NCBI GenBank assembly: GCA_904420525.1
Contig: CAJFVT010000063.1
Span: forward strand, 1 to 62,607
Direction: 5' to 3'
Length of the DNA: 62,607 nt
Source of the DNA: an uncultured Clostridia bacterium
GTDB taxonomy: Bacteria > Bacillota > Clostridia > UBA1381
The notes beneath the pieces are model-generated. The model ran no database searches, was not told the origin of the DNA, and was given only the letters and a program-made list of their open reading frames with translations. Each line of letters starts with the position of its first letter. Position 1 is the first letter of the stretch. The translations under genes were made by a program, and so were the position numbers. Shown piece after piece: positions 1 to 62,607 of the stretch.

Positions 1-43
1 AGAAATTGATCCAATTCGAGGGTAATACCCTCGAGCACCCTCG

Positions 44-90
44 GTATAGGGAAGTAATTACAAAACGCTGCCGCGTTTCGCAATTACCTA
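44..90 (+). repeat. Dispersed double-hairpin repeat, copy 1 (right half; left half divergent)
   Basis: gtatagggaagtaattacaaaacgctgccgcgtttcgcaattaccta, nearly identical to the right half of the copies at 32672-32754 and 57393-57469 (reverse strand). Confidence 0.85.
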
Positions 91-97
91 ATTTTTA

Positions 98-1015
98 TTA
101 TTTTATTATGCTCGTTATTTCCTCTTTCATTCTGACCGCCTCAGTGCGCGCGGCATCAGCAAAGGCTTCTCCGCCCCTGTCTGATTTTTTATATGCGCAC
201 ATGATACCGCGCGAAGAGTTTACAATAGCTCCCAGGCCATCGTCATTGAAGCATCTGCTGACTCCCTCAAGGCCTCCGCCCTGCGCACCGTAGCCGGGGA
301 CCAAGAAATATGCGCGCTTAAGTATCGAACGCATGATCTTCGCATCATCAGCATGCGTTGCGCCTACTACTGCTCCGACTGCTCCATAGCCGTTTTCTCC
401 GACCGTGCCCTCGTTCCACTTATCTATCAGCGCCGCAACATGCTCAAATATCATTTTCTCTCCCGAATACAGCATCTGCAGCTCGCCCGATGATGGATTT
501 GATGTCCTTGCGAGAACAAATATAGACTTGTCATATTTTATGCAGTCATCCACAAACGGCTGGATACCGTCCGTTCCAAGATACGGGTTCACTGTTATAG
601 AATCAACAGGGCAAGGCTCTGCCTCAGCGCCGTCTATATCCACTCTGCCAAGATATGCAGCAGAATACGCCGCAGCTGTGGAGCCTATATCGTTTCGCTT
701 TACATCCAGTATAACGTACAGTCCCTTTTCCTTAGCGTACTGTATCGTTCTGTGCAGCACCTCCTCACCGGGGAGTCCGTACATCTCATAAAACGCGCTC
801 TGCGGCTTAACCGCCGGGACCACATCATAAAGCGCATCGATAAGCCCTTTATTGAATTCCCATATAGCCTCTGCCGCGCCCTTGAGCGTCTTTCCGTATT
901 CCCTATACGCTCTTTCTCTTATATGCTCAGGCACATATTCCACTCTCGGATCAAGTCCCGCCACTGAAGGATTGCCCTTTTCCTTTATCTTTTTAACCAG
1001 TTGATCTACCGACAT
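98..1015 (-). CDS. pyrF: Orotidine 5'-phosphate decarboxylase
   Basis: SVAGLDPRVEYVPEH, VILDVKRNDIGSTAAAYSAAYLG; last gene of the pyr cluster; start moved from the ORF track (1060) to MSVDQ, which has a better RBS. Confidence 0.93.
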   Translation of the reverse strand: MSVDQLVKKIKEKGNPSVAGLDPRVEYVPEHIRERAYREYGKTLKGAAEAIWEFNKGLIDALYDVVPAVKPQSAFYEMYGLPGEEVLHRTIQYAKEKGLYVILDVKRNDIGSTAAAYSAAYLGRVDIDGAEAEPCPVDSITVNPYLGTDGIQPFVDDCIKYDKSIFVLARTSNPSSGELQMLYSGEKMIFEHVAALIDKWNEGTVGENGYGAVGAVVGATHADDAKIMRSILKRAYFLVPGYGAQGGGLEGVSRCFNDDGLGAIVNSSRGIMCAYKKSDRGGEAFADAARTEAVRMKEEITSIIK

Positions 1016-1085
1016 TTCAATATCTTCCTTTCTTTCGCAGTCTCCCCTTAAATGGGGCATTACTCATGTGCTGATCGAACACGGA

Positions 1086-2378
1086 TCACTTCATAAGCTC
1101 GCCGCGGTTTATTACTATATCTCCGCCGACTATTACATATTCAGGCTTGCCGTAAAGCTCAAAGCCGTCATACGGCGAGTTCTTACCCTTTGAATGAAGC
1201 TTATTTATATCCACAGTCCACTTTTTTGACGGATCGAATATAACTATATCCGCGCATTTGCCCGTGCCAAGCGTACCGCGCGAGATCCCCAGTATACGCG
1301 ATGGGTTCAGCGACATCTTTTCAATGAGCTGACCCATGGTTAGCACACCCTCGTTCACAAGATTTTTTATACCGAGTCCGAGCGATGTCTCAAGCCCTAC
1401 TATACCGTTCTTTGCAGCCGAGAACTCACAATTCTTCTCATCCGGATGGTGCGGAGCATGATCGGTCACTATACAGTCTATCGTTCCGTCTCTGAGTCCC
1501 TCTTTTATCGCCGCAACATCATCAGCAGTACGCAGCGGAGGATTCATCTTTGCATTTGTATTGAAACCGATACATGCCTCCTCCGTAAGACTGAAATAAT
1601 GAGGACATGTCTCACACGTAACCTTTACTCCGCGTTCCTTTGCGCGCCTTATGAGCTCGACCGTGCCCCGTGTGGAAATATGCGCTATATGGACTCTGCC
1701 GCCTATAGCCTCAGCTACAAGGATATCCCTGGCCGCCATGACCTCCTCGGCAGCAGGCGAGATCCCGCGCAGTCCCATAGAGGTCGCTACCGCTCCCTCA
1801 TTCATGTCGCCCTCACCAAGCGCCGGATCCTCGCAGTGAGATATAACGATCAGATCAAACATCCCCGCGTATTCTATCGCGCGGCGCATAAGCCCCGAAT
1901 TTTCAACGGGTCTGCCATCGTCCGATACTCCCACCGCGCCGGCAAACGCCATCTCGCCCATCTCCGCAAGATACTTGCCCTCAAGTCCCTTAGATATCGC
2001 TCCTATTGGGAAAACATTCGCATATCCGCACTCATCGGCTTTTGTTTTTATAAATCTGACTATTGCCTCATTGTCCGCTACCGGCTCTGTGTTCGGCATG
2101 CACGCCACCGAGGTCACGCCTCCGAACACTGCCGCCATGGTTCCGGATTCTATATCCTCCTTATACTCCTGTCCCGGCTCACGCAGATGCACATGCATAT
2201 CCACCAGCCCCGGCGCTACGCACATCCCCTCCGCGTCTATGATCTCCATATCTATCCCCTCCAGATCGGGATCTGTCCCGACCTCCGAGATGATGCCGTT
2301 TTCAACAAATATATCCGTTACCTCATCAATACCGTTTGCCGGATCTATCACATGACCGTTTTTTATCAGTATCCTCAT
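1086..2378 (-). CDS. pyrC: Dihydroorotase
   Basis: [45 protein letters not shown]; start moved to MRILIK after GGAGG. Confidence 0.95.
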
Positions 2379-2454
2379 TCTATTCCTCCTAACACCATAA
2401 TTCATCTTTCGCCTTATGTATACGTTCAAAAATTATCAAACGATCATATTCGAC

Positions 2455-3369
2455 TCAAAAGCCTCCGCGCGAAAGCAGATACATGACCGCCATTCTTACC
2501 GCTACACCGCTTGTCACCTGATCGGTTATAACGCTTCGCTCACCGTCTATGACCGATGTGGAAAGCTCCACACCGCGGTTAACAGGTCCCGGATGCATCA
2601 CCAGCGCATCCGGCTTTGCCAGCCTCAGACGCTGCTCATCTATACCGAAAAATCTGAAATATTCACGCGTGCTTGGGAACAGGCCCTTTTTCTGGCGCTC
2701 CAGCTGTATCCTCAGACCCATAACTATGTCGGCATCCACGATCGCTTCCTGAACGTTATCGAACACCTTAACGCCCAGCTCTTCTATCCCCATCGGCATA
2801 AGCGTTGCAGGGCCGCCCACAGACACCTCCGCGCCCAGCTTAGTAAGACCGTAGATGTTCGAGCGTACAACACGTGAATGATACACATCTCCCACTATCG
2901 CCACCTTTAAGCCCTCGATATGACCTTTATGCTCCTTTATCGTAAGCATGTCCAAAAGCGCCTGCGTAGGATGCTCGTTCATGCCGTCGCCCGCATTGAC
3001 GACCGCCGCGCTCACAAGAGGCGAGAGCAGATGCGGCGCGCCGCTCATGCCATGACGCATGACCAGTATATCAGTCCCCATCGCATTTATCGTCTCTGCC
3101 GTATCTATAAGCGTTTCGCCCTTGGCCACCGATGAACCGCTTGATGATATATTGGCCGCGTTCGCGCTCATATACTTGGCCGCCAGTTCAAAAGACAGTC
3201 TTGTCCTTGTGCTGTTTTCATAAAAAAGAGTCACCACCGTTTTCCCCTGCAGATGCGGTGTCTTTTTATTAGGACTTTTAACTACCTCTTTCATCGATGC
3301 CGCTGTATCGAGTATATGTTTGATCTGATCCGCGCTTAACTCCTTCAGTCCGAGCAAATCGTGCTTCAT
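2455..3369 (-). CDS. pyrB: Aspartate carbamoyltransferase catalytic subunit
   Basis: VVTLFYENSTRTRLSFELAAK, ILVMRHGMSGAPHLL, MHPGPVNRGVEL. Confidence 0.96.
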   Translation of the reverse strand: MKHDLLGLKELSADQIKHILDTAASMKEVVKSPNKKTPHLQGKTVVTLFYENSTRTRLSFELAAKYMSANAANISSSGSSVAKGETLIDTAETINAMGTDILVMRHGMSGAPHLLSPLVSAAVVNAGDGMNEHPTQALLDMLTIKEHKGHIEGLKVAIVGDVYHSRVVRSNIYGLTKLGAEVSVGGPATLMPMGIEELGVKVFDNVQEAIVDADIVMGLRIQLERQKKGLFPSTREYFRFFGIDEQRLRLAKPDALVMHPGPVNRGVELSTSVIDGERSVITDQVTSGVAVRMAVMYLLSRGGF

Positions 3370-3911
3370 CTTCTGTCCTCCTTATTGCATATAGTGACAA
3401 GCTTTACAGCCCCGTCCTCATCTATATCCGCTTTTATGTATTCGTCAAGCGACGTCGGCACGTTCCTGCCGCAGTAATCCGCCGCTATCGGGAGCTCATG
3501 ATGGCCGCGGTCAATGAGAACCGCAAGCTTTATCTTAGCCGGACGTCCCATATCAAAAAGCTCTTTTATTGCCGCGTTCACTGTCCGTCCCGAAAACAGT
3601 ATGTCATCGACGAGTATGATATTCTTATCCTCTATCGTAAATGCTATATCCGTTTCCTTTATGACCGGATGATCGTTCAGACGCGTCAGGTCATCCCGGT
3701 AAAAGGTTATGTCAAGACTGCCCATGGGCAGCTCAACACCTTCTATTTCATTTATCTTGCGTCTGAGCGCTCTGGCAAAAAGCACACCGCGTGTCTGGAT
3801 CCCGATAATAACAAGGTTTTCCGCGCCCTTGTTATCCTCAACTATCTCGTACGCCATACGGTTCACAAGCCTTGCCGCCGTTTTTTCGTTCAATAAAACT
3901 GCTTTTTCCAT
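3366..3911 (-). CDS. pyrR: Bifunctional pyr operon regulator / uracil phosphoribosyltransferase
   Basis: PRTase motif IILVDDILFSGRTVNAA; LIDRGHHELPIAADYCGRNVPTS; first gene of the pyr cluster. Confidence 0.95.
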   Translation of the reverse strand: MEKAVLLNEKTAARLVNRMAYEIVEDNKGAENLVIIGIQTRGVLFARALRRKINEIEGVELPMGSLDITFYRDDLTRLNDHPVIKETDIAFTIEDKNIILVDDILFSGRTVNAAIKELFDMGRPAKIKLAVLIDRGHHELPIAADYCGRNVPTSLDEYIKADIDEDGAVKLVTICNKEDRR

Positions 3912-3932
3912 TTATCCCTAAATTCCTTTCCA

Positions 3933-3953
3933 CGGAGCCTCAGCGCTGCTCCG
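3933..3953 (-). promoter_or_regulatory. Hairpin in the pyr leader, candidate PyrR-responsive element
   Basis: minus strand CGGAGC-agcgctgag-GCTCCG just upstream of the pyrR RBS. Confidence 0.4.
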
Positions 3954-3988
3954 CATATCCATTTCCATGAGATCATCACTTATCCTAT

Positions 3989-4017
3989 ATTATATATCAA
4001 AAACACGCTCTTGTCCA
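3989..4017 (-). promoter_or_regulatory. Sigma-A-type promoter of the pyr operon
   Basis: minus strand TGGACA-N17-TATAAT. Confidence 0.65.
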
Positions 4018-4179
4018 TATAAATTTGCTAATTTTCAGTTTAAATTTTTCATTAATTATTATTTTTTAATATTTTTTTTCAAAATACTCTTGATAAGTGT
4101 GTAATTATTTGATAAAATATATGTAATGTATGTGCAATACAATTGTTTAAAATGTCTTTTTTGAAAGGATGTATAGCAG

Positions 4180-4881
4180 ATGGAACCTACTATTCTTATT
4201 GTAGAGGATGAAAAAAATATAAACGATGTGCTCGGCTTTACCTTTGCAAAGGCGGGATATAAAACGATCTCAGCCTACGATGGACCTACGGGCTACGATA
4301 TGTGCATGAGCGAGCATCCGGATCTGGTGCTTCTTGATGTCAACCTTCCGGGCATGGACGGCATGGACGTTTGCAAGGAGATACGCAAGACCTCTAATGT
4401 ACCGATAATAATGCTCACAGCGAGAGAGGACGAGCTTGACAAGGTACTTGGTCTGGAGCTTGGCGCTGACGACTACATAACAAAGCCGTACTCGGCACGT
4501 GAGCTTACAGCGCGCGTCAAAGCGCTTCTGCGGCGCGCTTCCTCGGAAAACTCCGATTCGCAGCCAAAGAAAAATTCAGGGATCATAACCTCCGGCGATG
4601 TAACTATAAATATCGACCGCTATGAAGTGAAAAAGAACGGCAAAACTCTCGATATAACTCTGCGTGAATTTGAGCTGCTCCGTTTTCTCGCAGTCGCTCC
4701 CGACAAGATATTCTCTCGCGAGGTCCTGCTGGAAAACGTATGGGGTTATGAATACCTCGGCGATGTGCGTACGGTAGACGTGACCATACGCCGTCTGCGT
4801 GAAAAAATAGAGGATGATCCAAGCATGCCTCGTTATATAATGACAAAACGCAGTATCGGCTATTATTTCAACCAGATATAA
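4180..4881 (+). CDS. OmpR/PhoB-family response regulator
   Basis: ILIVEDEKNINDVL, LVLLDVNLPGMDG, KPYSARELTARVKALLRR; winged-helix C-terminus. Confidence 0.95.
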   Translation: MEPTILIVEDEKNINDVLGFTFAKAGYKTISAYDGPTGYDMCMSEHPDLVLLDVNLPGMDGMDVCKEIRKTSNVPIIMLTAREDELDKVLGLELGADDYITKPYSARELTARVKALLRRASSENSDSQPKKNSGIITSGDVTINIDRYEVKKNGKTLDITLREFELLRFLAVAPDKIFSREVLLENVWGYEYLGDVRTVDVTIRRLREKIEDDPSMPRYIMTKRSIGYYFNQI

Positions 4882-4893
4882 GGATACTCCAGA

Positions 4894-6711
4894 ATGTTCA
4901 AAAGCATACGTACAAAATCAGTAGTCCTGTTTACGCTGGCAGCAGTGGCATCTGAACTTGCAGTCGGGCTCATCGGTATCTTCAGCACTGTAAGGAGTTT
5001 TCACAGCGATTTCGAAAAAGCTGTATACTCCACTTTTACCGATGATCTCAAGCAGCAGCTCACAGCGGCCGCAAATGCTGTTTCAATACCGGATCAGCAG
5101 TCAGGCGGCACCGGAGTTATAATCAATGAAACAGGACCTGACAATATAGAAAATCTCAGGGATATAGTAGCGTCGTATTCTGACGCGCTGGGGCTTCGCA
5201 CCTCGGCAGAGTTCTGCATTCTCGACCGCAACGGCGCCGTTGTATACTCATCGCGCGGGTCGTCAGCCGTAGAAGCCTCTGAGGTCACAGCCGACGCGCT
5301 TGCCGGCACCGAAGCCTTCAGCAATCCGCTCACTGCGGAGTTTTCAGATTATGCGCTCCCGCTTATGAGCGGGGACTCGGTCAGATATATAATATATATA
5401 AAGGATACGATGTCGGTACAGCATGCCGTGACAGACAGACTGTGGAACGACCTCCTGCTGTCAGTCATACTGACCGGTGCTGCTGCGCTTATTTTAAGCA
5501 TATTTATATCCAGCTCTGTGCTTGCCCCGGTGAAAACGCTCTCAGCCCAGATCAGGAAGCTTGCCGAGGGAGAAAGGACTGCGCTGTCAGCCTCTGAACG
5601 AAATGATGAGCTGGGCGAGCTGGCAGGAGCGCTCATATATCTGACAGCGTCAATACGCAAAAAGAATGACAAAAAGCTTACCGAACAAACCAAAATTGAA
5701 ACTATTCTCCAAAATATGAGCGACGGGATCATGGTTTTCGATTCAAAAGGCAAGCTGACGCTTATAAACCTTGAGGCGAAAAAGCTTCTAAACCGCAAAT
5801 ATGTTGACGACATAACCTTTAACCGTTTTTTCAAGGAGATCAACGCCGACATAACTCTTGAAGAGCTGCAGTACGCTCCGCCTGAGGAATCGGCTGAACG
5901 TGAGATCAAAATAAACGACCTTATGCTGCAGTTCAGCTTTGCGCCCGTATCCAAGGAAAACAAGGAGGGGGATATAATCGTTATAGTCCATGATGTCACC
6001 AAGCACGAGCGGCTCGAACGCGCCCGCCGCGATTTTGTCGCAGATGTCTCACATGAGCTTAGGACTCCGCTTACCGTTATAAAGTCCTATGCGGACATCC
6101 TTGCGGACACACCGGATGCTGAGCCTGAGGTGCGGACACGCTTCCTTGATACGATCTCATCGGAAACGGACAGGATGACAAAGATCATTTCAGACCTGCT
6201 CACGCTGTCTAAGCTGGACGAGAACGCAAATTATACCCGTCCCGATGACGATATAGATATTCGCTCCATGCTTGAGGGACTTGCCGAACGGCTTGAGCTC
6301 ACGGCCCGAAAGAAAAACCAGACGATAACCTACACGCCGATAAACGATGTGCCTCACATAATCGGCGACCGTGACGGTCTTGAACGCGTATTCACAAATA
6401 TAATCTCAAACGCGCTCAAATACACTCCTACGGGCGGTGAGATAAACATATTCTCAAGCAAGGTGTATAATGACATAATCGTGAAGGTATCTGACAACGG
6501 TATAGGTATACCAAAGGATCAGCTCCCGAACATTTTCGACAGGTTCTACAGAGTTGACAAGGCGAGATCAAGGGACAAGGGCGGTACCGGACTCGGTCTC
6601 GCCATAGCTAAGCAGACGATAGAATCAGCCTTCCACGGCAAGATATCCATCGCCAGCGAGCTGAACAAGGGCACGGACGTTACGGTAACGATCCCTGCGC
6701 CGAAAAGGTGA
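4894..6711 (+). CDS. Sensor histidine kinase (HAMP, PAS, HisKA, HATPase)
   Basis: FVADVSHELRTPLTVIKSYADIL; NIISNALKYTP; DNGIGIPKDQLPNIFDRFYRVDKARSRDKGGTGLGLAI. Confidence 0.95.
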   Translation: MFKSIRTKSVVLFTLAAVASELAVGLIGIFSTVRSFHSDFEKAVYSTFTDDLKQQLTAAANAVSIPDQQSGGTGVIINETGPDNIENLRDIVASYSDALGLRTSAEFCILDRNGAVVYSSRGSSAVEASEVTADALAGTEAFSNPLTAEFSDYALPLMSGDSVRYIIYIKDTMSVQHAVTDRLWNDLLLSVILTGAAALILSIFISSSVLAPVKTLSAQIRKLAEGERTALSASERNDELGELAGALIYLTASIRKKNDKKLTEQTKIETILQNMSDGIMVFDSKGKLTLINLEAKKLLNRKYVDDITFNRFFKEINADITLEELQYAPPEESAEREIKINDLMLQFSFAPVSKENKEGDIIVIVHDVTKHERLERARRDFVADVSHELRTPLTVIKSYADILADTPDAEPEVRTRFLDTISSETDRMTKIISDLLTLSKLDENANYTRPDDDIDIRSMLEGLAERLELTARKKNQTITYTPINDVPHIIGDRDGLERVFTNIISNALKYTPTGGEINIFSSKVYNDIIVKVSDNGIGIPKDQLPNIFDRFYRVDKARSRDKGGTGLGLAIAKQTIESAFHGKISIASELNKGTDVTVTIPAPKR

Positions 6712-6721
6712 ACGAATAACC

Positions 6722-6764
6722 AATATGGGCACGGCAGACTACTGCATCTTGCCGTGCCCATATT
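6722..6764. terminator. Bidirectional hairpin between convergent genes
   Basis: 15-bp perfect stem AATATGGGCACGGCA / TGCCGTGCCCATATT. Confidence 0.85.
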
Positions 6765-6769
6765 TTCTG

Positions 6770-7810
6770 TTATTTTACAGGGATAACTGAATCGCCTATC
6801 GTTATGCTTTCTATATTATCTATATCCGCGATCCTGCTGAACCGGGCATATACATGTCCCATGCTGCCGTCATATGAGGCGGCAAGGTTTCTTTTCAGCT
6901 CATCCGAGCTTAGCTTTGTTCCGTCCGAGAAATTCACGTCAAACGGCAGATCCGCATACCCTGTATCCCAATCGCCTTCTATTTCAAAATCCACAGCCGC
7001 AGACAACGGCGAAAGCACTATCTTTTTTATCCATACCGGCAGCGGCTCGCCCTCCCCCGGCACAGTCATTACCTTCGTATCCGTGTCTATCTCCTTTATG
7101 TCTGTTGTTATGTCACTGTTGTATTCCCATAAAAGATCCCAGCTGCCCTCTTTTACAGTTTCCGTGACATAGTTATAATTCTCATCCCTGAGCTTTTCTC
7201 CGTTCTCATCCCTCAAATATCTGCACAGATCCTCAAGCTGCAGGTACAGTCTTCCGCTCTCAATATCAATAGATGTCCCGGAAATAAATGCAAGATATTT
7301 TTTGGTTCTGCCCTCCTCACTCATCAGCGACACATTATATTCAAACGAAGAATACTTTTCAGCCTCCTCCGGTATAAATCTTTCTCTTTTAAAGAAATAT
7401 TCATCACCGAAAACTATATCCTCATCGGTCGTGACAGTGAACACCGCAAATATCGTGCGTGTATCCGAAAGTGTCTGCAATACATTGACAGTTATCCCAT
7501 TGCCGGACACCGAGCACACAGGAGTGTCAAACGCGTCATCAAACTTCTCGCTTTCACTCTCCGTAATACCCAGTCTTGCGGACAGATCCCTGTCCAGATA
7601 CTGCTTCACGGCAAAGACCGTACTCGCAGCGATCACTGTAACGGCAGCAGCGGCAAGCAGCAGCCTGACGGTCCGCCTCCCTTTTTTGCGTCCGCCGCCC
7701 GTTTTCTTTCTGATAAGCTTCATGATCCGTCTGTGCTCCTCAGCAGTGAGCTGCTCAGGCTCATATTCCGGGTCAATAGTATTGCATAATATCTCATCAA
7801 GTCTGTTCAC
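6770..7810 (-). CDS. DUF4179-type membrane anti-sigma factor-like protein
   Basis: cytoplasmic N-term, single TM (VRLLLAAAAVTVIAASTVFAV), large outer domain; overlaps the upstream sigma factor gene. Confidence 0.75.
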   Translation of the reverse strand: MNRLDEILCNTIDPEYEPEQLTAEEHRRIMKLIRKKTGGGRKKGRRTVRLLLAAAAVTVIAASTVFAVKQYLDRDLSARLGITESESEKFDDAFDTPVCSVSGNGITVNVLQTLSDTRTIFAVFTVTTDEDIVFGDEYFFKRERFIPEEAEKYSSFEYNVSLMSEEGRTKKYLAFISGTSIDIESGRLYLQLEDLCRYLRDENGEKLRDENYNYVTETVKEGSWDLLWEYNSDITTDIKEIDTDTKVMTVPGEGEPLPVWIKKIVLSPLSAAVDFEIEGDWDTGYADLPFDVNFSDGTKLSSDELKRNLAASYDGSMGHVYARFSRIADIDNIESITIGDSVIPVK

Positions 7811-8358
7811 AGAATTATCCCTCCCTCTGTAAGCCTCTCCTTCAGCTTGTTTTTATATCGGTACAAAATATTTTCTACCTTCTTTTCGCTGCATCCTACC
7901 GCTTCAGCTATGACTCTGACCCTTTCACAATAATAATACCTGCGTATAAATATCTCACGCTCCGGCTCCGGCATAGAATTGATAACCTTCTGGATTATCT
8001 CAGCATTGATCCTGCGTGAAGCCTCGCTTGTCATATCTATATCTATCCCAAGCTCCATGTCCTCCAGCTGTGCCGGATACGGTATCCTTATCATCTGCTT
8101 AAGTCTGGTATATGCTGTATTTTTCGCAATGCCTATAATATATCCCCTGACCGTAACAGAATTGATGATCCTGTCCCGTGACCGCCAAAACTCAACAAAG
8201 CAGTCAGCTGCCGCATCCTCTATATCTTCCGTGCTGAAGCCGAACAGGATATTGCGGCATACAGCCTTAACCACACCGCCGTAAAGCGACAAAAGCAGCT
8301 CAAAGCCCTTTTCCGGATCTTTTGCCATCAGCCGTTTCAGCCTTTTTTCATCCTCCAT
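7807..8358 (-). CDS. ECF-type RNA polymerase sigma factor
   Basis: EDIEDAAADCFVEFWRSRDRI and EREIFIRRYYYCERVRVIAEAVGCSEKKVENILYRYKNKLKE. Confidence 0.9.
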   Translation of the reverse strand: MEDEKRLKRLMAKDPEKGFELLLSLYGGVVKAVCRNILFGFSTEDIEDAAADCFVEFWRSRDRIINSVTVRGYIIGIAKNTAYTRLKQMIRIPYPAQLEDMELGIDIDMTSEASRRINAEIIQKVINSMPEPEREIFIRRYYYCERVRVIAEAVGCSEKKVENILYRYKNKLKERLTEGGIIL

Positions 8359-8432
8359 ATTTGCCTCCTTTATAAATTATTATCGGCGCCTCTGTAATTA
8401 AAGTCTGTTATATTATCAATTTTCACTCACAT

Positions 8433-8464
8433 AAAAAGGGCTGCCGCTTTTAATGCAACAACCC
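8433..8464 (-). terminator. atp operon terminator (GGGGCTGCYGC stem family)
   Basis: minus strand GGGTTGTTGC-attaaaa-GCGGCAGCCC-TTTTTAT. Confidence 0.85.
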
Positions 8465-8483
8465 ATTTTGTATTCTCTTGTAT

Positions 8484-8900
8484 TTAGAATCCGCGTCTGT
8501 GTCTTGCAGCTTCCTTCATACGCGACATAGCTCTTGCAAGCGATGCCTTTGTATGATAATACTCCTGACGGCCTGTTTCCTGACGCAGCTTTTCCTCCGC
8601 TCGGATCTTTGCCTCCTCCGCACGTCTCAGGTCTATCTCCTCAGGACGCTCGGCAGTGTCAACGAAAACAACAACACTATTGTTCTCTACATACGCAAAG
8701 CCCAGTCCTGTGAAAAACACCTGCTTTTCACCATTAGTCTCAAAGCGCAGTTCTCCAAGCACAAGCGCTATCAGCAGATCCTCATGCTGCGCAAGAATAG
8801 CATATTCACCATCCGTTGCGGGCAGCACAAGCGATTCACATTCACCGTCAAAAACCACCTTATCGGTAGCATATATCTTTAAATTGAATTTGCCAGCCAT
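8484..8900 (-). CDS. atpC: F-type ATP synthase epsilon subunit
   Basis: FNLKIYATDKVVFDGECESLVLPATDGEYAILAQHEDLLIAL; last gene of the atp operon. Confidence 0.95.
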   Translation of the reverse strand: MAGKFNLKIYATDKVVFDGECESLVLPATDGEYAILAQHEDLLIALVLGELRFETNGEKQVFFTGLGFAYVENNSVVVFVDTAERPEEIDLRRAEEAKIRAEEKLRQETGRQEYYHTKASLARAMSRMKEAARHRRGF

Positions 8901-8915
8901 AACCGTACCTCCCGA

Positions 8916-10352
<1,437 letters not shown>

Positions 10353-11234
10353 TTAGTTTTTATTGCGCCTCAGCGCTTTCGCGCCGCCCGCGACCTCAGT
10401 TATCTCCTGAGTGATCTTCGCCTGGCGTACACGGTTATATTGCACAGAGAGCTCATGCAGCATCTCAGAACCCGCATCTGTAGCGGCCTGCATGGCATTA
10501 ACTCTTGCATTCTGTTCACAGCAGTATGCTTCGACAAGCGCACTGTATATATATCCTGTCACACAAATCGGAGCGACACTCGACAGCACCGCCTCCGGTG
10601 ACGGGAACATCGGCACTGACGCATACTCGCCGTCAGCGCTGTAATCGTCCCTTGACAAGGGCAGTATTCGTGTTAATGTAGGCTCCATCACTGTGGCGCT
10701 TATCATTCTCGTATATATGAGATAGACCTCGTCAAGCTCATTTTCCATATATTTCTCGATCAGCCGCTCGCTTATCTTTCTCGCTCTGCTGAGCGAAGGA
10801 TTTTGCGCGGTATAATGAAAATGCTCATCTATACAATAGCTGCGTCTTCTGAAATAATTTTCTCCGACCTGCCCAACGACATACAGCTCATAAGTACGCC
10901 TCGGCTGCTTTATCACGTTTTCAGCCATCTTAAGGACATTGTGATTATATGCGCCTGCAAGCCCCTTATCAGCTGTTATCACAACGAATCCCTTCCGGCG
11001 CTGCTCAGGCTTCAGCTGAGCGATATTGCCGAAGATCTCATGAGATATATGCGGCGCATGAGTAAGCACGCTCGCTATGATATCATCGAGCTTATTGAAA
11101 TACGGCTCGGTGTTTGCCAATGCCTGCTTTGCCTTTCTCAGCTTGTTCGTTGAGATCATATACATGGCATTGGTGATCTTCATCGTGTCCTTTATGCTGC
11201 TGATCCTTTCCTGTATTTCGCTTAAGTTAGCCAT
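10353..11234 (-). CDS. atpG: F-type ATP synthase gamma subunit
   Basis: MANLSEIQERISSIKDTMKITNAMYMISTNKLRKA; C-term YNRVRQAKITQEITEVAGGAKAL. Confidence 0.97.
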   Translation of the reverse strand: MANLSEIQERISSIKDTMKITNAMYMISTNKLRKAKQALANTEPYFNKLDDIIASVLTHAPHISHEIFGNIAQLKPEQRRKGFVVITADKGLAGAYNHNVLKMAENVIKQPRRTYELYVVGQVGENYFRRRSYCIDEHFHYTAQNPSLSRARKISERLIEKYMENELDEVYLIYTRMISATVMEPTLTRILPLSRDDYSADGEYASVPMFPSPEAVLSSVAPICVTGYIYSALVEAYCCEQNARVNAMQAATDAGSEMLHELSVQYNRVRQAKITQEITEVAGGAKALRRNKN

Positions 11235-11253
11235 AAATACACATCCTCAAAGC

Positions 11254-12771
11254 TTAGCTCCGCACACCTGCTCCCGCAAAGAAGCGGCGCGCTGCACCTA
11301 TTATTTTTGAACGCAGTTCATCTGTGAGAACCTTCTTTTCCGCAAGCTCCGAAACCAACGCGCTTTCCTCTCTGTCGAAAAATGCAAGCATCTCGCCCTG
11401 CTTCTTTTTAATGTTCTCTGTATTGACGTCAATGAACAGCCTTTCGGTTGCCGCGACAAGCGTTATTACCTGATGCTCCATACTCATAGGATGCTCCAAG
11501 GGCTGCTTCAGCAGCTCCATCAGTCCTTTTCCGTACTTGAGCTGATTTTGCGTGCTGTCGTCAAGATCCGACGCGAACTGTGTAAATATTTCCATCTCAC
11601 GATACTGCGCAAGATCGATACGTATGCTGCCTGACGCTTTTTTCATCGCCTTTGTCTGAGCGGCACCGCCGACACGCGATACGGAAAGCCCGACGTTTAC
11701 CGCAGGCCTCATACCTGAGAAGAACAGGCTGCTCTCAAGGAATATCTGTCCATCCGTTATGGATATTACATTTGTAGGGATATATGCGGCAACATCGCCC
11801 GCCTGAGTCTCTATTATAGGCAGAGCCGTTATTGAGCCGCCTCCAAGCTTGTCGCTCAGCTTGCTCGAACGTTCGAGAAGTCTTGAATGAAGATAGAACA
11901 CATCGCCCGGATATGCCTCACGTCCGGGCGAACGCTCCAAAAGCAGCGAAAGCTCACGGTACGCAACAGCATGCTTTGACAGATCGTCATATACTATCAA
12001 AACATCCTTGCCCTTATACATGAAGTATTCCGCAAGAGCCGTTCCCGCATATGGCGCGACAAACTGCACCGGAGAAGGCTCACTCGCCGTTGCGCTTACA
12101 ACTATCGAATAGTCAAGCGCGCCGTGCTCTTTGAGCGTTCCGACAAGCTTTGCCACTGTTGACGCCTTCTGTCCTATCGACACATATATGCATATTACAT
12201 CCTTGCCCTTCTGATTTAGAATGGTATCAAGGGCTATGGAGGTTTTACCGGTCTGTCTGTCACCGATTATAAGCTCTCGCTGTCCCCTTCCTATTGGGAA
12301 CATGGAGTCAATGGACAGTATGCCGGTCTCAAGCGGCTGGCACACCGACTGCCTGTCAAGGATACCCGGCGCCGGACGCTCTATAGGATAATAATCATCG
12401 GCCTCGATCTCGCCGCAGCCGTCTATAGGATCGCCGAGAGGATTTACGACACGGCCTATAAATCCTTCGCCTACCGGTATACCTGCCATCTTTTCCGTTC
12501 TGGTGACCTTTGTACCCTCCTTGATCGTTCCTTCAAGATCAAAAAGTATACATCCTATATCATTTCGCCTTATATCCTGGACCATGCCCTTTACGCCGTT
12601 CTCGAATACGACGATCTCGCCGTACATGGCATGGTCTATACCGTATATCGAAGCTATACCGTCGCCGACATGCGTTACAGTACCCACTTCACGGTTTTTC
12701 TTTTCCAATTCATAATTTTCTATTTCACTTTTTAAAACAGCAACTATCTGTTCTGAACTGATAGAACTCAA
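11254..12771 (-). CDS. atpA: F-type ATP synthase alpha subunit
   Basis: [72 protein letters not shown]. Confidence 0.99.
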
Positions 12772-12777
12772 AATCGC

Positions 12778-13290
12778 TCACCTCCGAATTAATTTCTGAC
12801 TCAATCCCGCCAAACGACCTCTTACACTGTAGTCGATCTCCTCATCTCCGGCTTTTATTATAAACCCGCCGATAAGGCTTTCGTCCCGGGTGAGCTTTAG
12901 ATCTACTTCCTGCCTGCCCCAGATCTTCATTAGCCTGCGCTTTATTCCTTCAAGCTGCTGCTCCGTAGGCGGCGCGGAATATATAAGCTCGGCGCTCAGC
13001 ACTCCGCGCGCATTCCGTTCCAGCTCGCAGTATGCTTCATATATATCATAAAACAGCGCCGTACTGCCGTAGTCTGTCAGCAGCTTCAGAAAATTCCTCA
13101 GCGCTTCCGGAAACAGCTTATCTATTATATTGTGCTTTGCCGCCGCCTTTACCGCTGGACTGCAAAGAGCCTCCATAAGCTCCGGAGCAGCTTCAAAGAT
13201 CTCCTTAGCTGTGTTGAGATCATCAATGGAAATGCCCAGCTCAAATATAGCTCTTGCGTAGTTATTTGCCGTCTGACTCATTTCCATCAC
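12778..13290 (-). CDS. atpH: F-type ATP synthase delta subunit
   Basis: QTANNYARAIFELGIS; C-term DESLIGGFIIKAGDEEIDYSVRGRLAGL; synteny. Confidence 0.95.
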   Translation of the reverse strand: MMEMSQTANNYARAIFELGISIDDLNTAKEIFEAAPELMEALCSPAVKAAAKHNIIDKLFPEALRNFLKLLTDYGSTALFYDIYEAYCELERNARGVLSAELIYSAPPTEQQLEGIKRRLMKIWGRQEVDLKLTRDESLIGGFIIKAGDEEIDYSVRGRLAGLSQKLIRR

Positions 13291-13765
13291 CTGATTCCGT
13301 CAAAAATTTTTCATAAAGCGAATCGTTTATATCAGAGAGATCGCTGCTTTCGAGCACTTTTCTTGCCGTATCGACCGCCAGAGAGGCTACCTGAGAACGA
13401 ATGCCCTGCATCGTGCTGTTTCTTTCATCCTCAATGCTCCTGCGCGCATCCTTTAAAATACGCGCAGCCTCTGTATTGGCCTCTGCCACAAGCTTATCAT
13501 ACTCGACCTTAGCAGTTTTCTTCGCCGTTTCTATCATGCTTTCCGATTCAGCGCTCGCATTGCTGAGCTTTTCCTGCCATTCCTTTTCAAGCGCTTTCGC
13601 ATTTTTCTCGGATACCGCGGCATTCTTGAGCCCCGACTCGATGATAGACTGGCGTTCCTCAATGATATTCTTGATCGGCTTTACGAACACCTTACGCATT
13701 ATAATATATAGAACGATCAGGTTTATCAGAATAAAAACCGCATCCCAAGGGATAATATTAAGCAT
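13262..13765 (-). CDS. atpF: F-type ATP synthase b subunit
   Basis: N-terminal TM plus long charged helix; between atpE and atpH. Confidence 0.95.
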   Translation of the reverse strand: MLNIIPWDAVFILINLIVLYIIMRKVFVKPIKNIIEERQSIIESGLKNAAVSEKNAKALEKEWQEKLSNASAESESMIETAKKTAKVEYDKLVAEANTEAARILKDARRSIEDERNSTMQGIRSQVASLAVDTARKVLESSDLSDINDSLYEKFLTESGDGNESDGK

Positions 13766-13816
13766 ACCCGCTCGTCCTCCTTCCGGTATAATGATTGATC
13801 AATTTTAATCAGACTA

Positions 13817-14044
13817 TTATTTCACCAAAAGGATGATAAGCGCGATAACAAAACCGTAGATCGCCGTTGCCTCTGCAAGCGCACAGCCGAGAAGAAGGTT
13901 CTTTGTTACCTTAGAATCAGCCTCAGGCTGTCTTGCGACCGCTTCAACAGCGCTTGCCGCTGCCTTGCCTATGCCAAGTCCTGCTCCCATACACGGGAAA
14001 GCCACCGCGATAGCTGCTGCTATAATTGTCAATAAAGATTCCAT
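13817..14044 (-). CDS. atpE: F-type ATP synthase c subunit
   Basis: GAGLGIGKAAASAVEAVARQPEA... AEATAIYGFVIALIILL. Confidence 0.97.
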   Translation of the reverse strand: MESLLTIIAAAIAVAFPCMGAGLGIGKAAASAVEAVARQPEADSKVTKNLLLGCALAEATAIYGFVIALIILLVK

Positions 14045-14126
14045 AATGATACACTCCTTATCAGTTATAATTCAGCGTTTGCTGCACCGCGGCTTTATCG
14101 CGGTCTGCACGCCTTAGTTGAAAAAT

Positions 14127-14819
14127 TTATTCTACAGCCTCCTGTATGTACAGTGCTGTAAGAAACGTAAATACATATGCCTGTATACATCCGTCAAAAA
14201 AATCAAAATACAGGCTGACCACCGACGGCAGCACCACCGGCACCACCGCTTCTATAAGCTTCATTACTACGAATGCGCCGAGAACGTTTCCGAAAAGACG
14301 CATACAGAGCGACAGAGGCTTTATGCCAAGCTCCAGTATATTTATGGGAAGCACTATCGGAGTCGGACTGGCAAACGATTTCAGCCACCCCTTCGTTTTC
14401 TTAGCCTTTATTCCCGCTATCTGGATGATGACTATCGACATTATCGCCAGCACGCCTGTAAGCGTTACATCCTTAGTAGGAGGCTTTACTCCAAATATGC
14501 CAAATATATTTGAAATGCCTATAAATATTATCATTATTACAAGATATGGAACAAAGGCCTCGCCTCTCTCTCCGACAAGCTCCCTGAAAAATCCGTATAT
14601 CTTCGAATACGCCGCTTCAACTATCAGCTGACGCTTAGAGCAGTTCTCTACCTTCAGATTTCTTGTCAGCAAAAATCCGCCTATGATCATAACCGCCATT
14701 ATGATCCACATGACCACGACAGTCTCAGTTACCGGGATACCTCCGAACAGCGGTATGTTGAACAAGACTTCAACTTCCAGCTCTTCGGTTATTACCGAAC
14801 CAATATCCATCTTCCCCAT
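14127..14819 (-). CDS. atpB: F-type ATP synthase a subunit
   Basis: ILELGIKPLSLCMRLFGNVLGAFVVM; start moved from the ORF track (14870) to MGKMDIG. Confidence 0.93.
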   Translation of the reverse strand: MGKMDIGSVITEELEVEVLFNIPLFGGIPVTETVVVMWIIMAVMIIGGFLLTRNLKVENCSKRQLIVEAAYSKIYGFFRELVGERGEAFVPYLVIMIIFIGISNIFGIFGVKPPTKDVTLTGVLAIMSIVIIQIAGIKAKKTKGWLKSFASPTPIVLPINILELGIKPLSLCMRLFGNVLGAFVVMKLIEAVVPVVLPSVVSLYFDFFDGCIQAYVFTFLTALYIQEAVE

Positions 14820-14888
14820 CTTCCTTTCCGGATGCCTCGGCACGTCTCCAGAGGCGCCGCACCGCAGCACTTTTTAAATATTCGCAGC

Positions 14889-14921
14889 GTATAATTACTT
14901 ACGATGACAGAGTAATTATAC
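14889..14921. promoter_or_regulatory. 11-bp perfect inverted repeat overlapping the atp promoter -10
   Basis: GTATAATTACT-tacgatgacag-AGTAATTATAC. Confidence 0.75.
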
Positions 14922-14943
14922 ACCATAGCTTACAAAACTTCAA
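14915..14943 (-). promoter_or_regulatory. Predicted sigma-A promoter of the atp operon
   Basis: minus strand TTGAAG-N17-TATAAT. Confidence 0.65.
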
Positions 14944-15025
14944 TAGACATTTGAATTGAAAAAGTGACTGTTATAAAATCAATAATGAGCGCATTGCACA
15001 AAAATGCATAATTCTTCACACATAT

Positions 15026-15736
15026 TCATATATCGCTCCGTATACCTATTTTTTCACAAAGCCAGCCCTTTTCCGCCTCGAAAATATCTCCCGGAGCGCT
15101 GTCCTCAGGCAATGCAAGAGAGCCTATCGCTACTCTTTTAAGATAGATCACCTTCTTGCCAGCCCTCTCAGCCATACGCTTTACCTGATGATATTTTCCC
15201 TCTGCTATCTCTATAAATACTTCCCTCGGATCCGCGCATATCTCAAGCCTCGCAGGCATAGCTGTAAAATCCTTGAATTTCATCCCAGCTTCAAACAACG
15301 CCTTATCCTTCTCCTCCGCAGGCGTGTCGAGCCTTGCGAAGTAACGCTTATATACGTTTTTCTTAGGCGATGCGACCGCATGCGCAAAGCCCCCGTCATT
15401 CGTGAGCAGCAGCAGTCCCTCGGTATCTACATCCAGTCTTCCGACCGGAAACACACCATAATGCGCATACTTCTCTCCCGCAAGCTCTGTAACACACGGA
15501 TATCTTTTATCCTCCGATGCACTGACATATCCCGCGGGCTTATTAAGTACAAGATAGACATATCTTTTATATTCTATCCTCTCACCTCTTACCTCCGCAA
15601 TATCCTGCTCGTTAACCTGCTGCTCCGGTCTTGAGGCAGCAGCACCGTTTACAAAAACCTCACCGGCTTTTATGAGCCTTTTTATTTCTTTTCTCGAAAG
15701 CGAGGTGGACTCTGACAAAAATTTATCCAATCTCAT
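15026..15736 (-). CDS. rsuA: 16S rRNA pseudouridine synthase (RsuA family)
   Basis: S4 domain MRLDKFLSESTSLSRKEIKRLIKAGEVFVNG; GRLDVDTEGLLLLTNDG; KYHQVKRM. Confidence 0.93.
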   Translation of the reverse strand: MRLDKFLSESTSLSRKEIKRLIKAGEVFVNGAAASRPEQQVNEQDIAEVRGERIEYKRYVYLVLNKPAGYVSASEDKRYPCVTELAGEKYAHYGVFPVGRLDVDTEGLLLLTNDGGFAHAVASPKKNVYKRYFARLDTPAEEKDKALFEAGMKFKDFTAMPARLEICADPREVFIEIAEGKYHQVKRMAERAGKKVIYLKRVAIGSLALPEDSAPGDIFEAEKGWLCEKIGIRSDI

Positions 15737-15815
15737 GACAAAACTCCAGCAAAATCTTTTTTTCTGTACATCTGAACAGCCCTTATTTGGTATTTTTTAG
15801 ATGAATAATTATTCA

Positions 15816-17186
15816 TTATTTCCCTACGCAAAAATTATGAAAGATATCATTAACTACCGATTCAGAAACAGTCTCTCCTGTGATCTCACCAAGGCTGCCG
15901 ATCGCCGCAGAAATATCAATTGACACAATATCCGCCGGCATTCCCGAAGCCGAAGCCTCTTCAGCCCTATCTAGCGACTCCCAGGCGTCTCTCAGCGCCG
16001 ATTTGTGCCGCATATTTGTGATCACCGCGCCGTTTTCGCTCTCAAGCCTATCGACCCTGCAAAGTCTTTCTATCTCCGCGGCAAGCTCCTCGGTTCCGGC
16101 GCCTGTCTTAGCGCTTATCTCTATCACCGCGCTTTCTCCGGCAAGCTCTCTGCTCAGACCTGCTCCGCCCCCGTACACATCGGTTTTGTTGAGAAGTATT
16201 ATCCTGTTTTTCCCCTCTGATGCGCGAAGCACCGCAAGATCATCCTCATCCGGCTCCTTTCCTATATCCATTACCACAAGCACAATATCCGCTGAATCGA
16301 GATACTGTTTTGAACGCTCAACACCGATCCTCTCGACTGTGTCATCCGTATCGCGTATCCCCGCCGTGTCCGAAAGCAGCAGCGGTATACCGTTTATACT
16401 AACGCTCTCTTCTATAACATCGCGCGTAGTCCCTGCTATATCCGTAACAATAGCGCGGTCCTCATTCATCAGCTGATTGAGCAGCGATGACTTCCCCACA
16501 TTAGGTTTTCCGACAATAGCCGTACGTATTCCTTCCTTTATTATTCTGCCGCGGTCCGCGGTTTCAAGCAGCTTTTTTACCTGCTCCTTAGCTCTGACAC
16601 ATTCATTTTTTATGTCATCAATAGTGACATCCTCCAATTCCTCATCAGGATAATCGATAAGTACCTGCATACGCGCTGTGAGATGGACCAGCGAGTCTCT
16701 TATACCTTTGATCGCCTCCGACAGTCTGCCTCCCAGCTGTGAGACCGCGCTGCGGCGCGCCAGCTCATTCGACGCATTGATCACATCTATAACAGCCTCG
16801 GCCTGTGATAGATCTATCCTGCCGTTCATGAATGCGCGCTTCGTAAATTCTCCCGGCTCCGCAGGATATGCTCCCGCCGCAATAACGGTGTCAAGGACAG
16901 CGCGGGTCACGGCTCCTCCGCCATGCGTGCTTATTTCCACCACATCCTCACGCGTGAATGTCTTGGGTGCCCGCATCACAGTGACGAGCACCTCATCCAT
17001 TACTCGCCCTGACTTATTTACTATATGCCCGTAATGCACGGTATGCGACGGCACCCTGCTGAGATCCGCGCCGCGGAAAACAGCATTGACCAGCTCGACC
17101 GAGTTATTGCCGCTCACCCTTATCACGGCAATGCCGCCCGTTCCCACCGGCGTTGATACCGCCGCTATAGTTCTGCTGTATAACAT
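15816..17186 (-). CDS. mnmE: tRNA uridine-5-carboxymethylaminomethyl modification GTPase
   Basis: AIVGKPNVGKSSLLNQLMNEDRAIVTDIAGTTRD; C-term HNFCVGK. Confidence 0.98.
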   Translation of the reverse strand: MLYSRTIAAVSTPVGTGGIAVIRVSGNNSVELVNAVFRGADLSRVPSHTVHYGHIVNKSGRVMDEVLVTVMRAPKTFTREDVVEISTHGGGAVTRAVLDTVIAAGAYPAEPGEFTKRAFMNGRIDLSQAEAVIDVINASNELARRSAVSQLGGRLSEAIKGIRDSLVHLTARMQVLIDYPDEELEDVTIDDIKNECVRAKEQVKKLLETADRGRIIKEGIRTAIVGKPNVGKSSLLNQLMNEDRAIVTDIAGTTRDVIEESVSINGIPLLLSDTAGIRDTDDTVERIGVERSKQYLDSADIVLVVMDIGKEPDEDDLAVLRASEGKNRIILLNKTDVYGGGAGLSRELAGESAVIEISAKTGAGTEELAAEIERLCRVDRLESENGAVITNMRHKSALRDAWESLDRAEEASASGMPADIVSIDISAAIGSLGEITGETVSESVVNDIFHNFCVGK

Positions 17187-17245
17187 AAAATATTCCTCCT
17201 GAAAACATATAGAGCGGCATCACTCCCTGATACCGCTCCATTGCA

Positions 17246-18088
17246 TTATCGTATTCTTTCTTTAATTTTCTCAAGCAATCCATACGGCACACAGCCTCCG
17301 TTCACGGTCCCGATCTTCACGTCCGGCTTGTTTTCACCGTGAAAATCACTGCCTCCGCTGATGAGCAGTCCCGTCCGCTTTGCTATTCTCATACACATAT
17401 CTGTCTGAGCATCCGAATATCTGCTGTAAAGACACTCCATAGCGTCCAGTCCGGCATCCTTGAGCCGTTTCGCCATTGCCTCCAATGCTTCCTCAGTATC
17501 CTCGGTATAGACCGGATGAGCCCAAACTGCGGCTCCGCCGCAATTCTTTATAAGCGATATGCTCTCTTCAGGAGTAAGCGAAAATCTTTTCACATAATAA
17601 GGCATCCCGCGCCCTATCATTGTACTGAATACCTCATCCACACTTGCCGCATACCCTTTTTCCACCAGAGCCTTTGCTATATGCACTCTTCCGATCGTAT
17701 CCGGTGTGCTGTCAGTCGAGAAACTGCATGCGTCAGCCATAGTTATATAAAATCCGCCTTCACGCAGTTTTTTGACCATTTCGATATTTCTGAGCTTTCT
17801 GCCCTCCCGGATCCTTTCAAGCTTCGCTGACATATCAGCTCCGCCGACATAAAGCCCTACTATATGAAGCTCATGCTTGTATTTAGCGCTTATTTCAACT
17901 CCCGGTATGCCTTCAATGCCTAATGCTTCACATTCACTGACAAATTCCTCAGCGCCCTCCATTGAGTCATGATCAGTTATGGCCGCCGCCCTCAATCCTG
18001 CCTCGGCGCACGCCGCCGCAAGCTCCTTTGGAGTCAGCGTGCCATCGGACCTTGCCGAATGCATATGAAGATCTATTTTATCTGTCAT
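17246..18088 (-). CDS. PHP-domain phosphoesterase
   Basis: [38 protein letters not shown]. Confidence 0.93.
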
Positions 18089-18533
18089 TTATAAGCCCCT
18101 TCAGCTCCTCCATGAACGTGTTAAGATCATCAAACTGCTTGTACACTGAAGCGAAGCGGACATACGCCACCTCGTCAAGATCACGGAGCTTTTTCATAAC
18201 AAGCTCACCGATACGCGTGGATTTTACCTCACGCTCCATCGACTGACTGAGCTCGCTTTCAATGTCATCGGTTATACGTTCCATCTGCGCCAGCGAGATC
18301 GGACGCTTTTCACATGCTGTCATTATCCCCTTAAGGACCTTGTTTCTGTTAAACGGCTGTCTTGAGTCATCCTTTTTTACAACTACAAGCGCGATGGATT
18401 CAAGCTTTTCATAGGTAGTAAATCTTTTGCCGCATTTGAGGCATTCACGTCTGCGGCGTATAGAGTTATTTTCCTCGGTAGGTCTTGAATCAATGACCTT
18501 GCTTTCAATAAATGAACAATACGGACATCTCAT
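18078..18533 (-). CDS. nrdR: Transcriptional repressor NrdR
   Basis: [42 protein letters not shown] plus ATP-cone. Confidence 0.98.
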
Positions 18534-18597
18534 TGTATAACCTTTCCTTTCCGTCTGCTGCAGTTTATCTTAACATCGTGTTTATTATAGCACAATC

Positions 18598-18861
18598 TTA
18601 TTCATTTTTCAAGTATTTTTCGCCAAAAATCAAGGAATTTACCAATATAAATTCTCTTCCGACCGCTGTTATGGCATTCCACGGCACTTCTATCTCACCA
18701 AATCCGAATAATTTTGACAAAAAACCACCGCGCCGGCGTATTATAACATATGTTATAGAGCCGTCTCTTTCGTCTATCTCCACATCTGAGACTGTACCCA
18801 GACGTTCAGCGCTATTCACATCTATAACGATCCTCTGCCTCAGATTATAACCGCGAAACAT
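18598..18861 (-). CDS. YlmC/YmxH-family PRC-barrel protein
   Basis: LRQRIVIDVNSAERLGTVSDVEIDERDGSITYVIIRRRGG...EVPWNAITAVGREFILV. Confidence 0.85.
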   Translation of the reverse strand: MFRGYNLRQRIVIDVNSAERLGTVSDVEIDERDGSITYVIIRRRGGFLSKLFGFGEIEVPWNAITAVGREFILVNSLIFGEKYLKNE

Positions 18862-18973
18862 TTATGCCTCCTCTTCCATGCGCCTGCGGCCGCAAATCCG
18901 TATTTCCGGCCATACTGCATTTCGAAAAATGAAAACACCGCCCGTTTATCTTATTACAGAAAACCATATAATA

Positions 18974-19591
18974 TTACTTCTTTTTTTTGCCTGACTGACC
19001 ATTCAGTCTAAGCTGAACAAATATGCCTGCCGCTGTTATGACCGCTGCCGACAGCCACATGCGCAGATCCGCAAAATAAACGCCAAATAACGCTAATACG
19101 CTTATTGAGGTTATAAGCCCGCCGGCTGCTGCCGTTATAACCATGACAATATATTTAGACCGGACCGCTGCGAGTATACCAAGGATAAATCCCGCAAGCA
19201 GATCAAAGAATACAAGTGTATTCTCTGTTATCCTTGTGCTGTCTATGTAAAGCTCTGAGGTTATAGTAAAAGCGATGAAAAACCCCAGAACTCCTATACC
19301 TATAAAATAACCTACACTTTTAACAAACCGCACAAGCAGCAGAAGCGCAGTCCCTCCAAGAAATGCGGTTATAAGCATAACTATAAAGCTGTCGAAAGCC
19401 AAAAGCCCTAATGCCGCTCCTCCCATTATGCCAGACGCAGCGGCAAAGAAGGATACGAGCCACACCATGACCTGCTGACCGCGAAGCGTTATAAGTATCC
19501 CCAAAAGAGCGGCTATTATAAAAATAATGCCGACCATAACGCTCCCGCCCGCGCCAAATCTTGATGTAAAAAAATCCACTACATGACTCAT
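18974..19591 (-). CDS. Multi-pass membrane protein, DUF4203-like
   Basis: about seven hydrophobic segments; FFAAASGIMGGAALGLLAF. Confidence 0.65.
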   Translation of the reverse strand: MSHVVDFFTSRFGAGGSVMVGIIFIIAALLGILITLRGQQVMVWLVSFFAAASGIMGGAALGLLAFDSFIVMLITAFLGGTALLLLVRFVKSVGYFIGIGVLGFFIAFTITSELYIDSTRITENTLVFFDLLAGFILGILAAVRSKYIVMVITAAAGGLITSISVLALFGVYFADLRMWLSAAVITAAGIFVQLRLNGQSGKKKK

Positions 19592-20193
19592 TTGTCCTTT
19601 TCACCTCTCCTAGGATCTGAGCTTGCCTCTGTATCCTTCTGCTCTGCTGCCCTGTATGCTCTTTTTACCGCGGCACTGCAAAGCAATGCTGTGACCATAC
19701 CTGTCACTGCACCGAAGAATACATCGCTCGGATAATGAACACCGAGATAGAGCCTTGAAAATGCTATCAGGACCGCAAGCACTGCCGCCGGCACAGCTAT
19801 CTTTTTAGGCGCTCCCCCAAATATTGCCGCAGCTGCCGCTGCAAAGGCTGCCGCGGTATGTCCGGACGGGAACGATGGATCCATCGGCTTGTCCACCAGC
19901 GGCATAAGCCCGGCTACTACCTCATACGGCCTTATCCTTCCAAATATATTTTTAAGAACAAGATTATTTATTATAAATACCGATATGAGCGATACCGCTG
20001 TGCATATGCCCGCCCTGCGCGTCTTTTTTACGAGCAGCAGAAGCAGCGACAATACTATCCATATAAACCCTGCGTTGCCCAAACTCGTTACAGCTCTGAA
20101 AAATGCTGTCGCTCCATCACATCGTAAATGTTCCTGGATCCACATGATCATTTCTGAATCGATGCCCTGTATCAGCTCCATCATTATCACCAT
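19588..20193 (-). CDS. PAP2-family phosphatase
   Basis: KNIFGRIRPYE... PSFPSGHTAAAFAAA... SRLYLGVHYPSDV. Confidence 0.92.
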   Translation of the reverse strand: MVIMMELIQGIDSEMIMWIQEHLRCDGATAFFRAVTSLGNAGFIWIVLSLLLLLVKKTRRAGICTAVSLISVFIINNLVLKNIFGRIRPYEVVAGLMPLVDKPMDPSFPSGHTAAAFAAAAAAIFGGAPKKIAVPAAVLAVLIAFSRLYLGVHYPSDVFFGAVTGMVTALLCSAAVKRAYRAAEQKDTEASSDPRRGEKDK

Positions 20194-20205
20194 TATCCCT
20201 CAGCT

Positions 20206-20250
20206 ATAAAAACACGGGGGCTGTCGCTTTAATAAAATGCAGCAGCCCCT
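20206..20250 (-). terminator. Terminator after nfnB (GGGGCTGCYGC stem family)
   Basis: minus strand GGGGCTGCTGCatttt...GCGACAGCCCCcgtgttttta. Confidence 0.75.
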
Positions 20251-20267
20251 TGATATCATTCTTGTCC

Positions 20268-21656
20268 TCAGCTGTTAAGCTCCCTGTCTATCGCCTCGGC
20301 GGCCTTCTTTCCCGCTCCCATAGCAAGAATTACAGTAGCAGCTCCGGTTACAACGTCTCCTCCGGCATATACCCTTGCCTTTGTAGTCTTTCCGTTATCA
20401 TCAGCAATAATACATCCTTTTCTGTTTGTGTCAAGTCCCTCGGTGGTCTGTCTGATAAGCGGATTAGGCGACTGTCCGATCGCAACTACGACCGTATCCA
20501 TTTCAAGAAATTCCTCGCTCCCCTCGATAGGAACAGGACGGCGTCTGCCGCTTTCGTCAGGCTCGCCAAGCTCCATATGGATGACCTCCATACCTGTTAC
20601 CCAGCCTTCATCATTGCCGATTATCCTTGTCGGGTTCTGGAGCAGCTTGAATACGACTCCCTCCTGCTCAGCATGCTCTACCTCTTCAGCACGCGCAGGC
20701 AGCTCTTCCTTGCCTCGTCTGTATATTATGTAAACATTATCTGCACCCATACGTTTCGCGCATCTTGCGGCATCCATAGCAACGTTTCCGCCTCCAAGGA
20801 CAGCCACATTTTTACCTACGAACACAGGCGTGTCATATTCAGGGAACTTATACCCCTTCATAAGATTTATTCTTGTAAGGAACTCATTTGCCGAATATAC
20901 ACCGTTAAGGCTTTCTCCTTCTATACCCATAAAGTTTGGAAGACCTGCGCCTGAACCGATATAGACCGCGTCATAGCCCATATCATTCAGCAGCTCATCG
21001 ACCGTAAGTGTTCTTCCTATTATAACATCAGTCTCTATATCGACTCCAAGCTTTTCAAGATTGGATATCTCCTTCTGAACTATATCCTTGGGCAGCCTGA
21101 ACTCAGGTATACCATACATAAGCACGCCGCCGGCAGTATGAAATGCCTCATACACCGTTACCTTATATCCCATTTTTGCAAGATCTCCGGCAACTGTAAG
21201 TCCCGACGGTCCTGAACCGACAACAGCTACCTTTTTACCGTTAGGCTCGGGAACTTCTATCTTATCCTCAACATTTGCCATATGATAATCCGCGGCAAAG
21301 CGTTCAAGGCGTCCGATCGCCACAGGCTCTCCCTTGATGCCTCTTACGCATTTCGACTCACATTGCTTTTCCTGCGGACATACTCTTCCGCAAACAGCCG
21401 GAAGCGCATTTGTCTCCTTTATCTTCTGATAAGCGCCCTCGAAGTCTCCATCCTTCATATATGTTAAAAATTCCGGGATCTTTACCGATACCGGGCATCC
21501 CTGCATGCACGGCTTATTCTTGCAGTTCAGACAGCGCTGAGCCTCGTCCATAGCCGCCTCCGGAGTATATCCCAGAGTTACCTCCAGAAAATTTTTATTT
21601 CTGACGTCCGGCGCCTGCTCCGGCATCGGATTTTTATCCATTCTCATATTTGGCAT
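20268..21656 (-). CDS. NfnB/SudA-like NADPH oxidoreductase large subunit (GltD-like)
   Basis: CLNCKNKPCMQGCPVSVKIPEFL; VAVVGSGPSGLTVAGDLAKMGYKVTVYEA; VAVLGGGNVAMDAAR. Confidence 0.9.
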   Translation of the reverse strand: MPNMRMDKNPMPEQAPDVRNKNFLEVTLGYTPEAAMDEAQRCLNCKNKPCMQGCPVSVKIPEFLTYMKDGDFEGAYQKIKETNALPAVCGRVCPQEKQCESKCVRGIKGEPVAIGRLERFAADYHMANVEDKIEVPEPNGKKVAVVGSGPSGLTVAGDLAKMGYKVTVYEAFHTAGGVLMYGIPEFRLPKDIVQKEISNLEKLGVDIETDVIIGRTLTVDELLNDMGYDAVYIGSGAGLPNFMGIEGESLNGVYSANEFLTRINLMKGYKFPEYDTPVFVGKNVAVLGGGNVAMDAARCAKRMGADNVYIIYRRGKEELPARAEEVEHAEQEGVVFKLLQNPTRIIGNDEGWVTGMEVIHMELGEPDESGRRRPVPIEGSEEFLEMDTVVVAIGQSPNPLIRQTTEGLDTNRKGCIIADDNGKTTKARVYAGGDVVTGAATVILAMGAGKKAAEAIDRELNS

Positions 21657-21684
21657 GATACAATACTCCTTTCACTAAAAATGC

Positions 21685-22539
21685 TTACTGATCGGCTCTG
21701 TTAGTTCTTCCTATGCGGCAATGCCCCTCTTCACAAGCACGTTTTTCATAGTCAGCAAACATTCTTCCGCGCTTCATAGCGCTGTCCCAGTCTATCTTAT
21801 GTCCGTCAAAGTCGGGTCCGTCCACACACGCGAACTTTGTTTCACCATCGACTATAACACGGCAGCCGCCGCACATGCCGGTCCCGTCTATCATTACCGG
21901 ATTCATGCTTACCATTGTCGGTATATTATATTTTTCCGTAAGCTGACACACGAACTTCATCATTACCAGCGGACCGATCGCTATGACCATATCGTATTTT
22001 TCGCCTGACTCTATCTCCTTAGCCAGCATATCTGTTACAAAGCCCTTATTGCCGTTAGATCCGTCATCAGTCGCAACGATAAGCTTATTTGATATTTTCT
22101 TCAGCTCGTCCTCAAGTATTATCAGCTCCTTATTTCTGAAGCCCGTTATTACCGTAACATCCGCTCCGAGCTGATGCAGCTTCTTTGCCTGCGGATAAGC
22201 TATAGCTGTTCCCAGTCCTCCGCCTATCACCGCCGCCTTCTTTATACCCTCAAGAGGTGTTGGATGACCGAGCGGGCCCGCAAAATCCGCGATCGTCTCG
22301 CCTGCCTCTACCTGCGCCAGATCACGGGTCGTTTTTCCCACTATCTGAACTATGATCGTTACGGTACCCTTTTCTCTGTCAAAATCCGCCACCGTAAAGG
22401 GGACTCGCTCACCGTATTCATCGATCCTGAGTATTATAAACTGTCCAGGCTCTGCCTTCCTTGCAACCAGCGGAGCCTCGACCTCCATCAAAAATACAGT
22501 TGGATTGAGCATCTCCTTTTTCAATACCTTGTATGCCAT
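21685..22539 (-). CDS. NfnA/SudB-like ferredoxin-NADP reductase subunit
   Basis: PGQFIILRIDEYGERVPFTVAD; MCGGCRVIVDGETKFACVDGPDFDGHKIDWD; adjacent to the GltD-like subunit. Confidence 0.88.
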   Translation of the reverse strand: MAYKVLKKEMLNPTVFLMEVEAPLVARKAEPGQFIILRIDEYGERVPFTVADFDREKGTVTIIVQIVGKTTRDLAQVEAGETIADFAGPLGHPTPLEGIKKAAVIGGGLGTAIAYPQAKKLHQLGADVTVITGFRNKELIILEDELKKISNKLIVATDDGSNGNKGFVTDMLAKEIESGEKYDMVIAIGPLVMMKFVCQLTEKYNIPTMVSMNPVMIDGTGMCGGCRVIVDGETKFACVDGPDFDGHKIDWDSAMKRGRMFADYEKRACEEGHCRIGRTNRADQ

Positions 22540-22624
22540 TATATCCGTTCTCCTTTCTCACAAGCATCATATCATGTATTATTTTATCATAATATACGCA
22601 AATATTCAATACCGTTTTTCACAA

Positions 22625-23536
22625 TTACTGCGATTTGTTAATATATCGCTCCATATCCTCCGGAAGTCCAGCCGTAAAGCACAGCCTCTCTCCGGTGACC
22701 GGATGCGCCAGACTCAAATATGAAGAATGAAGCGCCTGACGAGGGAACGCCTCCGCATTTTCCTCTCCGTAAAGCCAGTCCCCCAGAAGCGGATGTCCTA
22801 TATGCGCCATATGGACACGTATCTGATGTGTTCTGCCGGTGCCGAGCCGCAGCTCAACAAGCGTGCAGTCCTCAGCCGCTTTGACCGCTCTGTAATGTGT
22901 CACGGCTCTCTTGCCGTCAGGACTGACAGTACGCTTTATAAAACTATCCCGCGAGATAGGAGCGTTCACAGTTCCGCTCCCCCGAAGGACCCCGGTTACT
23001 ATCGCCATGTACCGTCTTTCTATACCTCCGCTGTGCATGCCGCCGCACAAGCGCGCATGAGCATAGCTGTGCTTGGCTATGCATATAAGTCCAGATGTAT
23101 CCTTGTCCAGCCTGTTCACCGCACGAAACACATGCTCCTCACCGTTTTTCAGATAATGCGCCATGATGCCGTTTGCCAGTGTATCATACAGATGCCCGAA
23201 AGACGGATGCGTTGGTATTCCGCTCGGCTTATCTACTATAATTATGTCACTGTCCTCATAAATTACCGACAGATCCATCTCCCTTGGCTCTATGTTTTCC
23301 GATGCAAAATCATATATCGCTATTCTGAGCATATCGCCGGACTTGACCTCGTCCACAGTTCTTATATGCTCTCCGTTCAGCATGAGGCCGTCGCCGTATT
23401 TTTTTAGATCCTTTATAAGTGTTCCCGACATACCGAATTTCTCTTTAAGTATATCATAAACCGTTCTGCCCGAAAACCTATCGTCCACAATAAAATCGAT
23501 CGTTCTTTTCATATATTCCAGTTTAAAACCGCACAA
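22625..23536 (-). CDS. RluA/RluD-family pseudouridine synthase
   Basis: IIVDKPSGIPTHPS; RAVNRLDKDTSGLICIAK; LGTGRTHQIRVHMAHIGHPLLGDWLYG. Confidence 0.95.
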   Translation of the reverse strand: MCGFKLEYMKRTIDFIVDDRFSGRTVYDILKEKFGMSGTLIKDLKKYGDGLMLNGEHIRTVDEVKSGDMLRIAIYDFASENIEPREMDLSVIYEDSDIIIVDKPSGIPTHPSFGHLYDTLANGIMAHYLKNGEEHVFRAVNRLDKDTSGLICIAKHSYAHARLCGGMHSGGIERRYMAIVTGVLRGSGTVNAPISRDSFIKRTVSPDGKRAVTHYRAVKAAEDCTLVELRLGTGRTHQIRVHMAHIGHPLLGDWLYGEENAEAFPRQALHSSYLSLAHPVTGERLCFTAGLPEDMERYINKSQ

Positions 23537-23572
23537 AAAGAGGCGGACAATGCCGCCCCCTAACGCACCTGA

Positions 23573-24598
23573 TCACATTATCTCACAGATCCAGCCTTCA
23601 GGAGCCTCTATCCTGCCCATCTGGATACCCGTCAATGTATCATAAAGCTTCTTCGTTATCGGTCCCATCTCGTCCATTCCGCTCGGCAGACATATCTCTC
23701 TGCCATGGTCGTTTATCTTTCCCACAGGCGAAATAACAGCGGCTGTACCGCAGAGTCCGCATTCTGCAAAATCACCCAGCTCGTCGAAATAGACCTCACG
23801 CTCTTCCGTTTCAAGTCCAAGATATTCCTTTGCGACATACATAAGAGAACGTCTTGTTACAGAAGGAAGTATACTGTTCGATTTAGGCGTTACGACCTTG
23901 TTGTCCTTAGTTATAAACAGGAAGTTAGCGCCGCCCGTCTCCTCCACCTTGGTACGTGTCTTTGGATCGAGATACATATTCTCATCAAAGCCCTGCTCGT
24001 GAGCCTCAACTATAGCATGGAGGCTCATAGCATAATTGAGTCCCGCCTTTATATTTCCTGTTCCGCACGGAGCGGCACGGTCATAATCGGATACCTTTAT
24101 AGTTATGGGCTTTGCACCGCCCTTGAAATACGGACCTACAGGCGTAGTAAACGCTCTGTACTGAAATTCCGTCGCCGGTTTAACGCCTATTACCGGATTT
24201 ATTCCAAACATATACGGTCTTACATAGAGTGTAGCGCCTGTCCCATACGGCGGAACATAAGCTGCATTAGCCTTTACTACCTGCCTGATCGAATCAACAA
24301 ACTGCTCTACCGGAAGCTGAGGCATTTCCATCCTCTTTGCCGAATCGGCAAAACGCTGCGCATTGAGATCCGGTCTGAAGGTAACTATTCTTCCGTCCTC
24401 CGTTGTGTATGCCTTAAGCCCTTCGAATATCGTCTGAGCATACTGAAGAACGCATGCGCATTCGCTCATGGTTATCATAGGGTCGCTTATAAGAGCGCCT
24501 TCATCCCATTTTCCGTCCTTATAGGTTGAAACATATCTCTTATCGGTCTCTATGTAACCGAAGCCGAGCTCGCCCCACTCTATATTTTTTTTGTCCAT
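23573..24598 (-). CDS. ilvE: Branched-chain amino acid aminotransferase
   Basis: AQTIFEGLKAY; GTGNIKAGLNYAMSL; EETGGANFLFI; ECGLCGTAAVISPVG. Confidence 0.95.
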   Translation of the reverse strand: MDKKNIEWGELGFGYIETDKRYVSTYKDGKWDEGALISDPMITMSECACVLQYAQTIFEGLKAYTTEDGRIVTFRPDLNAQRFADSAKRMEMPQLPVEQFVDSIRQVVKANAAYVPPYGTGATLYVRPYMFGINPVIGVKPATEFQYRAFTTPVGPYFKGGAKPITIKVSDYDRAAPCGTGNIKAGLNYAMSLHAIVEAHEQGFDENMYLDPKTRTKVEETGGANFLFITKDNKVVTPKSNSILPSVTRRSLMYVAKEYLGLETEEREVYFDELGDFAECGLCGTAAVISPVGKINDHGREICLPSGMDEMGPITKKLYDTLTGIQMGRIEAPEGWICEIM

Positions 24599-24903
24599 CG
24601 TAAAAACTTCCTTTCCTACTGTCTATACAACCGCTCCATATTTTATACGTTACGGTAGAGATTCTTATATCATTCATTTGTATTGCAGCTCCGATAAAAC
24701 GCCGCAGCAAACAGACTGCCGGAGAACCGTTATGCAGTTCTCCCGCTTTTTAGTCATTATACATTATAGCACAAATACATGCTGTTTGTAAATACCTTAC
24801 TATGATTTTTTTCTTTTTTTTATTGATATTTTGTTTAAAATGCTTAAAACGTGGTATATATTTATAAAGGGGATATTTATCCTCTGAAATAAGCATATGA
24901 GGA

Positions 24904-25452
24904 GTGGATTTTATGAAATTCAATATCATTGGAAGAAAATACACAATAAAAGACAACGTGCGTGAATACATCGAAAAAAAACTCAGCAAGCTTGATAAAT
25001 TTTTCAGAGACGAGCCGACCGCAAGAGTGGTATTGGGAACTATAAAGGATAATGATTACGTTGAAGCTCAGATCAATGCCGGAGGCATGATATTCCGCGC
25101 AGAGGTCGAGGATAAAGAGGTTCTGGCTGCTGTTGACAAAATAGTAGACGTTATCGAGCGCCAGATACGTAAAAACAAAACAAGGCTTGCAAAGCGTATA
25201 CGCGAAGGATCGCTTGCAGACAGCGAGCTTATCTCAGGCGGAAAATATTTTGAAGAGGAAAACAACAGCGAGTTTGAGATCGTAAAGAAAAAGAGATTTT
25301 CGCTCAAACCGATGGACGTTGAAGAGGCTATACTCCAGATGAATTTACTCGGTCACAGCTTCTTTGTTTTCAAAAATGTTGAAACAAACGAGATGAATGT
25401 TGTTTACAGGCGCAACGACGGAAAATATGCGCTCATTGAATCAGTTGATTAA
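24904..25452 (+). CDS. hpf: Ribosome hibernation promoting factor (long form)
   Basis: MKFNIIGRKYTIKDNVREYIEKKLSKLDKFF; C-term KPMDVEEAILQMNLLGHSFFVFKNVETNEMNVVYRRNDGKYALIE. Confidence 0.97.
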   Translation: MDFMKFNIIGRKYTIKDNVREYIEKKLSKLDKFFRDEPTARVVLGTIKDNDYVEAQINAGGMIFRAEVEDKEVLAAVDKIVDVIERQIRKNKTRLAKRIREGSLADSELISGGKYFEEENNSEFEIVKKKRFSLKPMDVEEAILQMNLLGHSFFVFKNVETNEMNVVYRRNDGKYALIESVD

Positions 25453-25492
25453 CAGCGATATTAATAATATATTTTTCCTGCTTTGGCTTAGG

Positions 25493-25527
25493 GAGAGGGG
25501 AAGCGGCAAAAGACCGCTTCCCCTCTC
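25493..25527. terminator. Bidirectional terminator hairpin
   Basis: GAGAGGGGAAGCGG-caaaaga-CCGCTTCCCCTCTC then TTTATACTTTTTT. Confidence 0.9.
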
Positions 25528-25586
25528 TTTATACTTTTTTCATAAAAGCATTCAAGCCCGCATCCGCATTGCGGCACTGCACTTTT

Positions 25587-28500
25587 TTATGCTTTCACAT
25601 TCCATTTTGCTGCGCGCAGTACCGTTGTATCCTCTTTCTTGTCCCTGACCGGCTCTCTATCGGCATTTTTTAGAGTTAAAAGTCCCTGATGCGAGCAGTC
25701 CGCAGCCAGTCCTCGTCTGATATATTCCTCCGCCTTATCCTTCATACCCTTGCCTGTATACCCCAGAGCTGCCATATAACAGCAATGAACATAATTATCT
25801 CTTTCAGGATCGCTGTCAAACACGACAAACTCCGGCAGTGATACAGCAAAATAATTAAGCTCAGGTTTATCATCTATATGCGCGTCACAATAATTTATCA
25901 TAGTGTTAAATCCGCCCGCGGCTTTTTTATTATCGCCGAGCTTTTCATACGCAAGCGAGCGGTAATAATACATTTCAGGCTGAGCATCACTATAGTATAT
26001 GGCCGGCGCAAGACTGAAGCTGCCATCAACTGCTCTTTTAAAGCATTCGATCGACTTGATCTTATCCGTAGTCTCATATGCACAGCCCATAAGATAAAAA
26101 ATATCGTTATCCATATTGCCCGGCAGCTTCCCTTCTCCGAGATTTTCCGGATAATCCAGAGCCGCCTTGAGATGTTCCACCGCTTCCTCGTAGTCACCGT
26201 CATCTATACATTCCTTTGCACAGCCCATATGAGCCAGTCTGTACTGCTTGACTATCTTTCCCTCCACTCCCTCTCTAGGATGGAAGCTATGGCGCTTTAT
26301 GAGCTTCAGCGCATGTTTATAGTATTTCTCGCTGTTCAGTACCGTTATAAACTCTGTAAGAAGATCATCGCGGCTCTCAACGATCTCTTTATTATCCGCC
26401 ATGTCTTTGAGACGTTTCTTCACCGGATAGTTTGTGAGTCTCCTGAGCCTGTCAAGCTCAAAGAAGATGCGTGTATCCTCAGGAGCAAACATAACAGCCC
26501 GCTCCATCAGCCGCAGAGCCTCCTCGCCGTCATTGAGCTTATTATATGTAGCGATAGCCAGGTTCCTCAGGATCCGGCTGTTATTCGGCTCTATCGAAAG
26601 AGCATCCTTCCAGAGCTTTATCGCCTTGAACCAAACGCCTTTGTCATAATAGAGATTTCCAAGGCTGTATCTCGCAAACCAGTCATCCTTATTGTTTTCT
26701 ATCGCATAGCCAAGCACAAATATCTCCTGCAGCCTGTTCGGGAAGATATAATCCCTGTCACATTTCAGGGCAGCCTCAAGAGCCACTTCAAGCTCCACAT
26801 CACTGTTTGAATAATAAGCCATGTAATAATGAAGCATAGGCTTATCAGACTCGGCTATAAGCGCCAGCACATTTGCCGCATCAGCGCATAGATTTGCCTC
26901 AGCATAGCCGATCGACAGCTCAATATAATTCTGCAGATCACCATGCATCAAAGTGGTAAGCTCATTGATCACCGCAAAATCCTGCGTGAGCCTGAACAGC
27001 TCATATCTGCCCCCGAAATCAAGAGGATCGATCCTGATAGATTCCTTGGCAAACTCTGCCGCCTCCTCTGTCCTTCCGGCTATGCGCAGCAACGCACATT
27101 TCAGCATCCTTGCGCGCATATTGCGCTCTCCGCGTGCCAGTGACTCGTCTATAAATCCAAGCGCGGCTTCAAAATCGTTCAGCTTTGCAGATACGCACGC
27201 CAGCTGATAATATCCTTTATCCTGCATCTTCCCGTCCAATGCGGCCTTATAAAAAGCCTCATAGGCTTCTTTATACCTTCTCTGCATCTTCAGAGCAAGT
27301 CCAAGATTATAATACGGCTCACAGCTGTACGGGCACGGATTCAAGCCGGTCATGCGTTCCACTGCCATTCTGAACCGCTTTTCGGCCTCGTCAAAAAGTC
27401 CTTTCTTGTACAAAAGCTTTCCGTAGCCATTATTCATCCTTGTATCATATGGGTCACGCCTTAATCCCTCAAGATAGTAATCCTCAGGCCGTCTTGTCGG
27501 ATGATGGCACTGCTCCAGATGCAGAGCTGCAAAATAAAGCTCCTCCATAGATGCGATCTCCTTAGGCCGGCGCACCGCCTTAACAGGCTTTGGGAGCTTG
27601 CCGCTGAATTCCCGTTCCGGCGAATATCTTAACAATGTACGTCCGTTTTTATCCTTTATCACCAAACGCACACTCGTTTCTATCTCATCATCATCCAGCT
27701 CTATCTCTTTTTCAAACACCCTTGTAGGAGAGAGCGATGCAGTCTCCTTCATATAAGAAACAGCAGACGAGCCGGAAACGAGAACGCTTATTTCAAGCTC
27801 CTGAGGTGCATATATCATAATATGCGCTTTGCCGTCTTTGATCTCAAGATCCGCCATGACATCCACCACGGCGTTTTTCACTTCGCCAAGCTTTTTATAT
27901 GGTATAAAGTACTGTTTGAACTTTTTTTCCTCATAGGGCATTATATATGTAAATTCCGCCTGATTTTCAGTAAACACACCTGCCATAAGCTCAGCATACG
28001 GTCCATTCTCATCAGTCAGGTTCCTGTACCATGCCTTCCCGAATTCTCCGCTGCCCCAGGTCCACAGCTTTTTCCCCGGAGCAGTATAGCGGTCGGCTAT
28101 ATGCATGAGTCCCGCTTCCGCGCCGAAATCATAACTGCCAATAAAATCATAATTGGAATGATATGCCGCATATGATGTAGGAACGGGTATATTCTTATGC
28201 ATCGAAATATCCACGCCTTCACTGTAATCCGCATTACAATAGCTTCCTGTGGCGATCGGGAAGCCGGAGACCTCGCGCCGCGTCTGATCGACCACCACAT
28301 GTACATCCGGCGGGAATATGGTTTTTGTATTATCATTTACCGCTACGGCCGCGTCTGCCCACCACAGAAAGGTCCGCGGTGTATCAGTTGGATTATACAA
28401 TCTTCCCTCGACCTCGAGATACGCCTTTCCCGGATACAGCGTATACCCTGCCATACCCTTTATATGACTCATCTTATCTATCTCTCCGCACCACACGGTC

Positions 28501-28928
28501 GCCGAGCCATCCTCGTTTTCCTCTATTTTGTAGTCCACAATATCACATACCGAAAGCTTATGATGCTTCGGCCAGCTGAACTCTATCCCTCCTGAGGTCC
28601 ATGGTCCTGCAAGTCCTATAAGCGCGGGTTTTATGACCTCGTTATAATATACTGCGTCATGACCGTTAGTTTTATCATATATACGCTGTATCTTGCCACC
28701 CAGCTCCGGCAGGATCATTACTGACAGATACTCATTCTCCAAAAAAACGGCTGTATATTCTTTATTATGCTTTTCATCATTCATTGACTCAATTATCGGA
28801 TGCGGATATACTCTTCCTGAACTGCCCTGATATGCCCTGTTTTCCAGAAACATCGGGTGTGGGCAAGGCTCTGCAGTTTCATAGGTCGGTATAACTACTG
28901 TTTGCTGTTTTACCTCAACCTTATCCAT
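25587..28928 (-). CDS. DUF5107-type domain plus tetratricopeptide-repeat protein
   Basis: N-term YLSVMILPELGGKIQRIYDKTNGHDAVYYNEVIKPALIGLAGPWTSGGIEFSWPKHH; many TPR units. Confidence 0.8.
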   Translation of the reverse strand: MDKVEVKQQTVVIPTYETAEPCPHPMFLENRAYQGSSGRVYPHPIIESMNDEKHNKEYTAVFLENEYLSVMILPELGGKIQRIYDKTNGHDAVYYNEVIKPALIGLAGPWTSGGIEFSWPKHHKLSVCDIVDYKIEENEDGSATVWCGEIDKMSHIKGMAGYTLYPGKAYLEVEGRLYNPTDTPRTFLWWADAAVAVNDNTKTIFPPDVHVVVDQTRREVSGFPIATGSYCNADYSEGVDISMHKNIPVPTSYAAYHSNYDFIGSYDFGAEAGLMHIADRYTAPGKKLWTWGSGEFGKAWYRNLTDENGPYAELMAGVFTENQAEFTYIMPYEEKKFKQYFIPYKKLGEVKNAVVDVMADLEIKDGKAHIMIYAPQELEISVLVSGSSAVSYMKETASLSPTRVFEKEIELDDDEIETSVRLVIKDKNGRTLLRYSPEREFSGKLPKPVKAVRRPKEIASMEELYFAALHLEQCHHPTRRPEDYYLEGLRRDPYDTRMNNGYGKLLYKKGLFDEAEKRFRMAVERMTGLNPCPYSCEPYYNLGLALKMQRRYKEAYEAFYKAALDGKMQDKGYYQLACVSAKLNDFEAALGFIDESLARGERNMRARMLKCALLRIAGRTEEAAEFAKESIRIDPLDFGGRYELFRLTQDFAVINELTTLMHGDLQNYIELSIGYAEANLCADAANVLALIAESDKPMLHYYMAYYSNSDVELEVALEAALKCDRDYIFPNRLQEIFVLGYAIENNKDDWFARYSLGNLYYDKGVWFKAIKLWKDALSIEPNNSRILRNLAIATYNKLNDGEEALRLMERAVMFAPEDTRIFFELDRLRRLTNYPVKKRLKDMADNKEIVESRDDLLTEFITVLNSEKYYKHALKLIKRHSFHPREGVEGKIVKQYRLAHMGCAKECIDDGDYEEAVEHLKAALDYPENLGEGKLPGNMDNDIFYLMGCAYETTDKIKSIECFKRAVDGSFSLAPAIYYSDAQPEMYYYRSLAYEKLGDNKKAAGGFNTMINYCDAHIDDKPELNYFAVSLPEFVVFDSDPERDNYVHCCYMAALGYTGKGMKDKAEEYIRRGLAADCSHQGLLTLKNADREPVRDKKEDTTVLRAAKWNVKA

Positions 28929-29084
28929 AACAATCTCTCCTTCCGTATATCCATTGATCAGATCACAAAATACATTCTGTTTTTTCGATCCTCTATATCT
29001 TGCACTATAATTATACTATAAACCCAAATGTTTTGCACTACTTTTTCAAAAAATTTTATACGTCATTTTCACCAAAACATCTAT

Positions 29085-29113
29085 TTGACTTTTCAGTTAT
29101 TTTATGATATACT
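29085..29113 (+). promoter_or_regulatory. lexA promoter
   Basis: TTGACT-N17-TATACT. Confidence 0.65.
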
Positions 29114-29148
29114 ATTTTCAGCAAATTTCTTGACAGGAGGCGACTTTT

Positions 29149-29760
29149 TTGACCGGCTTAACTGATAAGGATTTCGAGATCCTCGATTTTATCCGTTCGC
29201 AGATAGACTTGAACGGCTACCCGCCAACGGTCCGTGAGATCTGCGCCTCGGTCGGACTGCGCTCGCCGGCAACTGTCCACGCAAGGCTCGGCAAGCTTGA
29301 GGCGGCCGGGTATATAAAGCGGAGCAGCTCAAAAAACAGGAGCATGAGCCTTTTGAAAGAGTCTCCGAAAACCTCCGAAAATGATTATCTGCACGTTCCT
29401 GTTTACGGAAAGATCACCGCAGGCGTGCCGATAACGGCGGTTGAACAGTATGAGGGCACCTTCCCTATACCTATGAGATACGCCGGGAACAAGGATATAT
29501 TCATGCTCAGAGTGAGCGGAGATTCGATGATCAACGCTGCGATCCTTGACGGCGATTATATAATTGTTGAAAAGCAGCCGAACGCAGATAACGGAGATAT
29601 CGTCGTAGCGCTTTTAGACAGAGAGAATGCCACAGTGAAAACCTTTTACAAGGAAAACGGACATTTTCGCCTGCAGCCTGAAAACGATCTTCTTGAGCCT
29701 ATAATATCCGATAATGTCGAGATACTCGGCAAGGTCATCGGCGTTTACAGAATGCTGTGA
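29149..29760 (+). CDS. lexA: LexA repressor (TTG start)
   Basis: GYPPTVREICASVGLRSPATVHARLGKLEAAGYIKR; S24 protease GDSMINAAILDGDYIIV; preceded by GACAGGAGG. Confidence 0.95.
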   Translation: MTGLTDKDFEILDFIRSQIDLNGYPPTVREICASVGLRSPATVHARLGKLEAAGYIKRSSSKNRSMSLLKESPKTSENDYLHVPVYGKITAGVPITAVEQYEGTFPIPMRYAGNKDIFMLRVSGDSMINAAILDGDYIIVEKQPNADNGDIVVALLDRENATVKTFYKENGHFRLQPENDLLEPIISDNVEILGKVIGVYRML

Positions 29761-29815
29761 TACGGTCCGCCCCGAAAGGTGAAATAAAAGTAATTGATTT
29801 GTAATATTATTTATA

Positions 29816-29844
29816 TTGATTTTTATTGCTTACTGTGATATAAT
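29816..29844 (+). promoter_or_regulatory. Strong sigma-A promoter of the orphan ncRNA
   Basis: TTGATT-N17-TATAAT with extended -10 TGa. Confidence 0.8.
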
Positions 29845-29849
29845 TAGTG

Positions 29850-30180
29850 TGTCCGTAAGTATACGGACACAGCTGATACACATAATACAAAGGAGATAAA
29901 TGGTAACAAATTAGGCATCCTTGCTTAATATGCCGTAGAATACTTATTCATATGTATTCTGTGTATCAATCTGCGGCAAAAGAGAGGATGATGCAAAGCG
30001 AGAACGACAGCAGACATACTCTTATTGCGGATGAAAGGGTATGTCCCTATATGCTGAGGCTCTTACCTCTATGGTTGGCCTTAATCATTTTGCTGTATTC
30101 ATATGGGGGGATTATCCCCTCAAATTGCTGAATATCAATAAAAAAAACAGGAGCGCGCATTTGTCCGTTCCTGTTTTTTA
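29850..30180 (+). ncRNA. Structured non-coding RNA of unassigned class (raiA motif should be tested)
   Basis: promoter at the 5' end, terminator at the 3' end, no long ORF; helices 29875-29888/29954-29967, 29972-29981/30088-30097, 30013-30021/30037-30045, 30107-30119. Confidence 0.8.
30141..30179 (+). terminator. ncRNA terminator
   Basis: AAAAACAGGA...TTCCTGTTTTTTATTT. Confidence 0.85.
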
Positions 30181-30191
30181 TTTATCCTTTA

Positions 30192-31487
30192 TTACGAAAT
30201 AGCAAGCTTGTTTTTATCCGCTCGTATCTCTGTGCTGTAAAACCGTGTAATAAAGCGCTCCATATACTCTGTATCCTTCGCTCCCGCTGTTTCATATGCC
30301 GAGTGCATCGCAAGCTGCGCAAGACCTATATCTGCCGAATGCACAGAAATGTGCCTGTTCATAAGATTGCCCAGAGTGGAGCCTCCGGCTATATCGCTCA
30401 TGTTATGATATTCCTGAAACGGCACTCCGGCTTCTCCGCACCACCTTTTAACTGCGGCTGCTGATACGGCATCCGTGGTGTACCTGCCGGATGCATTGTA
30501 TTTTATAACGACTCCGCCGTTCAGCCGCGGTCTGTTTACCGGATCCGCCTTTGCCGGATAACCCGGATGCATGGCATGAGCATTATCCGCAGACATTATA
30601 AAGCTTGACGGGAACCTTCTGAGATATTCCTGTCCCGTGATGCCAAGCCTTTCATTTATACGCCCTACAGTATCCTCAAAAAATGTTGATTCAGCGCCCT
30701 GTCTTGTAAGCGAACCCGTTTCCTCGTTATTGAACGCCGCGAAAATTTTGAGCATACCGCTTTTTTCGGAGTTTAGAAAGCCATTGAGGGATGCATAAAC
30801 ATTCTGAAGGTCGTCCAGCCTTCCGCTCGCTATAAATTCATTTTCGGCTCCGAACACAGTCCCCCTTTGGCGGTTGTATAAATAGAGATCACATGCCGCT
30901 ATGCTTTCCGTACCGGTCCCAAGCTCCTCCGCTATAAGCTCTTCAAGTCCGAGCTTTGCGCTGTCGGTCCTTATTACAGGAAGCATCTCATTCTGTATAC
31001 TTATCTTTCCGTTTTCATGGGCCTGCCCCATATGTACCGCAAGACTGGGAATGATCATAAGATCCCTGTCTACATTTATCAGCTTATATTCGATCCCGTC
31101 ATCCGTGTTTAACGCAACACGTCCCGCCGCCGAAAGAGGGCGGTCGAACCAGCTCTCCTTTGCCATGCCGCCGTAGCCTTCAACATTCAATCTTACAACT
31201 CCGTTGACCGGAGGAAGCTCCGGATTTGCTTTAAGCTTGAATGACGGCGAATCAGTGTGCGATGCGCATACTGCAAGCCCGATATATTCCTCCTCCGGAA
31301 GTATGAAAGCCATGACTGATGATCCTCCCCGAACAGTATAATATCTGCCTCCGGGATCTATATCCCATTTCTCAAATTCATAAAGACGGGTGAACCCCTC
31401 AGCCTCAAGCCTTGAACAAACATTTTCGGCTGCGTGATAGGGCGTAGGCGATTTTTCAATGAATTCCAAAAGCTCCATTTTGATCAT
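30192..31487 (-). CDS. apeB: M18-family aminopeptidase
   Basis: SPTPYHAAENVCSRLEAEGFTRLYE; VCASHTDSPSFKLKANPE; FNNEETGS; MSADNAHAMHPGYPAKAD. Confidence 0.95.
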   Translation of the reverse strand: MIKMELLEFIEKSPTPYHAAENVCSRLEAEGFTRLYEFEKWDIDPGGRYYTVRGGSSVMAFILPEEEYIGLAVCASHTDSPSFKLKANPELPPVNGVVRLNVEGYGGMAKESWFDRPLSAAGRVALNTDDGIEYKLINVDRDLMIIPSLAVHMGQAHENGKISIQNEMLPVIRTDSAKLGLEELIAEELGTGTESIAACDLYLYNRQRGTVFGAENEFIASGRLDDLQNVYASLNGFLNSEKSGMLKIFAAFNNEETGSLTRQGAESTFFEDTVGRINERLGITGQEYLRRFPSSFIMSADNAHAMHPGYPAKADPVNRPRLNGGVVIKYNASGRYTTDAVSAAAVKRWCGEAGVPFQEYHNMSDIAGGSTLGNLMNRHISVHSADIGLAQLAMHSAYETAGAKDTEYMERFITRFYSTEIRADKNKLAIS

Positions 31488-31492
31488 CTCCT

Positions 31493-31987
31493 CTATTCAG
31501 CTCCATATAGGCAGCGCATGATCTCTTTGCCCGATCCGGTCTTGAAAATTTTGTTATATATATCCCTGACCGTGTCCGTGCCGATCTCATCCTCAAATAC
31601 ATTTACTATAAAATCCGCCTCAATAAGTATCTGACAGTCCATTCCATCGATATTGACATACTTATGATGACGTGACACGAGATATTTTACTCTGTCTATA
31701 AACTCTGCATCATAACCGGCCTTCTTAAGCAGCTTTTCCGCCTCTCCGGGACCTTCTATCTGCTGATAATGACCGCTTGGCGAGCCGTATTTTATCTCAC
31801 TGTTCTTTATTCCTATATCATGAACATACGCGGCAGCCTCAAGTATCTCCTGCTTCCTTGCGTCAAGCCCTTCCGCCTCTCCGATAATCTTTGCAAAGCT
31901 GTGTACCTTCATGAAATGATTTATCCTTTTCACATCGCCCTCCATGTATCTGCACATAGAAAGCGCTGTTTTTGTAAGCCTGTCCAT
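31493..31987 (-). CDS. HD-domain phosphohydrolase
   Basis: NHFMKVHSFAKIIGEAEGLDARKQEILEAAAYVHDIGIKNSEIKYGS. Confidence 0.88.
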   Translation of the reverse strand: MDRLTKTALSMCRYMEGDVKRINHFMKVHSFAKIIGEAEGLDARKQEILEAAAYVHDIGIKNSEIKYGSPSGHYQQIEGPGEAEKLLKKAGYDAEFIDRVKYLVSRHHKYVNIDGMDCQILIEADFIVNVFEDEIGTDTVRDIYNKIFKTGSGKEIMRCLYGAE

Positions 31988-32034
31988 ATCCTTCTCCTTT
32001 TTCGCGATCGCTTAAGCAACAGCCCATACCGAGA

Positions 32035-32712
32035 TCACTCAAACGGTCTTATACGGTAATCAACTCCAAGCTTTCTGCATATATCGGCACATTGCTCCTC
32101 TTCCTCTTTTGTTATAGTTGTCGCGACTGTTGTGAGCACTACCCTTTTTACATATTTTTTCACTTCTCCGGCAAACCTCAGCATAGCGTCAAACGACTCA
32201 GCTCCGAATTTGGAGCGTGTCAGCTCATAAAATCTGTCTTTATCCGGAGTGTTCAGACTTATAGAGACCACGTCTATCCTGTCTTTGAAATCGGGAGCCG
32301 TTTCACGTCCATTTATAAGGTCGGACATCCCGTTTGTATTTATGCGTATCGGCAGACTTGTCTTTTGCTTCAGATATCCGCATATCTCAAGTATATCGTC
32401 AAGCCTCTCCGTCGGCTCACCATACCCGCAGAAAACTATTTCCTTATATTTCGAAAGATCAGCCTTGTCAAACTCCGCCTTTACCTCATCCGCAGACGGC
32501 TCTCTTTCCAGCCAAAGGCTGTCGGCACTGCCGACAAAATCCTTTTCCTGTCTTAAACAAAATGTACACGCGCACGGGCATCTGTTGGTCATATTTACAT
32601 ACAGCCCGTCATGGACCTCATATAAAATAGTCATTGCTTTCATTATAAAGCTCTCCTTTCCGTTAAGTATATAGGTGATCGCGAAACGTTCGTTTCGCAA
32701 TCCGTCAAGCAA
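32035..32712 (-). CDS. Radical SAM protein, TatD-associated type
   Basis: VNMTNRCPCACTFCLRQEKDFVGSADSLWLEREPS; EIVFCGYGEPTERLDDIL; start likely internal (MTILYEVHDG). Confidence 0.85.
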   Translation of the reverse strand: MLDGLRNERFAITYILNGKESFIMKAMTILYEVHDGLYVNMTNRCPCACTFCLRQEKDFVGSADSLWLEREPSADEVKAEFDKADLSKYKEIVFCGYGEPTERLDDILEICGYLKQKTSLPIRINTNGMSDLINGRETAPDFKDRIDVVSISLNTPDKDRFYELTRSKFGAESFDAMLRFAGEVKKYVKRVVLTTVATTITKEEEEQCADICRKLGVDYRIRPFE

Positions 32713-32754
32713 GTGAAGTAATTACAAAACGCTGCCGCGTTTCGCAATTACCTA
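32672..32754 (+). repeat. Dispersed double-hairpin repeat, copy 2 (full length)
   Basis: taggtgatcgcgaaacgttcgtttcgcaa...gaagtaattacaaaacgctgccgcgtttcgcaattaccta; ends are inverted repeats. Confidence 0.88.
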
Positions 32755-32862
32755 TTTAAGTATCCGCCGCCGCGGATATCTATGCTATGACAAAAATAAT
32801 CCCTCATACTCATTAACAATTATACTCCAGCAGCTGCAAAAATGCAATAGCTCATTGCAAGA

Positions 32863-34212
32863 TCAATGATTTACAGTGAATTTTTTTAGGATCACCGCCG
32901 ACAATACCGCAGTCGCGAATGAAGCCGCCGCAAGGTTCAGCCACATACCTGTAAGTCCCAGCGGCCACAGCACTGCAATAAATATGACCGGGAACACAAG
33001 CGATATAGATATTGATATCACAGATGCGGGTATCGGCTTCTCTATTGCCAGCATATAGCTCTGCGAAGCAAATGGGAACCATCTTGCAACATAGGTCAAA
33101 GCGAACAGCCTCACTGCCGCCTCTGCCATGACCATAAGCGTCTCGCCGCCGCTGCCCATAAACAGCTCGGCAGTCTGCAGCGGGAACAGGAATATAACAG
33201 CCGCCGCAAGCAGAGATACTGTTCCGCTCGCACCGAAGCAGCAGCCTTCTATCGCCCTTACACGTCTGTATTCACGCGCGCCCCAGTTGTAGCCTACCGC
33301 AGGCTGAAGCGAATCACACATTCCATACATTATCGACTGTACTATACCATCTATATACATTAGTATACCGTAAACCGACACAGCCGTTTGACCGCCCAGG
33401 CGGACAAGGAATATGTTCATTATTATAGAAGTTATCCTGCCGGCGATATTGCTTAAAAAGCTCGGACAGCCGCAGGAAATTATCCTCATTATAAGCCTCC
33501 AGCTGAAATGAGGCCGGCAGAACGAAAGGCGAAGCTTCCCGGCAAAAAACGGGATAAACGCGATCACCGCACATATCATCATACCTAGACAGGTAGCGAG
33601 CGCCGCCGCCCATATCCCCCATCGGAATACAAACAGGAACAAGAATTCAAGCACCGCGCTGAGTCCTGCCATGAGTATGTTCAAAAACATACTTCCGCGT
33701 ATCTTGCCGCATATGCGAAGATAATTATCAACCGCGAACACTATAGTCGAGATCGGAGAGCAAAGCGCGTATACACGCAGATAGGCTACCGCAAGCTCCG
33801 CGAATTCCCCCTCTGCTCCCATGAGCCGTATCAGCAGCGGAGCCAAACCAAACAGAGCCGCACCGACCAATATACCGGCAGCGACTATCATTATGCATGC
33901 GCATGTAAATATATTGTTAGCCGCATGCTCTTTTTTCTCTCCCAGACTGATCGAGATCGGCACTGACGAGCCTACTCCTATGAGATCGGCAAGAGCAAAA
34001 TTGATTATAACGAAGGGCATCGCAAGATTGAGAGCCGCAAAGGCTGTTTCTCCCAGTATCCTCCCTACGAAAACTCCGTCGATAAGCTGATAGAGCGATG
34101 ATGCCAGCATACTCGCTGCTCCCGGCACCGCCGCCGTAAAAAACAGCTTCACCGGCGGGGTTTTTATAAACAGATCATGTGTGTTCATACCATTTTTCTC
34201 CTCTTTTTTCAT
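32863..34212 (-). CDS. MATE-family efflux transporter
   Basis: 12-TM; KLFFTAAVPGAASMLASSLYQLIDGVFVGRILGETAFAALNLAMPF. Confidence 0.92.
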   Translation of the reverse strand: MKKEEKNGMNTHDLFIKTPPVKLFFTAAVPGAASMLASSLYQLIDGVFVGRILGETAFAALNLAMPFVIINFALADLIGVGSSVPISISLGEKKEHAANNIFTCACIMIVAAGILVGAALFGLAPLLIRLMGAEGEFAELAVAYLRVYALCSPISTIVFAVDNYLRICGKIRGSMFLNILMAGLSAVLEFLFLFVFRWGIWAAALATCLGMMICAVIAFIPFFAGKLRLSFCRPHFSWRLIMRIISCGCPSFLSNIAGRITSIIMNIFLVRLGGQTAVSVYGILMYIDGIVQSIMYGMCDSLQPAVGYNWGAREYRRVRAIEGCCFGASGTVSLLAAAVIFLFPLQTAELFMGSGGETLMVMAEAAVRLFALTYVARWFPFASQSYMLAIEKPIPASVISISISLVFPVIFIAVLWPLGLTGMWLNLAAASFATAVLSAVILKKFTVNH

Positions 34213-34302
34213 TATGTCATAAATTCAAAATCGTACTTCGATTATAGCATGAAGCACCTCATATGTCAATCACCGGCACAGCAAAACTTTATAAACTTTA
34301 TA

Positions 34303-34331
34303 TTGAAATGATCGCGCTTTGGTGTTATAAT
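34303..34331 (+). promoter_or_regulatory. Promoter of the SLH protein gene
   Basis: TTGAAA-N17-TATAAT, about 20 nt before the ATG. Confidence 0.6.
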
Positions 34332-34351
34332 AGATTCGGGAGTGATTTATT

Positions 34352-35980
34352 ATGATATTTTATAAACTGATAAAAACAGCCGCTGCTTCTGTACTCGGAG
34401 CTGCCGCAGTTTTTGCATCGGCATCTGCCCTAGCTTACACGGATGTGCCGTCAGGACACTGGGCGGAAAGCGTTATAAACGAGGCTTCAGCTGCCGGGAT
34501 AATGCAGGGACGTGACAACGGTGAATTTGGTCTGGGCGACAGCATAAAACGAAGCGAGTTCGCAGCAATGCTCGTACGCCTCATGGGCTGGGAGAAGGGT
34601 ACATCGATCACCGGCTTCAGCGATGTATCTCAGGGCAGCTGGTACTTCGGAGATGTCAGCGCGCTGGCAGCGCACGGTGCCGTATCCGGCGGCATGTTCC
34701 GCCCTGAGGACGATATAACCAGACGCGAGATGGCAGTCATGCTCATAAAGGCTCTGGGCTATGACAATATAGCCGCAGCTCAGGACCGCAGTTCTTTTTC
34801 AGACGTTTCCTCCGATTCGGGATATATTGAAACAGCACGCGATCTCGGAATAATAAACGGCAAGACCGACACCCAGTTCGATCCTGATGGCTTTGCTTTG
34901 CGTGAGGAGGGCGCGGCAATGATGATGCGACTCTACACTAAATATTATTCCCGTCTTTCAGAGATACACGGCTTTTACGCTATCTCATCATGGGGACAGC
35001 GCGAGCTTGCGGCCCAGATGGATTCTGTTTCGTTCGGCTGGAGCCGTCTTGAATATACGGACAGCGGAGAAGTCGATCTGAACACTACGACTGACAACGG
35101 GAACGTATGGTACATACCTGATGGCTGGGAAGACGCTGTAAGCTATATCAAGGACAGCGGCGCAGTTGAAAACTTTGCAGTTACCATGACTGATCAGGAT
35201 GACAGCCGGGCGATACTTTTAAACGCTGAAAACCGCTCTGCTGCTATCTCCGCGCTCACTGACGCAGCTGACGGCTTTGACGGGATAACGATCGATTTTG
35301 AGGGCATGAAGGGCGAGGAACTGAAAAACGGGCTTAACGAATTTATGCGCGAGCTACGCTCCGCGCTCGGGGACAAGCAGCTTTATATTGCCGTTCACCC
35401 TGTACTCAAAAACAGCTCCGAGTATTATGACGCATATGATTATAGGACACTCGGCGAATATGCCGACCGCGTTATCCTTATGGCGCACGACTACGCTGCG
35501 TATACAATGCCGGATTCTCTGCTGAACACGGATTTCATCTCAACTCCGGTAACGCCCTTCGATGAGATATATTACGCTCTCAGGGAAATAACCGATCCGC
35601 AGACAGGCGTTGCGGACACCGCAAAAATACAGCTTGCGCTTAGCCTTCCCAGCAATGCAGCCTGGGAGACCGAAAACGGACGGATAACAAACCCGCAGTC
35701 GATCCATCCCGCAACAGACACCGTTATGAAAAGGCTTGCTCAATCTGATACTGAAATAAATTATTCCGACACCTACCGTGATCCTTATGCATGGTATTCA
35801 ACAGAGGACGGACAGCGGATACTGATATGGTATGAGGACAGCAGGAGCGTAAGGGACAAGATAAAGCTTGCGCGTATGTTCGGTATAAACTCGATCTCGA
35901 TCTGGCGTATAGGCGAGATACAAAACGGCAGCGCCGATATTTATATGGATGTTTGGGATACTATACTGTCAGAAAAATAA
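34352..35980 (+). CDS. Secreted S-layer-homology protein with GH18-like domain
   Basis: signal peptide; SLH repeats YTDVPSGHWAESVINEASAAGIMQGR, GFSDVSQGSWYFGDVSALAAHGAVSG; FDGITIDFEGM, YIAVHPV, VILMAHDYA. Confidence 0.87.
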   Translation: MIFYKLIKTAAASVLGAAAVFASASALAYTDVPSGHWAESVINEASAAGIMQGRDNGEFGLGDSIKRSEFAAMLVRLMGWEKGTSITGFSDVSQGSWYFGDVSALAAHGAVSGGMFRPEDDITRREMAVMLIKALGYDNIAAAQDRSSFSDVSSDSGYIETARDLGIINGKTDTQFDPDGFALREEGAAMMMRLYTKYYSRLSEIHGFYAISSWGQRELAAQMDSVSFGWSRLEYTDSGEVDLNTTTDNGNVWYIPDGWEDAVSYIKDSGAVENFAVTMTDQDDSRAILLNAENRSAAISALTDAADGFDGITIDFEGMKGEELKNGLNEFMRELRSALGDKQLYIAVHPVLKNSSEYYDAYDYRTLGEYADRVILMAHDYAAYTMPDSLLNTDFISTPVTPFDEIYYALREITDPQTGVADTAKIQLALSLPSNAAWETENGRITNPQSIHPATDTVMKRLAQSDTEINYSDTYRDPYAWYSTEDGQRILIWYEDSRSVRDKIKLARMFGINSISIWRIGEIQNGSADIYMDVWDTILSEK

Positions 35981-36017
35981 AAACACTGAAAACGCGTATG
36001 GCTTTCAGCACTGTTCA

Positions 36018-36064
36018 AGGGGGCTGCCGCGTTTAGCGCAGAGCGCTAAATGCGGCAGCCCCTT
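36018..36064. terminator. Very stable GGGGCTGCCGC hairpin between convergent genes
   Basis: GGGGCTGCCGCgTTTAGCGC-agag-CGCTAAAtGCGGCAGCCCC; no clear T-tract on either strand. Confidence 0.65.
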
Positions 36065-36102
36065 GCCATCAGGCGTCCCACGCTTATCCCTGTCTCAAAT
36101 TT

Positions 36103-36453
36103 TCATTCCGTCCGTTTCCCGCGCTGTGAGATGAGAAAGTCCATATATTCCTTTGCCTTTTTCTTTTCCTCCTCAGAAAGCACAGCACAGGTCTTTTCAA
36201 ATTCGCTCTGCCCGGCCGGTCTCTTCTCCGGCACGCAAGCGCGGTCTCCCCGCACGTTTCTCACATCAGATATGCATAAGATATAATCTACTGAAACATC
36301 AAATATTTTGCTTAGCTCTATCAATGTTTTTGCTGTGAGCGGTACACGTTCTTTTTCGTATTTAGAAATCGCTGCATCTTCCAAATGCAGCATTTCCCCA
36401 AGTTTTTTCTGTGTCAAACCCGCTTTTAAACGTAATTCTCTTATTCTATTCAT
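36103..36453 (-). CDS. XRE-family transcriptional regulator
   Basis: IRELRLKAGLTQKKLGEMLHLEDAAISKYEKERVPLTAKTLIELSKIFDVSVDYIL. Confidence 0.93.
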   Translation of the reverse strand: MNRIRELRLKAGLTQKKLGEMLHLEDAAISKYEKERVPLTAKTLIELSKIFDVSVDYILCISDVRNVRGDRACVPEKRPAGQSEFEKTCAVLSEEEKKKAKEYMDFLISQRGKRTE

Positions 36454-36566
36454 AAGAATTCCCCTGTTTTTAATGAATTATATATATTATATCATTTTTC
36501 TAAATATGTAACAATCAATTCATCTTATCAGGACAATTCCTTGTGATTAAATTATTAAAGCAGAGC

Positions 36567-36595
36567 TTGACTTTCCTATTAGGAAATGTTATAAT
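36567..36595 (+). promoter_or_regulatory. Sigma-A promoter of the RHH gene
   Basis: TTGACT-N17-TATAAT; spacer holds palindrome TTTCCTATTAGGAAA. Confidence 0.8.
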
Positions 36596-36625
36596 AGATA
36601 TAATAAGAATTTCCCTATCAGGAAA
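36572..36625. promoter_or_regulatory. Pair of 15-bp operator-like palindromes
   Basis: TTTCCTATTAGGAAA (36572-36586) and TTCCCTATCAGGAAA (36611-36625), 13/15 identical. Confidence 0.75.
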
Positions 36626-36687
36626 GTTCATCTTATACAGCTGAAGCACTGCATTGCTACTCAATTATCGACAAGGAGGCATTAATA

Positions 36688-36921
36688 ATGGATAACGAAT
36701 ACATCGGAAAAAACCTGTCCGTGCGTATACCGCGAGAACTGCTTGAAAAACTTAAGTACATAGCAAAGTACAAGGGCCGCAGCCTGAATGCGCAGATCTT
36801 ATACCTTATACGTATGTCAGTGCTTGACTTTAAAAGGGAACACAGCTTATCTGATGCGGCTATGGAAGAGGAGCTGAAAAAATTTCTTGAAACAAAACCA
36901 AACAAATGTGATCAGGACTGA
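36688..36921 (+). CDS. Arc/ribbon-helix-helix-type DNA-binding protein
   Basis: KNLSVRIPRELLEKLKYIAKYKGRSLNAQILYLIRMSV; AGGAGG before ATG. Confidence 0.82.
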   Translation: MDNEYIGKNLSVRIPRELLEKLKYIAKYKGRSLNAQILYLIRMSVLDFKREHSLSDAAMEEELKKFLETKPNKCDQD

Positions 36922-37044
36922 GCGCTGTTTATGCCCAGTCCTGAAGAAGCTCACGGGTTTTGCCGCCGAATATCCCCTCAATAGTTTTAACATTTTATTA
37001 CACACATTTTTCCGGCTTTTTTCTCTAAAAAAACACATTTTTTC

Positions 37045-37083
37045 AAAAATAGAGCTGCCGCTAAATGCGGCAGCCCTGTTTTT
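37045..37083. terminator. Bidirectional terminator (GGGGCTGCYGC stem family)
   Basis: AGAGCTGCCGC-taaat-GCGGCAGCCCT flanked by A- and T-rich tracts. Confidence 0.85.
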
Positions 37084-37099
37084 GAACCATAGTTGCTTA

Positions 37100-38206
37100 T
37101 CAATTTTTCTCTGACATTTTCAGCATAAGCCCGTATATTTTTTCGAGCGCGTCCGTCTTGGCTATCTTTTTCAAGTTTTCTTCCATAGCTGCCAAACGCC
37201 GCGGACTTCCGAGCAGCTCCGAGAGCTTTTTATACAACAGCTCAGGAGTAAGCTCAGCCTCGGTTATGACCTCGGCAGCTCCGCACCTTTCAAACTCTCG
37301 CGCGTTCTGTTCCTGATGATTGCGTACAACGTTCGGTGACGGGATAAGTATTGACGGCTTTGCAAGCGCCGCTATCTCCGATACCGTTATCGCTCCCGAT
37401 CTTGAGACCACAACATCCGCAGCCGCCATGACCTCGGCCATATTGTTTATATACGAAGTTATTTTTATATTCTTATCCGACGCGGCTATTCCCTTTTCAC
37501 GCGCCGCCGCTATGACCTTTTCAAAATTGCGTTCACCTGTACCGAAGATGATATCCGCCGCGCCCTTTTCACGGAATTTCGGCAGCATCTCTATGACCGT
37601 TTCATTTATCCTGTCGGCCCCGAGACTGCCTCCGAAGATAAGCACCATATCGCCCTTAATGCCAAGCTTTTTCCTTGCCGACGCCTTATCGGCCTTCAAT
37701 ATCTCCGTACGGATCGGGTTTCCTGTCACAACGCATTTTTTCTTATCCTTCAGAAACTGCTCCGTTTCATCAAAGCTGACCGCCACATAGTCCACATATT
37801 TCTCCGAGCCCTTTACGGTAAGTCCGGGATAGACGTTCTGCTCATGGATCAGCGCGCTGACGCCCTCCTTATGCGCAGCCATCGCCACCGGTCCGCTGAC
37901 ATAGCCGCCGGTGCAGACTATACAGTCCGGCTTGAATTCACGGATCAATTCACGGCAGCGCTTTCTTGCAGAGGCAAGCTTCTTTATTACCCTGACATTG
38001 CGCAGAAGATTTTTTCTGTCAAAGCCTTCAATATCGATATATTCTATCCTGTAGCCGGCATCAGGGACAAGCTTTTTCTCCAATCCCTTTCTCGTTCCGA
38101 TAAAAAGCGCCTCAAAGCTTTCATCCCTTGCTCCCGCATAGTCGGCTATGGATATGGCAGGGTTGATATGCCCGCCTGTGCCGCCGCCCGCAAATATAAC
38201 TCTCAC
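37100..38206 (-). CDS. murG: UDP-GlcNAc:lipid II N-acetylglucosamine transferase
   Basis: MRVIFAGGGTGGHINPAISIAD; GGYVSGPVAMAAH; HEQNVYPG; VVSRSGAITVSEIAALAKPSILIPSP. Confidence 0.97.
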   Translation of the reverse strand: MRVIFAGGGTGGHINPAISIADYAGARDESFEALFIGTRKGLEKKLVPDAGYRIEYIDIEGFDRKNLLRNVRVIKKLASARKRCRELIREFKPDCIVCTGGYVSGPVAMAAHKEGVSALIHEQNVYPGLTVKGSEKYVDYVAVSFDETEQFLKDKKKCVVTGNPIRTEILKADKASARKKLGIKGDMVLIFGGSLGADRINETVIEMLPKFREKGAADIIFGTGERNFEKVIAAAREKGIAASDKNIKITSYINNMAEVMAAADVVVSRSGAITVSEIAALAKPSILIPSPNVVRNHQEQNAREFERCGAAEVITEAELTPELLYKKLSELLGSPRRLAAMEENLKKIAKTDALEKIYGLMLKMSEKN

Positions 38207-38216
38207 TGAAATTACC

Positions 38217-39641
38217 TCATTTCTTTATTGTTTTCCTCGAAACATTCAGCAGTATACCCATCTCAAGAAGCAGCGTCAGTATTGATGTTCCGCCGTAGCT
38301 GAAGAACGGGAGTGATATACCCGTGTTCGGGATTATCGATACCGCAACGCCCATATTAAGGAATGTCTGGATACCCAGCTGTGCCGCTATACCTATGCAG
38401 GTAAGCGTTGACCATACATCCGGCGCGTTTATCGCTATCCTTATCGCGCGCAGGAAAAGCGCCGCGAACAGAAGGATTATTACAGTCGCTCCGAAAAAGC
38501 CCAGCTCCTCGCATATTATAGAAAATATAAAGTCATTGTAAGGCTCCGGCAGATTTGAATATTTCTGAACGCTCTGCCCAAGCCCCAGTCCGAACAGCCG
38601 CCCGGAGCCTATAGCATATATACTCTGCGATACCTGATACCCTGTTGTCTGCGAATCAGCAAACGGATCGAGCAGAGACGTTATTCGTGCCATTCGTGTC
38701 GGGTCGAACTGCAGGTATATAAACATAAGCGCAACTATCGCTATACCGCCTATGATGAGAGGCTTTACCGGCGTGCCGCCCGCTATCATAACGCAGCAGG
38801 CTATACCGACTATAACTATAGTACCGCTAAGATGCGTTTCAAGCATCAGAAGCAGCGCAACTATGCCTATGATCCCCAGACAAAACAGATTGCTGCGAAG
38901 CGTTTTTAGGTCTATGACCTTCATCTTTACAAGATAAGCTATATACATCGCTATTACCGGCTTCATAAGCTCCGATGGCTGGAGCTGTATAAACGGTATG
39001 TTCAGCCAGCGCCGCGCGCCGTTGAATTCCGCGCCTATCCCCGGTATAAGCACGAGTATAAGAAGTATAACACAGATTATGAAGGCCTTCGGGATCAAAT
39101 TCAGGAAGCTGTCAAGATTGATGCCTGATATAATAAACATGCCCGCAAAGCCCACAACTATGAATATCAGCTGACGCTTGAAAAAGTAATACGAATCATT
39201 GTACAGGCGGCTGCCCGCCGGCGCGGACGCCGAAAGCATTACTATAAGACCTATTGCAACGATAAGTATTATGAGAAAGAGCATCGTATAATCCATGTCT
39301 CCCTCTCTCAGAAGCTTTCTTCTCAGCGTGCTTACAACACTGCCTCCACCGCTCCGTTCTGTACCGCCGCGCGATCCCGCACGCTGCTCGCGCTTCCGGC
39401 GCAGCCTTTCCCTTTCTTCCCTGCGCTGCTCAGCCTCGGTCCGCGCGCGGGCGCTTCGCCCGGCAGCTCTGCTCCGCTCTGCTGCCCTGCCCCGCACCGG
39501 CATAGCTGCCCGGGCAGGCTCGCGCCGCCGGCTGCGGTCCTCCGCGCCTGACCTGCCGGCAGATGCGGTCCTCCGCGCCGATGCGCCGGTATTCACAGCG
39601 CTGACACGCCGCGCTCCGCCGCTGTTTGCTTTTCGTGCCAT
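38217..39641 (-). CDS. ftsW: SEDS-family glycosyltransferase FtsW/SpoVE with basic N-terminal extension
   Basis: GARRWLNIPFIQLQPSELMKPVIAMYIAYL; SFFSYGGTSILTLLLEMGILLNVSR; about 115 aa Arg-rich N-term. Confidence 0.92.
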   Translation of the reverse strand: MARKANSGGARRVSAVNTGASARRTASAGRSGAEDRSRRREPARAAMPVRGRAAERSRAAGRSARARTEAEQRREERERLRRKREQRAGSRGGTERSGGGSVVSTLRRKLLREGDMDYTMLFLIILIVAIGLIVMLSASAPAGSRLYNDSYYFFKRQLIFIVVGFAGMFIISGINLDSFLNLIPKAFIICVILLILVLIPGIGAEFNGARRWLNIPFIQLQPSELMKPVIAMYIAYLVKMKVIDLKTLRSNLFCLGIIGIVALLLMLETHLSGTIVIVGIACCVMIAGGTPVKPLIIGGIAIVALMFIYLQFDPTRMARITSLLDPFADSQTTGYQVSQSIYAIGSGRLFGLGLGQSVQKYSNLPEPYNDFIFSIICEELGFFGATVIILLFAALFLRAIRIAINAPDVWSTLTCIGIAAQLGIQTFLNMGVAVSIIPNTGISLPFFSYGGTSILTLLLEMGILLNVSRKTIKK

Positions 39642-39657
39642 AAAAAACTCCCTTCGT

Positions 39658-40686
39658 TTATGCGAAATATGATATTACACACAGGCACAGGGTCACCAGC
39701 GTAAATACCGTCACTATCTTTGTTTCCTTCCATTTCATCATTTCAAAATGATGATGTATAGGGGTCATTTTAAATATTCTCCTGCCCTCGCCGTATTTTT
39801 TCTTTGTATATTTAAAATATGTTGTCTGCAATATTACCGAAAGTGTTTCCGCAAAGTATACGAAGCCTACAAGGATCAGATATATATGCATATTCAGATC
39901 CACTGCCATAAGCGATACAGCGCCTCCCAGGAACAGCGAGCCTGTGTCGCCCATAAACACCTTTGCCGGATACTTATTGAATATAAGGAATGCCAGCAGT
40001 CCGCCGACCAGCGCCATTGCGTAAACGCTCACGCCTGTTTCCGCAGGCTCAAATCTGAAGAATGAGTATACCGCAAAAAACAGACCTACCACAGCTGTGA
40101 CGCTCGAAGCAAGACCGTCAAGACCATCGGTGAGATTTACGGCGTTTACCGTTCCCACTACTACGAACATCACAAACGGGATATACAGCCATATAGGTAT
40201 CGTTACCGTGTATTTTATAAACGGGATAACTATATCGGTTTCAAGCAGTCCCATAAAATACATTACTATGACATATACAGCCGCAAATATAAGCTGCAGA
40301 ACAAACTTCTGTATTGCCGTCAGACCCAGATTTCTCTTTTTCACGACCTTTATGTAATCATCCACAAAGCCGATAACACCAAAGCCAAGCGAGACCAAAA
40401 ACAGCACCGCCGCTTTCATGAGCGTGGGCGTCAGCGCGTCTCTGACAGCTGAGATTATTATTCCCGCCGCGACTGCCGCGCCGATGCCTGCTATGAACAT
40501 TATCCCGCCCATAGTAGGAGTTCCCGACTTCTTCTGATGCCATGCCGGACCTTCCTCGCGTATCTCCTGACCGTATTTGAGTCTGTGCAGCCATTTTATA
40601 AAAGCCGGACCAAGCAGTGCCGTGACAGCAAATGCAAAAACCAGCGAAAACAACGTTGCTTTTATGAACTCAACTATATTATCCAT
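39658..40686 (-). CDS. mraY: Phospho-N-acetylmuramoyl-pentapeptide transferase
   Basis: GTPTMGGIMFI; NAVNLTDGLDGLA; FMGDTGSLFLGG; MTPIHHHFEMMKWKETKIV. Confidence 0.98.
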   Translation of the reverse strand: MDNIVEFIKATLFSLVFAFAVTALLGPAFIKWLHRLKYGQEIREEGPAWHQKKSGTPTMGGIMFIAGIGAAVAAGIIISAVRDALTPTLMKAAVLFLVSLGFGVIGFVDDYIKVVKKRNLGLTAIQKFVLQLIFAAVYVIVMYFMGLLETDIVIPFIKYTVTIPIWLYIPFVMFVVVGTVNAVNLTDGLDGLASSVTAVVGLFFAVYSFFRFEPAETGVSVYAMALVGGLLAFLIFNKYPAKVFMGDTGSLFLGGAVSLMAVDLNMHIYLILVGFVYFAETLSVILQTTYFKYTKKKYGEGRRIFKMTPIHHHFEMMKWKETKIVTVFTLVTLCLCVISYFA

Positions 40687-40700
40687 CTCCTATTCCCCTC

Positions 40701-42077
40701 TCATAATTCCTTTATCGCATCGGTTATTTTACCGAAGGTCATGCCGTGCGACGCTTTTACAAGAACACTGTCCCCCGGCCTTACCAGACCTCCGATCTCA
40801 GCCGCAGCCTCATCCGAATTTTCAAATGACACAATATTCTCCATGCCGCTGTCTTTCGCTCCGGCCGCGATCATCCTCGCATTCTCTCCAACGGTTATGA
40901 GCATATCTATCCCGCTCTCAGCAGCATAAACGCCCATATCATAATGCGCTTTTCCGGAAAAGCTGCCCATCTCAAGCACATCGCCGAGAACAGCGACCTT
41001 TCTCGGCTTTACCGACAGCTTCTGAACGTTCAGCGCCGCTCTGACCGAATCCGGAGATGAATTGTAACAATCATTTATGATCTCAATGCCGTTATGATCT
41101 ATTATCTCAAGTCTTGACGCGGTATAAACGCAGCTCTCAAGTCCCTGCATGATCTCCTCATCTGTCAGTCCAAAATGCATACCGGCGCATACCGCCGCAA
41201 GCGCGTTATATACATTATGCACACCGGGCTGGAGCACCCTCGCCCTGAAACGCCTGCCGCCGCTCACAACAGTGAACTCTATGCCTTTGAGACCGTTATT
41301 TACCAGATCCTCGGCACATACATCATTACCCTTGTCCATCCCGAACTTAACGATCCTGTATCTGTCAGACTTCGCTGTCCTGAGATGATCATCGTCTCCG
41401 TTCACAAAAAGAGTGTTCTTATCTGTAAAGCCCTCTGTTATCTCCATCTTTGCTTTGAAAATACCCTCGCGCGAACCGAGATTTTCTATATGCGACATGC
41501 CTATATTGGTTATCACAGCTATATCAGGCTGCGCTATCGATGCAAGATACCTGATCTCGCCGAAATGGTTCATGCCCATTTCGATGACCGCCATCTCATG
41601 CTCCTTTTCAAGGCCGAATATCGTCAGCGGAACGCCTATATCATTATTGAAATTGTTCGGAGTTTTCAGAGTTTTATACCGCTGCGCAAGCACGGAATAT
41701 ATAAGATCCTTGGTAGTCGTTTTTCCGACGCTGCCCGTTACGGCAACGGACGGCACAAAATATTTCTTCTTATAATACCGCGCAATATCTCCGAGCGCTT
41801 TTTTTGTATCCCTTACCCTTATTACCGTTTTTCCCTCCGGTATCGCCGCAACATCCTTATGTGTAAGCGATGCGGAAGCGCCGTGCGCCAGCGCAGACTC
41901 TATGAAATCATGACCATCGAACCGATCTCCCGCCAGAGGCACGAAAAGCACCCCTTCCGCTGTCTTTCTCGAATCGGTAGATATGCTGCTGAACTCAAGT
42001 CCCGCGGTCTCTCCCGACTTGGCCGCTATCTCGCCGTCCGTCGCGCGCAGTATATCCTTTATCGTAAGCACCTGCAT
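40701..42077 (-). CDS. murF: UDP-MurNAc-tripeptide--D-alanyl-D-alanine ligase
   Basis: AVTGSVGKTTTKDLIYSVL; AVIEMGMNHFGEIRYL; INDCYNSSPDSVRAAL. Confidence 0.97.
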   Translation of the reverse strand: MQVLTIKDILRATDGEIAAKSGETAGLEFSSISTDSRKTAEGVLFVPLAGDRFDGHDFIESALAHGASASLTHKDVAAIPEGKTVIRVRDTKKALGDIARYYKKKYFVPSVAVTGSVGKTTTKDLIYSVLAQRYKTLKTPNNFNNDIGVPLTIFGLEKEHEMAVIEMGMNHFGEIRYLASIAQPDIAVITNIGMSHIENLGSREGIFKAKMEITEGFTDKNTLFVNGDDDHLRTAKSDRYRIVKFGMDKGNDVCAEDLVNNGLKGIEFTVVSGGRRFRARVLQPGVHNVYNALAAVCAGMHFGLTDEEIMQGLESCVYTASRLEIIDHNGIEIINDCYNSSPDSVRAALNVQKLSVKPRKVAVLGDVLEMGSFSGKAHYDMGVYAAESGIDMLITVGENARMIAAGAKDSGMENIVSFENSDEAAAEIGGLVRPGDSVLVKASHGMTFGKITDAIKEL

Positions 42078-42112
42078 TTGTTCTGCTCCTTCTGTTTTTT
42101 CTTATTACTAGT

Positions 42113-42142
42113 GTGATCGTGATACGTTCGTTTCGTGATCAC
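42113..42142. repeat. Single-hairpin relative of the dispersed repeat
   Basis: GTGATCGTGATACGTTCGTTTCGTGATCAC, matching the left half of 32672-32754. Confidence 0.7.
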
Positions 42143-42167
42143 CCAGTATTTCTTATACCGCAAACAA

Positions 42168-42237
42168 GGGGAGCTGCCGCAAAACGTATAATTATACAGA
42201 TCAATTATGCATAAATATTGATTTGCTGCAGCACCCC
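42168..42237. terminator. Hairpin of the GGGGCTGCYGC family between murE and murF
   Basis: ggggagctgccgcaaaacgtataattatac...tttgctgcagcacccc. Confidence 0.5.
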
Positions 42238-42248
42238 TTATTAAAAAG

Positions 42249-43694
42249 TCAGCATCCCTTATCCTTAAGATGACGGTATACTTCTATTCTTTCATCAAAA
42301 TCGTGCTTTTCCTTGCCTATTATCTGATATGTTTCCTGTCCCTTGCCTGCCAGTATTATAACGTCTCCGGCTTTTGCCGTATCAAGAGCATAGCCTATAG
42401 CCTCCCGCCTGTCGGTTATGACAGTATATTTCCCGTTCGTGCGTTTCATGCCCGCTTCTATATCACAGATTATCTTTTCCGGATCCTCTGTTCTGGGATT
42501 ATCCGAGGTTATGATGCTGTAATCTGAAAGCTTCCCTGCGATCTCGCCCATTACAGGACGCTTTGCGCTGTCACGGTCGCCGCCGCAGCCGAACAGTGTT
42601 ATAGTTCTTCCCTCTGCAAAGCCCTTTACGCATTTTATTATATTCTCAAGACCGTCCGGCGTATGCGCGTAGTCGATTATTACCGTGTAATCTGTATCCG
42701 TCGGCACGACCTCAACACGTCCGACTACTCCTACCGCCTTCGCAAGCCCGTCTATAACGGTGTTTATATCTATGCCCAGCTGCAGCGCCGCCCCAGCCGC
42801 GCATATCGCGTTATATACGCTGAACCTGCCGGGGATCTGTATATTTGCCGCATAGCTCTCGCCTCGGTAAATGATGTCAAAGCTTGACCCCCGCGATGTG
42901 ACCTTTATATTTTCCGCCCTCAGCTCGCAGCCCTCATTGAGACCGACAGTGAGGATATCACATCCGCTGCTTTCGCATATCCGCTTTCCGTATTCATCAT
43001 CATGATTTACAACACCCTTTTTCGATATCTCAAAGAGCTTCGCCTTTGCCCTGAAATAGTTTTCCATCGTCTTATGGAAATCAAGATGGTCCTGCGTGAG
43101 ATTTGTGAATACACCCACATCAAACTCGCAGCCATGGACTCTGTCCAGCGCAAGAGCGTGGCTCGACACTTCCATGACAACGTATTCTGCGCTGTTGTAT
43201 ACCATTTCGGTAAACAGCTGCTGCAGCTCAAGAGCATTGGGCGTTGTTGGTGTCGTGCTTTTGGTAAGAAGTATCTTGTCGCCTATTATATTCTGATTGG
43301 TACCTATTATGCCCACACGCTTTCCTGCCGCTTCCAGTATACTTTTTATAAGATACGTTGTGGTAGTCTTGCCGTTTGTGCCTGTTATTCCCACAAGTGA
43401 AAGCTTCTTTGACGGGTCGCCGTAAAATGTGCATGCCAGCTCCGCGATAGTCTTGCGTGAGCTTTCAACATATATCACCGGTACCGACACATCGATCTTA
43501 TCCTCGGCTACTATCACCGCCGCGCCGTTCTTTTCCGCAGACTTCGCATATATATGTCCGTCTGTCTCATAGCCCTTTATACAAACAAAAACATTTCCGG
43601 CGCTTACCTTTCTTGAATCATACGCTATACCGGTGATATCGATATCAGCCTTACCGGCGTCCCACAATGAGCCGAACAATTCACTTGCCAGCAT
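42249..43694 (-). CDS. murE: UDP-MurNAc-tripeptide synthetase
   Basis: LVGITGTNGKTTTTYLIKSIL; VMEVSSHALALDRV; DYAHTPDGLENII; SDNPRTEDPEKI. Confidence 0.97.
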   Translation of the reverse strand: MLASELFGSLWDAGKADIDITGIAYDSRKVSAGNVFVCIKGYETDGHIYAKSAEKNGAAVIVAEDKIDVSVPVIYVESSRKTIAELACTFYGDPSKKLSLVGITGTNGKTTTTYLIKSILEAAGKRVGIIGTNQNIIGDKILLTKSTTPTTPNALELQQLFTEMVYNSAEYVVMEVSSHALALDRVHGCEFDVGVFTNLTQDHLDFHKTMENYFRAKAKLFEISKKGVVNHDDEYGKRICESSGCDILTVGLNEGCELRAENIKVTSRGSSFDIIYRGESYAANIQIPGRFSVYNAICAAGAALQLGIDINTVIDGLAKAVGVVGRVEVVPTDTDYTVIIDYAHTPDGLENIIKCVKGFAEGRTITLFGCGGDRDSAKRPVMGEIAGKLSDYSIITSDNPRTEDPEKIICDIEAGMKRTNGKYTVITDRREAIGYALDTAKAGDVIILAGKGQETYQIIGKEKHDFDERIEVYRHLKDKGC

Positions 43695-43745
43695 ATAAAC
43701 ACCCCCTGTATTTTCCTTATTTATATCTGAATATCAGTCAATTCT

Positions 43746-46067
43746 TTAATCAACTGTCTGCTGCCTGAACTCCACGCCCACGACAGTACCCGGCGGTACC
43801 TCCGTTCCCGGCTCTATTGTCTGTGCCGCGGCATACGAGTTATAAGCCTCGCTGTGTCCCGCTCCGCTGACCTCAAAATTAAGTCCGCGCGCATTGAGTA
43901 TATCCTTTGCGTCAGATACCGAGGTCCCTTCAAGATCCGGAACAGTTACTGTGTCCTCATCCTCGTTACGCTCCTCAGTATAGAGGATCACTATCGAATC
44001 CTCTTCCATCATCTCATCCGCTCTCGGGAGCTGATCCACAATAGTTTCGCCTTCGCCTCTGATCATATAATCAAGACCGCTGTTCAAAACAGCCTCTCTC
44101 GCAGCGCTCCTTGTCATACCGCTCAGGTTCGGCACCGAAACATACGTGTCAGGCGTCTCCGCCTCGGTGTACTGCTTGCTTACTCCGAGATATTCCAATG
44201 ACTCCGCAAGGATATCTCCGCAGACAGGCGCGGCTATCGTTCCGCCGTATTTGTTATCGACCTGCGGCTCATCGAACATTACAAGACATATTATCTCCGG
44301 GTCGTTTGCCGGCGCAAAGCCTATAAACGATGCTATACGCTTATCGCTGCCGCGCGGCTGCTTCTCGCTCGTACCCGTCTTTCCGCCTATCCTGTAGCCC
44401 TTTACGTACGCGTTCTTACCGGTAGCGTTAGGATCCGCAACGACCTGCTCAAGTATCGTTCTCATACGCTCAGAGGTGCTTTCCGAGATAACTCTGTTTA
44501 CTACCTCCGGCTCGTAGCTCTTTACAACACCGTTGCTGTCTGTTATTTCGCTCACTATCAGCGGCTTCATCCTCTCGCCGCCGTTGACTACCGCCGACAC
44601 CGCTGTTATAAGCTGGATCGGTGTTATCTGGAAGCCCTGACCGAATGATGACGTTGCCAGATCGACCTCATTCATCGAGTCATAATACAGGCTCGTTGAT
44701 TCTCCGCCGAGATCAACGCCTGTTTTCTCGGTGAGTCCGAACGCCTTGAAATACTCCATAAACGTAGTGGCACCCATCGCAAGCCCTACCTCCATAAAGA
44801 CAGGGTTGCACGAGTTCTTTACTCCCTCAAAAAATGTCTGCGCGCCGTGTCCGCTGGTATTGGAGCACCCTATCTTTCTGTCCGCAACATTCTTGTAGCC
44901 GGGACAATAGAAATTCGAGTCCTCGTTAACGACATTTTCCTCAAGCGCCATTGCGGCGGTCAGTATCTTGAAGGTCGATCCCGGCTCGTATGTATCCGAT
45001 ACCGCCTTGTCGCGCCACATCTTTGAACGCGCCTGCGAAACGTATTCGTCAGATGGATTTTCCGGATCCTCCGTCGGACGCGGCGTAGGCGTAGTTTCAG
45101 GATCGCCGTCCTCATCCTCGTATTCCGGCTCAAAATCCACCGCATACTCAAGAAACTGCGTAAGATCATAAGGATTGTTGCAGTCAAAATCCGGCTTTGT
45201 AGCTATAGCAAGTATCTCCCCGGTCTTAGGATTCATCACGATACCCGATGCGCCCTCCTTGAGCTCATTCTTCTGAACAGCCTCCTCAAGATGCTTTTCA
45301 AGTATATGCTGTATCGTTTCGTCTATAGTAAGCGTTATATCGCAGCCGTCCTTGGATGCAGTCAGATATTCCTCCTGCTGTTCCTCCAATGTCGTTCCGC
45401 TCGCGTTCCTGTTTTGAGATACAGAGCCGTTCACACCTGTGAGATAATCATTAAATCTCAGCTCTATGCCCTGCAGTCCATTATTGTCATATCCGGTAAA
45501 GCCAAGCACATGAGATGCGACATTATACGGATAATACCGCTTTGAATCATTTTCAAAATATATCCCTGAGAGCTTTTCTTTAAGATCCCGCTTTTCGTCA
45601 TTAGCAGCCTTCGCCGCCTCCGTGGTCTCCTCCTCGTACTCCGGGTTTATCAGCTCGTCTATCGCGTCGCTCTGCTCAGCCGAAAGACGCCTCTTTATTA
45701 CCCTGTACTGCGAATTCTCAGTAAGATACGTCCTGAGTGTACTCTCGCTCATTTCCAAAATAGGCGAAAGCACACTTATACAGGTGTTCAGATCGCCGCT
45801 TTTGCTTATATCCTGCGGATTGCAGACAAGCGTCTTTACCGATGCCGATTCCGCCAGTACCTTTCCGTTCCTGTCGTATATCTTTCCGCGGTTTGCCTGC
45901 TCGACAGTACCCGATGTCTGGATCTGCTTCGCCCTTTCAGAAAGCTCAGCTCCCTTTATTATCTGCCACCATGCCATCCTGACTATAACGGCTCCGAAGC
46001 CCGCCAGAATGCAAATTATTATGATGAGCGTCCTCTTCTTTATACTATTCAATGACGGTAATGCCAT
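43746..46067 (-). CDS. Class B penicillin-binding protein with C-terminal PASTA domains (SpoVD/PBP2-like)
   Basis: YEPGSTFKILTAAMALEE; IGGKTGTSEKQ; two PASTA-like repeats. Confidence 0.94.
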   Translation of the reverse strand: MALPSLNSIKKRTLIIIICILAGFGAVIVRMAWWQIIKGAELSERAKQIQTSGTVEQANRGKIYDRNGKVLAESASVKTLVCNPQDISKSGDLNTCISVLSPILEMSESTLRTYLTENSQYRVIKRRLSAEQSDAIDELINPEYEEETTEAAKAANDEKRDLKEKLSGIYFENDSKRYYPYNVASHVLGFTGYDNNGLQGIELRFNDYLTGVNGSVSQNRNASGTTLEEQQEEYLTASKDGCDITLTIDETIQHILEKHLEEAVQKNELKEGASGIVMNPKTGEILAIATKPDFDCNNPYDLTQFLEYAVDFEPEYEDEDGDPETTPTPRPTEDPENPSDEYVSQARSKMWRDKAVSDTYEPGSTFKILTAAMALEENVVNEDSNFYCPGYKNVADRKIGCSNTSGHGAQTFFEGVKNSCNPVFMEVGLAMGATTFMEYFKAFGLTEKTGVDLGGESTSLYYDSMNEVDLATSSFGQGFQITPIQLITAVSAVVNGGERMKPLIVSEITDSNGVVKSYEPEVVNRVISESTSERMRTILEQVVADPNATGKNAYVKGYRIGGKTGTSEKQPRGSDKRIASFIGFAPANDPEIICLVMFDEPQVDNKYGGTIAAPVCGDILAESLEYLGVSKQYTEAETPDTYVSVPNLSGMTRSAAREAVLNSGLDYMIRGEGETIVDQLPRADEMMEEDSIVILYTEERNEDEDTVTVPDLEGTSVSDAKDILNARGLNFEVSGAGHSEAYNSYAAAQTIEPGTEVPPGTVVGVEFRQQTVD

Positions 46068-46124
46068 TTATTATCATTCCTTTATTATACATAAGCTCAT
46101 GACCGATTTTTGCGCTTAATTTAG

Positions 46125-46613
46125 TTATATGCTGAAAAACTCTATAATATTACTGATAACTGAGCTGAAAAAGCCCGCTATCCTGTTTCCGAGCCCCTCT
46201 ACCTCTCCTGCTGTCTTTTCCGTTACATCGTCCTGCTTAACGTCAACATATACTATCTGATGCGCCTCCGGCCTCTGCATACCAAGTCTTGTCGTAGCCT
46301 CCTCCTCGATCTTAGACAGATCCACGCTTTGCTCAAGCTCAAACGATTTCTGTGATGTTACCGACTCTTCAAAGGCGTATTCCGAGCGCTTTTCCTCAAG
46401 CGCCGTCTGTGTTTCATTTACGTTTACAAACTGCGTTATCATAAATATCGCCGAAGCGGCAAGGACCAGTACAGATATGACCTTGCTCAGATAGCTTATC
46501 TCATTTTTCTTTTTTCTGCTCTTTACTCGTTTTTTATTCACCGTACTTCTTTGCTCTCGCGGCTTTTCTTCTTCTCTGTAATCATACTTATATGCCAAAT
46601 TTCCGTATGTCAC
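46125..46613 (-). CDS. ftsL: FtsL-like cell division protein
   Basis: basic N-term, single TM, then coiled-coil; between rsmH and the PBP gene. Confidence 0.7.
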   Translation of the reverse strand: MTYGNLAYKYDYREEEKPREQRSTVNKKRVKSRKKKNEISYLSKVISVLVLAASAIFMITQFVNVNETQTALEEKRSEYAFEESVTSQKSFELEQSVDLSKIEEEATTRLGMQRPEAHQIVYVDVKQDDVTEKTAGEVEGLGNRIAGFFSSVISNIIEFFSI

Positions 46614-46640
46614 TTTACTCTCCTCATTCCCGATATAAAC

Positions 46641-47579
46641 CTACAATTTTACAGCCGTTCTCAATTTTGCACTCTTTGAGCGTGAATTTTCGCTCAGCTC
46701 TGTTTCTGACGGCAGCACCGGCTTCCTGTTCAGCAGACGTATCCTCGGCTTGCCGCCGCACACGCACACAGGGAATTCCTTCGGGCATGTGCAGCCCTTT
46801 GCAAGCTCCGCAAAGGTTTGCTTTACTATCCTGTCCTCAAGTGAATGAAATGTTATAACGCTAAGAACGCCTCCGGGATTAAGCACCTCTACAAAATCGC
46901 GCAGCGCGTTCTCCAGTATCTTCAGTTCGCCGTTTACCTCTATGCGTACAGCCTGAAACACCCGCTTTGCCGGATGTCCGCCTTCCGCCCTCGCCTTTTG
47001 CGGTATCGCCGCCTTTATTATCTCCACAAGCTCTCCCGTTGTTTCAACAGGCTTTTTCTTTCGTTTCTCTGCAATAAAATGCGCTACGCGCCTTGACCAT
47101 TTCTCTTCACCGTATTCATAAAAGATCCTGGTCAGTTCATCCTCTGTATATTCATTTATGACCTCACGCGCGCTCAGCGTCTGATCACGGTCCATACGCA
47201 TGTCCAGCGGTGCGTCATGCATATACGAAAATCCGCGTCCGGCAGTATCGAGCTGATATGAGCTGACTCCGAGATCGAGGACCGCACCGTCTATCCCGCT
47301 GATCCCAAGCTCCGCCAATATATCCTTTATCTCACAGAAATTCCGGTTGACGCTTATAAATCTGTCACCGAATTCCTTTAGTCTTTCACCTGCCGCCGCT
47401 ATCGCGTCCTTGTCTCTGTCTATACCGATAAGCTTTCCCGCTCCGCGGCTGAGTATCTCATAAGAGTGTCCGCCGCCGCCCAGAGTACCATCGGCATATA
47501 TACCATCGGGCCGAACACCGAGCGCGTCCACGCTCTCCCCGAGAAGCACCGAGTAATGATTGAATTCCATCTGCCGCAC
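46641..47579 (-). CDS. rsmH: 16S rRNA (cytosine1402-N4)-methyltransferase
   Basis: [43 protein letters not shown]. Confidence 0.98.
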
Positions 47580-47583
47580 CTCG

Positions 47584-48057
47584 TCAAATATTCAGATTGT
47601 ACTTCAGAATACCGTCCATCATGATGCTTTCCGAAAGCTTGCTCTGGTATTCGTTCCACGCCGCCGCGTCCCATATCTCAAGACGGGTATTCGCGCCGAC
47701 AAGCACTACCTCTTTAGAAAGTCCGGCATAGTCTATAAGTCTTTTCGCAATGGGTATCCTTCCCTGCTTGTCCACGGTAACAGCCGTTGCCTTACCGAAA
47801 AACAAGCGTACAAATGCCGCCGCATTGTAATCTGTAGCAGTAGGGAGCTGATTTACCTTTTCAGCTACCTTGCACCATTCCTCCTCTGTATACAGATGAA
47901 GACATTTTTCAGATGTGGACTGCGTGATATACACGGTGTTCTTTACGCTTTCCCTGAGCTTTGACGGCAGGATTATCCTTCCGCGCTCATCAAGCTGCCG
48001 CTCGTATTCGTCTACGAACGTTACCATATACATCACCGCCTTCCATTTGGACTCCAT
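47584..48057 (-). CDS. mraZ: Transcriptional regulator MraZ
   Basis: [50 protein letters not shown]; start likely internal ([10 protein letters not shown]). Confidence 0.95.
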
Positions 48058-48135
48058 ATAATGAAATAATATCCTTTACAGAAAAAATCGGACTGCATCG
48101 GAACAGTGTGAACCACCTCTCCCACGGATAAGTTT

Positions 48136-48175
48136 TCACACCTTTTTGCTCCCATTCACTCCAATTTACTCCCTA
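48136..48175 (-). promoter_or_regulatory. MraZ-box array: four direct repeats with exact 10-bp period
   Basis: minus strand AGGGAGTAAA TTGGAGTGAA TGGGAGCAAA AAGGTGTGAA. Confidence 0.8.
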
Positions 48176-48183
48176 TATGTACT

Positions 48184-48212
48184 ATTGTACAACAAAACCT
48201 AAAAAAACGCAA
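48184..48212 (-). promoter_or_regulatory. Predicted dcw/mraZ promoter
   Basis: minus strand TTGCGT-N17-TACAAT directly upstream of the 10-bp repeats. Confidence 0.6.
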
Positions 48213-48489
48213 CCCTTTTTTTTATTTTTCAGGGTCTTTATTTCATTATATAAAGATTTTGCGAACACTCTTGTAAAATTAATTAAAATAGGTTATAATT
48301 AATTAAGCGTTCCAAACAACGGCAAGCGCACATATTTTGTTAACTAAGAATGAACTTGACACTATATGTTGTGCATGTAACAATTATATCACAAATATTA
48401 CAGTTTGTATATAGTTTTTTCGAAAAAATATTTCAGAATGATTACAAATTTATCATTTGTATTACATCTAATTTGGAGGATTTGTACAC

Positions 48490-50676
48490 ATGGAAAAATC
48501 AGTTAAAAACGAAGCCGCAGCTGAGGAAAATATAGTAAATCTTCTCTGCGGAGAGCTGGGAATACACAGATGGCAGGCTGAGAATACCATCTCACTTATC
48601 GACAGCGGTAACACCATCCCTTTCATAGCCCGCTACAGGAAGGAAATGACCGGCGCTCTCGATGATACAGCGCTGCGCGAGTTTGATACCAGACTCAAAT
48701 ATCTGAGATCGCTGGACGAAAAGCGCGCGGAGACCATACGGCTCATAGATGAGCAAGGCGCGCTGACGGATGACATCAAAAAAGCTGTTGCCGACGCATC
48801 GACACTGTCCGAGCTGGAGGACATATACCGACCGTTCAGACCCAAGCGCAGGACACGCGCCTCAATAGCCCGCGAAAAGGGACTTGCGCCGCTCGCAGAT
48901 GCGCTCTTCCGCCAGGACGGATCACTTACTGACGCAGAAGCGGAGGCGGAAAAATACATATCAGAAGAAAAAGGAGTATCCGATGCGGACTCGGCTCTGA
49001 ACGGCGCTATGGACATCATAGCCGAAGAAATAAGCGATAATGCCGATTTCCGCAAGGCTCTCCGCCGGATGACCGCCGACAGCGGCTCAGTGGCTGTCAA
49101 GGGAACGACAGAGGACGACAGCGTATACAGTCTTTACTACGACTTTTCGGAGCCTCTCTCAAAGCTGCCGCCTCACAGAGTCCTGGCTATAAACCGCGGC
49201 GAAAAGGAAGGCTTCCTCTCCGTCAAGATAAACGCTGACGATGAGAAGGCCGTCCGCTATCTCATCCGCAAAACAACGCCGAAGCGCGAAGCCGCAGGCA
49301 CAAAATACGTAAAGCTTGCGGCGGAGGACGCATATAAAAGGCTCATAGCCCCCTCTCTCGCCTCAGAGATGCGCGCCGCCGCGACAGAAGCCGCGGAGGA
49401 AAGCTCAATAAAGGTGTTCAGCAAAAATCTTACCGGACTGCTCATGCAGCCGCCGGTAAAAGGCCGCACCGTTATGGGCTTCGACCCCGGATACAGAACT
49501 GGCTGCAAGGTCGCCGTTGTAGACGAGACCGGGAAGGTGCTCGATACGGGAGTCGTATACTGCACACTCCCAAACCACGACAAGGACAAGGCAGAAAAGC
49601 AGCTCAGAGCGATGATAGAGCGGAACGGCGTTGAGCTTATCTCGATAGGCAACGGCACGGCCTCAAAGGAATCGGAAATATTCATATCAGAGCTTATCAA
49701 GAAGCTAGACAGGTCTGTATATTACGTTATGACGAACGAGGCCGGAGCCAGCGTTTACAGTGCCTCGGAGCTTGCGGCGGAGGAGTTCCCGGAATATGAT
49801 GTTGCGCTGCGCAGCGCCGTTTCGATAGCGCGCAGGCTTCAGGATCCGCTCGCTGAGCTGGTGAAAATAGACCCGCAGTCCATAGGCGTAGGGCAGTACC
49901 AGCATGACATGAACAAAAAAAGACTCAGCGAGGCTCTCGGCGGAGTCGTTGAGGACTGTGTCAACAGCGTGGGGGTGGATCTAAACACTGCTTCGCCATC
50001 CCTGCTTTCATACGTTGCGGGCATCAATAAAACAGTAGCCAAAAATATCGAGCTGTACAGACGCGAAAACGGCAGCTTCAAAACGCGCCGCGAGCTGCTG
50101 AAGGTGCCGAAGCTTGGTGCCAAGGCCTTTGAGCAGTGCGCAGGCTTTCTGCGCATACCCGGCGGCAGCGATTATCTTGACAACACATCCGTGCATCCGG
50201 AGAGCTACAGGGCGGCGAAAAAGCTGGTGTCTGAGCTTGGATATACGGAAGACGATGTGAGGTCGGGCAATATCGCCGATATGAAGGAGCGCGCGGCGAA
50301 ATACGGTCACGAAAAGCTCTGCGAGCTGCTCGGCATCGGAGCGCCAACTCTTACAGACATAATAGAGAGCATCCTAAAGCCCGGACGCGACCCGCGCGAT
50401 GAGCTGCCTCAGCCGGTGCTGCGCTCAGACATACTCTCAATGGAGGATCTCAAACCGGACATGATCCTGGACGGAGTAGTCCGAAACGTTATAGACTTCG
50501 GCGCGTTTGTGGATATAGGCGTCCATCAGGACGGGCTTGTACACATATCGCAGATATGCGACAGGTTCATAAAGCATCCGACAGACGTTCTCTCAGTCGG
50601 AGATAATGTAAAGGTCCGCGTGCTGGATGTGGACGTAAAAAAGAAACGGATATCACTGTCAATGCGTGATATATAA
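48490..50676 (+). CDS. tex: Tex-family S1 RNA-binding protein
   Basis: IPFIARYRKEMTGALDDTALREF; VMGFDPGYRTGCKVAVVD; S1 domain GVVRNVIDFGAFVDIGVHQDGLVHISQI. Confidence 0.97.
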   Translation: MEKSVKNEAAAEENIVNLLCGELGIHRWQAENTISLIDSGNTIPFIARYRKEMTGALDDTALREFDTRLKYLRSLDEKRAETIRLIDEQGALTDDIKKAVADASTLSELEDIYRPFRPKRRTRASIAREKGLAPLADALFRQDGSLTDAEAEAEKYISEEKGVSDADSALNGAMDIIAEEISDNADFRKALRRMTADSGSVAVKGTTEDDSVYSLYYDFSEPLSKLPPHRVLAINRGEKEGFLSVKINADDEKAVRYLIRKTTPKREAAGTKYVKLAAEDAYKRLIAPSLASEMRAAATEAAEESSIKVFSKNLTGLLMQPPVKGRTVMGFDPGYRTGCKVAVVDETGKVLDTGVVYCTLPNHDKDKAEKQLRAMIERNGVELISIGNGTASKESEIFISELIKKLDRSVYYVMTNEAGASVYSASELAAEEFPEYDVALRSAVSIARRLQDPLAELVKIDPQSIGVGQYQHDMNKKRLSEALGGVVEDCVNSVGVDLNTASPSLLSYVAGINKTVAKNIELYRRENGSFKTRRELLKVPKLGAKAFEQCAGFLRIPGGSDYLDNTSVHPESYRAAKKLVSELGYTEDDVRSGNIADMKERAAKYGHEKLCELLGIGAPTLTDIIESILKPGRDPRDELPQPVLRSDILSMEDLKPDMILDGVVRNVIDFGAFVDIGVHQDGLVHISQICDRFIKHPTDVLSVGDNVKVRVLDVDVKKKRISLSMRDI

Positions 50677-50679
50677 AAG

Positions 50680-50704
50680 TAGGCGAACGTTTCGCAATCA
50701 CCTA
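50680..50704. repeat. Internally deleted relative of the dispersed repeat
   Basis: taggcgaacgtttcgcaatcaccta. Confidence 0.6.
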
Positions 50705-50729
50705 ATAAAAATAAGATCAAGGAGTCTTT

Positions 50730-51599
50730 GTGATGACAAATAATATATCATTCCCGCGGCTCGGCATAAGTTTTGATATTGACCCGGTAGCCCTGCGGAT
50801 CGGTTCAAAGGAAATCTATTGGTACGCGCTCATAATCCTCGCCGGATTTCTGCTGGGGCTTCTCCTGGCATCGGCAAAAAGCGAGAAGCGCAGCATAAAA
50901 AAAGATAATGTATGGGATATTGCGCTCATAGGCATAGTTGCCGGCATAATCGGAGCGCGCATCTATTACGTTCTGTTCTCACTCGATGAATTCAAGGACA
51001 GTTTTCTCGATGTATTCAAGATATGGGAGGGAGGGCTTGCCATATACGGCGGCATAATCGGAGCGCTGATATCGACCTGCATATACTGTAAGGTCCAAAA
51101 AATAAATCTGCCGAACACTCTCGACGTATGCTGCGTCGGTCTGCTGCTCGGCCAGTCTATCGGAAGGTGGGGCAACTTCGTCAACTGCGAGGTCTACGGC
51201 GGCGTGACCGATTCGCTGTTCGGCATGAGCATAAACGGCGCTGAGCCAGTGCAGCCTCTTTTCCTGTACGAGTCGCTGTGGAGCCTTGCGGGAGTCATTC
51301 TTATACTGCTGCTGCGCGGCAAAAAGACGAAAAACGGGCAGGTGTTCCTGTTCTACATCTTCTGGTACTCCTGCGGCAGACTTGTGCTTGAGGGGATGCG
51401 GGATACATCCTATATCCTCTACCTTATCCCCGGCGTGCTGGGCATATCGCAGTTCGTAGCCGCCCTGCTGATCCTGCTCTCGATCGCCGGATTTATATAT
51501 GTGACGATGTCTAAAAAGAAATGCTTCGTCCCGCTTCCGCCGATAACGGCTGACGAGAGCTCGCAAAAAAACGATGACCTTGAACAAAAGGAGCAATAA
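50730..51599 (+). CDS. lgt: Prolipoprotein diacylglyceryl transferase
   Basis: GGLAIYGGIIGALIS; GRWGNFVNCEVYG; PLFLYESLW. Confidence 0.97.
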   Translation: MMTNNISFPRLGISFDIDPVALRIGSKEIYWYALIILAGFLLGLLLASAKSEKRSIKKDNVWDIALIGIVAGIIGARIYYVLFSLDEFKDSFLDVFKIWEGGLAIYGGIIGALISTCIYCKVQKINLPNTLDVCCVGLLLGQSIGRWGNFVNCEVYGGVTDSLFGMSINGAEPVQPLFLYESLWSLAGVILILLLRGKKTKNGQVFLFYIFWYSCGRLVLEGMRDTSYILYLIPGVLGISQFVAALLILLSIAGFIYVTMSKKKCFVPLPPITADESSQKNDDLEQKEQ

Positions 51600-51656
51600 T
51601 GATAAGAGGCTGACGCAATGAACATTCCGCTCATCCGTATCAGCCTCGCATCTATA

Positions 51657-52208
51657 TCACTGGATCACATTGCCGCTCTCTACAGCTTCTGCCGGGATAA
51701 GCGATTCAAGCGCTACAGCCGCGGTAGTGCCGAGGTTTGTAAGCAGAGCTTTCTGCCCCTCATCACTGCCCGAACCGGCGCTTATGCTTATATGGCAGCC
51801 TCTGTCGTATATGTGTATATACGGATATGCCACATAGCAGTCCGCGCCTATGCCCTCGATCTTCTCATTGTCAGTCCTGAGGATCCTGGCATTTTCATAT
51901 TCATTCCATATATCAGTAGTCGAAAGTGTGTCCGAAAACTGCTCGATCGACACTGTTACGCCGTCAGCAGCGCCGACCGGATCTGTCACATACACAGCGG
52001 TGAGCTTGTTCCCATCGCTTACTATGCCCTCGCCGGAAAGGCTGAGCGTATTTCCCGCCGCAGCCGATGCGGTCTCCGCCGAAATAAGCATGTCCGGGCT
52101 TACACGCGGGATATCCTGCGCCGCTGTATCCTGATCATTCCCGCCGCCGCAGCCGGCAAGCCCCACAACCATGGCCGCGCAGGCAACAGCAGTAATTAGT
52201 CTTTTCAT
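51657..52208 (-). CDS. Hypothetical secreted lipoprotein
   Basis: signal peptide with lipobox LAGC; start moved to MKRLITAVACAAMVVGLAGC. Confidence 0.75.
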   Translation of the reverse strand: MKRLITAVACAAMVVGLAGCGGGNDQDTAAQDIPRVSPDMLISAETASAAAGNTLSLSGEGIVSDGNKLTAVYVTDPVGAADGVTVSIEQFSDTLSTTDIWNEYENARILRTDNEKIEGIGADCYVAYPYIHIYDRGCHISISAGSGSDEGQKALLTNLGTTAAVALESLIPAEAVESGNVIQ

Positions 52209-52252
52209 ATTACTCCTCCGTATCCTCCGGTGAGCCGCGCTGCGACACCGGA

Positions 52253-53185
52253 TCATTTCTTCATTGCAGCAGCTTCCTTCGCCTTTGCCGCGATATTTTC
52301 AGCTGTAAGACCGTACTCCTCAAAAAGCTCGTTCGGCTTGCCAGATTTTCCATAACGGTCAGTGCCGATGATCTTTACAGGACACGGTGCGTTAGCACAT
52401 ACGACCTCCGTTACCGCGCTGCCGAGTCCGCCCATTATATAATGCTCCTCAGCCGTCACTATAGCGCCGGTCTCCTTCGCAGCCTTTGTGATCAGTTCCT
52501 CATCTAAAGGCTTTATCGTATGTATATTTATAACTCTCGCGTCTATGCCGTCTTCCTTGAGCATATCGGCAGCCTTGAGCGCCTCCTGCACCATAAGTCC
52601 GGTAGCTATTATCGAAACATCGCTGCCGTCCCTGAGCTGAACGCCCTTGCCAAGCTCAAACTTGTAGTCCTCGCCGTTGACATCCTCTACCGCAAGTCTT
52701 CCGAAACGCATATATACCGGTCCGTCATGCTCTATCGCAGCCTTTACCGCAAGCTGCGCCTCTATATCATCTGCCGGATTTATAACGACCATTCCGGGGA
52801 TAGTTCGCATGAGCGCTATATCCTCGAGACACTGGTGCGAAGCGCCGTCCTCGCCTACCGAGATACCCGCATGAGTCGCGCCTATCTTGACATTGAGCTT
52901 AGTATATCCGATCGAATTCCTGACCTGCTCAAATGCGCGTCCGGCAGCAAACATCGCAAACGTAGACGCAAACGCTGTCTTTCCGCACGCGGCAAGGCCT
53001 GCTGCAACACACATCATATCAGCCTCCGCTATACCGCAGTTGATGAAGCGGTCGGGATAAACCTTTTTAAATGTATCTGTTTTTGTGGATTTTGAGAGAT
53101 CCGCGTCAAGAACGACGATGTTTTCATTGTCGCCGTATTTAACGAGCGCCTCACCATATGATACTCTTGTAGCCTTCTTTGCCAT
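52253..53185 (-). CDS. Transketolase C-terminal subunit
   Basis: VVLDADLSKSTKT; NCGIAEADMMCVAAGLAACGK; ATHAGISVGEDGASHQCLEDIALMR. Confidence 0.95.
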   Translation of the reverse strand: MAKKATRVSYGEALVKYGDNENIVVLDADLSKSTKTDTFKKVYPDRFINCGIAEADMMCVAAGLAACGKTAFASTFAMFAAGRAFEQVRNSIGYTKLNVKIGATHAGISVGEDGASHQCLEDIALMRTIPGMVVINPADDIEAQLAVKAAIEHDGPVYMRFGRLAVEDVNGEDYKFELGKGVQLRDGSDVSIIATGLMVQEALKAADMLKEDGIDARVINIHTIKPLDEELITKAAKETGAIVTAEEHYIMGGLGSAVTEVVCANAPCPVKIIGTDRYGKSGKPNELFEEYGLTAENIAAKAKEAAAMKK

Positions 53186-54033
53186 TATAACATCGCCTCC
53201 AATTCTGCAATTTTAGCGTCAAGCTCCGCTATCGCCTGATCGTACTGCTCCTTGTTAGGCGCAGTGCCGTGCCATGCCGCCTGATTTTCCATAAACGAAA
53301 CATTCTTGCCCTTTACCGACTTCATTATCACAGCTGTCGGCTTGCCCTTGCACTGCTTTGCAGCCTCAACGGCATCATACAGCTCATTGAAGTCATGCGC
53401 GCTTGCATGGATAACGTTCCAGCCGAACGCCTCGAACTTAGCGTCTATCGGGTTCGGGTTCATAACATCTGAAATGTTTCCGTCTATCTGGAGTCCGTTG
53501 TTATCAACAAATATCGTGAAGTTGTCCAGCTTGTAGTGAGGAGCGAACATCGCCTGCTCCCAGACCTGACCTTCCTCAAGCTCACCGTCACCGAGTATTG
53601 AATAAACTCTGTAATCCTTATTGTCAAGCTTTGCCGCGAGCGCCATACCGCCGGCAACGCAAACACCCTGTCCGAGCGAGCCTGTCGACATATCAACGCC
53701 CGGCACCTTGTTCATATCAGGATGCCCCTGCAGATAGCTGTCTATATGTCTGAATGACGCAACATCCTCTACCGGAAAAAATCCTCTCTCTGCCAATGTC
53801 CCGTACAATGCCGGAGCCGTGTGACCCTTTGACAGAACAAATCTGTCCCTGTTTTCATTCTTAGGATCCTTCGGATCAACGTTCATCACCTCAAAATATA
53901 GAAGTGTTAAAACATCAGCTATCGACAGCGAGCCGCCCGGATGGCCCGACTGTGCGTTAAACACCGCCGTGAGTGCATCCTTGCGCACTCTGTTTGCGAT
54001 AATGGCTAATTCTGTAGCTCTTTTTGCATCCAT
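53185..54033 (-). CDS. Transketolase N-terminal subunit (TPP-binding)
   Basis: AQSGHPGGSLSIADVLTLLYF; LSKGHTAPALYG; GDGELEEGQVWEQAMFA. Confidence 0.96.
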   Translation of the reverse strand: MDAKRATELAIIANRVRKDALTAVFNAQSGHPGGSLSIADVLTLLYFEVMNVDPKDPKNENRDRFVLSKGHTAPALYGTLAERGFFPVEDVASFRHIDSYLQGHPDMNKVPGVDMSTGSLGQGVCVAGGMALAAKLDNKDYRVYSILGDGELEEGQVWEQAMFAPHYKLDNFTIFVDNNGLQIDGNISDVMNPNPIDAKFEAFGWNVIHASAHDFNELYDAVEAAKQCKGKPTAVIMKSVKGKNVSFMENQAAWHGTAPNKEQYDQAIAELDAKIAELEAML

Positions 54034-54149
54034 TATTTATAATTCCTCCTGTTATAATTTTTGACCGGCGTCTGTAAGAACGGATCCCACAGCCGCCTGT
54101 GCTTATCTATAAATCCGGATCGCAGCAGCAGATCCTAATCTATACATTT

Positions 54150-54578
54150 TTATTTTCCGCCCTCCGGCAGCGCTTTTACAGAGTTATAGGCAAGCTCCAT
54201 TACCTCTTTCAATCTTTGCTCTCTGCCGCCTGTGAACAGCCAGCCGAGCAAAGCCTCAAATCCGGTCGCGCGGCGGTAATCGCCCACATCCGCATTCTTC
54301 GGCACAGTATATGATTTAGCGTTTCTTCCCCGTTTGTACGCTGCAAGCTCCTCATCGGACAGGATCGGCTCTATCGCCTTTACCGCTTCCGACTGTCCGT
54401 GCGCGCTGACAAACCTTATTGCTTCGACATGCAGCCGATGAGCCGTTCTGCCGGGATGCTCCTCTATTATCCTTGACCGTACATAAACATCATAAAGCGA
54501 ATCTCCCATATACGCCAGCACCAGCGCATTGTATTCGTTCGGACGTTTCGTAAATCTCATCATTGCGCGTAGCTCCAT
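54150..54578 (-). CDS. mrnC: Mini-ribonuclease III
   Basis: [60 protein letters not shown]; downstream of cysS. Confidence 0.95.
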
Positions 54579-55990
54579 TTAACTCCGTCAGGAGTATCCT
54601 TAAGAACTATATTCATCTCCTTGAGCTTATCGCGGATAGCATCGGCCTCGGCCCAGTTCTTTGCCTTTCTCGCCTCATCACGCTTTTTTATAAGCTCCTC
54701 TATCTCAGAATCGAGCGTCTTTTTCGTTTCCTTCCCGAACAGTCCGAGAACGCCGCCCAGTTCACGTATGAGCCCCAGCGCAAGCTCTATCGCCTCTTTG
54801 CCCGAATCACTGCTGATCTCTGTATTCGCAATATATACTATATCGAATATTGATGCTATCGCGTCTGCCGTATTCAGGTCGTCATCCATCGCCGCGATGA
54901 ATTTCTCTCTGCAGTCCTCAAGCTTTTTCTTCAGCTCCGGACCGCACTCCTTCTCCTCCGCGCTGCCGTTTAGGAATTCGAGATTTTCTATACATGTGTA
55001 TACTCTTTCAACTGCCGATCCGGCCTGATCCATAAGCGTGTCGGCAAAATTTATCGGGTTCCTGTAATGAGCCGAAAGCATAAAAAACCTGATAACCTCG
55101 CCGTCATATTTTTCAAGGATCTCGCGTACTGTAAAGAAATTGCCGAGAGATTTGCTCATCTTACGGTTATCCACATTTATGTAGCCGTTATGCATCCAAT
55201 ATCTCGAAAACTCCCTGCAGTTCGCGCATTCGCTCTGCGCGATCTCATTCTCGTGGTGCGGGAACACAAGATCCTGTCCGCCCGAATGCAGGTCTATCGT
55301 TTCACCAAGGTACTTGTTTGCCATCGCGCTGCACTCGATATGCCAGCCGGGTCTTCCCTCACCCCACGGGCTTTCCCAATAAGGCTCGCCCTCCTTTTTC
55401 GCCTTCCAGAGCGCGAAGTCCATCGGATCCTTCTTATGTTCATTTATATCTATCCTCGCCCCCGCTTCAAGCTCCTCAAGCGGCTGCTTTGACAGCTTGC
55501 CGTAGTCCTTGAATTTCTTTGTCGAAAAATATACGTTTCCATCCATAGCATAGGCATAGCCGTTATCGACAAGCTTTTTGATTATATCGATTATCGCATC
55601 GATATTCTCTGTAGCCTTCGGATGAACAGTTGCGGGACGTATCCCTATAGCCTCGGCATCCTTAAAATACTCCCTGATAAAACGGTCGCCCAGCTCCTTT
55701 ACTGTTATCCCTTCCTCATTGGCGCGTTTTATCATCTTGTCGTCTATATCGGTGAAATTCTGTACAAATGTAACTCCGTATCCGAGGTATTCCAGATATC
55801 TCCTCATCGTATCGAATATGATGAACGGACGCGCGTTGCCTATATGAAAATAATTATACACCGTAGGTCCGCACGAGTACATTTTTACATTGTTCTTATC
55901 GAGAGGGATAAATTCCTCCTTCTGCCTTGTCATAGTATTATAGATCTTCATATTATATATCAATAGCTCCTTCCGCATACCGCGCCGCAC
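54560..55990 (-). CDS. cysS: Cysteinyl-tRNA synthetase
   Basis: [55 protein letters not shown]. Confidence 0.98.
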
Positions 55991-56017
55991 ATACGTGCCG
56001 TGCTCCGGTCGTTATCA

Positions 56018-56686
56018 TTATCCATCGCTCCGTTCTTTCCGGAGCGCCTCCAGCTCCGCGCTTTGCGCTTTAATTTCCGCGTTCAGCTCGTCTATCTTAA
56101 GGCTCAGCGCGTTTATCTGCTGAGCGACCGGATCAGGTATCTTTATCTGGTCAAGATCGTAGACGCGCTCGCCGCCCATACTGACTATCCTAGCCGGAAC
56201 GCCTACAGCCGTTGAGTCTGACGGGACCTCCGACAGCACCACCGCGCCCGCTGCGATCTTTGAATTGCTCCCGACAGTGAACGGACCCAGCACCTTAGCG
56301 CCCGAACCTATCATGACATTGTCACCGATCGTTGGATGTCTCTTTCCGCATTCCTTTCCGGTACCGCCAAGGGTGACCCCCTGATATATAGTACAGTTAT
56401 CGCCTATCTCCGCGGTCTCACCTATTACCACGCCCATACCGTGGTCTATGAACAGCCCCTTGCCTATCCTTGCCGCCGGATGTATCTCCACACCGGTCAG
56501 GAACCTGGAAAACTGTGAGATGAGCCGCGCGAGAAATTTTCTGTTATGCCTGTAAAACCAGTGCGCTATCCTGTGCCACATGACCGCGTGAACACCCGAA
56601 TAGAGAAAAAACACCTCCAGACCGCTCCGCGCAGCCGGATCCCGCTCCATCACCGATCTTATATCCTCACGGAATGTTTTAAACAA
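56018..56686 (-). CDS. cysE: Serine O-acetyltransferase
   Basis: [46 protein letters not shown]. Confidence 0.96.
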
Positions 56687-57014
56687 ATGATCAAACCTTT
56701 CTGTGCGGCCGGCCGTTTCCGGACCGGCCGTTCCATATCATGAATATCGAATACGCAGCGCAAAAAATAAAGCGCCGCTTATATAGCATAATATAATTAT
56801 ACCATTAACTGATTAAAAAAACAACTGTTTATTTAAAATAATCTATATAATAAATTGATAAAATTTATCGGTATGTCATATCATGACGGATTTTTGCGTT
56901 AAATTCAAATTTCCTCTTGAAAAATACGTTAGTTTGTGCTAAAATATATTCAAATAATTAATCAGTGTTTCACAGGCTAACTGCGGCCTGCGGCTGCACA
57001 GGAGGAGGTCTGTT

Positions 57015-57389
57015 ATGAAGCTGCTTGAATCAGGTGAAATGTATCTTGAAACGATCCTTATATTGAAGAACAAATACGGCTATGTACGCTCGATCGATAT
57101 AGCTCACGAAATGAACTTCTCAAAGCCGAGCGTATCAAGGGCTATGTCGCTGCTCAAGGAGGACGGATATATAGAAAACGATCCGCATGGAATGATCCTC
57201 CTTACCGAAAAGGGACAGGAGGTAGCTGAGAAGATCTATGACAGACATAAGACTCTCACAAAGTATCTTATCCTGCTTGGCGTGAGCGAGGAAACGGCAC
57301 AGCAGGACGCCTGCCGTATCGAGCATGTCATAAGCGAGGAAAGCTTTGAAAAGATCAAAGCTTTGATACCCGACTCATTAAAAGAATAA
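57015..57389 (+). CDS. DtxR/MntR-family metal-dependent regulator
   Basis: SGEMYLETILILKNKYGYVRSIDIAHEMNFSKPSVSRAMSLLKEDGYI. Confidence 0.9.
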   Translation: MKLLESGEMYLETILILKNKYGYVRSIDIAHEMNFSKPSVSRAMSLLKEDGYIENDPHGMILLTEKGQEVAEKIYDRHKTLTKYLILLGVSEETAQQDACRIEHVISEESFEKIKALIPDSLKE

Positions 57390-57392
57390 TAA

Positions 57393-57469
57393 TAGGTAAT
57401 TGCGAAACGCGGCAGTGTTTTGTAATTACTTCCCTATACTGTGCGAAACGACTGTTTCGCAATCACCTA
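57393..57469 (-). repeat. Dispersed double-hairpin repeat, copy 3 (full length, inverted)
   Basis: taggtaattgcgaaacgcggcagtgttttgtaattacttccctatactgtgcgaaacgactgtttcgcaatcaccta. Confidence 0.88.
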
Positions 57470-57486
57470 AGAATAATAGCTTAACG

Positions 57487-57538
57487 GACTGCCGCGCTCA
57501 TGCATAGGCATCGAGACCGCGGCGGTCTATTTTTTTTG
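57487..57538 (+). terminator. Terminator downstream of the mntR-like gene
   Basis: GACTGCCGCG...CGCGGCGGTCTATTTTTTTT. Confidence 0.85.
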
Positions 57539-57548
57539 CACGGCGCTT

Positions 57549-58751
57549 TTACGGCGCACATATGCCGCAGGGCGAATATCCCTGAGCTGTCAGCTCTGCT
57601 CTGCTCCCGCTGTATTCCCGCTTGTTTTTTTCACTCATATTCGATACTCCCGGACAGTCGGGATAATGGAATTTCTTTGACCGAGTATTAAGAATATATA
57701 CGGTCTCTGTACCGGTCAGAACATCTTCCGGCACGGCAGCATGATTGCTGCCGTCTAAATAGCTGATGCCCACTCCGGGCTGGACGTTATAGCAATATAC
57801 ATTAAAGCAAAGTCCGCTGCCGCCGTCCTCAACGGACATGCCCTCCATCAGCACACCGCGGGCGACAAGCTCGCTGCCCCTGAAATCCGGCGTTACACGG
57901 TACATAACATGGTTCCCCGTAGCCTCTATATAATCTGCCGTCATATTTTCAAACGGCAGCATCCCCTCCGTATTCATATACCGAGTGCCGGTGATAAGAT
58001 TTTTTTCATTCGCGTTTTCCGCCGACAGCTGGTAGCCTATGAGATGACATCGGTTATACAGATACTTCCCATCAATAAAATCATATTTAGACGTGACCCA
58101 GCCTGACGGCTTGATCATACCGATCGCGCCGCGCTCTTCTGTGGGCATTGTATCGATCGAAAGGCTTGCAAACGCCTCGCCGCAGCGCCCGAGCCAGTCA
58201 AGCTCACTGTAGCTTTCAAACGAGACCGAGCTTATCTCGCTTTCATCAAAATACGGCACATTGCCGTTTATCACCGTATACGCGCTGCCGCTGTATTCCG
58301 GAACAAGCTCCGGGATAAAAAATCCCTCGCTGCTGTCCGATACTATAAACACGGTGCTTGTATCGCCGTTCCAGCTGACCGCGCAGTCAAACGCCTCCGA
58401 TACAGCGCGCACAGGCACCAGCGTTCTGTCGTTTATTATCACTGCAGGCGACTCAAGAGCAATATCCTCGCCGTCCCTGTATATCACAGGATCGCCTACC
58501 CCTATGCTTACGTTCACATCGCCGCGGACGCCGACAGCCGTCTGTGCTTCCTCATCCCAAGTTACCTCCGCGCCTAGCGCTTCAAAGATCGCGCGCATAG
58601 GGACCATGGTCCTGTCGTTTATTATCACCGGATCCACATCAAAGCTGACGCGGACGCCGTCTACAAAGACGGCAACATCTTCCGATGCCGATGCTGACGG
58701 CGTTAAAACAGCCGCGCAGATCAAGGCTAATGCCAATTTACCGCGTACCAC
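57549..58751 (-). CDS. Secreted copper-amine-oxidase-N-domain / EndA-like nuclease / Ada-like Cys-domain protein
   Basis: VFVDGVRVSFDVDPVIINDRTMVPMRAIFEALGAEVTWDEE; KYLYNRCHLIGYQLSAENANEKNLITGTRYMN; ILNTRSKKFHYPDCPGVSNMSEKNKREYSGSRAELTAQGYSPCGICAP. Confidence 0.85.
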   Translation of the reverse strand: MVRGKLALALICAAVLTPSASASEDVAVFVDGVRVSFDVDPVIINDRTMVPMRAIFEALGAEVTWDEEAQTAVGVRGDVNVSIGVGDPVIYRDGEDIALESPAVIINDRTLVPVRAVSEAFDCAVSWNGDTSTVFIVSDSSEGFFIPELVPEYSGSAYTVINGNVPYFDESEISSVSFESYSELDWLGRCGEAFASLSIDTMPTEERGAIGMIKPSGWVTSKYDFIDGKYLYNRCHLIGYQLSAENANEKNLITGTRYMNTEGMLPFENMTADYIEATGNHVMYRVTPDFRGSELVARGVLMEGMSVEDGGSGLCFNVYCYNVQPGVGISYLDGSNHAAVPEDVLTGTETVYILNTRSKKFHYPDCPGVSNMSEKNKREYSGSRAELTAQGYSPCGICAP

Positions 58752-58772
58752 ACCGTATCCTCCTCTCTAAAT

Positions 58773-58820
58773 AAAAAAGGGGACTGCTGCAAAACTCATT
58801 GAATTTTGCAACAGCCTCCT
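58773..58820 (-). terminator. Terminator downstream of the SDR gene (GGGGCTGCYGC stem family)
   Basis: minus strand ggaggctgttgcaaaa...ttttgcagcagtccccttttttattt. Confidence 0.85.
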
Positions 58821-58842
58821 GTCAATCACTTTTTAATTATGA

Positions 58843-59643
58843 TCACGGCTGCTTTCCGATGTAAGCAAGGATACCGCCGTCAACATAAAGAACATGTCCG
58901 TTAACCGCATTTGATGCATCTGATGCAAGGAATACAGCAGGTCCTGTAAGCTCTTCAGCCTGCAGCCATCTGCCTGCCGGAGTTCTTCCGCAGATGAACT
59001 GATCGAACGGATGTCTTGAACCGTCAGCCTGCTTTTCGCGGAGCGGAGCTGTCTGCGGTGTTGCGATATATCCCGGTCCGATACCGTTACACTGGATGTT
59101 GTAAGCGCCGTACTCTGAACAGATGTTTCTTGTGAGCATCTTGAGACCGCCCTTAGCTGCAGCGTAAGCTGAAACTGTTTCACGGCCAAGCTCTGACATC
59201 ATTGAACAGATGTTTATGATCTTTCCGTGACCCTTCTTGATCATTGAAGGAATAACAGCCTTTGATACGATAAACGGAGCGTTGAGGTCTACATCGATCA
59301 CCTGACGGAACTGCTCAGCTGTCATATCGCACATCGGTATTCTCTTGATGATGCCTGCGTTGTTGACAAGAATATCAATAACGCCGACAGTCTCCTCGAT
59401 ATCCTTTACCATGTCCTGAACAGCCTGCTCGTTTGTAACATCGCAAACATAGCCCTTAGCATCTATACCATCTGCCTTATATGCCTCCAAGCCCTTGTCA
59501 ACAAGCTCCTGCTTGATATCGTTGAACACGATCTTAGCTCCGCACTTAGCGAATGCCGATGCGATAGCATAGCCTATGCCGTATGATGCGCCTGTTACCA
59601 ACGCAACCTTACCCTCAAGGCTGAAATTCAAAAAATCACTCAT
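58843..59643 (-). CDS. Short-chain dehydrogenase, gluconate 5-dehydrogenase/KduD-like
   Basis: LVTGASYGIGYAIASAFAKCG; DILVNNAGIIKR; SAYAAAKGGLKMLTRNICSEYG; GPGYIATPQTAPL. Confidence 0.92.
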   Translation of the reverse strand: MSDFLNFSLEGKVALVTGASYGIGYAIASAFAKCGAKIVFNDIKQELVDKGLEAYKADGIDAKGYVCDVTNEQAVQDMVKDIEETVGVIDILVNNAGIIKRIPMCDMTAEQFRQVIDVDLNAPFIVSKAVIPSMIKKGHGKIINICSMMSELGRETVSAYAAAKGGLKMLTRNICSEYGAYNIQCNGIGPGYIATPQTAPLREKQADGSRHPFDQFICGRTPAGRWLQAEELTGPAVFLASDASNAVNGHVLYVDGGILAYIGKQP

Positions 59644-59690
59644 TGGATTCTCCTCCTTAAAAATATGTATATTTTAATATAAATATTAAC

Positions 59691-60101
59691 TTAACCAAGC
59701 GGATCCGGACGATAAATGAGGTGTGAATAATTGCCCTCGATATCCCTGTACCAATAGGTCTTAAGTCCCGCGGCATTCTCCGATACGTCATGGACCTCCT
59801 CGACTCTGTTGTCAGCCTTGAGCTTTTCAACGATCTCATCGAAGGCCTTGGGGCTTACCGAGAACGCCAGATGTCTTATACCCGCCATTTTCTCAGCGTC
59901 ATCCGCCTTTTCCGTCTGAGCCGATACAAACTCGATCATGCTTCCATCGGGGAACTGCAGGAAATATGTACCCTTGCCGTTGTCATAAACAACTCTGCCG
60001 CCGTACATATCCATATACCAATCTTTAAGCGCCGCAGTATCGAATGAAACGACCGCGACATGCTCTATCCCGCTTACTGCCATACTCATTCCTCCTCTCA
60101 C
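59691..60101 (-). CDS. VOC/glyoxalase-family protein
   Basis: GIEHVAVVSFDTAALKDWYMDMYGGRVVYDNGKGTYFLQFPDGSMIEFV. Confidence 0.87.
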   Translation of the reverse strand: MRGGMSMAVSGIEHVAVVSFDTAALKDWYMDMYGGRVVYDNGKGTYFLQFPDGSMIEFVSAQTEKADDAEKMAGIRHLAFSVSPKAFDEIVEKLKADNRVEEVHDVSENAAGLKTYWYRDIEGNYSHLIYRPDPLG

Positions 60102-60262
60102 GGCCGACCATTATGACCTGCCGTCTTTGTCTATATATATTATAGCATAATCAAGAAAGAATTTCAAGCAGTCTTCATTAATTTTATAAAAATTTGAATT
60201 ATTCCACTGAATATTATACAATTCTATCTTTCTTCCTGAATTATTCCTTAAAAATACCTATA

Positions 60263-61618
60263 TCAGGCAGTCCTCTTAGGGTATGGGCATTTGAAAAACT
60301 GCCTGCTCATAAATAAGCCGATCAATGACACGATCCCATCCGTAACGGGATAAGTAAGCCAGAAATAATCCAGCCCGAACCTAGAGAATAGGTATGCCAA
60401 CGGCACGAACAGAAATACTGTTCTTATGACCGTCAGCAGAGAGCTTTTTAAGCTTGCTCCGACAGCCTGAAACAGGACCGGATATGTAAGTGATGTTACC
60501 AGCGGTATAAAGCTCAAGCCTATAATACGGAAAGCCGTGATGCCTATTCTTATGACCTCATCGTCCATCGAGAAAAACCGCAGCATAGGCTCAGGTATGA
60601 TCATGAAACAAAGTGTTCCTAAAAACATCAGAGCCGCGCCGAAAATTATCGCTGTATTCAAGGTTTTTCTGCATCTCTCAGTATTCCCCGCCGCATAGTT
60701 GAAGCTTATGACAGGCACGATACAGGTCTGCATCGCGCCAAGCGGGATAAAGAAAAAGGTCTGCCACTTGTAATACAGTCCCAGCACTGTAACAGCGGCG
60801 TCGGAAAATGTCGCAAGTATCATATTCAGACCGAATATGTAGAGGGTATATGCCGACTGCATGAGAATATTCGGTGTCCCAAGGCAGAATATCCTCCCCA
60901 CATAGCGAGGATATCTTCTCCATTCCGGCGGCTTGTAAAATCCATTTTTCATGACCACAAGCGCCGCAATGATCTGACCCGCAGCTGTTGCGGCCGCAGC
61001 GCCTGCGATACCCATCTCCGGAAGTCCGAACATCCCGAAGATAAGCAGAGGGTCGAAGATCATATTCGTTGCCGCGCCTGCTATCTGGGCTATCATAGGG
61101 ATCTTCATATTGCCGCGCGCCTGCAGTATTTTTGTCCATATACTTTCCAGAAACAGCCCGAAGCTGAACACGCATACGATCCTTCCGTATGTGATAACAT
61201 CCGCAATTACCTCAGGAGACGAGGTCTGTAATCTTGCATACAGCGGCATTACCGCATAGCACACCGCGGCAAAAACGGCCCAAAGAACGACTGCCAGCGG
61301 AGTCCCGGCTCCCGCATATTCGTCAGCCCTATCGCTCTGCCCAAGTCCCAGCTTCGAAGCCATTACCGTGTTGATCCCCACTCCCGTACCCACAGCTAAT
61401 GCGATCATCAAAAGCTGTAATGGATAAACGATCGAAAGCGCGGTAAGCCCAGACTCCGAATATCTTCCCACAAACACGCTGTCGATAATATTATAAAGCG
61501 CCTGTATAAGCTGCGCCAGCATTACCGGCGGAGCCATTTTAAAAAGTATTTTACTTATTTTTTCAGTTCCAAAGTAATCATTGTTTTGTTTGATGTTTTC
61601 CATATCCATAATTATCAA
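60263..61618 (-). CDS. MATE-family efflux transporter
   Basis: ISKILFKMAPPVMLAQLIQALYNIIDSVFVGRYSESGLTALSIVYPLQLL; 12-TM. Confidence 0.93.
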   Translation of the reverse strand: MIIMDMENIKQNNDYFGTEKISKILFKMAPPVMLAQLIQALYNIIDSVFVGRYSESGLTALSIVYPLQLLMIALAVGTGVGINTVMASKLGLGQSDRADEYAGAGTPLAVVLWAVFAAVCYAVMPLYARLQTSSPEVIADVITYGRIVCVFSFGLFLESIWTKILQARGNMKIPMIAQIAGAATNMIFDPLLIFGMFGLPEMGIAGAAAATAAGQIIAALVVMKNGFYKPPEWRRYPRYVGRIFCLGTPNILMQSAYTLYIFGLNMILATFSDAAVTVLGLYYKWQTFFFIPLGAMQTCIVPVISFNYAAGNTERCRKTLNTAIIFGAALMFLGTLCFMIIPEPMLRFFSMDDEVIRIGITAFRIIGLSFIPLVTSLTYPVLFQAVGASLKSSLLTVIRTVFLFVPLAYLFSRFGLDYFWLTYPVTDGIVSLIGLFMSRQFFKCPYPKRTA

Positions 61619-61791
61619 CTCCCAATTTGAACTATACCAGTATACAGCAAACCAAATCGAATGTCAATAGGTTATGTATCATTTGTTTGCAGACAGCCTT
61701 TGATATGCCTGACATTTTTTCAGCGCACAACAAAAACGCCCCGCAAACCGCAGCCGTACGATTTGCAGGGCGTGTGAATTATGGACTTTCG

Positions 61792-62514
61792 TTACTCTGT
61801 ATCTGATGATATTATAATTCCTTTCGCTTTACACTTTGGACATATCGCAGACAATCTGGGGATCTCGGTTTGCCCCTCTTGCTTTTTATATTTTACCTTG
61901 AATGTATGTCCGCAGTTTGAACAGGTATGAGATAAGAATACCGTGCTGTCCTCTAAAGCATCCCACAGTTTTTTAGAACGTTTTATTTCCATTTTATAAT
62001 AAATATAAAATACTGGGCTAACAAAGAGTATTCCCACAACAGCTATTGATGCTGCGATTACTGTCATTGCTAACACCGCGTCTGAGTTCAAATACGAAGT
62101 AGAAATACCGATACCAAAAACTATAGCAATCAGAAGTGATATGCATCCGATAACAAATGAATATTTAGCAACCTTAGGATATAGCTTTACATTTTTTGAC
62201 GCTTCGTTATAATCCTTTCTTTGCTTTCTTTTATATTCCTCGACCTTGTTCTTTTCCGCAGAAGCATTATAATCTTCCAAGCGCCGTTTCTGCTCCCTGT
62301 CAGCAAATCGTAAGGCCTTTTGATAATTGGCATTGTCAGATAAGCTTACAGCAAGCTTTGCTAAGTCTTCTTCTTTATCGACCATCTCATCGATCATCAG
62401 CTTCCCCAGATAAGCTCTCGCGTTTTCGGGAGCAATATTCAGCACTTTTTCGATCAGCTCATTTGCTTTATTCCATTCTTTATCAGTCATCAGCAGAAAT
62501 GCGCGTTTCAGCAT
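61792..62514 (-). pseudogene. Zinc-ribbon/TPR-like membrane protein, apparently 5'-truncated
   Basis: MLKRAFLLMTDKEWNKANELIEKVLNIAPENARAYLGKLMIDE resembles an internal module of longer proteins; C-term CSNCGHTF...CPKCKAKG; stop in frame directly upstream. Confidence 0.55.
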
Positions 62515-62530
62515 CGAGTCCGTGGTGCTA

Positions 62531-62607
62531 TGTCAAGATAACGGACACATTAAACCTTTGTTTTTTAGTAAAATCAGCAAAATGCACAAATTGGTCGCAT
62601 TTATTCC
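62531..62607. mobile_element. Possible insertion-sequence terminus entering from the right edge
   Basis: TGTCAAGATAACGGACACA begins where the homology of the truncated gene seems to stop. Confidence 0.35.

Follow-up and report, generated by a model that had tools for sequence, protein, structure and literature searches.

A candidate stand-alone, pseudoknotted RNA gene behind lexA in one genus of uncultured Clostridia

The window analysed here, the whole stretch of 62,607 nucleotides from an uncultured Clostridia bacterium, carries lexA, the gene of a DNA-damage regulator (29149..29760, + strand; TIGR00498, 212 bits), and apeB, the convergent gene of an M18 aminopeptidase (30192..31487, - strand; NF002759, 490 bits). 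Between the lexA stop codon at 29760 and apeB lie a putative promoter, ~290 nt with a strong tendency to fold and a putative terminator, which raises the question of whether this interval encodes an RNA of its own and, if so, of which kind. That a new family of structured RNA exists at this locus can be stated with high confidence. We further consider it moderately probable that the locus is the gene of a stand-alone structured non-coding RNA, undescribed so far and restricted to one lineage, which would be transcribed and may act in trans as a ribonucleoprotein-type RNA.

A predicted transcription unit between lexA and apeB

The proposed RNA gene (29847..30180, + strand) is ~330 nt long including its terminator, with a predicted start near 29850, and apeB lies outside it. 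It is preceded by a near-consensus promoter (29816..29844, + strand) made of a -35 hexamer TTGATT (29816-29821) and a -10 hexamer TATAAT (29839-29844), separated by a 17-nt spacer that carries the TG of an extended -10. This promoter had been read from the letters of the window alone, and the six-species alignment described below bears it out, as the -35 hexamer is invariant in all six relatives and the -10 hexamer is 97% identical, while the spacer and terminator sequences drift. Upstream of the -35, an AT-rich stretch (29790..29815, + strand; 88% mean identity in the six species) appears UP-element-like, and transcription from this sigma-A-type promoter of the RNA's own would probably be strong.

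A strong intrinsic terminator, CAGGA...TCCTG followed by six T, stands at ~30142..30180 on the + strand, within a nucleotide of where it was originally predicted (30141-30179). Its sequence is conserved to only 55%, yet by eye a hairpin and a T-run are present in each of the six species. A simple terminator scan of the locus did not list it, probably because its loop or mismatches exceed the limits of that tool. The symmetry of its A-run and T-run suggests that it may also serve apeB on the - strand. No gene follows the RNA on the + strand, the terminator being succeeded by the convergent apeB. The original reading of the locus as a stand-alone RNA rather than a riboswitch leader is supported by its own promoter and terminator, by the lack of a downstream gene on the same strand, and by conservation and covariation.

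Six orthologous loci

When 101 related genomes were searched at the DNA level, relatives over most of the length of the RNA were detected in five of them (G006, G007, G014, G003 and G001). Together with the genome of the window (G000), the six carriers, represented by draft metagenome assemblies, belong to one uncultured Clostridia genus, which includes Candidatus Ornithomonoglobus. The orthologues are 64-88% identical in pairwise comparisons, and their cores, between the conserved promoter and terminator, measure 256-292 nt. In all six species the core begins ~70-95 nt past the lexA stop codon and on the same strand, so that lexA is the constant upstream neighbour. The downstream neighbour is convergent in the copies examined: it is apeB in G000, G006, G007 and G014, a frame without assigned identity in G003, and a gene in G001 which, from its sequence, we take to be metK.

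A conserved and covarying fold

The window sequence had been described as highly structured, and both its folding energy and its orthologues agree. The predicted RNA folds at -116.6 kcal/mol, compared to -78.8 +/- 5.4 kcal/mol for dinucleotide shuffles (z = -7.0), and the six cores without terminator give z values of -2.1 to -5.8. With the MAFFT alignment columns taken as they are, the proposed structure has 89.8% of its cells paired, a value reached by 1 of 500 shuffles, whereas sliding it by 1 to 3 columns lowers the pairing to 31-53%. Since hand-aligned strands favour pairing, the figure from MAFFT columns is the stricter one. Eight pairs show double changes on this alignment (3 of 500 shuffles had as many) and the covariation score was matched by none of the 500 shuffles, although the power of such counts is low with six species, all of one genus. 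Some Watson-Crick pairs of P2 and of the pseudoknot described below have given way to G-U pairs; on the other strand these would be A-C oppositions, which supports the + strand.

Four of the originally predicted helices are real and covarying. The 5' hairpin P1 (29850-29857/29862-29869) keeps 30 of 30 pairs across the six species when aligned by hand, with all five core pairs changed on both sides; on the MAFFT alignment, two of its eight columns covary. The 13-bp helix P2 (29875-29888/29954-29967) shows a compensatory change of C-G to U-A and, in its hand-aligned inner part, of A-U to C-G. P3, GACATACTC/GGGTATGTC (30013..30045), has four covarying columns by hand and three on MAFFT columns, and its loop UGCGGAU (30026-30032) is invariant. 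P9, GGGGA/UCCCC (30107-30119), has two covarying columns by hand; in G001 it has covaried to GAAA/UUUC, and G003 lacks it. It is enclosed by P8, GUAUUCA/UGAAUAU (30095-30101/30129-30135), first recognised as TATTCA/TGAATA and invariant at six of seven pairs. P4, CAGCA/TGCTG (30008-30012/30052-30056), another helix of the original prediction, could be kept only in part, being 83% paired and showing no covariation. A long-range helix AAATGGT/ATCATTT was dropped, as it is lost in G001.

Two further segments are conserved, namely GGAGAUAAAUGGUA inside P2 (29892..29905; 96% identity) and the linker GAGAGGAUGAUGC (29982..29994; 91% identity over 29979-29997). An unpaired run, GAGGATGATGCAAAGCGAGAACGA, had been proposed as a conserved core; its first part, GAGGATGATGC, is indeed strongly conserved, while the remainder is not.

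A predicted pseudoknot at the core

An unbiased helix scan of the alignment was compared with 200 column-shuffled alignments, in which the longest helix was of at most 5 columns in 193 cases and never exceeded 7. In the real alignment, the two longest helices formed by all six species were GCCGUAGA/UCUGCGGC, with 8 columns, a length never reached in the shuffles, and P2 (AUACACA/UGUGUAU), with 7. Because these two helices cross, they point to a pseudoknot. In full, the crossing helix UGCCGUAGA/UCUGCGGCA (29931-29939/29970-29978, + strand) comprises nine pairs, and all 54 pairs across the six species are canonical. Its changes are one-sided only, and its connecting loop, down to ~7 nt across the 13-bp P2, may be sterically tight.

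The pseudoknot was missed in the original fold, in which an inner helix GGCAT/ATGCC had been drawn. That helix exists in the window sequence but is not conserved (67% paired, as in permuted data), and it competes with the pseudoknot for the same AUGCC. Its place is taken by the P2/pseudoknot core and by the hairpin P2a, AGGCA/TGCTT (29913..29926), which is 93% paired with four covarying columns by hand and 77% paired on MAFFT columns. A second competitor is the predicted 10-bp helix TGCGGCAAAA/TTTTGCTGTA, which could form but is down to 6-7 pairs in the two relatives that are most distant, and which requires the same strand as the pseudoknot; as duplexes, it is worth -6 to -10 kcal/mol and the pseudoknot -12 to -14 kcal/mol.

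Comparison with known RNA families

A search of Rfam 15, OLE, GOLLD and ROOL included, gave no family at its gathering threshold in the window or in the five orthologous loci. The raiA motif had been put forward as a possible identity, but its model RF03072 (gathering score 101.3 bits) was not among the matches to E = 10 over the locus; it was also without a match in 16 genomes from the genus, in a search containing no positive-control match. The likeness to raiA/ModT is one of type: that RNA is a stand-alone Bacillota RNA with a pseudoknot core, conserved unpaired segments and no tied downstream gene (PMC11706538, PMC11751092), and deleting it changes growth transitions and sporulation (PMC11706538). 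In contrast, the core is ~290 nt here and ~210 nt in raiA, and six species carry the present RNA compared to more than 2,500 for raiA. As to arrangement, the text of PMC11751092 places pk-1 and pk-2 of raiA between the P3 loop, the pk-Loop and J4-1c; the pseudoknot predicted here joins the interior of P2 to the strand 3' of P2.

Like 6S RNA, the lexA-linked RNA is a stand-alone RNA gene, but it does not form one long bulged hairpin; RF00013 had no match at the locus, and the same genome has a separate 6S gene (G000:C106). OLE, GOLLD and ROOL are larger than the lexA-linked RNA. They resemble it in being orphan structured RNAs, of the kind called ornate (PMC12286853), and differ from it in sequence. 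Several conserved GGA segments recall CsrA sponges of the CsrB/RsmZ type. This candidate was rejected, as CsrA (PF02599) was not found in any of the 16 genomes of the genus examined, with positive controls in E. coli, B. subtilis and Thermotoga.

Distribution and presence/absence at one site

With a covariance model of the six orthologues (R1), only these six copies were recovered in the family and order, and no credible copy among 392 genomes of a class sample and 399 of a phylum sample. Two weak matches among the 392 genomes (E 0.003-0.004) were judged to be due to chance given the number searched. A GTDB-wide scan with an exact core pattern returned 50 stretches, five of which are the other known copies and the rest unrelated sites; the next-best match, L111 from Bacteroidales, lies by eye inside an amylase/pullulanase-like reading frame on the minus strand. 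The covariance model picked out no additional member from these stretches. No convincing copy was found in the viral contigs scanned, and none in phage and plasmid records.

Many relatives carry lexA without the RNA, which is probably dispensable, since searches of the remaining genomes in the genus did not find it. On a LexA tree in which the base of the genus is not settled, at least three gains or losses are needed to account for the six carriers. A presence/absence pair is found at one site between lexA and the presumed metK: G005 (L027) lacks the RNA, and G001 (L006) has it. As both share lexA, the terminator sequence (CGGAGCAG...CTGCTCCG) and metK, the difference appears clean at a common site. 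An older origin followed by losses would explain these data better than several insertions into a single site.

Stand-alone RNAs that are complex and pseudoknotted are rare, and those known best occur widely. The lexA-linked RNA, a well-formed example, is confined to six species within a single uncultured genus, occupies one fixed site and is lacking in close relatives whose flanks are the same. If real, it would be a test case for the origin and loss of such RNAs, with the G001/G005 pair as a natural comparison for function.

Possible modes of action

By analogy with raiA/ModT, a trans-acting ribonucleoprotein mode is tentatively proposed. The P2/pseudoknot core would present the invariant segments GGAGAUA..GGUA, AGAGGAUGAUGC and UGCGGAU to a partner, either protein or RNA. 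Regulation would then be in trans in the raiA/ModT manner, and not that of a riboswitch or of an mRNA leader.

The conserved unpaired segments could instead regulate mRNAs by base pairing, as in a small RNA. Two of them, GGAGAUAAAUG and AGAGGAUGAUG, resemble Shine-Dalgarno (SD) or AUG regions and lie outside the supported nested helices. However, their complements gave scattered matches and no common target in the six genomes, and the conserved fold is far larger than a base-pairing seed needs, which makes this explanation unlikely.

Somewhat less likely still is a bistable RNA, in which UCUGCGGC pairs either with UGCCGUAGA, as in the pseudoknot, or with the 3' partners GCUGUA/UGCUG, a ligand, protein or partner RNA switching between the folds. 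The alternative UGCGGC/GCUGUA, of 6 bp, is likewise available to each of the six species and fits the same changes in G014 and G001, and single-sequence folds do take the 3' GCUG partners. Against it, the alternative is the weaker one in every species by the duplex energies given above, it is shorter in the distant ones, and the locus has neither an expression platform nor a downstream gene for a classical riboswitch. The wider proposal of a new pseudoknotted RNA class, whose core has an activity of its own (a two-state switch through the partners of UCUGCGGC, or a ribozyme) and a functional tie to the lexA locus, is a speculative one to which we give little weight.

An equally doubtful reading takes the RNA as a structured 3' UTR of lexA acting in cis, for example on the stability of lexA mRNA. 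The RNA always stands close behind lexA, and the interval between the two showed no terminator for lexA alone; lexA of G005 runs directly into the terminator that in G001 stands after the RNA. Yet a strongly conserved promoter separates lexA from the RNA, and the occurrence of lexA without the RNA in so many relatives also speaks against a cis role.

The reading of the locus as a short gene for a protein, with an SD sequence (AAAGGAG-ATAA-ATG), in place of a functional RNA is scarcely credible: G006 has a 158-codon open frame across the locus, part of which reads alike in four close species, but the ATG after the SD-like GGAG opens frames of 4, 4, 12, 49 and at least 79 residues for unrelated peptides in five species and is absent from G001, 111 of 131 pairwise indels (from species pairs that are not independent) are not multiples of three, and variable sites of the six-species alignment have no codon-position bias. 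The maintenance of helices P1, P2, P3 and P9 by compensatory changes, down to ~64% identity, while indels disrupt the frames argues for RNA and not protein, and the covarying, conserved fold without coding potential is that of a stand-alone structured non-coding RNA.

Other observations in the window and its relatives

The G006 frame (L002:1620-2096, + strand) begins with an SD-like GGAG and an ATG, is antisense to apeB and is not conserved; such a chance frame could mislead gene callers into a protein annotation.

No SOS box GAACNNNNGTTY was found in the lexA promoter region (29060-29148), so the LexA site of the genus may not follow the loose pattern for Gram-positives that was applied. In the window this box occurs only at 59 kb, no more often than expected by chance: two GAACAGATGTTT sites lie at 59117-59128 and 59204-59215, 87 bases apart, a count no higher than chance for the loose pattern. 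Because the two copies are identical, they suggest a short direct repeat.

Upstream of lexA and divergent from it, 25587-28928 (- strand) encodes a protein of 1113 aa whose C-terminal half carries TPR-type repeats; its TPR family matches are all below cut-off. A radical SAM protein of the TIGR04100 family, a family without known function, is encoded at 32035-32712 (- strand) and scores 274 bits, above the cut-off.
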